Shown here in pieces: positions 1 through 43,997 of a stretch of 43,997 nt of DNA. The first letter of the stretch is position 1; each line of letters starts with the position of its first letter. The DNA is from Acidimicrobiales bacterium (GTDB lineage: Bacteria > Actinomycetota > Acidimicrobiia > Acidimicrobiales > RAAP-2), in assembly GCA_017883025.1 (NCBI GenBank), contig JADGOH010000116.1, positions 1-43,997 on the forward strand, given 5' to 3'. Position numbers and translations under genes: made by a program. The notes below the pieces were generated by a model. That model saw only the letters and a list, made by a program, of their open reading frames with translations. It searched no databases and was not told the DNA's origin.

Positions 1-290
1 GCGGCGGCGTCCACGTGCTGGAAGTCGCAGCCGCCGCACCGTCCGGGCCCGGCGTGGGGACAGACGGGGTCGACGCGGTCGGACGACGGCTCCAGCACCT
101 CCACGGCGTCGGCGCGCAGGAACGACGTCGTCTCCGAGGTGATGCGGACCCGCACGCGCTCGCCGGGCAGGCTGTGGCGGACGAACACGACACGGCCGTC
201 CGGTCCCCGGGCCACGCAGCCGCCGCCGGCGGCAATGGCACCCACCTCGAGCTCGACGACGTCGTCCGGCACGTTGGGGGAGGCGTCCAT
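1..290 (-). CDS. TRAM-domain class I SAM-dependent RNA methyltransferase (TrmA/RumA type), N-terminal part only
   Basis: The gene runs off the left edge of the window, so only the first 96 codons are present. The start is the ATG complementary to 288-290. The visible part fits a TRAM RNA-binding domain (about residues 8-65: VVELEVGAIAAGGGCVARG, then a strand ending in LPGERVRVRI). It is followed by the first three cysteines of the 4Fe-4S site of 23S rRNA or tRNA m5U methyltransferases (C77, C85, C88, in CPHAGPGRCGGC). The catalytic methyltransferase domain lies outside the window. A TAAGAA hexamer sits 6 nt before the ATG, close to the TANNNT leaderless pattern seen elsewhere. It diverges from the nitroreductase gene. 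Whether the target is rRNA or tRNA cannot be told from this fragment. Confidence 0.85.
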   Translation of the reverse strand, partial: MDASPNVPDDVVELEVGAIAAGGGCVARGPDGRVVFVRHSLPGERVRVRITSETTSFLRADAVEVLEPSSDRVDPVCPHAGPGRCGGCDFQHVDAA

Positions 291-361
291 GCCCGGTTCT
301 TAGCACCCGGGGGGCCACGGCCCCCGGCCCGGCCACGCCGCCCGTCAACCACGCGCGGCGG

Positions 362-367
362 TACGGT
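362..367 (+). promoter_or_regulatory. candidate -10 element of the nitroreductase gene
   Basis: TACGGT matches the TANNNT form seen throughout the window. It lies about 49 nt before the GTG start, which has its own Shine-Dalgarno site, so a leadered transcript is expected. Confidence 0.35.
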
Positions 368-416
368 GAGGGCCGACCGACCGCCACGGGGCGTCGGGGG
401 ACTCCGGGAGCGACGG

Positions 417-1085
417 GTGGACATCTTCGAGGCGCTGTACACGACACGGGCGATGCGCCGCGTCCGACCCGACCCGGTGCCGATGGACGTCCAGGCCCAG
501 ATCCTGGACGCGGCAATCCGGGCGCCATCGGGTGGCAACACCCAGAACTGGCGATTCCTGGTGGTCGACGACAAGGACCAGATCGGCCGGCTCGCCCCCC
601 TCTACCGCCACGCGATCACCGAGCTGTGGGACACGGTCTACGCGGACCGTCTGGCCGCCGCCCACGGCGCGCCCGACGATCCGGAGAGCGTGCAGCTGCT
701 GAAGGTGCAGGCATCGGCCGACTGGCTGGCCGACCACTTCGCCGAAGTCCCGCTGTTCCTGTTCGCGTTCATCCAGGGCGACCCGACCGGAGGGTCGATC
801 TACCCGGCGGTGTGGAGTGCGCAGCTGGCCGCCCGGGCCCACGGCGTGGGCAGCTCGCTGACTGCCGTGCTCGGGTTCTGGCACCCGGACGAGACGTTCG
901 AGATCCTGGGTGTGCCCACCGACGAGCAGTGGATCATGGCGTGCTGCGTCAGCTTCGGGTACCCGACCGGCCGGTGGGGCGTGGCCGAGCGCCGTCCGGT
1001 CCACGAGGTCGCCTACCGCAACCGTTGGGGCGCTCCCGTCGGGTTCACCGTCGACGAGCCCCTGTGGTCGCCCGACCAAGTCTGA
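417..1085 (+). CDS. nitroreductase family FMN-dependent oxidoreductase
   Basis: This 222-residue protein belongs to the nitroreductase fold, which uses FMN and NAD(P)H to reduce nitro compounds, quinones or flavin-like substrates. The typical N-terminal FMN-binding stretch is visible: TTRAMRRVRPDPVP, then AAIRAPSGGNTQNWRFLVV. A later segment, SAQLAARAHGVGSSL, matches the dimer and FMN region of the family. An open frame extends far upstream, but the GTG at 417 was chosen because a GGGAG Shine-Dalgarno site precedes it and the family homology begins there. The upstream extension is antisense to the divergent methyltransferase gene. The physiological substrate cannot be read from the sequence. 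Confidence 0.85.
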   Translation: MDIFEALYTTRAMRRVRPDPVPMDVQAQILDAAIRAPSGGNTQNWRFLVVDDKDQIGRLAPLYRHAITELWDTVYADRLAAAHGAPDDPESVQLLKVQASADWLADHFAEVPLFLFAFIQGDPTGGSIYPAVWSAQLAARAHGVGSSLTAVLGFWHPDETFEILGVPTDEQWIMACCVSFGYPTGRWGVAERRPVHEVAYRNRWGAPVGFTVDEPLWSPDQV

Positions 1086-1145
1086 CCCGCATGCAGGTCC
1101 ACGGGTCGTTGGTCGAGACAAACGTCCTGGTCAGCGGTCCACTGC

Positions 1146-1151
1146 TAGAGT
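1146..1151 (+). promoter_or_regulatory. -10 element of the tRNA-Gly gene
   Basis: TAGAGT lies 15 nt before the mature tRNA 5' end. This gives a short 5' leader for RNase P removal. No convincing -35 hexamer is visible. Confidence 0.55.
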
Positions 1152-1166
1152 CGGGGCCGCACTGAT

Positions 1167-1240
1167 GCGGCTGTAGCTCAATGGTAGAGCCTCTGATTTC
1201 CAATCAGATGACGAGGGTTCGATCCCCTTCAGCCGCTCCA
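1167..1240 (+). tRNA. tRNA-Gly (anticodon TCC), CCA encoded
   Basis: A full cloverleaf can be drawn. The acceptor stem GCGGCTG pairs perfectly with CAGCCGC. The D arm contains GCTC...GAGC. The anticodon arm TCTGA-TTTCCAA-TCAGA carries anticodon TCC. The T arm has GGTTCGATCC. The discriminator T is followed by a genomically encoded CCA. It reads GGA and GGG glycine codons. It is a single-tRNA unit with its own -10 element upstream, and no integrase or attachment-site duplication is seen next to it. Confidence 0.97.
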
Positions 1241-1294
1241 CTCCGCGAGGGGCCGGGCCGGACGGCGGTCCCCGGGATCGACCACCGGGACCGG

Positions 1295-1300
1295 TAGGTT
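1295..1300 (+). promoter_or_regulatory. leaderless-type -10 element (CoA transferase gene)
   Basis: TAGGTT ends 6 nt before the GTG at 1307 and no Shine-Dalgarno site is present. Transcription is expected to start at or next to the start codon. Confidence 0.55.
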
Positions 1301-1306
1301 CGACCC

Positions 1307-2539
1307 GTGCGCACGGTGACCGAGACCGTCATCCGTGACCGGCTGGCGGCGCTGCCGGGCGACGCGCCCCGGGTCGTGGTGGCGGGCAACTTCGCCACGC
1401 CCCATGAGCTCGTCCGCATCCTCGACGCCGCGCTCCCCCGCTGCCGTGCCTTCTCGCTCAACAACCAGGTCGGCTGGCCCCGACGCGACGGCTGGGTGAC
1501 CGAGACCCCGTTCGTCGGGCCCGGCGTCCGGGGCGACCCCCTGGTCGACTACCTCCCGATGCGGCTGTCGCTGGTGCCCCGTCTCCTCCGATCGCACCGC
1601 CCGCCCGAGGCCGTGCTCATCCAGACGACCCCGCCCCGTGACGGCAGGGTCTCCCTCGGGATCGAGGTCAACCTGCTTCCGGCGGCCATCGAGGCCGTCC
1701 GGGCCCGCGGTGGCCCGGTGATCGCCCAGGTCAACGCCCGCATGCCCTACACCCTGGGCGACGCGCTGGTCGACGTCGACCTCATCGACCTGGCCCTCGA
1801 GGTCGAGGAGCCGATGCCGTCCCCGGATCCGCATGCCGACGACCCGGTGTGCGCCGCCATCGGCGAGCAGGCCGCCCGGTACGCCTGTGACGGAGGGACC
1901 GTCCAGCTCGGGATCGGGCAGATACCCGACGCCGCCGCCGGGGCGCTGACCGGGGCGCGCTCGCTCGGCGTCTGGTCCGAGATGATCAGTGACGGCGTCC
2001 TCGGGCTGGCACGGGCCGGGGCGCTGGACCCCGACCGGCCGCTGCGGGCCTCGTTCCTGTTCGGGTCACCCGAGCTGTACGACTGGGTGGACGGCAACCC
2101 CCAGGTGGTCATGGTGCGGACCGAAGTGGTCAACGACCCGGCCCGCATCGCCGCGCAGCCGGCAATGCTGTCCATCAACACCGCCCTGCAGGTCGACCTC
2201 TACGATCAGGTGAACGCCTCCTACGTGCGTTCGCGGATCTACTCGGGCTTCGGCGGACAGCCCGACTTCGTGAGCGGCGCGCTGCACTCGCACGGAGGTC
2301 ACGCCGTGGTGGCCCTCCGCTCGTGGCACGACAAGTCGGGGACGTCGAATGTGATCCCACTCCTGCGCGAACCGGCCACGTCGTTCCAGCACTCGGTCAT
2401 CGTCACCGAGCACGGCGCCGCCGAGGTGTTCGGGCGCAGCACCGGCGACCAGGCCCGACTGCTCATCGAGGAGGCCGCCGACCCACGCGCCCGTGACGGG
2501 CTGCGTGAGGCGGCGTCCGGGCACGGGCTGGTCGACTGA
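1307..2539 (+). CDS. acetyl-CoA hydrolase/transferase family protein (4-hydroxybutyrate CoA-transferase-like)
   Basis: This 410-residue protein resembles the acetyl-CoA hydrolase / 4-hydroxybutyrate CoA-transferase family, which moves CoA between acyl groups through a glutamyl-CoA intermediate. Visible features are the WSEMISDG segment, where the family's catalytic glutamate lies, and the GFGGQPDF glycine loop that binds CoA. The C-terminal TEHGAAEVFG is also typical. The gene stands alone, with no acyl-CoA dehydrogenase or 4-hydroxybutyrate dehydrogenase beside it, so the acyl substrate is open. The GTG start follows a TAGGTT -10 at 6 nt. It is convergent with the next gene, with only 12 bp between stop codons. 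Confidence 0.82.
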   Translation: MRTVTETVIRDRLAALPGDAPRVVVAGNFATPHELVRILDAALPRCRAFSLNNQVGWPRRDGWVTETPFVGPGVRGDPLVDYLPMRLSLVPRLLRSHRPPEAVLIQTTPPRDGRVSLGIEVNLLPAAIEAVRARGGPVIAQVNARMPYTLGDALVDVDLIDLALEVEEPMPSPDPHADDPVCAAIGEQAARYACDGGTVQLGIGQIPDAAAGALTGARSLGVWSEMISDGVLGLARAGALDPDRPLRASFLFGSPELYDWVDGNPQVVMVRTEVVNDPARIAAQPAMLSINTALQVDLYDQVNASYVRSRIYSGFGGQPDFVSGALHSHGGHAVVALRSWHDKSGTSNVIPLLREPATSFQHSVIVTEHGAAEVFGRSTGDQARLLIEEAADPRARDGLREAASGHGLVD

Positions 2540-2551
2540 CGAGCTGCTCGA

Positions 2552-3625
2552 TCAGCGCGACCCCGCGGGGCCGAAGCCGACCCCGCTGCGCACCAACCCG
2601 AGGTCGGCCATCGTGCGGACGCCCGGGGCCGCCTCGCACAGCGCAGGGATCGAGTTGACGGCCTGCATCGCCGTGGCCACGCTGGCCGCCCGAACGTGCT
2701 CGGCCAGCGGGAGGTCCCGTTCGTAGCTGGCCAGCGTGAGCAAGTGGGCCCGCACCGACGGGTCACCCTCGAGGGTGAGCGTCCAGCCGTCCTGCGGGGT
2801 GGGCCAGTGCGTCGGATACTCGCCGCCCACGGTCCACAGGGCGTCGATCTCCACCAGGATGCGACCGTCCCGCAGCCCGCGCCAGTGCCACCGCTGTCCG
2901 GCGACCGTGCCGGCGGCCAGGCGGATGCCGAAGATGTCGTGGTCGTGCTCGGCCAGGACCAGGTCGACCTCGGTGGTGATCTCGTCGAGGGTGGCACCGA
3001 GCCCGTCGGCGATCAGCGCCACCTCCTCCTTGAAGATCCCGCTGTTGAACGCCAGGAAGTCGCTGTCCTCCTCGTTCACCTCGGCCGCGGGCCGCCCGAA
3101 GCGCATGTTGTCGAAGGTGATGGTGGTGCTCTCGTAGAACGACCAGTCCGCCCGCTCCTGCAGGGTGACCCGGTCGACCGTTCGGCACATGCCGGACAGG
3201 GCGAACGGCAGGACACCGCTCAGGTTCCCCGGGTTGAGGCCCGTTCCGTGGACCGAGGTCCCTCCCCGCTCGCACGCCTCGAGCAGCCGGGCGAGGTCGG
3301 GTCCGGGCAGCGCCCTCGGGTAGAAGAGGAAGGCCGTCGTGACCACGTTGGCGCCGCCGGCCAACAGGGCGCACACGTCGTCGAGGGAGGTGAGCCGCGG
3401 CATGTAGGCGACGCAGTCCGCCTCCAGGTCGAGCAGCGCGCCGATGTCCCGGGTGGCGGTCACGCCGAGTGGTTCGACTCCGGCCAGGACGCCCAGGTCG
3501 ACCCCTTCCTTCTCGGCCGAGTGGACCCACCCACCGACGAGCTCCATGTCCGGACGGCCGGCGATCGCCCGGATCGACTCCACACCCTGGGCCCCGGTCG
3601 CCCACTGGATCACTCGGTAGCCCAC
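2552..3625 (-). CDS. dihydrodipicolinate reductase-like NAD(P)-dependent oxidoreductase
   Basis: The 357-residue protein starts with a Rossmann nucleotide-binding strand (YRVIQWATGAQGVESIRAI). It follows the fold of 2,4-diaminopentanoate dehydrogenase and of actinobacterial proteins annotated as dihydrodipicolinate reductases. The segment HGTGLNPGNLSGVLP resembles the substrate loop of this group. It lacks the compact size of true DapB (about 250 residues), so a lysine-pathway role is unlikely. Many actinobacterial relatives sit among steroid or fatty-acid genes, but no such neighbours are seen here. The GTG start is preceded by a strong AAGGGGGAG Shine-Dalgarno site, so the transcript is expected to have a leader. 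Its substrate is unknown. Confidence 0.75.
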   Translation of the reverse strand: MGYRVIQWATGAQGVESIRAIAGRPDMELVGGWVHSAEKEGVDLGVLAGVEPLGVTATRDIGALLDLEADCVAYMPRLTSLDDVCALLAGGANVVTTAFLFYPRALPGPDLARLLEACERGGTSVHGTGLNPGNLSGVLPFALSGMCRTVDRVTLQERADWSFYESTTITFDNMRFGRPAAEVNEEDSDFLAFNSGIFKEEVALIADGLGATLDEITTEVDLVLAEHDHDIFGIRLAAGTVAGQRWHWRGLRDGRILVEIDALWTVGGEYPTHWPTPQDGWTLTLEGDPSVRAHLLTLASYERDLPLAEHVRAASVATAMQAVNSIPALCEAAPGVRTMADLGLVRSGVGFGPAGSR

Positions 3626-3719
3626 GGCTCCCCCTTCGGCTCGGGCGCCGGACGCCGGCGCCGTCGCCGATCGTAGGGGCGGGGCCGCGACGGTGCCGGT
3701 CGGCGCCCCGGTGCGGCGG

Positions 3720-3725
3720 TAGCGT
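3720..3725 (+). promoter_or_regulatory. leaderless-type -10 element (MFS exporter gene)
   Basis: TAGCGT ends 6 nt before the GTG at 3732. A nearby ATG at 3727 runs into TGA after two codons, so the GTG is the only workable start. Confidence 0.55.
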
Positions 3726-3731
3726 CATGTC

Positions 3732-5411
3732 GTGACTTCAAGGGGGAACCAGCCCACGGCCGACACGGCCGAGGGCCGAGCCGGGGGCCGCTCGCCGGTC
3801 CTCCTGATCCTGGCGTCGGCCCAGTTCCTCATGACCCTGGACAGCTCGGTCATGAACGTGTCGATCCAGTCGGTGGCCAACGACCTCCACACGACGGTCA
3901 CCGGGATACAGACCGCCATCACGCTCTACACATTGGTGATGGCCGCCTTCATGATCACCGGCGGCAAGATCGGTGCCATCATCGGCCGCCGCAAGGCGTT
4001 CGGAATCGGCCTCGTCGTCTACGCGTGCGGGTCGTTCGTCACCGCCATCTCCCCCAATCTGACCGTCCTCATCATCGGCTGGTCGCTGCTGGAGGGGCTC
4101 GGCGCCGCCCTGATCCTGCCGGCCATCGTGGCCCTCGTGGCGGGCAACGTCCCGAAGGAGGGCCGGTCGGCGGCCTACGGGCTGATCGCCGCGGCCGGCG
4201 CCATCGCCGTGGCCGCGGGTCCCCTGATCGGCGGCGCCGTCACCACGTTCGCGTCGTGGCGCTGGGTGTTCGTGGGCGAGGTGGTCGTCGTGGCGGTCAT
4301 CTTGGTCTTCATCCGCCGGATCAGCGACACCCCGCCCGAGGAGCGCAAGCCCTTCGACCTGGTGGGTGCCGCCCTGTCGGTGGGGGGCCTCAGCCTGACC
4401 GTCTACGGCGTCCTGCGCTCGGGCACCTGGGGATGGGTGCGACCGGTCGGCGACGCGCCGGCCATCGGCGGGGTGTCGCTCGTGTTCTGGCTCGTGCTCG
4501 TCGGCCTGCTGCTGCTCGGCGGGCTCGTCGAGTGGGAGTCGCACCGGGTCGCGACCAACAAGGAGCCCCTCTTCCGGCCGTCGATGTTCGCCAACCGGCA
4601 GATGACCGGCGGGCTGATCGCGTTCTTCTTCCAGTTCTTCGTCCAGTCGGGCATCTTCTTCACCATTCCCCTGTTCCTGTCGGTGGTGCTGGGCCTCAAC
4701 GCGCTCCAGACTGGCCTGCGCCTGCTGCCGCTCTCGGTCATGCTGCTCGTGTCCGCCCTCGCCGTCCCCAAGTTGGCCCCCCAGGCGTCCCCCCGGCGGG
4801 TCGTCCGCATCGGGCTCCTGCTCATCCTGTTGGGTGACCTGGTCCTGGTGGCCGGGCTCTCCCCCGGGGCCAACGCCGGGATCGTGCTGGTGCCGATGGC
4901 ACTGATCGGGCTCGGCATCGGTGCCCTGGCCTCCCAGTTGGGGGCGGTCACCGTCTCGGCCTTCCCGGACACCATGAGCGCCGAGATCGGCGGCCTCCAG
5001 AACACGTTCACCAACTTCGGCGCGTCACTCGGCACCGCCCTGGTCGGCGCCGTGCTCATCGGGAGCCTCTCCACGACGTTCATCGCCGGGGTGTCGTCCA
5101 ACCCGGCCGTCCCCGCCGACGTGGTCACCCATGCCAGCTCCACCCTCGAGGCGGGCATCCCGTTCGTGTCCGACGCCGACCTGCAGCAGCACCTGGCCAC
5201 GACCACCCTCACCCCCGAGGCCCAGCAGGCCGTCGTCGACGAGAACGCCAACGCCCGGCTGGTCGGCCTCCGCGTGGCCCTCTCGGTGGTCGCCCTCGTG
5301 ATCGCAGTGGCGATGTTCTTCGCCCGGATGCTGCCCACGGAGTCGCTTGCCGGTGGCACGGCCCCGGCCGGTGGGCACCGCCGCCGACGTCGACGGCGCC
5401 AGGAGGCCTGA
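3732..5411 (+). CDS. MFS transporter, DHA2 (EmrB/QacA) family, 14 membrane helices
   Basis: A 559-residue inner-membrane drug:proton antiporter-type protein. The DHA2 signatures are visible in order: LDSSVMNVSIQSVANDL (motif D1 in helix 1), GGKIGAIIGRRKAF (motif A loop between helices 2 and 3), and GPLIGGAVTTFASWRWVF (motif C and the helix 5/6 turn). The length fits the 14-helix subfamily. The extra-cytoplasmic segment after about residue 450 is rich in small and polar residues. The C-terminal tail is strongly basic (HRRRRRRR). No adjacent TetR or MarR regulator is seen, so control and substrate are unknown. Confidence 0.88.
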   Translation: MTSRGNQPTADTAEGRAGGRSPVLLILASAQFLMTLDSSVMNVSIQSVANDLHTTVTGIQTAITLYTLVMAAFMITGGKIGAIIGRRKAFGIGLVVYACGSFVTAISPNLTVLIIGWSLLEGLGAALILPAIVALVAGNVPKEGRSAAYGLIAAAGAIAVAAGPLIGGAVTTFASWRWVFVGEVVVVAVILVFIRRISDTPPEERKPFDLVGAALSVGGLSLTVYGVLRSGTWGWVRPVGDAPAIGGVSLVFWLVLVGLLLLGGLVEWESHRVATNKEPLFRPSMFANRQMTGGLIAFFFQFFVQSGIFFTIPLFLSVVLGLNALQTGLRLLPLSVMLLVSALAVPKLAPQASPRRVVRIGLLLILLGDLVLVAGLSPGANAGIVLVPMALIGLGIGALASQLGAVTVSAFPDTMSAEIGGLQNTFTNFGASLGTALVGAVLIGSLSTTFIAGVSSNPAVPADVVTHASSTLEAGIPFVSDADLQQHLATTTLTPEAQQAVVDENANARLVGLRVALSVVALVIAVAMFFARMLPTESLAGGTAPAGGHRRRRRRRQEA

Positions 5412-5521
5412 CCGGCGTCCTGCCCGGTGTCGACATCCCTCATGACAAGACGACTTGCATCCAGGGGCTCCCACCAGGGCCGAAGGTCCCGTCGTCGGCG
5501 AAGGTCACGAATCAGGTAAAG

Positions 5522-7042
5522 GTGAGGGCACGGACCGCCGATGCCTCCAGTGTGCGATTCGATCTCGTCCACCCGACGCCGCGGCAGCTGCGCGACGGAG
5601 TGACCTGCGGCCTGATCGCCGAGTCGATCATGGTGCCCGTCCTGTTGACGCTGACATTCGTCAACCACACGTCGGTCCGCTGGGGCTACATGCTCGCCGC
5701 GGTCGGCTGCATCGTCGCCTCGATCGCGTACCAGGGCGTCTTCACGCTGGCGACCCGCGGCGAGGCCAGCGTGCGCTCCCAGGCCAACACCTGGTTCGTC
5801 ATCGCCTGCCTGGCCCTGGCCGGGCTCGCCTGCATCGAGTTGTCCACGGCCACGCCGGCCGCCCTGTACACACCGGCGATGCTGGTGGGCGTCATCTTCG
5901 TCTCCATCGTCGGGGACCGGCGCATGCAGGTGATCGTCGACCTCTACGCCATGGCCCTCATCGCCCTGATCGGATGGGTGCAGGGGCTGCGCGGTGGGGA
6001 ATTCCTCGTGTCGATGGTCATCTACGCGTCGACCATCGCCGTCGTCAACTTCATCTGCGCCCGCACCGTCGGCTCGCTCACCGGCCAGATCAACTTCTCC
6101 CAGTCCCTCGACTCGCTGAACGAGTGTTTCGACGAGGTCGGGATCGATGCGGCACGGCCCACCTCCGAGACGTTCGCGGAGATCTTCTCCCGGGGACTCC
6201 CCTACGTGGCCAGCATCGTGCCGGCACAGCGGGTCGCCGTGTTCACGCGCAGCGGCTCGCTGCAGCGCTACACCCTGCTGGCGTCGTGGCCCGACATCAC
6301 GGCGGACGCCGGCGACCTCGCCCGGCTGCCGGCGGTCGCCACCTCCCTGGCCAACAACTCGGTCGAGCTCGACCCGTGGCACTGCGTCATGCCGGTCGGG
6401 TACGCCCAGGACGGCGAGCTGGTCATGGTCATCGAACGGTCCGTGCCCGACGGGTCCATCGACCCCCGCACCGCCGAAGAGGTGGGGCTGTTGGCCGCCG
6501 CCTTCCTGCGAATCACCAGCCGTGTCAACTTCGTCAACGGACTCCACACCGAGAGCCGCACCGACCCGCTCACCGGACTGGCCAACCGCCGCAGCCTGAT
6601 GGAGCGCATGGAGATGGAGATGGCCCACGCCCTGCGGGCCGAGACACCGCTCAGCGTGGCCATGATCGACATCGACCACTTCAAGGACTTCAACGACCGC
6701 TACGGTCACGTGGTCGGCGACACCGTGCTCCGGTCGGTCGCCGCCATGATGGTCTCCAATACCCGGGACCAGGACCTGGTCGCCCGCTACGGCGGCGAGG
6801 AGTTCTGCCTGGTGCTTCCGGACACCGACCTGCTCGGTGGCCACCACCTCCTCGACCAGCTGCGCAACGGCGGGCGGGACTCCACCACCGATCTCGGGGT
6901 CACCATGTCGGTCGGCCTGACCAGCTGGGACGGGATCGAGGACCCGATGTCGTTCATCGACCGGGCCGACCGGGCCCTCTACCAGGCCAAGAGCTCGGGA
7001 CGGGACCGGGTCGTCTCGATCGCCGCCTACACGGAGTCGTGA
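5522..7042 (+). CDS. membrane-anchored GAF-like/GGDEF diguanylate cyclase
   Basis: This 506-residue protein has six hydrophobic helices (about residues 30-180), a central GAF-like region (about 195-335) and a GGDEF domain (about 345-500). It makes the second messenger c-di-GMP from two GTP. The active-site loop is intact as GGEEF (424-428). The product-inhibition I-site RxxD is present exactly five residues earlier (RDQD, 415-418), so activity and feedback inhibition are both expected. The domain begins at TDPLTGLANRR and ends near DRADRALYQAKSSGRDRV. No EAL or HD-GYP domain occurs here. The GTG start has a purine-rich AGGTAAAG sequence before it. The signal sensed by the membrane and GAF parts is unknown. 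Confidence 0.9.
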   Translation: MRARTADASSVRFDLVHPTPRQLRDGVTCGLIAESIMVPVLLTLTFVNHTSVRWGYMLAAVGCIVASIAYQGVFTLATRGEASVRSQANTWFVIACLALAGLACIELSTATPAALYTPAMLVGVIFVSIVGDRRMQVIVDLYAMALIALIGWVQGLRGGEFLVSMVIYASTIAVVNFICARTVGSLTGQINFSQSLDSLNECFDEVGIDAARPTSETFAEIFSRGLPYVASIVPAQRVAVFTRSGSLQRYTLLASWPDITADAGDLARLPAVATSLANNSVELDPWHCVMPVGYAQDGELVMVIERSVPDGSIDPRTAEEVGLLAAAFLRITSRVNFVNGLHTESRTDPLTGLANRRSLMERMEMEMAHALRAETPLSVAMIDIDHFKDFNDRYGHVVGDTVLRSVAAMMVSNTRDQDLVARYGGEEFCLVLPDTDLLGGHHLLDQLRNGGRDSTTDLGVTMSVGLTSWDGIEDPMSFIDRADRALYQAKSSGRDRVVSIAAYTES

Positions 7043-7071
7043 CGCCCGGGTCGTAGCCGACGGGCCACAGC

Positions 7072-7132
7072 CGCTGGGTCACAACGGTTGGGTCGCAATC
7101 GTTGGGTCATGAGCGCCTCGTCGGGGCGACGA
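7072..7132. terminator. short tandem repeat and weak hairpin between convergent genes
   Basis: Three imperfect copies of about 14 bp (core TTGGGTCRCAA) end near 7113. They are followed by a hairpin with arms TCGTCG/CGACGA at 7118-7132. The position between convergent stop codons suggests a terminator region. There is no U-tract. Confidence 0.3.
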
Positions 7133-7155
7133 CGCGACAGACGGATGCGGCCGGC

Positions 7156-7323
7156 TCAGCGCTCGGCGGCCAGCACCAGGTAGACGTTGTCGTCGACGGC
7201 GAACGTGTTCACGATGGTGAAGCCCTGGGCGGCCAGGGCGTCGAGCTCACCCTCGAGCTCGACCCTCCGCTCGGCGGCGACCAACCTCCCGCCGTGGACC
7301 CGCAGCACCTTGTGCGTCGTCAC
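7156..7323 (-). CDS. small conserved-looking protein, 55 residues (DUF4177-like)
   Basis: This short frame starts with GTG overlapping the TGA of the deacetylase gene (GTGA), which indicates translational coupling. The protein begins VTTHKVLRVHGGRLVAAERR and ends in TIVNTFAVDDNVYLVLAAER. The layout (basic first strand, charged helix, then a hydrophobic strand ending in VLxxER) is reminiscent of DUF4177-type proteins, but this is a weak resemblance. Composition is even and not GC-shadow-like. No cysteines or metal motifs are present. Function is unknown. The tight overlap suggests it is made in fixed ratio with the upstream PIG-L enzyme. Confidence 0.6.
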   Translation of the reverse strand: MTTHKVLRVHGGRLVAAERRVELEGELDALAAQGFTIVNTFAVDDNVYLVLAAER

Positions 7324-8165
7324 CGTGCCACCCCCTCGTGGGCCGCACCGCCGGCCAGTCCGCCCTCGGCCGTGACCACCAGGCCCGGCTCGCGCACGCC
7401 ACCGCCGAGGCCGTCGGGTTCGGGTCGTACCCGGATGAACCACTCCTGGCCCCAGACCCGGGCGAACACGTCCTCGGGCATCTGGAGGAAGAAGCTCTCC
7501 TCGGAGATCTGGCTGGCATGGGCCCGCATGGCCTCGCGCTTGACGGCGACCCACGGGGACACGTCGAGTTCGGTGGTGATCCGCTCGGCCGGCTCGCCCA
7601 TGGTGTCCGCCCCCTCGAGGTCGTCATCCGGCCCGTGGTCCGACTCGGCGGCCTCGGTACGCAGCGCCACCATGAAGTCACGGTCCATGGTGGCCAGGTA
7701 GACGACCGGGGTCCCGGCCCGATCGGCGGCGGCCATGCCGACGTCGTGGACCCGGACATGGTCCGGATGCCCGTAGCCTCCGTGCTCGTCGTAGGTGACC
7801 AGGACGTCCGACGACTCCTCGGACAGGACTGCGGCCAGGCGATCGGCAGCTTCGTCCAGGTCGGCGGTGGCGAAGACGTCGTCCCGTGCGTTGGAGTCCT
7901 CACCCTCCATGCCCGAGTCGTGGTATCCGAGGAAGAGCTGCCGGGCCGCACCCAGGATCGTGGCGGCCTCGGCCAGCTCCACGGCACGGCGCTCCCCGAG
8001 GGTCTCGCCGGGGCGGAGGAAGCCGTCGGCCACCTCGCCGAGTTCGCCACCGGTGGCAGTGACCAGGACGACCCGGTGGCCCTGGGCGGCGAGTGACGCC
8101 ATGGTCCCGCCGGTGGCGATCGCCTCGTCGTCGGGATGGGCGTGGAAGAAGGTCACGGTGGCCAT
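7320..8165 (-). CDS. PIG-L family deacetylase (MshB/LmbE-like)
   Basis: A 281-residue zinc-dependent N-deacetylase of the PIG-L/LmbE fold. The metal motif AHPDDE (H10, D12, D13) lies at the N terminus and the second motif HPDH lies in YDEHGGYGHPDH. A further conserved HASQ segment is near the C terminus. In actinobacteria this fold includes MshB (deacetylates GlcNAc-inositol in mycothiol synthesis) and Mca. The companion at 22091-22993 is clearly Mca-like, so this one could be MshB or a generic sugar deacetylase. The ATG at 8165 was chosen over a longer frame because homology starts there and TAGGGT lies 7 nt upstream. Confidence 0.85.
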   Translation of the reverse strand: MATVTFFHAHPDDEAIATGGTMASLAAQGHRVVLVTATGGELGEVADGFLRPGETLGERRAVELAEAATILGAARQLFLGYHDSGMEGEDSNARDDVFATADLDEAADRLAAVLSEESSDVLVTYDEHGGYGHPDHVRVHDVGMAAADRAGTPVVYLATMDRDFMVALRTEAAESDHGPDDDLEGADTMGEPAERITTELDVSPWVAVKREAMRAHASQISEESFFLQMPEDVFARVWGQEWFIRVRPEPDGLGGGVREPGLVVTAEGGLAGGAAHEGVAR

Positions 8166-8172
8166 TGCCCGC

Positions 8173-8178
8173 ACCCTA
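8173..8178 (-). promoter_or_regulatory. leaderless-type -10 element (PIG-L gene)
   Basis: On the minus strand TAGGGT ends 7 nt before the ATG at 8165. The gene can therefore be transcribed on its own despite the close upstream gene. Confidence 0.5.
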
Positions 8179-8197
8179 CCGGGACGGGCGGGCCCGA

Positions 8198-8542
8198 TCA
8201 GCCGAGTGGCAGCTGCGGGGCCTCGGCCAGGGACAGCTCGCCGGCGGTGGCCTTGGCGGCGGAGCGCCTGCGGGCCGATCCGGTCACGGCGAACACACGC
8301 TCCGGCTCGAAGGAGCGGATGACGCGATCCCCCGGTCGGCCACCGACGACCTCGACCGACTCGGTCCCGTTGTTGCTGTTGCGGACGTGGGCCCGGAACG
8401 ACCACGTGGCGCCCCGCATGGACAGCCCGCTGATCACCACCGGATCACCTGTCCGCAGTCCGTTCCACGCCTCGGCGCGCTCCAGGTGCTCCGAGGCACG
8501 GAGGGCGGCCTTCTTCGCCCCGGCCGTCGTGCTCCGGCTCAG
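8198..8542 (-). CDS. hypothetical protein, probable CTG start, coupled to dedA
   Basis: The frame is open back to a stop 4 codons before a CTG (complement of 8540-8542) that overlaps the TGA of dedA as CTGA. A GAGGA Shine-Dalgarno site lies about 6 nt before that CTG. No ATG or TTG precedes it in frame, and the first GTG lies 33 codons later. The 114-residue product begins LSRSTTAGAKKAALRASEH and contains WSFRAHVRNSNNGTESVEVV and GGRPGDRVIRSFEPERVFA. That looks like a genuine small beta-rich domain and would be cut in half by the GTG start. The C-terminal RRRSAAKATAGELS tail is low complexity. Function is unknown. It should be co-translated with DedA. Confidence 0.6.
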   Translation of the reverse strand: MSRSTTAGAKKAALRASEHLERAEAWNGLRTGDPVVISGLSMRGATWSFRAHVRNSNNGTESVEVVGGRPGDRVIRSFEPERVFAVTGSARRRSAAKATAGELSLAEAPQLPLG

Positions 8543-9174
8543 CGTCGTTCCTCACGGATCGTGCGCAGGCGGTGTACGTAGAGGAGGACGACGGTGACGA
8601 CCGCGAGGAAGGCCACGACGTAGCCCGCGTAGCTGAACGACTTCTGCACGTGGTCGTAGCTCGACCCGAGCGAGTAGCCCAACAGGGCGAGGGCCGTCGA
8701 CCACAGGGCGCAGCCGATGACCGTGAAGACGAGGAACTTGACGATCTTCATCTCGGCGAGCCCGGCGGCAAACGAGACGAACGAGCGGAGCAGCGGGATG
8801 AACCGGCCGAACAGCACCAGCGGCTCGCCGTGCTTGTCGAACCACGCCTCGGCCCGGTCGAGATCCTTGTGGGTGAGGAGCACGTACTTGCCGAAGCGGT
8901 CGACGAGCGGCCGGCCACCGAAGTAACCGATGAGGTAGCCGGCGAGCGAGCCCAGGATCTCCCCGGTGGCGGCCAGGAAGATGACCAGGACGATCGACAG
9001 GTGGAAGACCTCGGGGGACGCCTGCCCATCCGCCAGCAGCTTGTGGACCTCGCCGCTCGCCAGCGCACCGCCGCCGAGGATGGCGAGCTCGGACCCGGCT
9101 GGGAGACCCATCGACGAGATGAAGCTGAGGATGAAGATGGCGAAGTAGCTGTAATTGTAGAGAAAATTCGTCAT
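8539..9174 (-). CDS. DedA/SNARE-associated family membrane protein
   Basis: A 211-residue polytopic membrane protein of the DedA family, implicated in lipid flipping and membrane homeostasis. Family hallmarks are visible: the N-terminal membrane-inserted segment around SSMGLPAGSELAILGGG, the GYLIGYFGGRPLVDRFGKYV stretch, the FGRFIPLLRSFVSFAAG motif with its essential arginines, and the final hydrophobic helix before a basic tail. The ATG at 9174 is preceded by GAGGGGAAC, a good Shine-Dalgarno site, and was preferred to the upstream in-frame start. It leads a leftward run into the CTG-start gene and possibly the PIG-L gene. Confidence 0.9.
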   Translation of the reverse strand: MTNFLYNYSYFAIFILSFISSMGLPAGSELAILGGGALASGEVHKLLADGQASPEVFHLSIVLVIFLAATGEILGSLAGYLIGYFGGRPLVDRFGKYVLLTHKDLDRAEAWFDKHGEPLVLFGRFIPLLRSFVSFAAGLAEMKIVKFLVFTVIGCALWSTALALLGYSLGSSYDHVQKSFSYAGYVVAFLAVVTVVLLYVHRLRTIREERR

Positions 9175-9279
9175 GTTCCCCTCTTGTCTAGTCGGTACCG
9201 CCACACCTCTGGCGCCACCGGGACGTTCGCGTCAGGCGTTCGTCAGGTTCGTCGTGGTCGGCATCGCCGGCGGGTCGGC

Positions 9280-9285
9280 TACCGT
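9280..9285 (+). promoter_or_regulatory. leaderless-type -10 element (alpha/beta hydrolase gene)
   Basis: TACCGT ends 6 nt before the GTG at 9292. It lies in the 117-bp gap divergent to dedA. Confidence 0.55.
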
Positions 9286-9291
9286 CACCCC

Positions 9292-10197
9292 GTGCCCCCC
9301 GCACCGGACCCCGCAGCGGCCCCCTCCCGATCCGTGAGCACCCCCGACGGCATCGAGTTGGCCCTGTACGACTTCGGCGGCACCGGGGACGACCTCCTAC
9401 TGGTCCATGCCACCGGGTTCTGCGCCGGGGTGCTCCTGCCCCTGGCCCACGCCCTCGGCGACCACTTCCACTGTCTGGCTCTCGACCTGCGCGGCCACGG
9501 CCGGTCCGGTCGGCCGCCGGACGGGGACTTCGCCTGGTCGGGCTTCGCCACCGACGTGCTCACCGCCGTCGACGCGTTCGGGCTGGTCCGGCCGGTCGCA
9601 TTCGGCCACTCGTGCGGCGGTGCGGCGCTCCTCCTGGCCGAGCAGCGCCGACCGGGCACGTTCCGTTCCTTCTACCTATTCGAGCCGGTGGTGGTGCCCG
9701 ACCAGCCTCTCCCGTTCCCCTTGGAGGAGAATCCGCTGTCGAACGGGGCCCGCCGTCGCCGCGAGAGGTTCCCGAGCGCCGAGGACGCCTTTGTCAACTT
9801 CTCGTCGAAGCCGCCCTTCGCCGGCATCGACCCCGCCGTGCTCCTGCGGTACGTGGAGGACGGATTCGAGATCGTCCCCTCGGCCGAGGGCGGGGATGGC
9901 GATACGATCCGGTTGCGCTGCAGGCGGAACGACGAGGCGGAGGTCTACGTCCACGGTTTCGGCAACGGCTCCTTCGAGCACCTCCACGAGGTCGGCTGCC
10001 CGGTCACCTTCGCGTACGGGACCAGGACGGACGCGTTCGGCGCGGAGGCCATGGGCGCAGACGCCGACCGGGTGCCCGGATCGACCGTCGAGGCCTTCGA
10101 CGGCCTCGGACACTTCGGCCCTCTCGAACGACCCGACGAGGTCGCGGGAAAGGTGCGGGGAGCGCCGGGCTTCCCCGGTGGCACACCCCGGCCGTAG
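9292..10197 (+). CDS. alpha/beta hydrolase family protein
   Basis: A 301-residue serine hydrolase fold. The oxyanion segment LLLVHATGFCAGVLLPLAHAL leads into DLRGHGRSGRPPDGDFAWSG, and the nucleophile elbow is GHSCGG. Near the C terminus the acid and histidine are probably in YGTRTDAFGAEAM and DGLGHFGPLERPDEV. Substrates in this family range from esters to epoxides and C-C bonds, and nothing here narrows the choice. A longer upstream frame overlaps dedA antisense and is not supported. The GTG at 9292 follows a TACCGT -10 at 6 nt, and a second in-frame GTG at 9334 is possible. The stop is 9 bp before the next gene. Confidence 0.85.
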   Translation: MPPAPDPAAAPSRSVSTPDGIELALYDFGGTGDDLLLVHATGFCAGVLLPLAHALGDHFHCLALDLRGHGRSGRPPDGDFAWSGFATDVLTAVDAFGLVRPVAFGHSCGGAALLLAEQRRPGTFRSFYLFEPVVVPDQPLPFPLEENPLSNGARRRRERFPSAEDAFVNFSSKPPFAGIDPAVLLRYVEDGFEIVPSAEGGDGDTIRLRCRRNDEAEVYVHGFGNGSFEHLHEVGCPVTFAYGTRTDAFGAEAMGADADRVPGSTVEAFDGLGHFGPLERPDEVAGKVRGAPGFPGGTPRP

Positions 10198-10200
10198 TCT
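10195..10200 (+). promoter_or_regulatory. leaderless-type -10 element (Fe-S nuclease gene)
   Basis: TAGTCT ends 6 nt before the GTG at 10207 and overlaps the stop codon of the hydrolase gene. It provides an internal promoter. Confidence 0.5.
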
Positions 10201-10206
10201 CTGGTC

Positions 10207-11028
10207 GTGCCCTTCGAACCTCCCCGGTCGCTGTCGCCTTCCAAAGTGTCCTCGTTCCGCGACTGCGCCCTCGCCTTCCGCTTCACCGCCATCGAGCGGC
10301 TGCCCGATCCGGCAACGGTGTGGACCGTCAAGGGCACCCTGGTGCACACTGCGCTCGAGCAGCTCTTCTGGAACCATCCACAGGGCACCCGCTCGCCGGC
10401 TGCGGCAGCTGCAGAGCTGGCCGCCGCCTGGTCGGACCTGCAGGACGACCCGGACTACCGGTCACTGGACCTCACCTCCGACGAGGCCGATTCGTTCCGG
10501 GCCGACGCCGAGCAGCTGGTGGCGAACTACTTCCTCCTCGAGGACCCCGACGAGATCACCCCGGTCGGCGTGGAGCTGACCCTCGAGGCGCGGCTCGGTG
10601 ACGTCCGGTTGCGCGGCATCCTCGACCGCCTCGACCGCACCCCTGACGGCGAGCTGATCGTCATCGACTACAAGACCGGCAGGGCCCCCTCCCCCGCCTA
10701 CGAGCAGTCCAAGCTGGCCGGCGTCCAGCTCTACGCCCTCCTGTGCCAGGAGGTACTCGGTCGGCGCCCGGTCCAGGTCAAGCTCCTCCACCTGAAGGAG
10801 CCCACCGTCATCGCCGCCGAGCCGTCCGAGCAGGGGCTGAAGGGCCAGCGCACCAAGACGTTGGCGGTGTGGTCAGCAATCGAACGGGCCTGCCGCGACG
10901 AGGACTTCCGGCCGAAGACCGGACCGCTGTGCCGGTTCTGCCGCTTCCGCGACTTCTGCCCGGCCTACGGGGGCGACCCGTCGCTGGCCGCGGCCACACT
11001 GGGCACGCCCGAGCGGGGGGCGGCGTGA
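10207..11028 (+). CDS. stand-alone PD-(D/E)XK nuclease with Fe-S cysteines (RecB/AddB C-terminal-like)
   Basis: This 273-residue protein matches the RecB-like exonuclease domain found at the C terminus of AddB/RecB and in Cas4. The active site is visible as GILDRLDRTPDGELIVIDYKTG, with the Asp, then D-Y-K. Four cysteines are placed for a 4Fe-4S cluster: C20 at the N terminus and C242, C245 and C251 in LCRFCRFRDFC. The N-terminal SLSPSKVSSFRDC is also typical of the family. The expected role is DNA end processing or repair, but no helicase or CRISPR genes are nearby. Its stop overlaps the start of the next gene (GTGA), so it is translationally coupled to a PAP2 phosphatase. Confidence 0.88.
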   Translation: MPFEPPRSLSPSKVSSFRDCALAFRFTAIERLPDPATVWTVKGTLVHTALEQLFWNHPQGTRSPAAAAAELAAAWSDLQDDPDYRSLDLTSDEADSFRADAEQLVANYFLLEDPDEITPVGVELTLEARLGDVRLRGILDRLDRTPDGELIVIDYKTGRAPSPAYEQSKLAGVQLYALLCQEVLGRRPVQVKLLHLKEPTVIAAEPSEQGLKGQRTKTLAVWSAIERACRDEDFRPKTGPLCRFCRFRDFCPAYGGDPSLAAATLGTPERGAA

Positions 11029-11612
11029 CCGGCCCCGGCTACGGCCTCGACGACACATCGGCCGAAGGCGGCCACACCGGGTTCCTGGCCGTGGTCGACG
11101 CCGTCGACGACCGTGTCGACCGACTGTTCGAGCCGTTGCGCGGCATCCCCGCCGTCGATGCCGCCGCGAAGGTCATCACCGGCGTGGGCGACCACGGCTG
11201 GCTCTGGACCGGCATCGCCGTCTGGCGCGGCCGCCGGTCGGGTCCGACCCGTCGCGCCGCCATCCGGGCGCTCGGTGTCGCCGGCGTGTCCTCGACCATC
11301 GTCAACGCCGGCATCAAGCAGGTGGTCGGCCGAGAGCGCCCCGACCGCACCGACCTGCGGATCTCGAACGCCGGGGTGCCGGTCCGGGAGCCCAAGACCA
11401 GCAGCTTCCCGAGCGGTCACACCCTGGCCGCGTTCACCGCCGCGACGGTGCTGAGCCGCCCCGGGGACCGTGCCGGCAACGCCTTCCTCTTCACGGCCGC
11501 CGGGCTCATCGGCACGACCCGGATCCACCTGCGGGCCCACCACGCCTCGGACGTCGTCGGCGGCATGGTCATCGGCACCGCGCTCGGACTGGCCGTCAAG
11601 CGCTTCCGGTGA
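11025..11612 (+). CDS. PAP2-type phosphatase (phosphatidic acid phosphatase family)
   Basis: A 195-residue protein carrying the three PAP2 active-site motifs: K98...R105-P106 (KQVVGRERP), P129-S130-G131-H132 (PSGHT), and T165-R166...H172...D176 (RIHLRAHHASD). The family removes phosphate from lipid or sugar-lipid phosphates at the membrane. Hydrophobic helices lie around residues 85-97, 135-145 and 152-165. It is short and has few clear membrane spans, so its localisation is uncertain. The GTG start overlaps the TGA of the nuclease gene by 4 bp. An antisense-looking upstream frame was ignored. The substrate is unknown. Confidence 0.87.
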   Translation: MTGPGYGLDDTSAEGGHTGFLAVVDAVDDRVDRLFEPLRGIPAVDAAAKVITGVGDHGWLWTGIAVWRGRRSGPTRRAAIRALGVAGVSSTIVNAGIKQVVGRERPDRTDLRISNAGVPVREPKTSSFPSGHTLAAFTAATVLSRPGDRAGNAFLFTAAGLIGTTRIHLRAHHASDVVGGMVIGTALGLAVKRFR

Positions 11613-11676
11613 CGGCCGACCGTCCGGGGCCGGTCGTCGGGGGAATGGACGCACGCCCGGGGGGGTTGAGCCTCCT

Positions 11677-12282
11677 GTGAGCACGCCACTGACCTTCGCC
11701 GTCACCTGGGACTACCGGTGTCCCTTCGCCCGCAACGGACACGAACACATCCTCGACGGGCTCGAGGCCGGCGCCGAGTGGGACGTCACGTTCGTGCCCT
11801 ACTTCCTCAACCAGGGGATGGGCACCGAGGGCCAGGACGCCTGGGACGACCCGGCCCATCAGCCCGACCTGCTGGCGCTGGCCGCCGGAGTCGTCGTGCG
11901 CGACCGCTTCCCCGAGCACTTCTTCGCCGTGCACCGCTCGCTCTTCGATTCCCGCCACGTGGACGCGCACGACCTCCGCGACCGCGGCGTGGTGCACGCC
12001 GCTCTGGCCAGGACCGGGGTCGACGCCGATACCGTGCTGGCCGAGGTGGACGCCGGCTGGCCGGCCAAGGTGATCCGCGAGGAGCACGAGCGCTGCGTCG
12101 AGGAGCTGGACGTGTTCGGGGTGCCGACGTTCATCGTGGGCGAGGATGCTGTCTTCGCCCGGCTGATGAACCGACCGGAGGGGGACGGCGCCGCGGCCCG
12201 GGCCACCATCGACGGGGTCCTCGACCTGATCGGCGAGCACCCCGAGCTCAACGAGTTCAAGCACACCCGCCTGTCGCGCTGA
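11677..12282 (+). CDS. DsbA/FrnE-like thioredoxin-fold protein with a single active-site cysteine
   Basis: A 201-residue thioredoxin-fold protein resembling DsbA/FrnE and 2-hydroxychromene isomerase relatives. The first strand reads TFAVTWDYRCPFARNGHEH. The motif is CPFA (C15), so the resolving cysteine of a CXXC pair is missing. The cis-proline loop is conserved as GVPTFIVG. No signal peptide is present, so it should act in the cytoplasm, perhaps as a glutaredoxin-like or mycothiol-linked transferase rather than a disulfide-forming DsbA. The GTG start is preceded by a weak purine tract. It stands alone, 64 bp after the PAP2 gene. Confidence 0.8.
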   Translation: MSTPLTFAVTWDYRCPFARNGHEHILDGLEAGAEWDVTFVPYFLNQGMGTEGQDAWDDPAHQPDLLALAAGVVVRDRFPEHFFAVHRSLFDSRHVDAHDLRDRGVVHAALARTGVDADTVLAEVDAGWPAKVIREEHERCVEELDVFGVPTFIVGEDAVFARLMNRPEGDGAAARATIDGVLDLIGEHPELNEFKHTRLSR

Positions 12283-12365
12283 ACGAGCAGCGGGCGTTGC
12301 CCGCCGACAGCCACCTGGCGCCCTCCGGAGGCTGCTAAGCACGGCTCCGTGCCCGGGCCCGACCG

Positions 12366-13130
12366 ATGACGACGACGGCATGGGGGCTGACCGTCGGCTC
12401 GGTCGTGTTCGCCGGGGTGGTCGTCCTGGTCGCCGGCTTCGTCCAGTCCGCCGCCGGCTTCGGCTTCGCGCTCCTGGCGGTGCCCCTGCTGTCGCTGACC
12501 GTCCCGCCGCAGACGGCGGTCGTGGTGGTGTTCCTCCACGGCACCGGCTCGAGCATCCTGATCGCGGCCCACCGGCGCGCCGACGTCGACCGGGTCGAGG
12601 CCGCCCGCCTCAGCGTCGGTGCCGTCGTCGCCATGCCGCTCGGGGCCCTGATCCTGGTGACGGCGTCGACCGGTGCGCTCCGGCTGACGCTCGGCATCGT
12701 GACCTGCTCGGCCGCCGTCTACATGCTCCTGCCCAGTACCAGGCGGCGTCAGGACCTGATCGTGCGGCCGTGGACCACCTACGCCGTGGGCGCGGTCAGC
12801 GGCGTGCTCAACACCTCGCTGGCCACCAACGGCCCACCGCTGGTCGTCTACCTGCGCGCCCGGGGCCTGGCGGTGGGCGCCTTCCGGGCCACCATCTCGG
12901 TCGTGTTCATCATCAGCAGCGTGGCGGGCCTGGCAATCCTGATCGCCACCGGCGCGGTGCACGCCGTCGCTGTGCACTACTACGTGCTGACCCTCGTGCC
13001 CGCCCTCGTCGGCTGGGCCGTCGGCAGCGCCGCGGCCTCGCGGCTCCGACACCACCAGTTCGTCCGCATGGTGGACTTCCTGCTGCTGGTCAGCGGCATG
13101 CTCGCCATCACCAAGGCGATCATCGGCTGA
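12366..13130 (+). CDS. TauE/SafE (DUF81) family membrane transporter
   Basis: A 254-residue integral membrane protein. Two related halves, each of about four helices, are visible. The N-terminal repeat has GFVQSAAGFGFALLAVPLL and the C-terminal repeat has the matching AVSGVLNTSLATNGPPLVVY segment. These are the hallmarks of TauE/SafE proteins, which export sulfite, sulfoacetate or similar organosulfur anions. The final helix (VDFLLLVSGMLAITKAIIG) is typical. No sulfur-metabolism genes are adjacent, so the substrate is open. The ATG start is not preceded by a strong Shine-Dalgarno site. The gene ends at a strong stem-loop shared with the convergent LLM gene. Confidence 0.88.
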   Translation: MTTTAWGLTVGSVVFAGVVVLVAGFVQSAAGFGFALLAVPLLSLTVPPQTAVVVVFLHGTGSSILIAAHRRADVDRVEAARLSVGAVVAMPLGALILVTASTGALRLTLGIVTCSAAVYMLLPSTRRRQDLIVRPWTTYAVGAVSGVLNTSLATNGPPLVVYLRARGLAVGAFRATISVVFIISSVAGLAILIATGAVHAVAVHYYVLTLVPALVGWAVGSAAASRLRHHQFVRMVDFLLLVSGMLAITKAIIG

Positions 13131-13138
13131 GCGGCCGT

Positions 13139-13173
13139 CGCCCGCGGCCCCGGGTCGCCGGTGGCCGCGGGCG
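13139..13173. terminator. 11-bp perfect GC stem-loop between convergent genes
   Basis: The arms CGCCCGCGGCC (13139-13149) and GGCCGCGGGCG (13163-13173) pair perfectly around a 13-nt loop. They lie exactly between two convergent stop codons. A bidirectional terminator without a U-tract is the likely role. Confidence 0.65.
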
Positions 13174-13175
13174 GA

Positions 13176-14078
13176 TCAACCGGCCAGCCCGGCCAGCGTG
13201 TCGATCGACGCCCGGATCTCGTCGCCGGACCCGAACGGGGCGCCGCAGAAGTCGGTTGCGCCCATGTCGGCCAGGCGGCGGACCTGGTCGGCCACCTCGG
13301 ACGCGCTCCCCACGATGGCCACGCCCGCCGGCCCCTCGACGCCCTCGCGGTCGAGCATGGCCCGGTAGGAGGGGAGGTGGCCGTAGACGGCGAAGACCTC
13401 GGCGGCCGTGGCCCGGGCAGCGGCGGGGTCGTCGGTCACGCACACCGGCAGGCCCACCCCGATCTGGGGCACGGGGCGTCCCGCGTCGGCGGCGGCGACG
13501 TTGATGGTGGGGATGATGTGCTCCTCGACGGTGACCGGACCGGTCATCCAGGTGATCGTCCCGGTGGCCAGCCGGCCGGCGATGTTCAGCATCACGGTGC
13601 CGAGCGCGGCCACCAGCACGTCCGGGGCGGGCGCCGCGACCTGGAGCGGCCCGAAGGTGGAGGCCTTGAGGGTCTCGCCGGCGAAGGTCACCTGTTCCCC
13701 CTCGAGGGCCGGCACGAGGATCTCGAGATACTCGCGCATGTGACGGGCCGGCTTGTCGAAGGACATGCCGAACACGTTCTCGATCACCATCTGGTGGGAC
13801 AGGCCGATACCGAGGGTCAGCCGGCCTCCGCTGGCGGCCTGCACGGTGAGCGCCTGGGCGGCCAGCATCACGGGGTGGCGCGGGTACGTCGGTACGACGG
13901 CGGTCCCGAAGTGGATCCCGGGCACCTCCCGGGCCGCTGCGGCGATGGTCGTGAGGGCGTCGAGGGCGAAGATCTGCGACGCCCACGCCGTCTCGATCCC
14001 GGCATCGGCGAGCGCGGCCACCTGGCCCATCACGTCGTCGAACGGCTTCTCGGTGTCGAACATCACGCCGATGCGCAT
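13176..14078 (-). CDS. LLM class F420-dependent oxidoreductase
   Basis: A 300-residue TIM-barrel oxidoreductase of the luciferase-like family. It starts MRIGVMFDTEKPFDDVM and has the expected GTAVVPTYPRHPVMLAAQAL and RLTLGIGLSH segments that line the deazaflavin site. The C-terminal GSASEVADQVRRLADMGATDF is also family-typical. It most resembles the mycobacterial F420-dependent subgroup rather than FMN-dependent luciferases, but this is judged by eye. The ATG at 14078 has a GAGG Shine-Dalgarno site 8 nt upstream. The frame's longer N-terminal extension is rejected. It diverges from purE across 162 bp. The substrate is unknown. Confidence 0.85.
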   Translation of the reverse strand: MRIGVMFDTEKPFDDVMGQVAALADAGIETAWASQIFALDALTTIAAAAREVPGIHFGTAVVPTYPRHPVMLAAQALTVQAASGGRLTLGIGLSHQMVIENVFGMSFDKPARHMREYLEILVPALEGEQVTFAGETLKASTFGPLQVAAPAPDVLVAALGTVMLNIAGRLATGTITWMTGPVTVEEHIIPTINVAAADAGRPVPQIGVGLPVCVTDDPAAARATAAEVFAVYGHLPSYRAMLDREGVEGPAGVAIVGSASEVADQVRRLADMGATDFCGAPFGSGDEIRASIDTLAGLAG

Positions 14079-14240
14079 CGGTGCCTCATTTCTGGTCGAG
14101 TCCGCCGCTGTGGCGGCTGGGGGTCGGCGTCCTGGTTGCCGCTCCGTCGGGGTCCCCACCGTACCGGGCGTGCCCGTCGGTCGTCGGGAGCAGCCACCGG
14201 CGTGTCGACCTCCGGCCCGCCGATCGGGCAGAATGCAGCC

Positions 14241-14735
14241 ATGTCCGTCGCCATCCTCATGGGAAGTTCATCCGACGCGTCCATCATGGACGACGCCGTC
14301 CAGACCCTCCGCTCCTTCGACGTCCCCGTCGAGGTCCGGGTCCTGTCCGCCCACCGCACGCCAGACGACACGATCGCCTTCGCCCGCGGGGCCAAGGACG
14401 CCGGGGTGCAGGTGATCATCGGCGCTGCCGGCGGTGCCGCACACCTGGCCGGCGTGATCGCCGCCGCCACACCGCTGCCGGTGATCGGCGTTCCGATCGC
14501 CCTGGCCAACCTCGGCGGGATGGACTCGCTGCTGGCCATGGTCCAGATGCCCAAGGGGATCCCGGTGGCGACGGTGGCCGTCAACGGCGCCCGCAACGCC
14601 GCGCTCCTGGCCATCAGGATCATCGCCCTGTCGGACCCCCGGGTGGCCGCCGAGCTCGACCGGTTCACCGCCGACCTCGCCGACCAGGTCCGGGACATGG
14701 ACGCCGAGATCGTCGCCAGGTACGCCACGTCCTGA
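14241..14735 (+). CDS. purE: 5-(carboxyamino)imidazole ribonucleotide mutase
   Basis: A 164-residue class I PurE. It moves the carboxyl group of N5-CAIR to give CAIR in de novo purine synthesis, working with PurK. Signature segments are MGSSSDASIMDDA, VLSAHRTPDDT with the catalytic histidine, GAAGGAAHLAGVIAA, and GMDSLLAMVQMPKGIPVATVAV. The length is standard. The usual partner purK is not adjacent: the next rightward frame is a doubtful 55-residue peptide and then pirin on the other strand. CAGAAT lies 6 nt before the ATG and may be a weak leaderless -10. Confidence 0.95.
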   Translation: MSVAILMGSSSDASIMDDAVQTLRSFDVPVEVRVLSAHRTPDDTIAFARGAKDAGVQVIIGAAGGAAHLAGVIAAATPLPVIGVPIALANLGGMDSLLAMVQMPKGIPVATVAVNGARNAALLAIRIIALSDPRVAAELDRFTADLADQVRDMDAEIVARYATS

Positions 14736-14813
14736 ACCCCCGTCGCCCGGTGTCCGGAATGGGCGCACGGTGTCCGGCGCGGACGCACCCCGCGCGGTCC
14801 CGGAGCAGCGTGG

Positions 14814-14981
14814 ATGGGCGACCTGGACTCTGCCCGTGGCGTCCGTGCCCTCTGGTGGCCACGAGTGCTCGTGCTGGTCGGGTCCGTCGTGGCCGTCACT
14901 GCCACTGTCGCCACCTGGGTCCCCGGGTCCGGGACCGTCACGCATCGACGTCGGTCACCGCGTGCGACGTCGAGTTCGTGA
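14814..14981 (+). CDS. possible 55-residue single-span membrane peptide
   Basis: The 381-bp gap between purE and the pirin gene holds this small frame. It starts at an ATG with GGAG about 9 nt upstream. It encodes a charged start (MGDLDSARGVRALWW), one clear hydrophobic span (VLVLVGSVVAVTATVATWV) and a basic Ser/Arg-rich tail. Nothing is recognised by family. A second hydrophobic stretch (CDVEFVIGTILLGAG) occurs just downstream in another frame, so either a decayed membrane gene or chance is possible. The rest of the gap shows no other coding or structured signal. Confidence 0.25.
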   Translation: MGDLDSARGVRALWWPRVLVLVGSVVAVTATVATWVPGSGTVTHRRRSPRATSSS

Positions 14982-15116
14982 TCGGGACGATCTTGCTGGG
15001 CGCGGGTGTGGATTCTGCTCGGCGTCCCGGATCACTCGCCCACGACCGCCGGGCGGCTCCGCCCCCGCCCGACGCCGTCGTGGGCGGCGGCTCACGGGAC
15101 CGAACCGAAGCATCGC

Positions 15117-15884
15117 TCAGGCCGTCGCGGTGGCGTGCATCTCCCACACCAGGATCTCGGCGGCGCCGACACCGGCGAGCCGCTGGCCGCCGCTGTCCGT
15201 CAACCGGACGGAGTCGCCTTCGGCCAGCTCGCCCACCTCTTCGAACGTGACGGCACCGCGGGGCACGAACACATGGACGTACGGCGCCTCCGGCAGGGTG
15301 ACCTCCTGGCCGGGCGCCAGGCGTGCCGCGTGCAAGGCAGCGTGACGGTTGGCGATCCGGATGGCCGCGTCCTCCGCATGGTCCGGCATGCCCGAGGCGA
15401 CGGTGACCAGTCCGCCGGCCAGCCGTTCGGGCTCGATCTCGCGCTGCTCGTAACCGGGGGTGATGCCCTGCTCGTCGGGGAGCACCCACATCTGGACGAA
15501 ATGGACCGGGGTCTCGTGCACCTCGCCGGCCAGGTTCCACGAGTCATTCTTCTCCGAGTGGAGGATGCCCGTGCCCGCGCTCATCCGCTGGGCGAGCCCC
15601 GGGTAGATGATCCCGTTGTTGCCCATCGAGTCCTGGTGGACGAGGGAGCCGTCCAGCACCCAGGTGACGATCTCCATGTCCCGGTGGGGATGAGTGTCGA
15701 ACCCGGTGCCCGGAGCCACCCGGTCGTCGTTGTTCACGAGCAGGAGCCCGTGGTGGGTGTTGGTTCGGCTGCGATGGTGGCCGAATGCGAAGGAGTGCTT
15801 CGAGTCGAGCCAGCCGAAGTCGGTCACGAAACGGCTGTCGGCGTGCCGGACGTCGACCTCGGGGGTGATCGCTGGGGTCGTCAT
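15117..15884 (-). CDS. pirin family protein
   Basis: A 255-residue bicupin of the pirin family (YhhW/quercetinase-like). The N-terminal cupin holds the metal site: HHGLLLVNND, then FDTHPHRDMEIVTWVLDG with the clustered histidines, H in SLVHQDSMG, and AGTGILHSEKN. The C-terminal half begins near the WVLPDEQGITPGYEQRE segment. Family members are iron-binding proteins with quercetinase activity or regulatory roles. The ATG has a textbook GGAGGAG Shine-Dalgarno site. It diverges from a MarR-type regulator across a palindromic operator, the usual layout for stress- or phenolic-responsive pirins. Confidence 0.92.
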   Translation of the reverse strand: MTTPAITPEVDVRHADSRFVTDFGWLDSKHSFAFGHHRSRTNTHHGLLLVNNDDRVAPGTGFDTHPHRDMEIVTWVLDGSLVHQDSMGNNGIIYPGLAQRMSAGTGILHSEKNDSWNLAGEVHETPVHFVQMWVLPDEQGITPGYEQREIEPERLAGGLVTVASGMPDHAEDAAIRIANRHAALHAARLAPGQEVTLPEAPYVHVFVPRGAVTFEEVGELAEGDSVRLTDSGGQRLAGVGAAEILVWEMHATATA

Positions 15885-15930
15885 GGCTCCTCCTCCGCGC
15901 ACCCGGTGCAGGTGCCCTCGACTGTGGTGT

Positions 15931-15959
15931 CGTATCATACGTGACGTATCACGTATAAT
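15931..15959. promoter_or_regulatory. MarR-type operator overlapping a consensus TATAAT
   Basis: A 20-bp palindrome at 15937-15956 has 8-bp arms ATACGTGA/TCACGTAT around CGTA. An overlapping palindrome CGTAT-C-ATACG lies at 15931-15941. TATAAT (15954-15959), reading rightward towards the marR gene, overlaps the operator edge. Binding there would block the promoter, and probably pirin transcription as well. Confidence 0.75.
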
Positions 15960-16004
15960 GTGTTCAGCGCCGAAGGCGCCCTGTCTATTCCCGGGAGGCC
16001 ACCG

Positions 16005-16469
16005 ATGGACGACAGCCCGCAGTGGCTCACCGTCGAGCAGCAGCGCGTCTGGCGGGAACTCCTCCGACTCACCACGCGCCTGCCGGCCCGACTCAACCGC
16101 CAGCTCGAAGAGGACAGCGGGCTGTCGCTGGCCGACGTCGACGTGCTCGTCGGGCTCACCGACGTGCCCGACGGCCGGGCCCGGGTCACCGAATTCGCCC
16201 GCGGCCTCGGCTGGGAGCGCAGCAGGCTCTCCCATCAGGTCGCCCGGATGGAGCGTGCCGGCCTCGTGCGACGCGAGGTGTGCGAGGACGACGGACGGGG
16301 CTCCTACGTGGCCGTCACCGACGCCGGTCGGTCGGCCATCGGATCGGCGGCCCCGGCCCACCTCGCGCTCGTCCGGGACCTGGTGGTCGACGCCCTGTCC
16401 GACGACGACCTCGGTCGGCTCGGTGTCCTGGTCGGCGCTGTCCTCGAACGGATCGCCGCGTCCGACTGA
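16005..16469 (+). CDS. MarR family transcriptional regulator
   Basis: A 154-residue winged-helix dimeric regulator. The helix-turn-helix region is VTEFARGLGWERSRLSHQVARMERAGLV (about residues 62-89), followed by the wing RREVCEDDGRGSYVAVTDAGR, which is classic MarR. The N-terminal helices carry dimer contacts (VWRELLRLTTRLPARLNRQLEE). A Shine-Dalgarno site GGGAGG precedes the ATG at 16005. It is divergent from pirin and its own promoter lies within the palindromic operator. Autorepression with joint control of pirin is therefore likely, released by a small ligand or oxidation. A single cysteine in VCEDD could be a redox sensor. Confidence 0.9.
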   Translation: MDDSPQWLTVEQQRVWRELLRLTTRLPARLNRQLEEDSGLSLADVDVLVGLTDVPDGRARVTEFARGLGWERSRLSHQVARMERAGLVRREVCEDDGRGSYVAVTDAGRSAIGSAAPAHLALVRDLVVDALSDDDLGRLGVLVGAVLERIAASD

Positions 16470-16521
16470 CCTCCACGTGAGCCGAGGGCGCGCGGTCCCG
16501 GCCCGCAGCGCTCGCGGCCGC

Positions 16522-16527
16522 TAGGTT
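16522..16527 (+). promoter_or_regulatory. -10 element of the DUF4234 gene
   Basis: TAGGTT lies 30 nt before the ATG. That predicts a short leader of about 24 nt holding the AGGAGG Shine-Dalgarno site. Confidence 0.4.
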
Positions 16528-16557
16528 GCTGGGCAGCGGAGCACCAGGAGGCGGACC

Positions 16558-16932
16558 ATGACCATCGCACCGAGTGGCACCACGGGCAAGATCCGGAACC
16601 CCTGGGTGGTGATCGGGCTCTCGATCATCACCCTCGGGATCTACGCCCTCTACTGGCAGTACGCGATGTTCAAGGAGATGAAGGACTACTCCGGCAAGGG
16701 CATCGGCGGCGGGCTCGGGCTCCTCTTCGCCATCCTGCTCGGCATCATCAACGTGTTCATGATGCCCGCCGAGGTCGGCGACCTGTACGCCGGCGAGGGC
16801 CAGCAGCCCCCGGTCACCGGCCTCACCGGGTTCTGGATCCTGCTGCCGTTCATCGGCGGGTTCATCTGGATCATCAAGACCCAGAACCGGCTCAACGACT
16901 TCTGGGAGGCACACGGGGCCACTGCCGCCTGA
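16558..16932 (+). CDS. DUF4234 domain membrane protein
   Basis: A 124-residue membrane protein. It starts with a polar stretch, then the first span NPWVVIGLSIITLGIYALYWQYAM, matching the DUF4234 pattern with a Tyr/Trp-rich end and MFKEMKDYSG after it. A second span (GLLFAILLGIINVFMM) and a third (GFWILLPFIGGFIWII) follow. The protein ends in KTQNRLNDFWEAHG, a motif usual for this family. A strong AGGAGG site precedes the ATG. It is convergent with the GH84 gene, with 7 bp between stops. Function is unknown. Confidence 0.8.
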   Translation: MTIAPSGTTGKIRNPWVVIGLSIITLGIYALYWQYAMFKEMKDYSGKGIGGGLGLLFAILLGIINVFMMPAEVGDLYAGEGQQPPVTGLTGFWILLPFIGGFIWIIKTQNRLNDFWEAHGATAA

Positions 16933-16939
16933 GCGGCGG

Positions 16940-18184
16940 TCAGAGCCGGGCGGCCAGCTCCCCCACCATCAGGTCGGTGAGGCTGGCCGCAGGTACGACG
17001 GCCGAGCGGTCGGCGATCCACCCGCCATCCCCGTCCTGACCGAGTCCGGCCGTGATCCCTCCCCGGCCGCCCAGCACCTCCACGGTGAGCGAGCGCGCAC
17101 CGGACCACAGGAAGATCGCCAGCGTGGCCTTCCGGGCGCGTTCGGCTCCTGCTGCGTCCAGGGCGTCGAGCGCCGCCAGGCACACGGCCGACTCGCGCCG
17201 GAGCTGGTCGACCCATGGGGCCACCCCGTCACCCCACGGGCCCGCGTCGCATGCGGCCGCCACCTCCAGCCACGCCCGCAGCTCGGCGGAGGCACCCGGG
17301 TCACCGTCGACCGCCCGGCGGCCCAGCACCAGCGGCACGTCAGTGTCGCACCCCTCCGCCAGCACACGCTGCCCCCCCACGGCGCCGACCCACGCCTCCA
17401 TCGGGTCGGCTCCCCGCAGCCATGCGGCGGCCGACAGGAGTGCCGGGAGCGACGCCGCGGCCTGGATCATCGGGTTCGCCAGATAGCCGCCCAGGCGCGC
17501 CACCAGGTCGGGGGCCCGGCCCCGCATCGGCCCGGCGCGCAGGCGCGCCGCCATCAGGGCGTCATTGACGGGGCTGTTGTCCCACAGCAGGGGGCGCCGT
17601 CCGCCCAGTGCCGCCGACCACCCCTCCGCCTCGCCCGCGGTGATGACGTCGTTGACCACCAGTCGTCCGGTCCAGCCGATCAACACATCGGCGGGCACCC
17701 GCCCGTCGAGCTCGTCGAGGTAGGGGGTGCGGGAGGTGCCCGTGTAGTGGGTGGGGACCATGAAGAGCTCGACACCGTCGCCCAGTGCGTCGGCCAGCCA
17801 CGCCGTGAGCTCGCCGTGTCGGGCGCCCAGGCCGGGGGACGGCGGCAGGTCGTCCAGGCACAGTCCGACGAGTGTCACCCCGCGCTCGGTGACCTGGGTG
17901 ATCTTGGCCAAGAGGTCAGCTCGGTCGACGGCGCTGCCGCACTCGATGCTCAGCCCGGGCGACACTGCGAACCCGGTCCGCAGCCCGCCGGGCTGGTCGA
18001 GGCCGGCCAGCGCATCGAGGAAGTCGTCGCCGTAGGGCTCGCGCCACCGCTCGCGGTGCCGCGGGTCGTCCTTTGGAGCGTAGACGTAGGTGTCCATGCC
18101 GGCCGCGGCCAGCGCCTCGGACACCGAGCGCCGCTCCGCCCACGACCACGGCGTCCCGTAGAAGCCCTCGATGATCCCCCGCAC
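16940..18184 (-). CDS. GH84 beta-N-acetylglucosaminidase (O-GlcNAcase-like)
   Basis: A 414-residue catalytic domain of family GH84. It opens with VRGIIEGFYGTPWSWAER and continues to YVYAPKDDPRHRERWREPY. The paired catalytic aspartates of substrate-assisted hydrolysis lie in VGLCLDDLPPSP. The active-site WDNSPVND is also conserved. No signal peptide or carbohydrate-binding module is present, so it should be cytoplasmic, unlike secreted clostridial hyaluronidase-like members. GTG at 18184 was chosen because a perfect GGAGGAGG site precedes it and the fold begins at residue 2. The much longer open frame upstream is antisense to ribH. The natural substrate is unclear; recycled GlcNAc conjugates are one guess. 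Confidence 0.9.
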   Translation of the reverse strand: MRGIIEGFYGTPWSWAERRSVSEALAAAGMDTYVYAPKDDPRHRERWREPYGDDFLDALAGLDQPGGLRTGFAVSPGLSIECGSAVDRADLLAKITQVTERGVTLVGLCLDDLPPSPGLGARHGELTAWLADALGDGVELFMVPTHYTGTSRTPYLDELDGRVPADVLIGWTGRLVVNDVITAGEAEGWSAALGGRRPLLWDNSPVNDALMAARLRAGPMRGRAPDLVARLGGYLANPMIQAAASLPALLSAAAWLRGADPMEAWVGAVGGQRVLAEGCDTDVPLVLGRRAVDGDPGASAELRAWLEVAAACDAGPWGDGVAPWVDQLRRESAVCLAALDALDAAGAERARKATLAIFLWSGARSLTVEVLGGRGGITAGLGQDGDGGWIADRSAVVPAASLTDLMVGELAARL

Positions 18185-18252
18185 TGCGACCTCCTCCGTG
18201 CACCGACGCCGCCGATCGTAGGGCGGCGCGGGCGGAGTGGCCGAGGGACCGC

Positions 18253-18270
18253 TAAAGTAGAACAGGTTCT
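18253..18270 (+). promoter_or_regulatory. ribH promoter with 12-bp palindromic operator
   Basis: TAAAGT (18253-18258) is a -10 candidate. It is directly followed by AGAAC-AG-GTTCT (18259-18270), a palindrome containing the AACNNGTT core used by TetR regulators such as KstR. The palindrome would cover the transcription start. Confidence 0.45.
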
Positions 18271-18292
18271 CGTTTTCGCCCGAGGAGGTCCC

Positions 18293-18796
18293 ATGGGAAC
18301 GACCGAGCAGCAGCCGCGGACGGCGGGTGGTGATGTACCGGACGGCCGTGTCGCCTTCGTCCAGTCCGAGTGGCACGCAGACATCGTGGACGGCGGACGT
18401 GACGCCTTCCTGGCCGAGCTCGACCGCCTCGGGATCGGACGGGAACGGGTGGACCTCTACCGCGTCCCCGGTGCCTTCGAGATCCCGCTGCACGCGCAAC
18501 GCCTGGCGGCCGGAGGCCGCCACGCCGCCGTGATCGGGGCAGGGTTCGTGGTGGACGGCGGCATCTACCGCCACGAGTTCGTCGCCGGCGCCGTCGTCGA
18601 CGGGCTCATGCGGGTCCAGCTCGACACCGGTGTGCCCGTGCTGTCCGTCGTGCTGACGCCGCACCACTTCCACGAGCACGACGTGCACGCGACGCTGTTC
18701 GCCGAGCACTTCGCGGTCAAGGGCGCCGAAGCCGCGCAGGCCTGTGCCCGCACGGTGGCCAGCCTGGCGCGACTGCCGCAGCCGGCCGCCGCCTGA
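18293..18796 (+). CDS. ribH: 6,7-dimethyl-8-ribityllumazine synthase, type II-like
   Basis: A 167-residue lumazine synthase. It condenses 5-amino-6-ribitylamino-uracil with dihydroxybutanone phosphate in riboflavin synthesis. Key segments are VAFVQSEWHADIVDGGRDAF, the loop VPGAFEIPLHAQRLA, GAGFVVDGGIYRHEFVA and TPHHFHEHDVHATLFAEHF with the catalytic histidine region. The Q-x-x-W-H start and the HFHEH stretch resemble the decameric type II enzymes (RibH2) rather than the icosahedral type I. No ribA, ribB, ribC or ribD gene is near. A GAGGAGG site precedes the ATG. A palindrome next to its -10 suggests repressor control. Confidence 0.88.
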   Translation: MGTTEQQPRTAGGDVPDGRVAFVQSEWHADIVDGGRDAFLAELDRLGIGRERVDLYRVPGAFEIPLHAQRLAAGGRHAAVIGAGFVVDGGIYRHEFVAGAVVDGLMRVQLDTGVPVLSVVLTPHHFHEHDVHATLFAEHFAVKGAEAAQACARTVASLARLPQPAAA

Positions 18797-18823
18797 GCCG
18801 ATTGGCCGGCCCGCGTCCCGCGG

Positions 18824-19798
18824 TCAGCGCGGCGCGAGCCCCTCGACCGCCTCGGCCAGGTCGACACCGAACGGCAGAACAGCCAGCACCGGGATGTCGA
18901 CCCCGTTGGCCACGTAGCGGGCCACGTGGTCGCGGCACTGTGCGAACGAGCCGTGGACGACCAGCTCGTCCACGACCTCGTCCGGGATCGAGGCCAGCGC
19001 GCCCTTCCGGTCACCCGCCTGCCAGAGCTCCCACATCGGGGCGAGCGCCTCGCCCCGGCCGAGCCAGCGGTGGAACTCCGCGTAGACCCCGACGTTGAGG
19101 TAGGCGGTGATCATGCGGCGGCCGATCGCCCGCGCCATGTCGGCGTCCTCCGACGGGATCACGAAGATCCTGGCCGCCACCGGGATGTGCGCACCGAGCT
19201 CGGGCGTCACCGTGGCGACGTCGTCCGCCGACAGCCAGTTGATGATGACCCCGTCCGCGGCCCGCCCGGCGAGGCGCAGCATGCCTGGTCGGAGTGCGGC
19301 CAGGAAGATCGGCGGCGGGTGCTCCACCGGTCGGGCGAGGCGGAACCCCTTCACCTCGAACGTGTCGTACGCCATGTCGACCTTCTCCCCCGCCAGGGCC
19401 GAGCGCAGGAAGGCGATGGTGTCCCGCACCCGCTTGTAGGGCTCCGTGAAGGGGACGCCGTTCCACCTCGAGACGATCACGTCCGACGACGTCCCCAGGC
19501 CGAACGTGAAGTGGTCGGGCGCGGCCTCGGCCAGGGCCGCCACGCTCTGGGCCAGCAGCGCCGGTCCCCTGGTGTACGCGGGAATGATCGCCACCCCTAG
19601 CTGCAGCTGGGGTGTCCAGGCGGCGGCGAGGGCAAGCGGGGTGAACCCGTCCACCCCGTCGGTCTCGGCCGACCACACGTCGGTGTAGCCGAGGCGGGCC
19701 AGGTCCTCGTACCACCGACGGTGCTCGGGCAACGGGATCCCGTCGAAGGGGACGGTGATCCCGTAGCGGGGGCTGGCGGTGGTGTCGGCCTCGGTCAT
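18824..19798 (-). CDS. LLM class F420-dependent oxidoreductase
   Basis: A 324-residue luciferase-like TIM barrel. Visible landmarks are YGITVPFDGIPLPEHRRWYE, DVWSAETDGVDGFTPLALAA, GVAIIPAYTRGPALLAQSV and FTFGLGTSSDVIVSRWNG. The last two line the cofactor site in F420-dependent mycobacterial relatives. The C-terminal HGSFAQCRDHVARYVANGVDIPVLA is typical. The ATG at 19798 was chosen because homology begins there. TAATAC lies 7 nt upstream, near the leaderless pattern. An 80-kDa open frame on this strand extends further upstream, but it is antisense to the ChbG-like gene and is rejected. The substrate is unknown. Confidence 0.85.
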   Translation of the reverse strand: MTEADTTASPRYGITVPFDGIPLPEHRRWYEDLARLGYTDVWSAETDGVDGFTPLALAAAWTPQLQLGVAIIPAYTRGPALLAQSVAALAEAAPDHFTFGLGTSSDVIVSRWNGVPFTEPYKRVRDTIAFLRSALAGEKVDMAYDTFEVKGFRLARPVEHPPPIFLAALRPGMLRLAGRAADGVIINWLSADDVATVTPELGAHIPVAARIFVIPSEDADMARAIGRRMITAYLNVGVYAEFHRWLGRGEALAPMWELWQAGDRKGALASIPDEVVDELVVHGSFAQCRDHVARYVANGVDIPVLAVLPFGVDLAEAVEGLAPR

Positions 19799-19834
19799 GG
19801 CCCCCGTATTACACCCTCCTGGCACAGTGGACCC

Positions 19835-20098
19835 ATGAGCCAGAACCACGAGGCCCGGATGCACGGGCTGCAGCCCCCGCTCCCCCTCGTCGACCCGGAA
19901 GTGGGCACCGACGGCACCGTGTCGTCGGGCACCGACGCCGAGTGGCACCTCGACGAGCACACCCGTGAGGTTGGCCGCCGGGGCATCGCCGCGGCACGCG
20001 CGCGGCTGCGCTCGTCGCCGGACGGCGCTCGTCGCGGCCGCACCGGGCACGGACCGGCCGACGGCACGCCGGGACGTGCCCCGGGTCGCGCCGCCTGA
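19835..20098 (+). CDS. small hypothetical protein (87 residues)
   Basis: This short protein has an acidic first half and a recognisable helical centre, WHLDEHTREVGRRGIAAARARLRSS. Similar 'LDE-TREVG-RG---AR--L' stretches occur in small uncharacterised actinobacterial proteins. The tail is low-complexity Gly/Arg/Pro. There are no cysteines or membrane segments. The ATG at 19835 is used; the frame is open further upstream but overlaps the divergent LLM gene. It precedes the ChbG-like gene by 24 bp, which has its own -10. Function is unknown. Confidence 0.6.
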   Translation: MSQNHEARMHGLQPPLPLVDPEVGTDGTVSSGTDAEWHLDEHTREVGRRGIAAARARLRSSPDGARRGRTGHGPADGTPGRAPGRAA

Positions 20099-20110
20099 CC
20101 GACCGCCGAC

Positions 20111-20116
20111 TACGGT
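20111..20116 (+). promoter_or_regulatory. leaderless-type -10 element (ChbG-like gene)
   Basis: TACGGT ends 6 nt before the ATG at 20123, with no Shine-Dalgarno site. Confidence 0.55.
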
Positions 20117-20122
20117 CGGGGC

Positions 20123-20965
20123 ATGGCGTCCGTGGCCGAACGGCTCGGGGCTGGCTCCGATGCCCGCCTCCTCATCCTGAACTGCGCCGACCTCGGCTTC
20201 TGCCACTCGTCGGGCACCGGGGTCTACGCCGCCCTGCGCGACGGCATCGCGACCTCGGCGTCGCTGCTGGTGCCCGCACCGTGGGCGCGCGAGGCGGCGT
20301 CTCGGTTCCGGGGCGACGACATCGGCGTGTGCCTCACGCTCAACGCCGAGCACGACCTCTACCGCTGGGGCCCCATCACCCAGGCCCCGTCGCTGCTGGA
20401 CGGGGACGGTGGCTTCCCCCGGACCGTCACCGACGTCTGGGACCACGCCGACCTCGACGAGGTGCGACGGGAGTGCCGGGCCCAGGTCGAGCGGGCCGTC
20501 CTGTGGGGTTTCGACGTCAGTCATCTCGAGGCCCACCGGGACGCGCTCCTGCTCCGGCCCGAGTTCTTCGACGTCTACCTGGAGCTGGCCCTCGACTTCG
20601 GGTTGCCCCTGCGCCTGCCCGACGCCGCCGTCGAGCCGACCGTCGGCTTCCCCATCCGCACACTGGCCGCCGAGGAGGGCGTCCTCTTCGCCGACCACGC
20701 CGTCACGGTGCCGGCCCAGGGCGGACGCGAGGCACTGCTCGGCATCCTGTCCGCACTCGAGCCCGGCGTGACCGAGATCACGCTCCACCCGGCCGTCGAC
20801 ACGCCCGAGCTGCGGGCGGCCGCGTCGGACTGGGCTTCCCGGGCGGCCGACCTGGCCCTGCTGGTCGACGACGTCGAAGTGGCCGCAGCGGTCGCGGCCA
20901 CCGGCGCCACGACCATCGGCTACCGACCACTGCGCGATGCGATGCGGTCCACGTCCCGGACATGA
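20123..20965 (+). CDS. ChbG/HpnK (YdjC) family carbohydrate deacetylase
   Basis: A 280-residue metal-dependent deacetylase of the YdjC fold, which removes acetyl groups from chito-oligosaccharides, hopanoid sugars or other N-acetyl sugars. The metal motif begins LLILNCADLGFCHSSG (normally NADDFG-like; here N-C-A-D-L-G). The histidine site is VSHLEAHRDALLLRPEFFDVY, and the C-terminal TEITLHPAVDTPELR carries the conserved catalytic His. Replacement of the usual second Asp of NADD by Leu is notable and also occurs in some relatives. Its TGA overlaps the start of the next gene (ATGA). Confidence 0.85.
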   Translation: MASVAERLGAGSDARLLILNCADLGFCHSSGTGVYAALRDGIATSASLLVPAPWAREAASRFRGDDIGVCLTLNAEHDLYRWGPITQAPSLLDGDGGFPRTVTDVWDHADLDEVRRECRAQVERAVLWGFDVSHLEAHRDALLLRPEFFDVYLELALDFGLPLRLPDAAVEPTVGFPIRTLAAEEGVLFADHAVTVPAQGGREALLGILSALEPGVTEITLHPAVDTPELRAAASDWASRAADLALLVDDVEVAAAVAATGATTIGYRPLRDAMRSTSRT

Positions 20966-21669
20966 CCGTGGACCAGGGACCGGCGTCCCCGGACCTGCCG
21001 CCCGGCCCAGGGCCACGACCGCTGATGGTCACGGGGCTCCTGCTGCTCGACCCCCACGGCCACGACCCGACCCCGGTGGAGTCGATCACCTTCGACGACC
21101 ACGGGATCGGCGTCGTACGCAGCCGCGGCCAGGCGGCCCGCGTCCTGCCGTGGGACGCGGTCGTCGCCCACGCGGTGGAGCCGTGGGCCGGCGGGGTGAT
21201 CCCCGAATGGTGGGTGGAGCCCGAGGAGCGGCGCACCGGACGATCGGACACGTCGGCGGCCGACGCGGTCAGCACCCTGCTGGTCCAGCCCCGTGCAAAC
21301 GGGCGCCCGCTCCCCCACGCCGACGCCGGCGCCATGATCGGCATCCAGACCAGGACCGGCACCTACCGGTTCCTGCGCTCCGGCGGCGACCCCACCGAAC
21401 TGGCCGCCCGGATCGCCGAATTCACCATCCGCCACCACGGCCCAGCCGGGGTGTCCACCGTGACGACGGTGGCTGCCGGCCGGGCGGGCGCCCGTTCCGG
21501 GTGGGCCCGGATCCACCCGTGGCTGGTCGTACTGCTGGTCGCCGTGCTCGCCGGAGCGGTGACGGTCATCCTGTTGCAGAGCGCCGGGGTCATCCACCTC
21601 CCCTACCTGGGGGGCGGGTCGTCGGTCGGTGGGGCGCCCATCCGGATGCCGACGCGTACGGCGGTGTAG
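20962..21669 (+). CDS. hypothetical membrane-anchored protein coupled to the ChbG-like gene
   Basis: A 235-residue protein whose ATG overlaps the upstream TGA by 4 bp. The first 165 residues form a soluble, beta-rich domain (for example VESITFDDHGIGVVRSRG, RVLPWDAVVAHAVEPW, IGIQTRTGTYRFLRSGGD). That layout resembles PH-like or photosystem-reaction-centre-like strand repeats but is not assigned. A single transmembrane segment (HPWLVVLLVAVLAGAVTVILL) follows near residue 190, then a short Gly-rich tail. The soluble domain is thus likely cytoplasmic. No family is recognised. Coupling suggests it anchors or partners the deacetylase, but that is inference. Confidence 0.75.
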   Translation: MTVDQGPASPDLPPGPGPRPLMVTGLLLLDPHGHDPTPVESITFDDHGIGVVRSRGQAARVLPWDAVVAHAVEPWAGGVIPEWWVEPEERRTGRSDTSAADAVSTLLVQPRANGRPLPHADAGAMIGIQTRTGTYRFLRSGGDPTELAARIAEFTIRHHGPAGVSTVTTVAAGRAGARSGWARIHPWLVVLLVAVLAGAVTVILLQSAGVIHLPYLGGGSSVGGAPIRMPTRTAV

Positions 21670-21707
21670 GCCCGGCGCACCTCCACCGCCGTCGGGGGCG
21701 GGGCCGC

Positions 21708-22094
21708 TCAGGCCGGGGCGAGGGCGGCGACCCGGGCACGGACGGCGACGGCGGGCGCCGTGGCCGCCAGGGCGAGCAGGTCGAGGACGAGTCCCATGTC
21801 CCCGGCCACCTTCATCCGCCCCTGCATGAAGGCGACGCTCGGATCGAGGTCCCCGGTCAGCACGGCCAGGGCGTCCTTCCACGTCAGCGTCAGCGTGGCA
21901 TCGGGGCCGTCCGCGGCACCCGGACCGGCGTCGGCCACCCGGCCCCCGTCGAACACGGCGCGCATCGACAGGTCACCGTCGGGGGCGCCGGTCACGTCCA
22001 CCTGCACGGTGCCGGCCAGCGAGGGCGGCCCGGCGAGGCCGGTGAGCTCGGACACCACGGCGTCCGCCCGCTGGTCGGGCGCACCGGACGTCAT
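21708..22094 (-). CDS. SCP2 sterol-binding domain protein
   Basis: A 128-residue single-domain SCP2-like protein with a hydrophobic lipid-binding pocket. The characteristic second half is visible: ATLTLTWKDALAVLTGDLDPSVAFMQGRMKVAGDMGLVL, with the PSVAFMQGRMKVxGD signature that defines the family. Its ATG overlaps the TGA of mca (ATGA), so the two are translationally coupled. Actinobacteria also attach SCP2 domains to mycothiol-dependent maleylpyruvate isomerase-type enzymes, so a thiol-linked context is plausible. The ligand is unknown. Confidence 0.85.
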   Translation of the reverse strand: MTSGAPDQRADAVVSELTGLAGPPSLAGTVQVDVTGAPDGDLSMRAVFDGGRVADAGPGAADGPDATLTLTWKDALAVLTGDLDPSVAFMQGRMKVAGDMGLVLDLLALAATAPAVAVRARVAALAPA

Positions 22095-22993
22095 CCGGCC
22101 GAGTTCCCCTCGACACCGGCGAACAGGTCCGTCTCGACCGAGCCGTCCCACTCGGCGGGGACGACCGTCCCGTCGGGAGCCCCGACGAAGGCCAGCCGAT
22201 AGTCGTCGTGGGGCTGGATGGTTCCCATGACCTCCGGCGGAAGCCCGAACCAGAACTTGGACTCGGGGTCGACCTGTGTGGCGTGGGCCAGCAGTGCCAG
22301 GCGCCGGACGTCGGTGTGGTCGGTGATGTCGACCACCGCGGTCGGCACGTCCTCGGGCATCGAGTCCCACCGGTCACGCCACTCGGCGTCGAAGGGCGAC
22401 TCCAGTCCCAGCTCCTCGAACTTGTCGTGGATCGCCCGGAACCGGGCCGCCGAGTGGACCGTGTAGTACAGCTTCGCCGGCTGGAACGCCGGGCCTGCCC
22501 CCGGGAACCGGGCCGGGTCGCCGGCGGAGTGAAAGGCGGCCAGCCCGGCGTCGTGGACCCGCAGGTGGTCCGGGTGGGGGTATCCGGTCTGGTCGTCGCC
22601 GTAGATGACCATCACCTGGGGCTTCGTCCGCCGGATGACAGCCACCAGGCGCTCGGTGGCCTCGTCCATGGGCGCGGCGGCGAAGCAGTCGGGATTGGCG
22701 TTGGTGTCCGAGCCGGCCATGCCCGAGTCTCGGTAGCCGAGCAGCACGACCTCGTCGTATCCGATGATCTCGGTGGCCCGGGCCAACTCCTCACGGCGGA
22801 CGGCGGCCAGGCCGTGGTGGACCTCCGGCGTGTCGAGCGCCGGGTTGAGGATCTCGCCCTCCTCCCCACCGGTGCAGCACACGAGCACCGTGTGGACGCC
22901 GTCGGCGTGGTACCGGGCGACGGTTCCGGCCCCCTTGGAGGCTTCGTCGTCGGGATGGGCGTGGACGGTCAGGAGGCAGCGTGCGTGGGACAC
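22091..22993 (-). CDS. mca: mycothiol S-conjugate amidase
   Basis: A 300-residue zinc amidase of the PIG-L fold, close to mycobacterial Mca (about 288 residues). It cleaves mycothiol S-conjugates so that mercapturic acids can be exported, detoxifying electrophiles. Metal motifs are HAHPDDE (H13, D15, D16) and YPHPDHLR. The segment CTGGEEGEILNP and the ending VETDLFAGVE closely match the Mca pattern. HATQVDPESKFW carries the conserved basic/His residue. GTG at 22993 is preferred because TAGCGT lies 7 nt upstream and homologues begin there; another GTG exists at 23002. It is coupled to the SCP2 gene and divergent from pspA. Confidence 0.92.
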   Translation of the reverse strand: MSHARCLLTVHAHPDDEASKGAGTVARYHADGVHTVLVCCTGGEEGEILNPALDTPEVHHGLAAVRREELARATEIIGYDEVVLLGYRDSGMAGSDTNANPDCFAAAPMDEATERLVAVIRRTKPQVMVIYGDDQTGYPHPDHLRVHDAGLAAFHSAGDPARFPGAGPAFQPAKLYYTVHSAARFRAIHDKFEELGLESPFDAEWRDRWDSMPEDVPTAVVDITDHTDVRRLALLAHATQVDPESKFWFGLPPEVMGTIQPHDDYRLAFVGAPDGTVVPAEWDGSVETDLFAGVEGNSAG

Positions 22994-23000
22994 GCCGCTC

Positions 23001-23006
23001 ACGCTA
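23001..23006 (-). promoter_or_regulatory. leaderless-type -10 element (mca)
   Basis: On the minus strand TAGCGT ends 7 nt before the GTG at 22993. Confidence 0.5.
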
Positions 23007-23022
23007 TCGGGACAGGGGCGCA

Positions 23023-23028
23023 TACACT
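23023..23028 (+). promoter_or_regulatory. -10 element of the psp cluster
   Basis: TACACT lies 31 nt before the pspA ATG, with GAGGAAGGA between as ribosome-binding site. It is only 16 bp from the oppositely oriented mca -10, so the two promoters overlap. Confidence 0.5.
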
Positions 23029-23059
23029 GCACCAAGAGCGTGAGGAAGGATCGTCGCCA

Positions 23060-23830
23060 ATGGGTGTCATGAAGCGCATGTCCGGGATTCTCCAGGCAAA
23101 GACCAACAAGCTCCTCGACAAGGCCGAGGATCCCCGCGAGTCCCTCGACCTGTCATACCAGAAGCTGCTCGAGAACCTCCAGAAGGTCCGCCGCAGCGTG
23201 GCCGACGTCACCACCGCGAAGAAGCGGATCGAGCTCCAGGCCACCCAGCTCCAGGCCCAGGCCGACAAGCTCCAGCAGCAGGCCAAGGACGCCCTCGGCC
23301 AGAACCGCGAGGACCTGGCGCGCGAGGCGCTGGCCCGCCGGGCCGCCCTGGCGCCGCAGCTGACCGACCTCCAGACCCAGCACCAGCAGGTGGCCGACCA
23401 GGAGCAGAAGCTCATCGCCACCGCCCAGAACCTGCAGGTCCAGGTGGACGCCTTCCGCACCAAGAAGGAGACGATGAAGGCCACCTACACGGCGGCCGAG
23501 GCCCAGACCAAGATCGGCGAGGCGGTCTCGGGCATCTCCGAGTCGATGGGCGACGCCGGCATGTCGGTGCAGCGGGCCCAGGACAAGATCGACTCGATGC
23601 AGGCCCGGGCCGGCGCCATGGACGAGCTCCTCGCGTCGGGTGCCCTCACCGACCTGACCAATCCGGTCGACGACATCCAGGCCCAGCTCGACCAGGTGTC
23701 GAGCTCGAGCGCCGTCGACGCCGACCTCGCCGCGCTCAAGGCCGAGATCGGTACGGGCGCCGCGGCCCAGCTCGGTGCGGCCGGGCCAGCCGCCCCGACG
23801 CCGGTCGAGTCCGGGGAGGCGCCGGCATGA
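23060..23830 (+). CDS. pspA: phage shock protein A / IM30 family
   Basis: A 256-residue ESCRT-III-like coiled-coil protein that coats and repairs stressed membranes. The amphipathic N-terminal helix is MGVMKRMSGILQAKTNKLLD, followed by the family motif AEDPRESLDLSYQKLLENL. A long Gln/Lys/Ala-rich coiled coil runs from about residue 40 to 150. The C-terminal quarter is Ser/Ala/Pro-rich and probably flexible. The ATG follows a GAGGAAGGA site. It leads a four-gene cluster and overlaps pspAA by 4 bp. No pspF or pspBC is present, which is the usual actinobacterial situation. Confidence 0.93.
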   Translation: MGVMKRMSGILQAKTNKLLDKAEDPRESLDLSYQKLLENLQKVRRSVADVTTAKKRIELQATQLQAQADKLQQQAKDALGQNREDLAREALARRAALAPQLTDLQTQHQQVADQEQKLIATAQNLQVQVDAFRTKKETMKATYTAAEAQTKIGEAVSGISESMGDAGMSVQRAQDKIDSMQARAGAMDELLASGALTDLTNPVDDIQAQLDQVSSSSAVDADLAALKAEIGTGAAAQLGAAGPAAPTPVESGEAPA

Positions 23831-24105
23831 TCGTGCGCATCCTGGGCGATGGGCAGTTCGACGTCCCCGAAGCCGAACGCGAGGCCCTCCACCAGCTCGA
23901 GGCCGCCCTGAACGCCGCCGTCGAGGGCGACGACGAGACTGCATTCGGCTCCGCCCTCGCCGCCGTCATCGCCGAGGTCCGCCGGGTCGGGACCGAACTG
24001 CCACCCGACTCGTTCACCGCGTCCGACCTGGTCGTGCCCTTCGACGACGCCACCCTGGACGAGACCAAGTCGCTGCTGGCCGAGCCCGGCGGGGACGATC
24101 GCTGA
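23827..24105 (+). CDS. pspAA: PspA-associated protein PspAA
   Basis: A 92-residue protein starting MIVRILGDGQFDVPEAEREALHQL, the typical opening of PspAA. The following acidic helix and the central AALAAVIAEVRRVGTELPPDSFTASDLVVP segment fit the family. Its ATG overlaps the pspA TGA (ATGA), so the pair is translationally coupled. PspAA is known as a small partner of PspA in actinobacteria and archaea, thought to link membrane remodelling to stress output. No metal site or membrane span is seen. Confidence 0.88.
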   Translation: MIVRILGDGQFDVPEAEREALHQLEAALNAAVEGDDETAFGSALAAVIAEVRRVGTELPPDSFTASDLVVPFDDATLDETKSLLAEPGGDDR

Positions 24106-24135
24106 CGTCTCGCCCGTGATCCCGAGGAACCCCGA

Positions 24136-25074
24136 ATGAGCACCGCCCGCAACATCCCGAACGACCGCGGACTGACCCTGCGGATGTTCGCCACCGGTCT
24201 CATGCTCGTCTTGCTCTACGGGGCCGTCATCGGCATCCTCATCGCCGTGGGCATCTCCTACGCGCTGGTGCTGGTGATCGCCGGCGCGCTCCTGTTCTGC
24301 CAGTACTGGTTCTCGGACAAGATCGCCCTGTACGGCATGGGCGGGCGCATCGTCACGCCCGAGGAGGCCCCTCAGCTGCACGGGGCCATCGACCGGCTGT
24401 GCGCCATGGCCGACATGAAGAAGCCCCGGGTCGCCATTGCCGACACCGATGTCCCCAACGCCTTCGCCACCGGCCGCAGCCCGAGCAGCGCCGTGGTGTG
24501 CGCCACCACCGGGCTCATGCGCCGGCTCGACGAACCCGAGCTCGAGGCGGTGCTCGCCCACGAGCTCTCCCATGTGGCCCACCGGGACGTGGCCGTGATG
24601 ACCATCGCCAGCTTCCTCGGCATGGCGGCCGGCATGGTCACCCGAATGATGCTGTGGACCGGGATGATGGGCGGATTCGGCGGCGGAAACGACAGCAACA
24701 ACAACCAGGGTGGCGACCAGGCCGTGCTGGTCGAGATGGCCGTGCTGGTCGTCTCGGTCGTCGTCTACGCCATCAGCTTCCTGCTCACGATGGCGCTGTC
24801 CCGCTACCGCGAGCTGGCCGCCGACCGGTCGGGGGCGATCCTCACCGGGCAGCCGTCGGTCCTGGCGTCCGCCCTGGTCAAGGTCACCGGTGACATCGCC
24901 CGCATCCCGACCCGGGACCTCCGCTCGACCGAGAGCTTCAACGCCTTCTACTTCACCCCGGCCATCGCCAAGAACGGCGTGAGCATCTCGACGATCTTCT
25001 CGACGCACCCCTCCCTCGACCAGCGCCTCGCCCAGCTCGCCTCCCTCGAGGCCGAGATGGGCCGTCCCTCGTGA
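24136..25074 (+). CDS. htpX: M48 family membrane metalloprotease HtpX
   Basis: A 312-residue inner-membrane zinc protease that degrades misfolded membrane proteins. Two N-terminal helices (GLMLVLLYGAVIGILIAVGI and ALVLVIAGALLFCQYWF) come first. The zinc site HELSH (142-146) lies in LAHELSHVAHRD, and the third ligand glutamate lies in SRYRELAADRSGA. A loop of Gly and Asn (GGGNDSNNNQGG) and two further hydrophobic spans separate them. It sits between pspAA and pspAB, with 30 and 28 bp gaps. This arrangement makes it part of the envelope-stress cluster. Confidence 0.93.
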   Translation: MSTARNIPNDRGLTLRMFATGLMLVLLYGAVIGILIAVGISYALVLVIAGALLFCQYWFSDKIALYGMGGRIVTPEEAPQLHGAIDRLCAMADMKKPRVAIADTDVPNAFATGRSPSSAVVCATTGLMRRLDEPELEAVLAHELSHVAHRDVAVMTIASFLGMAAGMVTRMMLWTGMMGGFGGGNDSNNNQGGDQAVLVEMAVLVVSVVVYAISFLLTMALSRYRELAADRSGAILTGQPSVLASALVKVTGDIARIPTRDLRSTESFNAFYFTPAIAKNGVSISTIFSTHPSLDQRLAQLASLEAEMGRPS

Positions 25075-25102
25075 GCCTGTCCGCGACCGACGGGGCCCGC
25101 TG

Positions 25103-25738
25103 ATGGGCCTCTTCGACTCACTGCTCGGACGCACCAAGCCGGTCCAGTCGAACCTCGATGCGCTCTTCGCACTCCCCTCGGCGTCCATCACCCTGCAGAG
25201 CGCGGCGGGCATGACCTTCTCGGGCCACGCCGGCGTGTGCTTCAAGCCTCCGACGGGACAGGGCTTCGTCGACATGGAGTCCGAGGTCGTGACGCTGCTG
25301 GCGATGGACGGGGGGTCGGGTCTCACCCGGTCCGAGGACTCGTTCGGCTACACGTGGCTGGTCGTGGAGGACGCCGACATCGAGTCCCTGGTCACCCGGG
25401 TCCACCTGGTCAACTCGTCACTGTCGGACGCCGGATGGGGGCCGCAGCTCCTGTGTTCGGTGTTCGGCATGGCCCAGCTGCCCCCCGCTTCCACGTCCCC
25501 CACCGGGAGCGACCCGGTCGAGGAGGGCGCCTCCGTCGGGACCGGCGCGTTGCTCCGCTCCACCGCCTACCTCGTCTACCTGTTCAAACGGGGCACGTTC
25601 TACCCGTTCGTGCCCACCGGCCACGAGCAGCGTTCGACCGAGGAGGAATTCCGGCTCCGCAGCCTGGTGGCAGACGACCTGGTCGTCGAGGGCGACCTGG
25701 ACCGGTGGTTCCCCCTGTGGGACCTCCCCGTCGGCTGA
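25103..25738 (+). CDS. pspAB: PspA-associated protein PspAB
   Basis: A 211-residue protein with the PspAB opening MGLFDSLLGRTKPVQSNLDAL and conserved GYTWLVVEDADIESLVTRVH and YLVYLFKRGTFYPFVPTG segments. The C terminus ends DRWFPLWDLPVG, also typical. It has no membrane span or recognised catalytic motif. It is the last gene of the pspA-pspAA-htpX-pspAB series, reading in the same direction with a 28-bp spacing. Its function is not established. Constant association with HtpX and PspA suggests a regulatory or adaptor role. Confidence 0.87.
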   Translation: MGLFDSLLGRTKPVQSNLDALFALPSASITLQSAAGMTFSGHAGVCFKPPTGQGFVDMESEVVTLLAMDGGSGLTRSEDSFGYTWLVVEDADIESLVTRVHLVNSSLSDAGWGPQLLCSVFGMAQLPPASTSPTGSDPVEEGASVGTGALLRSTAYLVYLFKRGTFYPFVPTGHEQRSTEEEFRLRSLVADDLVVEGDLDRWFPLWDLPVG

Positions 25739-25746
25739 CCGCTCCC

Positions 25747-25994
25747 GTGCCCGTCGTGGGCATGGTCGTCGAGTCCTGGTGCCTGTCGGTGTGCCGACTC
25801 GGGCCGGACGCGCCCTGGCCGGCCCGGGCGGCCGACGCCCCGGTGCACTCGGTCACCCGCACCCCCGACGAGTGCTCCGTCGTCTGCGCGCAGGGCCACG
25901 AGCCGCCCGGCGCCCGCGTGGAGCCCGGATGGCGTGCGCTGCGCATCGTCGGGACCCTGGCATGGGACACACGGTGGCGGACGCCTCCGACTGA
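25747..25994 (+). pseudogene. ACT-domain protein remnant with internal deletion and frameshift
   Basis: The first part (from GTG at 25747 or ATG at 25762) encodes CLSVCRLGPDAPWPARA, then HSVTRTPDECSVVCAQGH and GWRALRIVGTL. This matches the N-terminal half of CASTOR-type ACT domain proteins, which normally continue through a 'GPLDF-LTGVLASL...AVSTYDTDYVLV' half. Here that half is absent. Around 25955-25966 the reading switches: the -1 frame reads GMGHTVADASD and stops at 25994, and 'GHTV' is the usual C-terminal end of these proteins. A deletion of roughly 50 codons with a frame change is the simplest reading. In the original frame the sequence runs on to a stop at 26058 with no family-like residues. 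Confidence 0.55.
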
Positions 25995-26130
25995 CCGGGT
26001 ACGGACCTGCTCAACCAGGCCGGGAACCATTCCACTCCACGTGTCCAGGAATTCTTGAGCCGGGCGTCGCCCAAGGGCCCCACACGGTCTCACCGCTCTG
26101 ACCAGGGAGTACCCGTCCGAAGAGCATGGG

Positions 26131-26154
26131 TTATCCACAGGATTTCCAATGGAA
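26131..26154. promoter_or_regulatory. perfect DnaA box with adjacent palindrome
   Basis: TTATCCACA (26131-26139) is the consensus DnaA 9-mer. Five bases later comes a palindrome, TTCCA-A-TGGAA (26144-26154). Both lie about 60-70 bp upstream of the -10 of the Rpf-like gene. Only one box is seen, so an origin is unlikely; a DnaA-responsive promoter is possible. Confidence 0.4.
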
Positions 26155-26201
26155 GTGGCTGCAGCAGGGGCTGGTGATTACCCGTCGCCCCCTGACCCCG
26201 C

Positions 26202-26207
26202 TACACT
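26202..26207 (+). promoter_or_regulatory. candidate -10 element of the Rpf-like gene
   Basis: TACACT is the same hexamer as at pspA. If used, transcription starts near 26214 and leaves a leader of about 300 nt before the ATG at 26518. Confidence 0.4.
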
Positions 26208-26213
26208 GGTTGC

Positions 26214-26517
26214 TTCCGAGCAGTGGGGACAGTCCCGAGGCCGTCGACCCGAGTGGTCGTGCCCGACACCCCCGGCGCCGCAACCGGCGAGCTCCCGAAA
26301 CGCACCCTCGAGGAGAGTGGCACGTAACGACATCTAGCGAACTTCGGACATGAACACCCGCTAGCACACCCGGCTCTCGGAGCCAGGCCGGCACACCCTT
26401 CCCGGTGCCCGGCTGGGGCGTTGAATGCACAGATGTGGGGTCCACCCAACCAGAAGAGAGTCAGAGCGCCTCCGTCCCCCGACGTGGCTCTGACCGACCG
26501 AGGAAAGGTCACCCGCC
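26214..26517 (+). promoter_or_regulatory. long structured 5' leader, possible cis-acting RNA
   Basis: This stretch of about 300 nt has no credible gene. It can fold into several local stems: CTAGCG/CGCTAG in 26334-26364; a GGCTC-TCG-GAGCC hairpin near 26371-26383; a perfect 8-bp stem GTCAGAGC/GCTCTGAC around 26460-26494; and GACC-GAGGAAA-GGTC just before the start codon, which places the ribosome-binding purines in its loop. The last stem could hide the ribosome-binding site. Actinobacterial rpf genes often carry c-di-AMP (ydaO-type) riboswitches, but the conserved 'CAGCTAACC' 3' element of that class is not found here. Confidence 0.4.
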
Positions 26518-27801
26518 ATGTATTCGGCAACCCCCACTACCCCTGTATCCACACGTACCCACTCCCCTGACCACACCCCCCGCACCGACGCGCCGCCCCA
26601 TACGACCCGTTCGGTCCGACGACGGGCGAAACGTGCCGCGGCCAAGTCCGCCGGCCTCGCCACCGTGGCCGCATCGGCCACCGTCCTGGTGTCCTTGCTG
26701 AGCACTCCGCTACCGGCATCGGCCACCGACTACCCCACCGGCGCCGGCATCGTGCTCAACGCGCCGATCGTTTCGGCCACCGCCACCCCCAGTGGGCACG
26801 GCTACTGGCTCGTCGGGTCCGACGGCGGCGTGTTCGCCTTCGGCGACGGCGGCTTCCACGGGTCGGCGGGGAGCCTGCATCTGAACAGCCCCATCGTCGG
26901 CATGGATGCCACCCGGTCCGGCAACGGCTACTGGGAGGTCGCCGCCGACGGCGGCGTGTTCGCCTTCGGCGACGCCGGCTTCCACGGGTCGATGACCGGC
27001 GCCCCGCTGCACGACCCGATCGTTGGCCTGGCGCCCACGGCGGACGGCAACGGCTACTGGCTCGTCGGCGCAGACGGCGGCGTGTTCGCCTTCGGCGACG
27101 CCGCCTATCTTGGCTCGGCCATCGGCATGTCCCCGACCAGTCCGATCGTCGGGATCGCCCCGACGACGGACGGCAGGGGCTACTGGGAGCTCGCTGCCGA
27201 CGGCGACGTCTACGCCTTCGGCGACGCTCCGTTCTACGGCACCGCACCGGTGCGGACACCGGCCGTCGGCATCAACGCCGCCGACGGTGGCTACCGCGTC
27301 GTCTCCAGCGACGGCGGCACCTTCGCCTTCGGCGGGGCCACCTTCAGGGGCTCGCTCGCCGGCCTGGCGCTCAACAAGCCGATCATGGGCACGTCCTCGA
27401 CCGGCGGCGGCTACGTCCACGTGGCTGCTGACGGTGGCGTGTTCAACTTCGGGACGGTCGGCTTCTACGGCTCGTTGGGCGGTGCCACGCTCTACGTGCC
27501 GCCGGCCCCGGCGGCACCTGCGGGCGGCGACTACGGCCTCACGGCCGGGCAGATCGCCGCATGGAGCCGGGTCAACGTCTGCGAGGAAGGCGGCAACTGG
27601 CACGTCGAGGGGTCCGTCTTCTCGGGCGGCCTCGGCATGAGCCGCGCCAACTGGAACCAGTTCAACACCTTCGGGTTCCCGTCGGACGCCGCCAACGCCT
27701 CACCGCTGCAGCAGATCCGGGTGGCGGTGGGCTTCGCCAGCCACTACTTCGGCAGCCCGTATGCGGCTCCGGACCAGAACGGCTGCACCGGCGGGTACTG
27801 A
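26518..27801 (+). CDS. secreted protein: six propeller-like repeats fused to an Rpf-like transglycosylase domain
   Basis: A 427-residue exported protein. A long signal peptide has an Arg/Lys-rich region (RRRAKRAAAK), a hydrophobic core and a likely cleavage after ASA (about residue 69). Six repeats of about 40 residues follow (about 72-325), built on GYWLVGSDGGVFAFGDGGF-type units and typical of Acidimicrobiia. They are probably blades of a beta-propeller. The C-terminal domain (about 337-427) starts WSRVNVCEEGGNW with glutamate E356 at the position of the catalytic Glu of resuscitation-promoting factors, then GGLGMSRANWNQF and a QQIRVAV segment. It ends with a Cys near the C terminus. Muralytic cleavage of peptidoglycan is the expected activity, with the propeller as a binding or localisation module. 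Confidence 0.82.
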   Translation: MYSATPTTPVSTRTHSPDHTPRTDAPPHTTRSVRRRAKRAAAKSAGLATVAASATVLVSLLSTPLPASATDYPTGAGIVLNAPIVSATATPSGHGYWLVGSDGGVFAFGDGGFHGSAGSLHLNSPIVGMDATRSGNGYWEVAADGGVFAFGDAGFHGSMTGAPLHDPIVGLAPTADGNGYWLVGADGGVFAFGDAAYLGSAIGMSPTSPIVGIAPTTDGRGYWELAADGDVYAFGDAPFYGTAPVRTPAVGINAADGGYRVVSSDGGTFAFGGATFRGSLAGLALNKPIMGTSSTGGGYVHVAADGGVFNFGTVGFYGSLGGATLYVPPAPAAPAGGDYGLTAGQIAAWSRVNVCEEGGNWHVEGSVFSGGLGMSRANWNQFNTFGFPSDAANASPLQQIRVAVGFASHYFGSPYAAPDQNGCTGGY

Positions 27802-27830
27802 CCCTCGGCACCACGCCGCAGCACCGCACC

Positions 27831-27863
27831 GGAGGACGGGGTCCCGCTCGGGCCGCGTCCTCC
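27831..27863. terminator. 8-bp stem-loop terminator between convergent genes
   Basis: GGAGGACG (27831-27838) pairs with CGTCCTCC (27856-27863) around a 17-nt loop. It lies just after the Rpf-like gene and before the convergent pterin dehydratase stop. Confidence 0.55.
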
Positions 27864-27912
27864 GTCGCGTGCTGGGGTCGGCACCGCCGGGCGCGGACTG
27901 CCCGCCGGTCCG

Positions 27913-28215
27913 CTAGGCCTGGACGGGCAGCGCGTCGATAGCACGGGCCAGCGAGAGGTCCAGCTCGGACAGCCCGCCGACGTCGTGAGTGACGAGTGCC
28001 AGCCGCACGGTCCGCCACCGGATGTCGATGTCCGGGTGGTGGTCGGCCTCCTCGGCGAGCCGTCCGACCGCGACCACGAAGTCGAGGGCGATCGGAAAGC
28101 TCGGGCACTCCACGGACTTCACCAACATGCCGTCGACGAGGTCCCACGCCGGGGCGTCGGGGCCGGACAGTGCAGCGGCCACGGCGGCGTCGTCGAGCCG
28201 GGTCGGCCGGACCAT
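27913..28215 (-). CDS. 4a-hydroxytetrahydrobiopterin (pterin-4a-carbinolamine) dehydratase
   Basis: A 100-residue protein with the dehydratase signature: EEADHHPDIDIRW with the catalytic histidine pair, then VRLALVTHDVGGLSELD with the third histidine. The enzyme regenerates the pterin cofactor after hydroxylase turnover. Its ATG overlaps the stop codon of the P450 gene by one base (TGATG), so the two are translationally coupled. No aromatic amino-acid hydroxylase is present in the window. Some bacterial members instead act in molybdopterin or unknown oxidation pathways. The link to a P450 is unusual. Confidence 0.9.
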   Translation of the reverse strand: MVRPTRLDDAAVAAALSGPDAPAWDLVDGMLVKSVECPSFPIALDFVVAVGRLAEEADHHPDIDIRWRTVRLALVTHDVGGLSELDLSLARAIDALPVQA

Positions 28216-29426
28216 CAGGCCGTCGCCCCGACGGGCGCCGACGGCGTGAAGGTGACCGGCATGGTCTCGTAGCCGGACACGAAGTTGGCGGCCCGCTTGG
28301 GCAGCTCGTCGTCGGTGGCCAGCGTCAGGTCGGGCAGGCGCTCCAGCAGCCGGTCGAACATGACCGCCAGTTCCATGCGGGCCAACCGGTTGCCCAGGCA
28401 GAAGTGGGAGCCGAAGCCGAAGGCCATGTGGTCGTTCGGGGTGCGGCCGATGTCGAAGGACTCCGGGTCCTCGAACACCGTCTCGTCGCGGTTGGCCGAC
28501 GGGTAGAGGAGGAGCAGCTTCTCGCCCTTGCGCAGGGTCTGCCCGTGCAGCTCGACGTCCCGGGTCATCGTGCGGGCCATGTTCTTGATGGGCGACACCC
28601 ACCGCAGCATCTCCTCGAGCGCCAGCGGCAGCCGGTCACGGTCGGCGGCCAACTGCGCGAACTGGTCCGGGTGGGTCAGGAGCTCGTACATCCCGCCGCT
28701 GATCACGTGGCGGGTCGTCTCGTCCCCGCCGATCAGGATGAGCAGCGACTCGTAGATCAGCGAGGACTCGTCGAGTCGGTCGCCCTCGATCTGGGCGTGG
28801 ACCAGCGTCCCGATCAGGTCGTCGGTCTGGCTGTCGCGCCGTCGCTGCTCGGCCACCGCGGTGATGTACTCCGCGTACTCCATGGCGGCCAGGGCGGCCC
28901 GGTCCATGGCCGTCGGGTCCGGCGACCCCAGCGCGCACAACATGTCGTCCGACCAACGCAGCAGGGCATCGCGGTCCCCGGGGGCGACGCCCAGCATGTT
29001 GCCGATGACGATCATGGGCAGTGGGGCGGCGATGTCGTTGACGAAGTCGGCGCTGCCGCGCTCACACACCCGGTCGATGATGGCGTCGCAGACGACCCGG
29101 ATGCCCTCCTCGCTCTCGCGGATGCGTTTCGGGGTGAACCCCTCGCTCACCAGCCGGCGCCGCCGCACGTGCTCGGGGGCGTCGGTGTCGATCATCATCG
29201 GCAGCGCGTCGCTGTCGGGCCGGATCCCCCCGGCGTTCGAGAACGTGTCCGGGTCCTTCGAGATCTCCTTGATGTCGGCGTAGCGGGTGATCCCCCACAC
29301 GCCGGCCCGCTCGTCGAAGAAGGCCGGCGCCTCCGCCCGCATCCAGGCGAACGCCGGGAACGGGTCGCCGCCGTAGAAGGTGCCGTCGGTGAGCCCGATG
29401 TGCAGCTCGGCGGGAATCGTCGTCAT
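28215..29426 (-). CDS. cytochrome P450, CYP142-like
   Basis: A 403-residue soluble bacterial P450. The I-helix oxygen-binding motif is GGDETTRH, the K-helix ExxR is in LEEMLRW, and the heme loop is FGFGSHFCLG with ligand cysteine C343. Alignment by eye to mycobacterial CYP142 is striking: SNAGGIRPD, ALPMMID, LLILIGGDETTRH, ANFVSG, MPVTFTPS. CYP142 and CYP125 oxidise the terminal carbon of the cholesterol side chain, so sterol or branched-chain lipid oxidation is a fair inference. No ferredoxin gene is adjacent. The ATG has an AGGAG site. A perfect palindrome lies 45 bp upstream. Confidence 0.92.
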   Translation of the reverse strand: MTTIPAELHIGLTDGTFYGGDPFPAFAWMRAEAPAFFDERAGVWGITRYADIKEISKDPDTFSNAGGIRPDSDALPMMIDTDAPEHVRRRRLVSEGFTPKRIRESEEGIRVVCDAIIDRVCERGSADFVNDIAAPLPMIVIGNMLGVAPGDRDALLRWSDDMLCALGSPDPTAMDRAALAAMEYAEYITAVAEQRRRDSQTDDLIGTLVHAQIEGDRLDESSLIYESLLILIGGDETTRHVISGGMYELLTHPDQFAQLAADRDRLPLALEEMLRWVSPIKNMARTMTRDVELHGQTLRKGEKLLLLYPSANRDETVFEDPESFDIGRTPNDHMAFGFGSHFCLGNRLARMELAVMFDRLLERLPDLTLATDDELPKRAANFVSGYETMPVTFTPSAPVGATA

Positions 29427-29470
29427 GGTGCTCCTTGGTCCGTCAGGGGTGGCACCGACCGGGCCACGCC

Positions 29471-29489
29471 ATCTGACACTGTGTCAGAT
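29471..29489. promoter_or_regulatory. perfect 19-bp palindrome upstream of the P450 gene
   Basis: Arms ATCTGACAC and GTGTCAGAT flank a single central T. This is a typical operator for a TetR-family dimer and lies 45 bp before the P450 ATG. No TetR gene is in the window. Confidence 0.75.
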
Positions 29490-29533
29490 CACATGGTGCC
29501 ACGGACGCACCCCGCAGTGCGTGCTGCCCGCTG

Positions 29534-30925
29534 TCACGGGTGGGTCATGGACTCCGGCCGGACGGCCTCGTCGAACTGCTCGCCGGTGAGCAGGCCGAGC
29601 TCGAGGGTGGCCTCGCGCAACGTGGTCCCCTCCTTGTGCGCCTTCTTGGCCACCGAGGCGGCGTTGTCGTACCCGATCAGCGGGTTGAGTGCGGTCACCA
29701 GCATGAGCGAGTTCTCGAGGTGCTGGCGGATGCGGGCCTCGTTGGGCTCGAGGCCCTCCACGCAGAACCGGGTGAAGGCATCCGACGCGTCGGCCAGCAG
29801 CTCGACCGAGTGCAGCACGTTGTGGATGATCACCGGCTTGCACACATTGAGCTCCAGGTTCCCGCGCGAGCCGGCCATGGCGACCGCCGCGTCGTTCCCG
29901 AATACCTGGATGCAGACCATGATCATGGCCTCGGACTGGGTCGGGTTGACCTTGCCGGGCATGATCGACGAGCCGGGCTCGTTCTCGGGCAGGTTCAGCT
30001 CACCGAGTCCGCTGCGGGGGCCGGAGCCGAGCCAGCGCAGGTCGTCGGCGATCTTGATCAGCGACCCGGCCAGCGTGCGGAGCGCACCACTGGTCATGAC
30101 CAGGGCGTCGTGGGCGGCCAGCGCCGCGAACTTGTTGGGGGCGGTCACGAACGGCAGGCCGGTGAGCTCGGCGATGGCCCCGGCCACCCGCACGCCGAAC
30201 TCGGGATGGGTGTTGAGGCCGGTGCCGACCGCGGTGCCGCCGGCGGCCAGCTCGTAGAGATCGTCGAGCGTCGACTCGACGCGGCGGATGTCGGCGTCGA
30301 GTTGGGCCACATAGCCCGAGAACTCCTGGCCGAGGGTGAGCGGTACGGCGTCCATGAGGTGGGTGCGGCCGATCTTGGTGATCGACGCGTACGCATCGAC
30401 CTTGGCGGCGAGCGCGTCGCGCAGGTGGCGGGTGGCGGGCACCAGGCGGTGGGTGATCTCTTCCACGGCGGCGATGTGCATGGCCGTGGGGAAGGTGTCG
30501 TTCGACGACTGCGACATGTTGACGTCGTCGTTCGGGTGGACCGGGTCCTTCGAGCCCATCACCCCGCCGGCCAGCTCGATGGCCCGGTTGGAGATCACCT
30601 CGTTGGCGTTCATGTTCGACTGGGTCCCGCTGCCGGTCTGCCAGACACTGAGGGGGAACTGGTCGTTGAGCTTGCCCTCGGACACCTCGCGGGCGGCCGC
30701 GACGATCAGCGCTGACTTCTCGGGGGTCATCTTGCCGAGGTCGGCATTGACCTGGGCCGAGGCCTCCTTCAGGATCCCGATGGCCCGGACCAGCGGCTTC
30801 GGCATCCGGTCGTCCCCGATCGGGAAGTGGTGGAGCGATCGCGCCGTCTGCGCCCCCCAGTACCGGTCGGCGGGAACCTCGACGGCCCCCATGCTGTCTG
30901 TCTCGGTGCGGGTCGCTTCGCTCAT
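29534..30925 (-). CDS. fumC: class II fumarate hydratase
   Basis: A 463-residue fumarase of the fumarase/aspartase superfamily, converting fumarate and malate in the TCA cycle without an iron-sulfur cluster. The superfamily signature [10 protein letters not shown] is intact, as are [14 protein letters not shown] and [22 protein letters not shown], which form the substrate sites. The length is standard (about 460). GAGGAG precedes the ATG. It lies downstream of zur, and no other TCA genes are adjacent. Class II fumarase is favoured over aspartase by the [19 protein letters not shown] and [18 protein letters not shown] patterns. Confidence 0.95.
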
Positions 30926-30971
30926 GCCAGTCTCCTCGTCGCGTGTCGTGTCCCGTGGGGTGTCGCCGACG

Positions 30972-31475
30972 TCACGGGCCGTCGGTCCGGTCGGCGCCCC
31001 GGCGGGCGGTCGGCATCGTAGAAGCCCGGCGCGCCTCCTGGCAGGCCGGGCAGGTCCCCACCAGGTCGAATTGGTGGCCGAGCACCTCGTAACCCTGCTC
31101 CTCGGCGACCACCCGGGCCGCCTCGTCCATGGCCCGCTCGAGCCGCGACGACGGGACGACGTCCTCGACGGTGCCGCACGTGGCGCAGGCCAGATGGTGG
31201 TGGTGTTCCGCCAGGTCCTCGGCCAGCTCGAACCGGGCGAGGTCGTCGAGCCCGTGGACCCGTCGGACGACGCCGGCCTCGATCAGCTCCGTGACAGTCC
31301 GGTAGACGCTGGACTGCACGAGTCCGTCGCTCGCTTCGACGATCTCGGGAATCGGCAGCGGACGCCCGGCCTCGGCCAGCGTGGTCACCAGGGCGCGGCG
31401 CACCCGGGTGTACCGCTGGTCGAGCCCGGCGAGGCGCAGGATGGCCTGCTCATGGACGGACGGTGCGGCGCTCAC
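30972..31475 (-). CDS. zur: Fur family regulator, Zur-like
   Basis: A 167-residue Fur-type repressor. The winged helix (about 25-80) has [11 protein letters not shown] and [21 protein letters not shown]. The metal region begins with four consecutive histidines (91-94) followed by C97-x2-C100, and a second C142-x2-C145 completes the structural zinc site. It lies 55 bp downstream of the zinc permease genes on the same strand, and Zur-type boxes precede the operon, so zinc sensing is the best call. GTG at 31475 is used because TAGTCT lies 7 nt upstream and the homology starts there. A Fur or Mur role cannot be fully excluded. Confidence 0.88.
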
Positions 31476-31482
31476 GCCGGAC

Positions 31483-31488
31483 AGACTA
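31483..31488 (-). promoter_or_regulatory. leaderless-type -10 element (zur)
   Basis: On the minus strand TAGTCT ends 7 nt before the GTG of zur, inside the 55-bp gap after the permease gene. It would allow zur expression apart from the zinc operon. Confidence 0.5.
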
Positions 31489-31530
31489 CGGCGTCCGCCA
31501 GGGGCGGTCCGACGCCCGGCGACCGGGCGG

Positions 31531-32442
31531 TCACCGGGCACGGGCCACCTCGGTGACCGAACCTCCCGGGCCGGCCGGGGCCGAGCCGCGCCGTCCTTCC
31601 ATCCGGCGCCGGGCGACAGCCGACCGGGCGAAGGTCCCGACGTAGACCGCGGTGGCCACGCCCAGGATGCCGAAGCTGGGCGGCACGCCGGGCGCCCCGT
31701 AGGCGATGATGAGGCCGGCCCACATCGACCCGACGGCGATCGCGGCCGACAGCCACAGCGCCCGGAGGGGTCGGGCCGTCAGCCGTTGTGCGGCGCCGGC
31801 AGGCGCGGCCAGGAGCCCGAGCAGCAGGAGGGCGCCCACTGCTTGGGTGGCCACCCCGGCCGTCAGCCCCAGCAGCACGAAGAACACCGTCGACAGCGTC
31901 CGGACCGGTACCCCCCGGGCCGCGGCCACGGCCGGATCCAGGCTGGCGAACAGGAGCGGGCGGGCGATCGCCAGGATCCCGGCCACCACCCCGAGGGCCA
32001 CGACGGCGTCCACCAGCGCCTGGCCACCGGTGAGGCCCAGGATCGAGCCGAACAGCACGTTGACCCCGGCCGTGCCGTCCCCGCCCGTCCCGCTCGCCGA
32101 CGTGGTGAACACGCTGAGGAAGAGCGCGCCCAACCCGAGTACCCAGGCGAACACCGAGCCGATGACCGTGTCGTCGGCAGCCGTGCGCCGGCCCAGCAGG
32201 GCCAGCAGGAGGGCGAATGCCACACAGCCGCCGTAGAGGCCGAGTCGGAGGTCGACCCCGAATGCCAGGGCGGCCAGTGCCCCGGTGAAGGCCACGTGGG
32301 ACAAGGCGTCGCCGGCGAAGACCTGGCCGCGCAGCACCACGACCGAGCCGACCAGACCTGCGGCCAGGGCGATCGCCGTGCCGGCCACGAACGCCGACTC
32401 CAGGAACGGGTGAGCGAACAGGAAGAAGCCGCCCGTCGTCAT
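31531..32442 (-). CDS. zinc/manganese ABC transporter permease (second)
   Basis: A 303-residue membrane permease of the ZnuB/MntB (ABC-3) family. About eight hydrophobic spans are visible. Landmarks are VVLRGQVFAGDALSHVAFTGALAALAFG (the conserved coupling segment with D and H), GSVFAWVLGLGALFL, and GVPVRTLSTVFFVLLGLTAGVATQAVGALLLLGLLAAPAGAAQ. The basic tail is Arg/Gly-rich. Its ATG overlaps the TGA of the first permease gene by 4 bp. Two different permeases in one operon suggest a heterodimeric membrane unit, as in Tro/Mts-type systems. Confidence 0.88.
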   Translation of the reverse strand: MTTGGFFLFAHPFLESAFVAGTAIALAAGLVGSVVVLRGQVFAGDALSHVAFTGALAALAFGVDLRLGLYGGCVAFALLLALLGRRTAADDTVIGSVFAWVLGLGALFLSVFTTSASGTGGDGTAGVNVLFGSILGLTGGQALVDAVVALGVVAGILAIARPLLFASLDPAVAAARGVPVRTLSTVFFVLLGLTAGVATQAVGALLLLGLLAAPAGAAQRLTARPLRALWLSAAIAVGSMWAGLIIAYGAPGVPPSFGILGVATAVYVGTFARSAVARRRMEGRRGSAPAGPGGSVTEVARAR

Positions 32443-33398
32443 GCCCCGACCGTCCCGGCCACCGGTGGCGTCGCGCTCCCCCACCGGTCGGTGACCCTGC
32501 CGTCGCCCGCGGCGATGCGCCCCCGGCGCGCCAGGGCGGCACGGCCGCCTGCCGCTCCCACGTAGAGGGCGAAGCCGAACGTGGACACCCAGAACCCGAC
32601 GGGCCATGGGGACCAGAACGCCACCGACAAGGACGCCCACACCACCACGAGGCCGAACACCACCGACAGCACAAGTCCGGCGACGGGGCGGGCCGTCACT
32701 TGCTGGGCGGCTGCGGACGGCATCACCAGCAGGGCGAACACGAGCAGTGCACCGGTGACCTGACTCACCTCGGCGGCCGTGCACCCGAGCAGCACCAGGA
32801 ACGCGATCGACAGGGCCCGGACAGGCACGCCCCGGGCCGCCGCCACGCCCCCGTCGACCGTGGCGAACAACAGGGGGCGGCCGATGACCGCCAGCACGCC
32901 CAGCACGAGGACCGCCACGCCCCCCAGGGCCAGGACCTGCCCGTCGGACACCCCGAGGAACGAGCCGAACAACAGGCCGGTGATGCTGTCGAGGAATCCT
33001 CCGTAGAGGCTCACGAACAGTGCCCCACAGGCGAGGGCGAAGGCCTGGACGGTGCCGATGACGGCCGACTCCTGGCTCCGGGGCCGGCCCGATGCCGACC
33101 GTGGCACGAGGGCGATGACCAGGGCGGCGAGGATGCTCCCGGTGAAGTACCCGGCCGTGGCGCTCACTCCCAACCAGATGGCGGCGGCGGCCCCGGGAAA
33201 CGAGACCACGGCAAGCGTGTGGCCGGCGAAGCTCTGGCGACGGAGCACCATCAGCCAGCCCACGAGAGCGGCCAGCACCGCCACGATCGTGCCCGCTCGG
33301 AAGGCGTTCACCATGAAGTGCAACGCCAGCATCCTCCGCAAGTCGTCCACCGGATTCGCCACGGGCCCGGCCAGCGCGGCCATCGCCACCGCGGTCAT
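32439..33398 (-). CDS. zinc/manganese ABC transporter permease (first)
   Basis: A 319-residue ABC-3 family permease. The coupling segment VVSFPGAAAAIWLG follows LRRQSFAGHTLA, which corresponds to the D/H region of its partner but with H in place of D. Further landmarks are GTVQAFALACGALFVSLYGGFL and AEVSQVTGALLVFALLVMPSAAAQ. About eight spans are seen. The start overlaps the end of the ATPase gene (ATGA) and the end overlaps the start of the second permease, so all three are translationally coupled. The ion is inferred as zinc from the operators and from zur. Confidence 0.88.
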   Translation of the reverse strand: MTAVAMAALAGPVANPVDDLRRMLALHFMVNAFRAGTIVAVLAALVGWLMVLRRQSFAGHTLAVVSFPGAAAAIWLGVSATAGYFTGSILAALVIALVPRSASGRPRSQESAVIGTVQAFALACGALFVSLYGGFLDSITGLLFGSFLGVSDGQVLALGGVAVLVLGVLAVIGRPLLFATVDGGVAAARGVPVRALSIAFLVLLGCTAAEVSQVTGALLVFALLVMPSAAAQQVTARPVAGLVLSVVFGLVVVWASLSVAFWSPWPVGFWVSTFGFALYVGAAGGRAALARRGRIAAGDGRVTDRWGSATPPVAGTVGA

Positions 33399-34267
33399 TC
33401 GCTCCCGCCGTGGTCGTGGGTGTGGCCGTGGGTGTGGCCGTGCGGCCCGGCGTGGTGGGACGCTGCATCCGGCTGACCCACGACCACCCGCCGGCCGTCA
33501 CTCGTCGTGAGCACCTCGATGGGGGTCCCGTAGAGGGCGCTGAGGGTGCCGGTGGTGATCACGTCGTCGGGAGTGCCGCTGACCGCCTTGCCCTGGGCGA
33601 CATAGACGACCGCATCGAGCGCTGAGGCGATGGGGTTCACGTCGTGGGCGACGATGAGGACGGTGATGCCCGATGCCCGCGAGATGTCCGAGATCAGCGA
33701 GGCCACCGCCGCCTGGTTCGGGAGGTCGAGGCTGTCGAGCGGCTCATCGAGGAGGAGGAGCCGGGGGTGGCGCACCAGTGCCTGGGCGATGAGGAGCCGC
33801 TGTTGCTCGCCGCCGGACACCTCGCCGATCGGACGTCCGGCGTAGTCCCCCGCTCCGACCATGTCGATGGCCTCGTCGACCCTGGCGTCCCGGGCCCGGC
33901 GCGCCGATCCCCACGGGAGCGGCAGCCCCCACCGGTCCCCGTCCACTCCCATGCGCACCACGTCGACGCCCCGCACCCGCATGCCGGCATCGAAGCTGCG
34001 TCGCTGGGGCAGGTACCCGATGTCCCGGCCGCCCTCGCCGGGCGGTCGCCCGAAGACCTCGATCCGGCCGCCCGACAGCGGCACCACGCCCAGGACCGCC
34101 TTGACGAGGGTCGACTTGCCGGCACCGTTCGGGCCGAGGACGGCGACGAAGGTACCCGGCTCGACGACCAGGTCCACGTGGGACCAGATGTCGCGGCCGC
34201 CGAGGCGGACCGTGGCGTCGGACAGTCGCACCGCCGGGGTCGGATCAGGCAGACGGCCGTCAGCCAC
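33395..34267 (-). CDS. zinc ABC transporter ATPase with histidine-rich C-terminal tail
   Basis: A 290-residue ATPase of the ZnuC/MntA type. Walker A is GPNGAGKST, the Q-loop is in GYLPQRRSFD, the signature is VSGGEQQR, Walker B is LLLLDEPLDSLD and the switch histidine is in VAHDVN. The last 20 residues carry eight histidines (HHAGPHGHTHGHTHDHGGSE), a likely cytoplasmic metal-binding tail beyond the normal ATPase length. The GTG start overlaps the end of the lipoprotein gene by 8 bp. The end overlaps the first permease (ATGA). Confidence 0.9.
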   Translation of the reverse strand: MADGRLPDPTPAVRLSDATVRLGGRDIWSHVDLVVEPGTFVAVLGPNGAGKSTLVKAVLGVVPLSGGRIEVFGRPPGEGGRDIGYLPQRRSFDAGMRVRGVDVVRMGVDGDRWGLPLPWGSARRARDARVDEAIDMVGAGDYAGRPIGEVSGGEQQRLLIAQALVRHPRLLLLDEPLDSLDLPNQAAVASLISDISRASGITVLIVAHDVNPIASALDAVVYVAQGKAVSGTPDDVITTGTLSALYGTPIEVLTTSDGRRVVVGQPDAASHHAGPHGHTHGHTHDHGGSE

Positions 34268-35219
34268 GCGAATCCTCGAGCGCGGTCTCCAGTGCGTGCA
34301 GCTGGGTCGTCTGCCACGCCTGGAAGGTGGCCCCGGCCGGCTGCAGGGTCTCGGAGACGCGAACCAGCGGGATGCCGGCGGTCCGGGCGGCGCGCACCTG
34401 GGCCTGGACGTCGGGCGTGAGGTTCTGCGTGTTCTCCAGGTAGGCGCGGACGGTGCGTTCCCTCAGTTGGGCGTCGATGGTCGCCGTGTCCGCCGCGGAC
34501 ACGTCGGTGCCCTCGCTGATCGCCCGCAGGAACGAAGGCGGCGTCACCAGATCGAGCCCCAGCGCCCGGCACAGGTAGACGACGATCGACTCCGACGCGC
34601 CGACCCGGGCACCGGCGAACCGGGATCGGATGGAGTCGATCGCGGCGTGGTACCCGGCGAGGCCGACCTCCACGTAACGCTGCGCCCGGGCGAGGAAATA
34701 GGCGCGGTCCGCCGGATCGGCAGCGGTGAGGTCGATCGTCGCCGCGCTCACGAACCGAGCCACATATGCCGGCGAATACCAGAGGTGCGGGTTGCCCCCT
34801 GGGGCCACGCCGACGAGGGTGCCGACGTCGAGCACGGTCCGGGACCCACCGTCAGCCGCCAACAGCCGCTGCATCCACGGGTCGTACCCGGCGCCGTTGA
34901 GCACCGCAAGCTGGGCGTCGGCCAGCCGTCGGGCGTCGGCCGCCGTGGGCTCATAGGCATGAGGGTCGGTTTCGGGGTTGGCGACGAGGCTTACGACACG
35001 GGCGTGGCCGCCCCCGACCTGGGCGACGATGCTCCCCCAGAAGTCCTCGGCGGCCACGACCCGCACCACGCGGTGCGAGTAGGTCGAGGTGCCCTCGCCA
35101 CCCGGGGGCAGGGACAGGGCACACCCGGCCACGAGCATCATGGTGACGAGCAGGACGCTCGCTTCGGTTGCCGTCGCCCGGGTGCGTCGCCAGCGCTGCG
35201 GTGGGACTTCGGAGTGCAC
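34260..35219 (-). CDS. zinc-binding lipoprotein of the ABC transporter (ZnuA-like)
   Basis: A 319-residue substrate-binding lipoprotein. The signal sequence ends in the lipobox LVAGC (C33). Two metal-ligand histidines are visible, DPHAYEP and GNPHLWYSP. The third canonical His of ZnuA (before the 'YL..RYGL' stretch) is not evident; that region reads GASESIVVYLCRALGLDL, so Glu or Ser may replace it. The His-rich loop common in proteobacterial ZnuA is also missing. The GTG start has TAGAGT 6 nt upstream, directly below the first Zur box. It opens a coupled four-gene operon. Confidence 0.85.
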   Translation of the reverse strand: MHSEVPPQRWRRTRATATEASVLLVTMMLVAGCALSLPPGGEGTSTYSHRVVRVVAAEDFWGSIVAQVGGGHARVVSLVANPETDPHAYEPTAADARRLADAQLAVLNGAGYDPWMQRLLAADGGSRTVLDVGTLVGVAPGGNPHLWYSPAYVARFVSAATIDLTAADPADRAYFLARAQRYVEVGLAGYHAAIDSIRSRFAGARVGASESIVVYLCRALGLDLVTPPSFLRAISEGTDVSAADTATIDAQLRERTVRAYLENTQNLTPDVQAQVRAARTAGIPLVRVSETLQPAGATFQAWQTTQLHALETALEDSRG

Positions 35220-35225
35220 CTCGAC

Positions 35226-35231
35226 ACTCTA
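35226..35231 (-). promoter_or_regulatory. leaderless-type -10 element (zinc operon)
   Basis: On the minus strand TAGAGT ends 6 nt before the GTG at 35219. The first Zur box begins 2 bp beyond it. Confidence 0.6.
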
Positions 35232-35233
35232 GA

Positions 35234-35254
35234 TGATAATGATAATCATTATCA
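35234..35254. promoter_or_regulatory. Zur-type box 1 (perfect 21-bp palindrome)
   Basis: Arms TGATAATGAT and ATCATTATCA surround a central A. This matches the AT-rich Zur/Fur box style and sits over the -35/-10 spacer of the zinc operon. It stands out sharply in GC-rich DNA. Confidence 0.88.
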
Positions 35255-35259
35255 ATATA

Positions 35260-35280
35260 CGATAATGATTATCATTATCA
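35260..35280. promoter_or_regulatory. Zur-type box 2 (near-perfect palindrome)
   Basis: GATAATGAT-T-ATCATTATC forms the core, with one mismatch at the outermost pair. Its centre is 26 bp from that of box 1. Two dimers could bind in tandem. Confidence 0.85.
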
Positions 35281-35334
35281 CGACCCGCCCGGCGGATGAC
35301 CTCACGCCCCGTGGGTCCGTGTCGCCTCAGAGCC

Positions 35335-36207
35335 TCAGACCCGCAGGGCCAACCCCGCCTCGAGCACGCCCCGGGCTGCGATCACGTCTTCGGTGCGGGG
35401 GCCGTCGCCGTCGCCCGGCACCTCGAGGATGGCCGGCACGCCCTGCAGGGCAGGATGCCCCAGCAGCGCCGCCAGTCCATCGGCGCCGATGGTGCCGGCA
35501 CCGATGTTCTCGTGCCGGTCCCTGTTGGCCCCGAAGTCGACCTTGGAGTCGTTCAGGTGCATGCAGCGCAGGCGGGTCATCCCCACGGTTCCCTCGACGA
35601 GGGCGATCAGGGCGTCGGCCTCCTCGACCGTGCCGAACGGGATGCCGGACGCCCACAGGTGCTGAGTGTCGAGGCAGACGCCCAGCCGCTCATCGCCGCC
35701 CGCTGCATCGATCACGTGGGCCAGTTCCTCGAACGACCGCCCGACGGTGTCCCCGGCCCCGGCGGCGTTCTCGAGCAGGATCGGGCAGCCCTCCATGTCG
35801 GCGTCGACTTCGTCCAGGGAGCCGACCAGCGCCTCGGCCACGGCGGGCAGCGCCGTCTCGAACCCGCTGCCCCGGTGGCTCCCGATGTGCAGGACCAGGC
35901 CTTCGGCGCCCATTCCGTCGGCGGTGCCCAGGTTCGCCGTGAGGCACGCACGGGACTTGGCGGCCAGCTCGGGATCGGGCGAGGCCAGGTTGATCAGGTA
36001 GGTGGCGTGGCAGAAGGTCGAGGCCACCGACGGGTGCTCGGCCTGGGCGGCCCGGTAGTTGGCGAGCACCTCGTCGCTGTACTGCGACGGCTTCCACATG
36101 CGGGGGCTCTGCGTGAAGATCTGCACGGCGTCGGCGCCGATGTCCGCCCCGTGCTCGAGGGCCGGGACCAGGCCCTTCCCCGCTCGTACGTGCGCTCCGA
36201 TCAGCAT
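35335..36207 (-). CDS. nfo: endonuclease IV (deoxyribonuclease IV, AP endonuclease)
   Basis: A 290-residue zinc-dependent TIM-barrel endonuclease that cuts 5' of abasic sites in base excision repair. Metal-binding and family segments are MLIGAHVRAGKGL, DAVQIFTQSPRMW, LVLHIGSHRGSG, ILLENAAGAGDTVG, GVCLDTQHLWASG, MHLNDSKVDFGANRDRHENIG and PAILEVPGDGDG. All His/Asp/Glu ligands appear present. The ATG at 36207 has TACGGT 6 nt upstream and is preferred to a longer frame. It is an independent unit between the zinc operon promoter and an LLM-like gene. Confidence 0.93.
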   Translation of the reverse strand: MLIGAHVRAGKGLVPALEHGADIGADAVQIFTQSPRMWKPSQYSDEVLANYRAAQAEHPSVASTFCHATYLINLASPDPELAAKSRACLTANLGTADGMGAEGLVLHIGSHRGSGFETALPAVAEALVGSLDEVDADMEGCPILLENAAGAGDTVGRSFEELAHVIDAAGGDERLGVCLDTQHLWASGIPFGTVEEADALIALVEGTVGMTRLRCMHLNDSKVDFGANRDRHENIGAGTIGADGLAALLGHPALQGVPAILEVPGDGDGPRTEDVIAARGVLEAGLALRV

Positions 36208-36290
36208 GGGCGCACCGTAGCAGCGCCCCCCGGGCGCCAACCCGGGCCCTGGAGCCGCGCACCAGTCCGGTCATGCCCGGGAGGTGCAGG

Positions 36291-37118
36291 TCACCAGGTC
36301 GAGGCCAGGCCCTCCGCTGCCGCCGGGTCCCAGGGGAACGGCAGACCGACGAGGCAACCGGTCGCTCCGGCAGACCGGACGCCGGCGACCGCGTCGCCGA
36401 GCCCGCCAGCGGCACTGTCCCGACCGAGCCGCCCCAGGACCGCGACCGTCCCATTCGACGCCTCGCCGGCATCGGCCCGGATCGACACGGCACGGACCGC
36501 GTCACGTACGCCGTCGGCCCCGCCGTCGACCACCACGGCGTCGGCCAGTCGCGCCGCAACATCGAGGAGGGGCATCCGCCCCGCCCCGTCGCCGTGCAGC
36601 ACGACGACGATCGGCACACCACCCGTCTGGACGGGCGCGGGCCGGTTGACGGCATCGTCGACCGAGTAGATACGGCCGGCATACGTGGGGTGCTCGTCCA
36701 CGAGGACGGCCCGGCAGACGGTCAGCGCCTCGAACAGCCGCTCGGCATCTGATTCGTTGCCGCAGTCCCCGTCCAGAGCCAGCACGCCCCGACCGTGCGA
36801 GATCACGTCCACCCCGGTCACGATCTTGGCCAGGATCGACGGCGCCCGGCGCTCGGTCCCGTCGGCCACGACACCGAGCCGGACCCGGTCGGAGCGCACG
36901 GCGAGTGCTCCGAGCAGCGAGTAGGCCTCGTAGGGTGTCGCCGCCCCCGCCGGATGGCCGGACTCCGACACCCATAGCGAGCCGATTCCGGCCCGGTCGG
37001 CGGTCGCCGCCGCCCCGGCGGCTCGAGCGAGCACTCCGGAGGTCGCACCTTCCTCGGGTGGCTCCAGCCACAGGCCGATCCCGCCGAGTCCACGTGGGTG
37101 CACTGTGCGCTCCGGCAT
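36291..37118 (-). CDS. LLM class flavin/F420-dependent oxidoreductase-like protein, divergent
   Basis: A 275-residue TIM-barrel of the luciferase-like group. Landmarks are GGIGLWLEPPEEG, RAGIGSLWVSESGHPAG, VRLGVVADGTERRAPSILAKIV and GRGVLALDGDCGNESD, followed by VDDAVNRPAPVQTGGVPIVVV. It is shorter than the two other LLM proteins in this window (300 and 324) and less conserved in the cofactor segment. The ATG at 37118 has TACTGT 7 nt upstream, the leaderless pattern. An in-frame GTG at 37139 is possible but would include the -10. The substrate is unknown. Confidence 0.72.
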   Translation of the reverse strand: MPERTVHPRGLGGIGLWLEPPEEGATSGVLARAAGAAATADRAGIGSLWVSESGHPAGAATPYEAYSLLGALAVRSDRVRLGVVADGTERRAPSILAKIVTGVDVISHGRGVLALDGDCGNESDAERLFEALTVCRAVLVDEHPTYAGRIYSVDDAVNRPAPVQTGGVPIVVVLHGDGAGRMPLLDVAARLADAVVVDGGADGVRDAVRAVSIRADAGEASNGTVAVLGRLGRDSAAGGLGDAVAGVRSAGATGCLVGLPFPWDPAAAEGLASTW

Positions 37119-37125
37119 CGCACGA

Positions 37126-37131
37126 ACAGTA
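37126..37131 (-). promoter_or_regulatory. leaderless-type -10 element (third LLM gene)
   Basis: On the minus strand TACTGT ends 7 nt before the ATG at 37118. Confidence 0.5.
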
Positions 37132-37184
37132 GCGGTCACCTACCCGGGCCACGCGGGACCGGGTCCGACGGACTGCGGCCACTG

Positions 37185-37706
37185 GTGGACCTGCCGGCCC
37201 CACCACGAGTCGGGAGGATTGGAGGTGACCATGGGACTCCGCTGCGGATCGGCCTGACGTCGACCCCGTCGACCCCGTCGACCGTCGACCCCGTCGACGC
37301 CGTCGACGCCGTCGACCATGGACTCTGCCTGCTGGTCACCGTCGCCGGCCTCCTGCTCACCGCCCTGCTGGTGTTCCTGGACCTGGAGGCGACGGTCGTC
37401 TCGGGCCGCGCTCCCGCCAGTCCGGCGCGGCCGGCAGCTGCAGAGACGACCCGGGGCCAGCTGAGGCTCCTCGGCGCCGTGCCACGGTCCAGTAGGTCGA
37501 CCCCTCCGGCCAGGGCCCAGGCGCCCCGGCCCCCTGCCGGCAGCCGACCCGGCGATGACGTTCACCGGCCCGCCGTCGAACGGCCCGGCCGCCATGAGCC
37601 TGGCCCCGGCACCGGGGGGGTGTCGTCCTCATCGATCGGCCGGCAGCAGGGGTCCGGCCCTGCGGCCTGCGCGACGACGCGGCGGACCCCCGGCTCAGGC
37701 CCGTGA
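37185..37706 (+). other. weakly coding region: possible single-span membrane protein or decayed gene
   Basis: Between the third LLM gene and dprA lies about 575 bp without a clear gene. A rightward frame from GTG 37185 (173 residues) contains one convincing transmembrane segment, LCLLVTVAGLLLTALLVFLDL, and a low-complexity Ala/Pro/Arg/Ser tail. Just upstream, a textbook Shine-Dalgarno GGAGGT and ATG (37231) open a different frame that encodes only MGLRCGSA before TGA at 37255. A frameshifted small membrane gene is one reading; chance is another. The tail overlaps the dprA stop by 12 bp. Confidence 0.25.
37259..37316. repeat. GTCGAC tandem repeat
   Basis: Seven GTCGAC hexamers occur in 58 bp, mostly as 9-bp units GTCGACCCC (three copies, one after a 7-bp short unit) and GTCGACGCC (two copies). 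The repeat would encode V-D-P/V-D-A units in the membrane-protein frame. Replication slippage is the likely origin. Confidence 0.85.
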
Positions 37707-38822
37707 CCACCACCCGGCGCCGGCGGTCAGCAGGCCGCGCTCGACGAGCTCCTCGCCGGCCGCCGTCAACGCCGCCAACGACAGGTCAGTGCGGAGCAGC
37801 ACGGTCTCGACGGTGGTGGGCGTGTCGTCGACGGCCTCCCAGACCGCCCGCTCCAGCCGGTCGACGGGGCCTGGATCACCGGGGTCGGCTCTCCCGCGTG
37901 CAGCAGGGGACGACGCGGGTCCCACCATGCCCCGACCCTGCCGGGCGAGCGCCACCGCAGCCAGGACGTCGTCGGCGTCCCGGACGGGCACGCATCCGTC
38001 GACCAGCAGCTCGTTGGTACCCGCCGAGGCAGCGCTGTAGACCGACCCAGGGACGGCACACACGGGGATCGACCGTCGGGCTGCCGCCTCGGCCGTGTAC
38101 AACGATCCTCCGGCGCGATGGCTCTCCACCACGACCACGACATCGGCCAGGGCGGCGATGATCCGATTGCGGGCCGGGAACACCATCGGACGGGCCTCGG
38201 TGCCGAGGGCGGCTTCGGACAGCACCGCACCGGCGGCTGCCACCCGTGCCCACAGGGCGCGGTTCTCCCTCGGATACGGGACGTCGAGGCCGGTCCCCAC
38301 TACGGCGACCGGCGGGGCGGCACCCGGCCCGGCCGCCAGCGCGCCGGAGTGGGCGGCGGCATCGATCCCTCGGGCGAGCCCGGACACGACCACGACCTCG
38401 GCCGCCGCCAGGCGTCTCCCGAGGTCGGCTGCGACCTTGGCACCGTACGGGGTGGCAGAACGCGTACCGACGACGGCGACGGCTGGCCGGGCCTCGAGCA
38501 CGGTCGGATCACCCGAGGCACACAGCACCGCCGGAGCTCCCGGGTCGCCTACCAGGGCTGCCGGATAACCGGTCCACCCCGGCAGCAGCACGTCCACCCC
38601 GGCTGCGGCGTATCGGGTCACCACCTCGTCGGGATCCACCTGCCGGGCGGCCGCGGTGAACCGCCGCGACGGGTCGGCCGGATGGGCGCCGGCGCGCACG
38701 GCTGCCCACGCCACCCGGGGGCCCATCCCATCGAGGAGTCGGGCCAGACGCACCGGCGTCATCCCCGGCAGGCCGAGCAGGGCAGCGGCACAGGACCGGT
38801 CGCGGGGCACGGCCCCGCTCAT
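37695..38822 (-). CDS. dprA: DNA-processing protein DprA
   Basis: A 375-residue DprA/Smf protein that protects incoming single-stranded DNA and loads RecA. The Rossmann-like core is clear: VAVVGTRSATPYG, VVVSGLARGIDAAAHSGAL, VAVVGTGLDVPYPRENRAL, FPARNRIIAALADVVVVVES and GGSLYTAEAA. An N-terminal helical part precedes it. A C-terminal winged-helix segment (VDRLERAVWEAVDDTPTTVETVLL) follows. The ATG overlaps the stop codon of comM (ATGA), a common gene pairing. The downstream end faces the weakly coding region. Confidence 0.93.
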   Translation of the reverse strand: MSGAVPRDRSCAAALLGLPGMTPVRLARLLDGMGPRVAWAAVRAGAHPADPSRRFTAAARQVDPDEVVTRYAAAGVDVLLPGWTGYPAALVGDPGAPAVLCASGDPTVLEARPAVAVVGTRSATPYGAKVAADLGRRLAAAEVVVVSGLARGIDAAAHSGALAAGPGAAPPVAVVGTGLDVPYPRENRALWARVAAAGAVLSEAALGTEARPMVFPARNRIIAALADVVVVVESHRAGGSLYTAEAAARRSIPVCAVPGSVYSAASAGTNELLVDGCVPVRDADDVLAAVALARQGRGMVGPASSPAARGRADPGDPGPVDRLERAVWEAVDDTPTTVETVLLRTDLSLAALTAAGEELVERGLLTAGAGWWSRA

Positions 38823-40354
38823 CGGACGTCCTCGCCCAGCAACAGGCCACGACCGCCTCGGAGGAACAGCGCCTCGGCCACGTGCAGGTCGGACAGCACG
38901 TCCCCGTCGTCGTCCAGGTCGGCGAGCGTGCGGGCCAGTCGTCGGACCCGGTGCAGCCCCCGTGCGCTCAACCGCCCGGTCACCAGGTGGCGCTCGAGGA
39001 GTACCCGTGCCCCGTCGTCCAGCGGGGCCGCCTCGTCGAGCACCCGTGCGGGCAGGTGGGCGTTGACGGCGACACCCCTGGCCGCGGCCCGCTGGCGCGC
39101 GGACCGGACGCGGACGGCCACGGGGCCGGTCCCTTCCCCCGGACACCGTGCCACCAGTGCCGACGCCGCCGGTCGCTCGACCCGGACGGCCAGGTCGAAG
39201 CGGTCGAGGAGAGGGCCAGACAGGCGACGGGCGTAGCGAGCCCGTGACGCGGGCGAGCACCGGCAACTGCCGGGTACGCCGGCCTCGCCGCACGGACACG
39301 GGTTCATGGCCGCCACCAGGAGGAATCTGGCCGGGTAGCTGATCGACCCGCGTGACCGGCTGACACGGACGATCCCCTCCTCGAGTGGCTGACGCAGGGC
39401 GTCCAGGACGGCGACCGGGAACTCCCCGAGTTCGTCCAGGAAGAGTGCGCCGCCGTGGGCGAGCCCGATCTCGCCGGGCCGCATCGCCGCGCTGCCACCG
39501 CCGATCAGCGCCACGGCCGACACCCCGTGGTGTGGTGCACGGAACGGCGGTCGGATGACGAGCCCGGCGCCACTGGGTAGCGCGCCCGCTGCCGAGTGGA
39601 TCCGCGTGACTTGCCGTGCCATCGGGAGGTCGAGGTCGGGAAGGAGTCCGGCGAGCCGGGTGGCCAACAGGGTCTTGCCGGCACCGGGCGGTCCCACCAG
39701 CAGGAGATGGTGGCCTCCGGCCGCCGCCGCCTCGAGGGCCCGTCGGGCGACCGGCTGGCCGAGGACGTCGGCCAGATCGCCCTCGTCCGGCGGCGGACGA
39801 CCGCCGTCGGCCACGGCGATCGATGGCACCGACGGGGTCGGGTCAGACCAGGGGCGTCGGCCCGTGCATCGGGCGACGAGCTCGGCGAGGGTCGGGGCCG
39901 AGACGCAGTCCCCGCCGGCCAGCCGGGCCTCGTCCAGTCCGGCCTCGGCGACGACGACCCGGAGATGCCGCAGGGCGTCGGCCAGCACGAGGGTGCCGGG
40001 CACGTCCCGGACCGACCCGTCGAGTCCGAGCTCGCCCACGAATGCGAGCCCGCTGACGGCACCAGGGGCGAGGATGTCCGACGCCACGAGCACACCGATG
40101 GCGACCGGCAGGTCCAGCCCGGCCCCCGCCTTGCGCATGCCGGACGGCGCGAGGTTCACCGTGATGCGTCGACGGGGCCACAGGAACCCACTCGACACGA
40201 GAGCGGCCCGGACCCGGTCACGCGACTCGCGCACTGCGGCGTCGGGCAACCCGACCATGGTGAGGCCGGGGAGCCCGTTCGACACGTGGACCTCGACGGA
40301 CACGGGGCGGCCGTCGACCCCGAGGAGGACGGCAGAGGGGATGCTGGCGATCAC
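38819..40354 (-). CDS. comM: YifB/ComM family Mg chelatase-like AAA+ ATPase
   Basis: A 511-residue protein. The N-terminal domain (about 1-170) has LPGLTMVGLPDAAVRESRDRV and ITVNLAPSGMRKAGAGLDLP, related to the Lon-protease S16 fold. The AAA+ domain has Walker A GPPGAGKT, the GEIGLAHGGALFLDELGEF Walker B region, and the zinc-like cysteine cluster MNPCPCGEAGVPGSCRC. A C-terminal domain follows with LSARGLHRVRRLARTLADLD. ComM is a helicase for branch migration of single-stranded DNA during natural transformation. GTG at 40354 has a GGGAG site. It is coupled to dprA. Confidence 0.92.
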   Translation of the reverse strand: MIASIPSAVLLGVDGRPVSVEVHVSNGLPGLTMVGLPDAAVRESRDRVRAALVSSGFLWPRRRITVNLAPSGMRKAGAGLDLPVAIGVLVASDILAPGAVSGLAFVGELGLDGSVRDVPGTLVLADALRHLRVVVAEAGLDEARLAGGDCVSAPTLAELVARCTGRRPWSDPTPSVPSIAVADGGRPPPDEGDLADVLGQPVARRALEAAAAGGHHLLLVGPPGAGKTLLATRLAGLLPDLDLPMARQVTRIHSAAGALPSGAGLVIRPPFRAPHHGVSAVALIGGGSAAMRPGEIGLAHGGALFLDELGEFPVAVLDALRQPLEEGIVRVSRSRGSISYPARFLLVAAMNPCPCGEAGVPGSCRCSPASRARYARRLSGPLLDRFDLAVRVERPAASALVARCPGEGTGPVAVRVRSARQRAAARGVAVNAHLPARVLDEAAPLDDGARVLLERHLVTGRLSARGLHRVRRLARTLADLDDDGDVLSDLHVAEALFLRGGRGLLLGEDVR

Positions 40355-40526
40355 GTTGGCTCCCGAGGGTCAGGGAGGGGCTCGGGAGGGCCCGCCCGGA
40401 TGCCCGGGCGGCATACCGGACAGAGGTCCGGACCGTGGTGCCGACGGCCCTCGAGGCACCGTGGCGACCCTACGCACCGGGTGCGACACCGATGTCGAGG
40501 GCGTCAGAAGGGGGAGGGGTGAGGGC

Positions 40527-41321
40527 TCAGCGCCCCTCGAATTGCGGCGTCCGCTTCTCCACGAAGGCGGTGAGCGCCTCGCGGGTGTCCCGGGTGCCGA
40601 AGTTGGCGGCCTGGGCACGGGCCTCGTCCTCGAGCGCCTGCTCCATGGAGACGGCCATCGAGTTGTTCAGCATCGACTTGGTCATCGACAGCGCGAGGGT
40701 CGGCCCCTCGGCGAGTCGGGCGGCCCACCCGTCGACGAAGGCGTCGAGGTCGTGGTCGGGGACCACCCGGTTCACCAGCCCGAATTCGGCGGCCTCCGAG
40801 GCACTCAGGATGTCGGCGAAGAACGCGAGCTCCTTCGCCCGGTGCAGCCCGATCAGGCGGGGCAGCAGCCACGACGCCCCGAAGTCCACCGACAGCCCGC
40901 GCTTGGCGAAGATCTGCGAGAACCGCGCGGACTCGGATGCCACCACCAGGTCACACCCGATGGCCATGGACATGCCGGCCCCGGCGGCCACCCCGCCGAC
41001 CTTGGCGACGGTCGGCTTGGGGAAGCGGTGGAGGCGCAGGGCCACGTCGGCCAACGCCCGCATCTGGACCAGGTACGGATCGCCGGGGCGGCCGGCCACG
41101 TCCGAGGGGTCCGACAGGTCGGCACCCGAACAGAAGGCCCCGCCGGCCCCGGTCAGCACCATGACCCGGTCGGCCCGTTCGGCGGCCACGTCGTCGAAGA
41201 CGGCGAGCAACTCGCGCCACATGGTGCCGTTGGCGGCGTTCTTGCGCTCGGGGCGGTTCATGGTGACGGTCACCACGCCGCCGTCTCGCTCGACGATCAG
41301 GGTCTGGAAGTCGCTCGACAT
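40527..41321 (-). CDS. enoyl-CoA hydratase/isomerase family protein
   Basis: A 264-residue crotonase-fold protein. The CoA-binding oxyanion segments are GAGGAFCSGADLSD and KVGGVAAGAGMSMAIGCDLVV. The catalytic glutamate position of hydratases appears substituted by DFGASWLLPRLIG, where Asp is present as in isomerases or thioesterase-like members, so a typical hydratase reaction is not assured. The C-terminal KSMLNNSM and EKRTPQFEGR motifs are standard. The ATG has TAGGCT 6 nt upstream (leaderless). It stands alone, divergent from the DUF3089 gene. Confidence 0.88.
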   Translation of the reverse strand: MSSDFQTLIVERDGGVVTVTMNRPERKNAANGTMWRELLAVFDDVAAERADRVMVLTGAGGAFCSGADLSDPSDVAGRPGDPYLVQMRALADVALRLHRFPKPTVAKVGGVAAGAGMSMAIGCDLVVASESARFSQIFAKRGLSVDFGASWLLPRLIGLHRAKELAFFADILSASEAAEFGLVNRVVPDHDLDAFVDGWAARLAEGPTLALSMTKSMLNNSMAVSMEQALEDEARAQAANFGTRDTREALTAFVEKRTPQFEGR

Positions 41322-41326
41322 GGCCG

Positions 41327-41333
41327 AAGCCTA
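41327..41333 (-). promoter_or_regulatory. leaderless-type -10 element (enoyl-CoA hydratase gene)
   Basis: On the minus strand TAGGCT ends about 6 nt before the ATG at 41321. It is 54 bp from the divergent -10 of the DUF3089 gene. Confidence 0.5.
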
Positions 41334-41386
41334 GGAGATCGACCCGCTCCCGCCACGGTTGGCGGAAGGGTCCCGGGGCCGGGGGT

Positions 41387-41392
41387 TAGGGT
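41387..41392 (+). promoter_or_regulatory. leaderless-type -10 element (DUF3089 gene)
   Basis: TAGGGT ends 6 nt before the GTG at 41399. Confidence 0.55.
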
Positions 41393-41398
41393 TCATCG

Positions 41399-42556
41399 GT
41401 GCGCACCGCCCGACTGCTCGCCCTGACCGTCGTCGCCCTGATGGGGGCCGGCATTCCTGCCACCGGGGCGGGGGCCGACACGACGACCCCCTCCACCCCT
41501 GCAACCACCGCCCCGGCAACGCCGTCGACCTCCACGGTGTGGCTATGTCGGCCGGGCATGGTGAACGACCCGTGCACGCCGAACCTCACCACCACCCGGG
41601 TGTCGTTCACCCACGGGAGCCTCGGGGTGGCCAAGGCGACCGTCGCACCCCGTCCTCCCATCGACTGCTTCTACGTCTACCCGACGGTGAGCGACCAGAA
41701 GACTCCGAACGCCGACCTGACCGTCGACCCCCAGGAGCAGTCGATCGTGCAGTACCAGGCGGCCCAGTTCTCGCGGGTGTGCAAGGTGTACGCCCCCATG
41801 TACCGCCAGCTCACGGTGACCAACATCGCCGGGACGCCCACCCGGGCCGAGCAGGCGCTGGCCTACGGCGACGTCCTCCAGGCGTGGCGGACCTATCTGC
41901 GCCAGTACAACCACGGCCGGGGCGTGGTGCTGATCGGGCACTCGCAAGGCTCGTTCCTGCTGCGCACGCTCGTGGCCTCCCAGATCGACCCGAAGTCGTC
42001 GGCCCGCAGGCTGCTGGTGTCGGCCCTGCTGCTCGGCGGCAACGTCACCGTCAGGAAGGGCACCGGCATCGGCGGCGACTTCCACCACATCGGCGCCTGC
42101 CGGGCGGCCGCCCAGACCGGCTGCGTCATCGCCTACTCGACCTACGGCACCGTCCCCCCGTCCGACTCGGTGTTCGGCCGAACCACCGCACCCGGGCTCC
42201 AGGTCCTGTGCACCAACCCGGCCGCCCTCGGGGGCGGCACCGGGCTCCTGGACCCGATCCTGCCCACCCAGCCGTTCGCCCCCGGTTCGTCGATCGCCGC
42301 CGGCATCAGCCTCCTCCACTTCGGCGTCCCGCCGGTGCGCACCCCGTGGGTCAGCGCGCCCGGCGCCTACGCAGCCCGCTGCTCGGGCGCCGGTGGCGCC
42401 AGCGCCCTGGTCATCGCACCGCTCGCCGGCGCGCCGCGGCTCCACTCCAGCCCCATCGCCAGCTGGGGTCTCCACCTCGTCGACGTGAACATCGCGCTCG
42501 GCAACCTGATCGGGATCGTGGCCCGCGAAGCGGCCGCCTACCACCCGTCGCACTGA
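41399..42556 (+). CDS. secreted DUF3089 alpha/beta hydrolase
   Basis: A 385-residue exported serine hydrolase-like protein. The signal peptide (LLALTVVALMGAGIPATGAGA) is followed by a Thr/Pro/Ala-rich linker. The mature domain has FYVYPTVSDQ and the nucleophile elbow GHSQGS in VVLIGHSQGSFLLRTL. The family-typical ADLTVDPQEQSIVQYQA, RVCKVYAPMYRQLT and the later YSTYG segments support DUF3089. Several cysteines suggest extracellular disulfides. The substrate is unknown; esters of lipids or wall sugars are possible. The GTG start follows a TAGGGT -10 at 6 nt. It is convergent with the next gene, with 6 bp between stops. Confidence 0.85.
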   Translation: MRTARLLALTVVALMGAGIPATGAGADTTTPSTPATTAPATPSTSTVWLCRPGMVNDPCTPNLTTTRVSFTHGSLGVAKATVAPRPPIDCFYVYPTVSDQKTPNADLTVDPQEQSIVQYQAAQFSRVCKVYAPMYRQLTVTNIAGTPTRAEQALAYGDVLQAWRTYLRQYNHGRGVVLIGHSQGSFLLRTLVASQIDPKSSARRLLVSALLLGGNVTVRKGTGIGGDFHHIGACRAAAQTGCVIAYSTYGTVPPSDSVFGRTTAPGLQVLCTNPAALGGGTGLLDPILPTQPFAPGSSIAAGISLLHFGVPPVRTPWVSAPGAYAARCSGAGGASALVIAPLAGAPRLHSSPIASWGLHLVDVNIALGNLIGIVAREAAAYHPSH

Positions 42557-42562
42557 CGACGA

Positions 42563-43336
42563 TCAGGTGGTCGGGAAGTAGCGCCCGTTCCACTGGTAGG
42601 TGCCGTCGGATGCGTTCGGTTCGGCGGTCCCGTAGTACCGGCCCGCTTCCGTACGGATCGGCCCGTAGGCGATGCAGGTGAACGTCGATCCGTTCGTCCA
42701 TTGGCTCGGTCGCTGGCAGGCGACGTCGCTGAACCCGGAGACGCTGCAGTCGTTCGGGGCGGTGCCGGCGATCTGGCCGCGGACACTGAAGTTCAGGACC
42801 TGGAGCGACGGGCCCGATGATGTGACGCCGAGGAACGTGGGGATGGCGATGGCGACGACGACCAGGGCGACGTACCCGAAGCCGACGATGAGCGCAGCCA
42901 ACGCGAGGCCGGCGCCTTTCAGCGCGCCCCCGCTCTTCTGGATCTTCGACCGTGTCACGAAGGCGAGTGGGATGCCCACGAGGGCACCGATCGCACCGAG
43001 CAGGATGACGAGCACGAGCGCCCACACGGCCATCGGGCTGGTCTTCGGGATGGGCAGCACCGTCCCGGGAACGTAGGGGTACGGAGCCGGGGTGGGATAG
43101 CCGGCGGGAGCGGGCGCCGGCCCCGGGTAGGGCGGTGGACCAACTCCCCAGGGTGAAGGTGGCTGTCCGGACGGGACCGCGGCGCCCGTCGGGGCGAACT
43201 GCGGTGACGCCGGGGGAAGCACGAGCGGCGGCAGCGTGCTCGGCGGCGTGGCCGCAGGGGCCGCAGCCAGGTCCGGCGGATACCACTTGCCGTCGCTCGC
43301 GAGCCACCAGCCGGCACCGCCGGATACCGCGGTCAT
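42563..43336 (-). CDS. DUF4190-like membrane protein with N-terminal WW-like (DUF2510-type) motif
   Basis: A 257-residue protein. It opens with GWWLASDGKWYPPDL, an actinobacterial motif at the N terminus of many membrane proteins. A Pro/Ala/Gly-rich linker (about 25-95) follows. Two hydrophobic helices (AVWALVLVILLGAIGALVGIPLAFV and LALAALIVGFGYVALVVVAIAIPTF) flank KIQKSGGALKGAG, as in DUF4190 proteins. The C-terminal region is extracytoplasmic, with cysteines in NDCSVSG, DVACQRPSQW and FTCIAYGP that resemble a small secreted domain. The ATG at 43336 is chosen for homology; an in-frame ATG at 43378 is possible. No Shine-Dalgarno site or -10 is clear. Function unknown. Confidence 0.75.
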   Translation of the reverse strand: MTAVSGGAGWWLASDGKWYPPDLAAAPAATPPSTLPPLVLPPASPQFAPTGAAVPSGQPPSPWGVGPPPYPGPAPAPAGYPTPAPYPYVPGTVLPIPKTSPMAVWALVLVILLGAIGALVGIPLAFVTRSKIQKSGGALKGAGLALAALIVGFGYVALVVVAIAIPTFLGVTSSGPSLQVLNFSVRGQIAGTAPNDCSVSGFSDVACQRPSQWTNGSTFTCIAYGPIRTEAGRYYGTAEPNASDGTYQWNGRYFPTT

Positions 43337-43438
43337 CGATGTGTGTCCGATTCGTGGTCCGCCATCACCGGAGAGCATCGGCAGGGCGTCGACGGGACCT
43401 GTGTGGTCCGACCTGATGCAACGGGCTGCGGGACCTGC

Positions 43439-43906
43439 TCACGACGGCCTGGGAAGTGGGACACGCCGTCCGATGTGGCGATGCGACGTGCGCCAGGCGC
43501 ATGCGCCCAGGATCAGCTGTCGCCTCGCTCGCGGCGCTCGAGCTCCTGCTTCCCGCCGGTTGACCTGCTCCGCCCGCAGCCGCAGGAGGGCCTGCTCCTC
43601 CCGGTACTGCACGATCGGGTTCCTGGCGGGCCTCGTGCCGCCCGACGCCGGGGACCCGCCTGGCGGACCGTCCTCGTAACGGGCTCGACGGGTCGGATCC
43701 TGTGCCCGACGATGCCAGATCCGCGGACGCCCGAATGCGAGCCAGAGCAGGGAGCCGAGGTCGGACAGCAGTACGACGATCAGCAGCCAGACCAGCTTCG
43801 GCAGGTGCTGCACCAGTGCCGCTTCCGTGGTGATGACGTCAGAGATGCCGTAGATCCAGAGGATCAGGACCCCGGCGCTGACGAGTGCTCCGATGATGTC
43901 TGCCAT
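43439..43906 (-). CDS. PLDc_N domain small membrane protein
   Basis: A 155-residue protein with two transmembrane helices, IIGALVSAGVLILWIYGISDVI and LPKLVWLLIVVLLSDLGSLLWLAFG. They form the phospholipase D-nuclease N-terminal (PLDc_N) pattern also found in cardiolipin synthase starts. The rest is a charged, Arg-rich cytoplasmic tail with a helix REEQALLRLRAEQVNRREAG. No catalytic HKD motif is present, so it is not a phospholipase itself. A strong AGGAGG site precedes the ATG. The last 91 bp of the window hold its upstream region with no further gene. Confidence 0.8.
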   Translation of the reverse strand: MADIIGALVSAGVLILWIYGISDVITTEAALVQHLPKLVWLLIVVLLSDLGSLLWLAFGRPRIWHRRAQDPTRRARYEDGPPGGSPASGGTRPARNPIVQYREEQALLRLRAEQVNRREAGARAPRARRQLILGACAWRTSHRHIGRRVPLPRPS

Positions 43907-43997
43907 GCCCGACCTCCTACCGATCGGGCAACTGGTGCACACTAGACCCGGTCGTGATGTCACCCCCGACGGTGTCTGCCGTGGCCGGTAGGCAGAC

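Follow-up and report, generated by a model that had tools for sequence, protein, structure and literature searches.

A structured RNA leader before Rpf-type wall hydrolase genes of the Acidimicrobiales, and a propeller-Rpf fusion gene behind one of its copies

A gene of an Acidimicrobiales bacterium encodes a protein that joins a propeller, predicted to be six-bladed, to a C-terminal Rpf domain, and directly upstream of it, at 26357-26517, stands a leader that is conserved as RNA structure, as seen from the covariation of its paired positions. The gene lies in a window of 43,997 nucleotides, by which we mean the whole stretch of DNA that was analysed, and its reading frame, domains, predicted folds and orthologs were established by computation. 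The RNA family is so far limited to part of the order, where its members precede Rpf genes and in one case a propeller-NlpC/P60 gene; we regard it as a candidate class of cis-regulatory RNA acting on wall hydrolase genes. Taken as a whole, we consider it probable that the gene encodes a secreted transglycosylase of the Rpf kind, that its propeller aims it at the envelope, and that a cis-acting RNA switch lies upstream. Rpf enzymes wake dormant actinobacteria, and the leader RNA gives a handle on the question of which signal prompts their synthesis; should the leader bind a ligand, that ligand would be a natural cue to grow or to leave dormancy and a lead for cultivating these bacteria, and the propeller fusion would be a new way to aim an Rpf enzyme. 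The gene and its protein have the following parts.

26518 to 27801, plus strand: the whole propeller-Rpf gene, an open reading frame of 427 amino acids with an ATG start and a TGA stop
26518 to 26724, plus strand: N-terminal signal sequence, residues 1-69, read by eye from a basic stretch, a hydrophobic stretch and ASA
26767 to 27453, plus strand: predicted six-bladed beta-propeller, residues 84-312, from the repeats, AlphaFold2 and structural matches
27538 to 27798, plus strand: Rpf or transglycosylase-like domain, residues 341-427, from Pfam, alignment and predicted fold
27583 to 27585, plus strand: codon of E356, the putative catalytic Glu, from alignment with RpfE and RpfC

An earlier note on this DNA had proposed that the C terminus is an Rpf-like domain with a lysozyme-like fold and a glutamate at the Rpf catalytic place, and the searches and models bear this out. 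A Pfam profile search places PF06737 at residues 347-404, with E = 1.2e-9 and a score of 39.1 bits (cut-off 27). All five solved sequences that match the domain are RpfE, RpfC or RpfB entries. Modelled alone from an alignment of 34 sequences, the domain is predicted with a pLDDT of 89.4 and a pTM of 0.84, and the best solved match of this model is RpfB (4emn; Z 10.6, rmsd 3.0, 76 residues aligned, with a Foldseek E of 3.1e-4); the other Rpf entries (an NMR structure of an Rpf domain, RpfE and RpfC) reach Z 9.6-10.5, whereas lysozymes and Slt stay near Z 6. The motif is VCEEGGNW. Its first Glu, E356, stands next to the Cys, where RpfE and RpfC have the Glu of CESGGNW, and this alignment, together with what is known of Rpf proteins, makes E356 the putative catalytic residue. 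Rpf domains are typically closed by a disulfide; the 427-residue protein has only two cysteines, C355 and C423, which might form one, in a model whose C-terminal end is poor. The protein is predicted to be secreted, and it would be expected to be muralytic.

The RpfC and Rpf equivalog cut-offs of NCBIfam are not reached (29.3 versus 200 bits and 17.9 versus 180 bits), and the Rpf subtype is rare, because a 93-residue C-terminal query finds matches in only 7 of 347 genomes. The stretch that reads GGLxF or GAYQF in other Rpf proteins is GGLGM here, and the last residues of the domain are poorly modelled, which might be taken to mean that the Rpf part has degenerated to a non-catalytic binder and that the propeller is the working part. 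We think this quite improbable, however: four positions of the CEEGGNW stretch (C, E, one G and W) do not vary among the 34 aligned sequences, the fold is predicted to be kept, and GGLG is itself invariant in the subfamily, which suggests a working variant. The preferred reading thus stays with an enzyme of the Rpf kind.

The six-unit propeller repeat that the earlier note had described is likewise present. There are six repeats of about 42 residues, with a GY motif at residues 95, 137, 179, 221, 258 and 298, and AlphaFold2, run on the whole protein with 17 sequences (mean pLDDT 75.6), predicts six blades of three strands each between residues 84 and 312, with pLDDT near or at least 90 in most ten-residue blocks of region 81-310. 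Foldseek searches with the predicted model return beta-propellers; among these candidates the top solved match is the designed protein Pizza6 (6f0t; Z 19.6, rmsd 3.2, 216 residues aligned), followed by the NHL propeller of TRIM2 (7b96; Z 19.2, rmsd 3.4, 225 aligned), both of which we take to be six-bladed propellers. No Pfam family matches the propeller above its cut-off, RCC1_2 and DUF4859 matching below theirs, and NHL is absent from the three Pfam families listed for the protein at E up to 10.

The source genome (2.5 Mb in 178 contigs, 71.65% complete) uses this propeller widely. Searching it with the propeller-Rpf protein gives 45 matches, nearly all in the propeller, at 26 places by our grouping. 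When Pfam was run on ten of the propeller-matching open reading frames, the partners above cut-off were CAP, SpoIID, NlpC/P60, TIG, CHAP, F5/8 type C, PQQ_2 and PKD; one frame (L014) has no Pfam family and another (L005) a single family below cut-off. Four propeller genes, including the one described here, have a wall-related partner (Rpf, SpoIID, NlpC/P60 and CHAP). Since the propeller is joined to so many domains, a general envelope-binding or display part is favoured. That TIG, PKD and PQQ_2, parts with no evident wall role, are among its partners also fits an alternative in which the propeller binds other proteins or outside polysaccharide, so that the enzyme acts on neighbours or prey; this we regard as unlikely, given that the leader family described below also precedes plain, propeller-less Rpf genes of the order, which fits housekeeping of the cell's own wall. 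In the reading that we prefer, the propeller would be an extracellular binding part of general use that anchors the enzyme to the envelope or directs it there.

The fusion is, as had been suggested, an uncommon architecture. When genome contigs were scanned with an alignment of the Rpf domain, 19 loci were found, and only four of these have propeller motifs in the same open reading frame (L060, L061, L062 and L064, whose Rpf domains are 84%, 82%, 69% and 49% identical to the present one, respectively); among 35 viral loci that encode a related Rpf domain, one of which (L092) has a frame cut at its 5' end, none shows such motifs in the frame. Because both parts are conserved in the orthologs, the fusion is not a chance product. 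Before the gene, L060-L062 keep the end of PspA (where these loci are cut), HtpX and PspAB, and after it they keep a pterin dehydratase, a P450 and a fumarase, whereas at L064 none of these six neighbours is found. In the window, PspA/IM30, an M48 (HtpX-like) protease and PspAB occupy 23063-25738, before the leader; we note that these form an envelope-stress set, which is also found in the three orthologous loci.

In a tree of the Rpf domain, built from 83 columns and with 6 of 31 inner branches well supported, the L064 domain groups with plain Rpf proteins, and the branches with good support require the label to change twice. The fusion therefore seems, with modest support from this tree, to have arisen at least twice or to have been lost. 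Two loci recorded as Candidatus Saccharibacteria (L072 and L077) encode Rpf-type proteins of the same subfamily. Viral rows are the nearest outside kin of the target group in this tree, with the branch support just given, and the 35 viral contigs concerned (L079-L113) carry short Rpf-type domains, some of them nearest outside kin of the target domain. A phage origin of the protein was considered and rejected, as it has no match in 50,697 phage records (E 1e-5).

The leader, which the earlier note does not mention, came to light in an alignment of the DNA before related Rpf genes, with and without a propeller, in which a stretch is conserved up to the start codon; this alignment contains 16 sequences, three of the first 19 (L072, L077 and L078) having been left out as dissimilar. 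Its parts in the window are as follows.

26357 to 26461, plus strand: leader core, the span of the covariance-model match
26358 to 26362, plus strand: P1 5' strand CCGCU, pairing with 26433-26438 with one bulged base, from the aligned window leader and pair counts
26433 to 26438, plus strand: P1 3' strand AUGUGG, from the aligned window leader and pair counts
26364 to 26366, plus strand: P1b 5' strand GCA, pairing with 26426-26428, with 100% of cells paired; also found de novo in the sequence-only alignment
26426 to 26428, plus strand: P1b 3' strand UGC, from pair counts and the sequence-only alignment
26369 to 26371, plus strand: P2 5' strand CCC, pairing with 26416-26418, from pair counts and the sequence-only alignment
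26416 to 26418, plus strand: P2 3' strand GGG, from pair counts and the sequence-only alignment
26372 to 26384, plus strand: P3 hairpin GGCU...AGCC, from pair counts and the sequence-only alignment
26386 to 26414, plus strand: P4 hairpin with loop CUUCCC at 26398-26403, from pair counts, its foot also in the sequence-only test
26460 to 26494, plus strand: downstream hairpin GUCAGAGC...GCUCUGAC, predicted in a fold of the last 72 nt and in the whole-leader centroid
26496 to 26510, plus strand: hairpin with the Shine-Dalgarno run GAGGAAA (26500-26506) in its loop, predicted in the same two folds

Two covariance models were used. R1, made from nine leaders with the window leader excluded, matches the window leader with 34.2 bits (E 2.1e-5) and gives weak matches before Rpf genes of other families; two leaders (L041 and L050) were added by pattern search. 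In the alignment termed A6, three matches presumed to be due to chance were excluded by a tighter E-value, at which leader L046 was lost too. R1 proved too narrow, with a match in 1 of 198 genomes, and a second model, R2, was therefore trained on 13 diverse leaders, including that of the window, so that its score for the window leader (77.5 bits, E 8.0e-16 for its genome) is that of a training row; R2 recovered both L046 and L050, the latter never part of A6.

The pairing is kept by covariation. In the 13 leaders, 92.9% of cells are paired and 22 of 26 pairs have compensatory changes, compared with 69.3% and 12.2 in shuffled alignments, none of 500 being as high, and sliding the partner columns by one to three reduces pairing to 31-46%. 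With 39 distinct leaders the values are 91.5% and 23 of 26 pairs, the poorly kept ones being the inner pair of P1 and two upper pairs of P4. Both of these alignments were fitted to the structure. With a sequence-only alignment of 26 leaders, RNAalifold finds P1b, P2, P3 and the foot of P4 unaided; P1 is not found in this test, the P1b and P2 columns are invariant, and compensatory changes occur in 5 of 14 pairs. Across the 26 leaders of alignment A10, P2 is CUCG/CGAG. Folded alone, the window leader does not surpass its shuffled versions (z 0.13), and P1 is missing from the minimum-energy fold. We considered whether the upstream conservation might reflect a short leader peptide or a DNA operator and not an RNA structure. 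All 39 leaders tested do have an AUG in or beside the core, but the frames that start there run from 2 to 467 codons and are spread over the three phases with respect to the gene (16, 9 and 14 leaders). A leader peptide was rejected on these inconsistent lengths and phases, and since the paired positions change together, we regard this whole explanation as extremely unlikely and the leader as a conserved RNA.

In a search of 298 genomes of the order that was blind to genes, R2 gives 43 matches in 39 genomes and, by our count, 14 families; 40 of the 43 are in families other than that of the window, and six are training rows (the window, L115, L116, L118, L123 and L124). In four matches the gene is cut by a nearby contig end (L114, L122, L127 and L128). 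All 39 readable genes downstream, on the strand of the RNA, encode wall hydrolases, 38 with PF06737 and one with NLPC_P60, and with the training rows excluded this is 33 of 33 (32 with PF06737 and one with NLPC_P60). Overall, 41 of the 43 leader loci carry PF06737, the exceptions being the cut locus L128 and L139, from another family of the order, in which a leader at 1501-1631 is followed by the propeller-NlpC/P60 gene at 194-1459 on the minus strand. For L119 and L141 the downstream frame is the one preceded by a Shine-Dalgarno run, chosen by hand, and both carry PF06737. R2 was trained on leaders of Rpf genes, and some bias to near kin remains. The genome of the window has a second copy (L114, at 8447-8551 of contig C55; 122 bits with R1), whose gene is cut by the contig end after 26 bases. 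The records with the leader are those of Acidimicrobiaceae, Acidimicrobiales and relatives.

Beyond the order R2 found a single weak match. A class sample gives matches in 3 of 198 genomes, all within the order, and a phylum sample in 3 of 296, two in the window's own family and one weak match outside the order (L144, E 0.038), for which an Rpf motif was not seen in the inspected parts of its frames. Within the order, the leader is found in 39 of 298 genomes versus 115 of 148 for PF06737, and it was missed in most of the sampled Rpf-bearing genomes. Searches over 40 genomes used stricter filters, by which weak copies are lost, so these absences hold only at the sensitivity of the search.

None of the leaders searched matches an RNA family of Rfam 15. 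At gathering thresholds the whole window has only a tRNA (1167-1237), 15 loci give a tRNA and 20 loci tRNAs only; at E up to 5, window positions 26000-26700 give one snoRNA match only (13.5 bits, E 1.8) and positions 900-1350 of L049 none. A comparison with c-di-AMP control is called for by Streptomyces, in which the ydaO riboswitch terminates rpfA transcription once c-di-AMP is bound; S. coelicolor has this riboswitch at six further wall hydrolase genes (PMC10117811). The ydaO family, RF00379, has no match at E up to 5 in the window leader and L049, none at gathering in 35 loci, and none in 148 genomes of the order searched with stricter filters, for which the Bacillus subtilis and Corynebacterium glutamicum controls were positive. 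A search for the c-di-AMP synthase in 14 leader-bearing genomes found a DAC match in nine and none in five, four of which are 92-97% complete. One could argue that the leader is a strongly diverged ydaO riboswitch with the role seen at Streptomyces rpfA, as both stand before wall hydrolase genes (PMC10117811), the post of RF00379 looks vacant in the order, and most of the leader-bearing genomes searched have a DAC match. Nonetheless, the failure of the window leader and L049 to match RF00379 even at E up to 5 and the leader-bearing genomes that lack a synthase match make this very unlikely. With the family not found in the 148 genomes and five leader-bearing genomes lacking a synthase match, a signal other than c-di-AMP is likely.

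How might the leader act? The mRNA would start with the conserved RNA, in which a closing stem (P1/P1b), P2 and the hairpins P3 and P4 are arranged about a junction; the stretch from there to the ribosome site is less conserved. The leader would be transcribed together with the gene. Most likely it would be a cis-acting switch, such that the hydrolase is made only when a cellular signal permits the wall to be opened, for growth or for exit from dormancy; on this reading the RNA would serve cells that are waking up or growing. Sequestration of the Shine-Dalgarno run as a shared off-switch was tried and rejected: across 39 leaders, pairing of the run averages 0.54 versus 0.60 in shuffled controls (60 shuffles per leader, the run being the first match within the final 20 bases; Wilcoxon p 0.35). 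In three of the four leaders of the target type (the window, L060 and L062, but not L061) the run is predicted to be unpaired in a hairpin loop. A pseudoknot between the P4 loop and a purine run before the gene was also rejected, as by eye the loop varies without change in its partner. Neither a terminator-like site on the gene's strand nor a sigma-70-like promoter is found between 25700 and 26650.

To our knowledge there is no candidate protein for binding the leader. A cis-regulator that binds a protein, tRNA or ribosome, like the leaders of ribosomal protein genes, and not a metabolite, would nonetheless account for the compact junction, the short conserved stretches and the nearly single type of target gene, and a protein ligand has been raised as an alternative for the rpfB switch of Mycobacterium tuberculosis (PMC6009663). 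We judge this somewhat unlikely, our impression being that the conserved unpaired bases round the junction resemble an aptamer. A fuller proposal, which we put forward as a tentative possibility, is that the leader is a new riboswitch class of part of one Actinomycetota order, which senses a wall or growth signal, governs Rpf hydrolases in place of the c-di-AMP riboswitch of Streptomyces, and controls enzymes to which propellers have been joined repeatedly.

We found no report of an Acidimicrobiia rpf RNA leader or of a propeller-Rpf fusion in the open-access literature searched, and the terms resuscitation and Acidimicrobi are absent from the main text of three RNA discovery papers (PMC11109978, PMC6429828 and PMC2864571). 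Rpf proteins have been divided into ten subfamilies by domain make-up, with LysM, DUF348 and G5 as accessory parts, and a propeller is not named among these in the available part of that account (PMC1084345). Among known RNA systems, the leader is like the ydaO riboswitch of Streptomyces rpfA in being a structured RNA that lies in the 5' leaders of genes for Rpf and further hydrolases (PMC10117811); unlike it, the leaders tested here have no RF00379 match, and that family was not found in the 148 genomes at the sensitivity used. An RNA switch also controls rpfB in M. tuberculosis and, as here, lies in the 5' UTR of its rpf gene, but it is called transcriptional and restricted to pathogenic mycobacteria (PMC6009663), whereas the present leader has no terminator-like site on the gene's strand; the two are likened by description.

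Relative to NHL propellers and Pizza6, the present propeller has no Pfam NHL match and only three strands assigned per blade, yet it has six repeats of about 42 residues and these proteins are its best structural matches. Compared with RpfB, RpfC and RpfE of M. tuberculosis, its accessory part is a six-bladed propeller and not LysM, DUF348 or G5 (PMC1084345), its GGLGM stretch is a variant, and its scores are far below the NCBIfam equivalog cut-offs; like them, it has a lysozyme-like domain, a CExGGNW motif with the Glu after the Cys and, by eye, a secreted design. The protein is accordingly a new form of a known kind of enzyme, and the RNA before its gene is a candidate for a new class among regulators of a known type.
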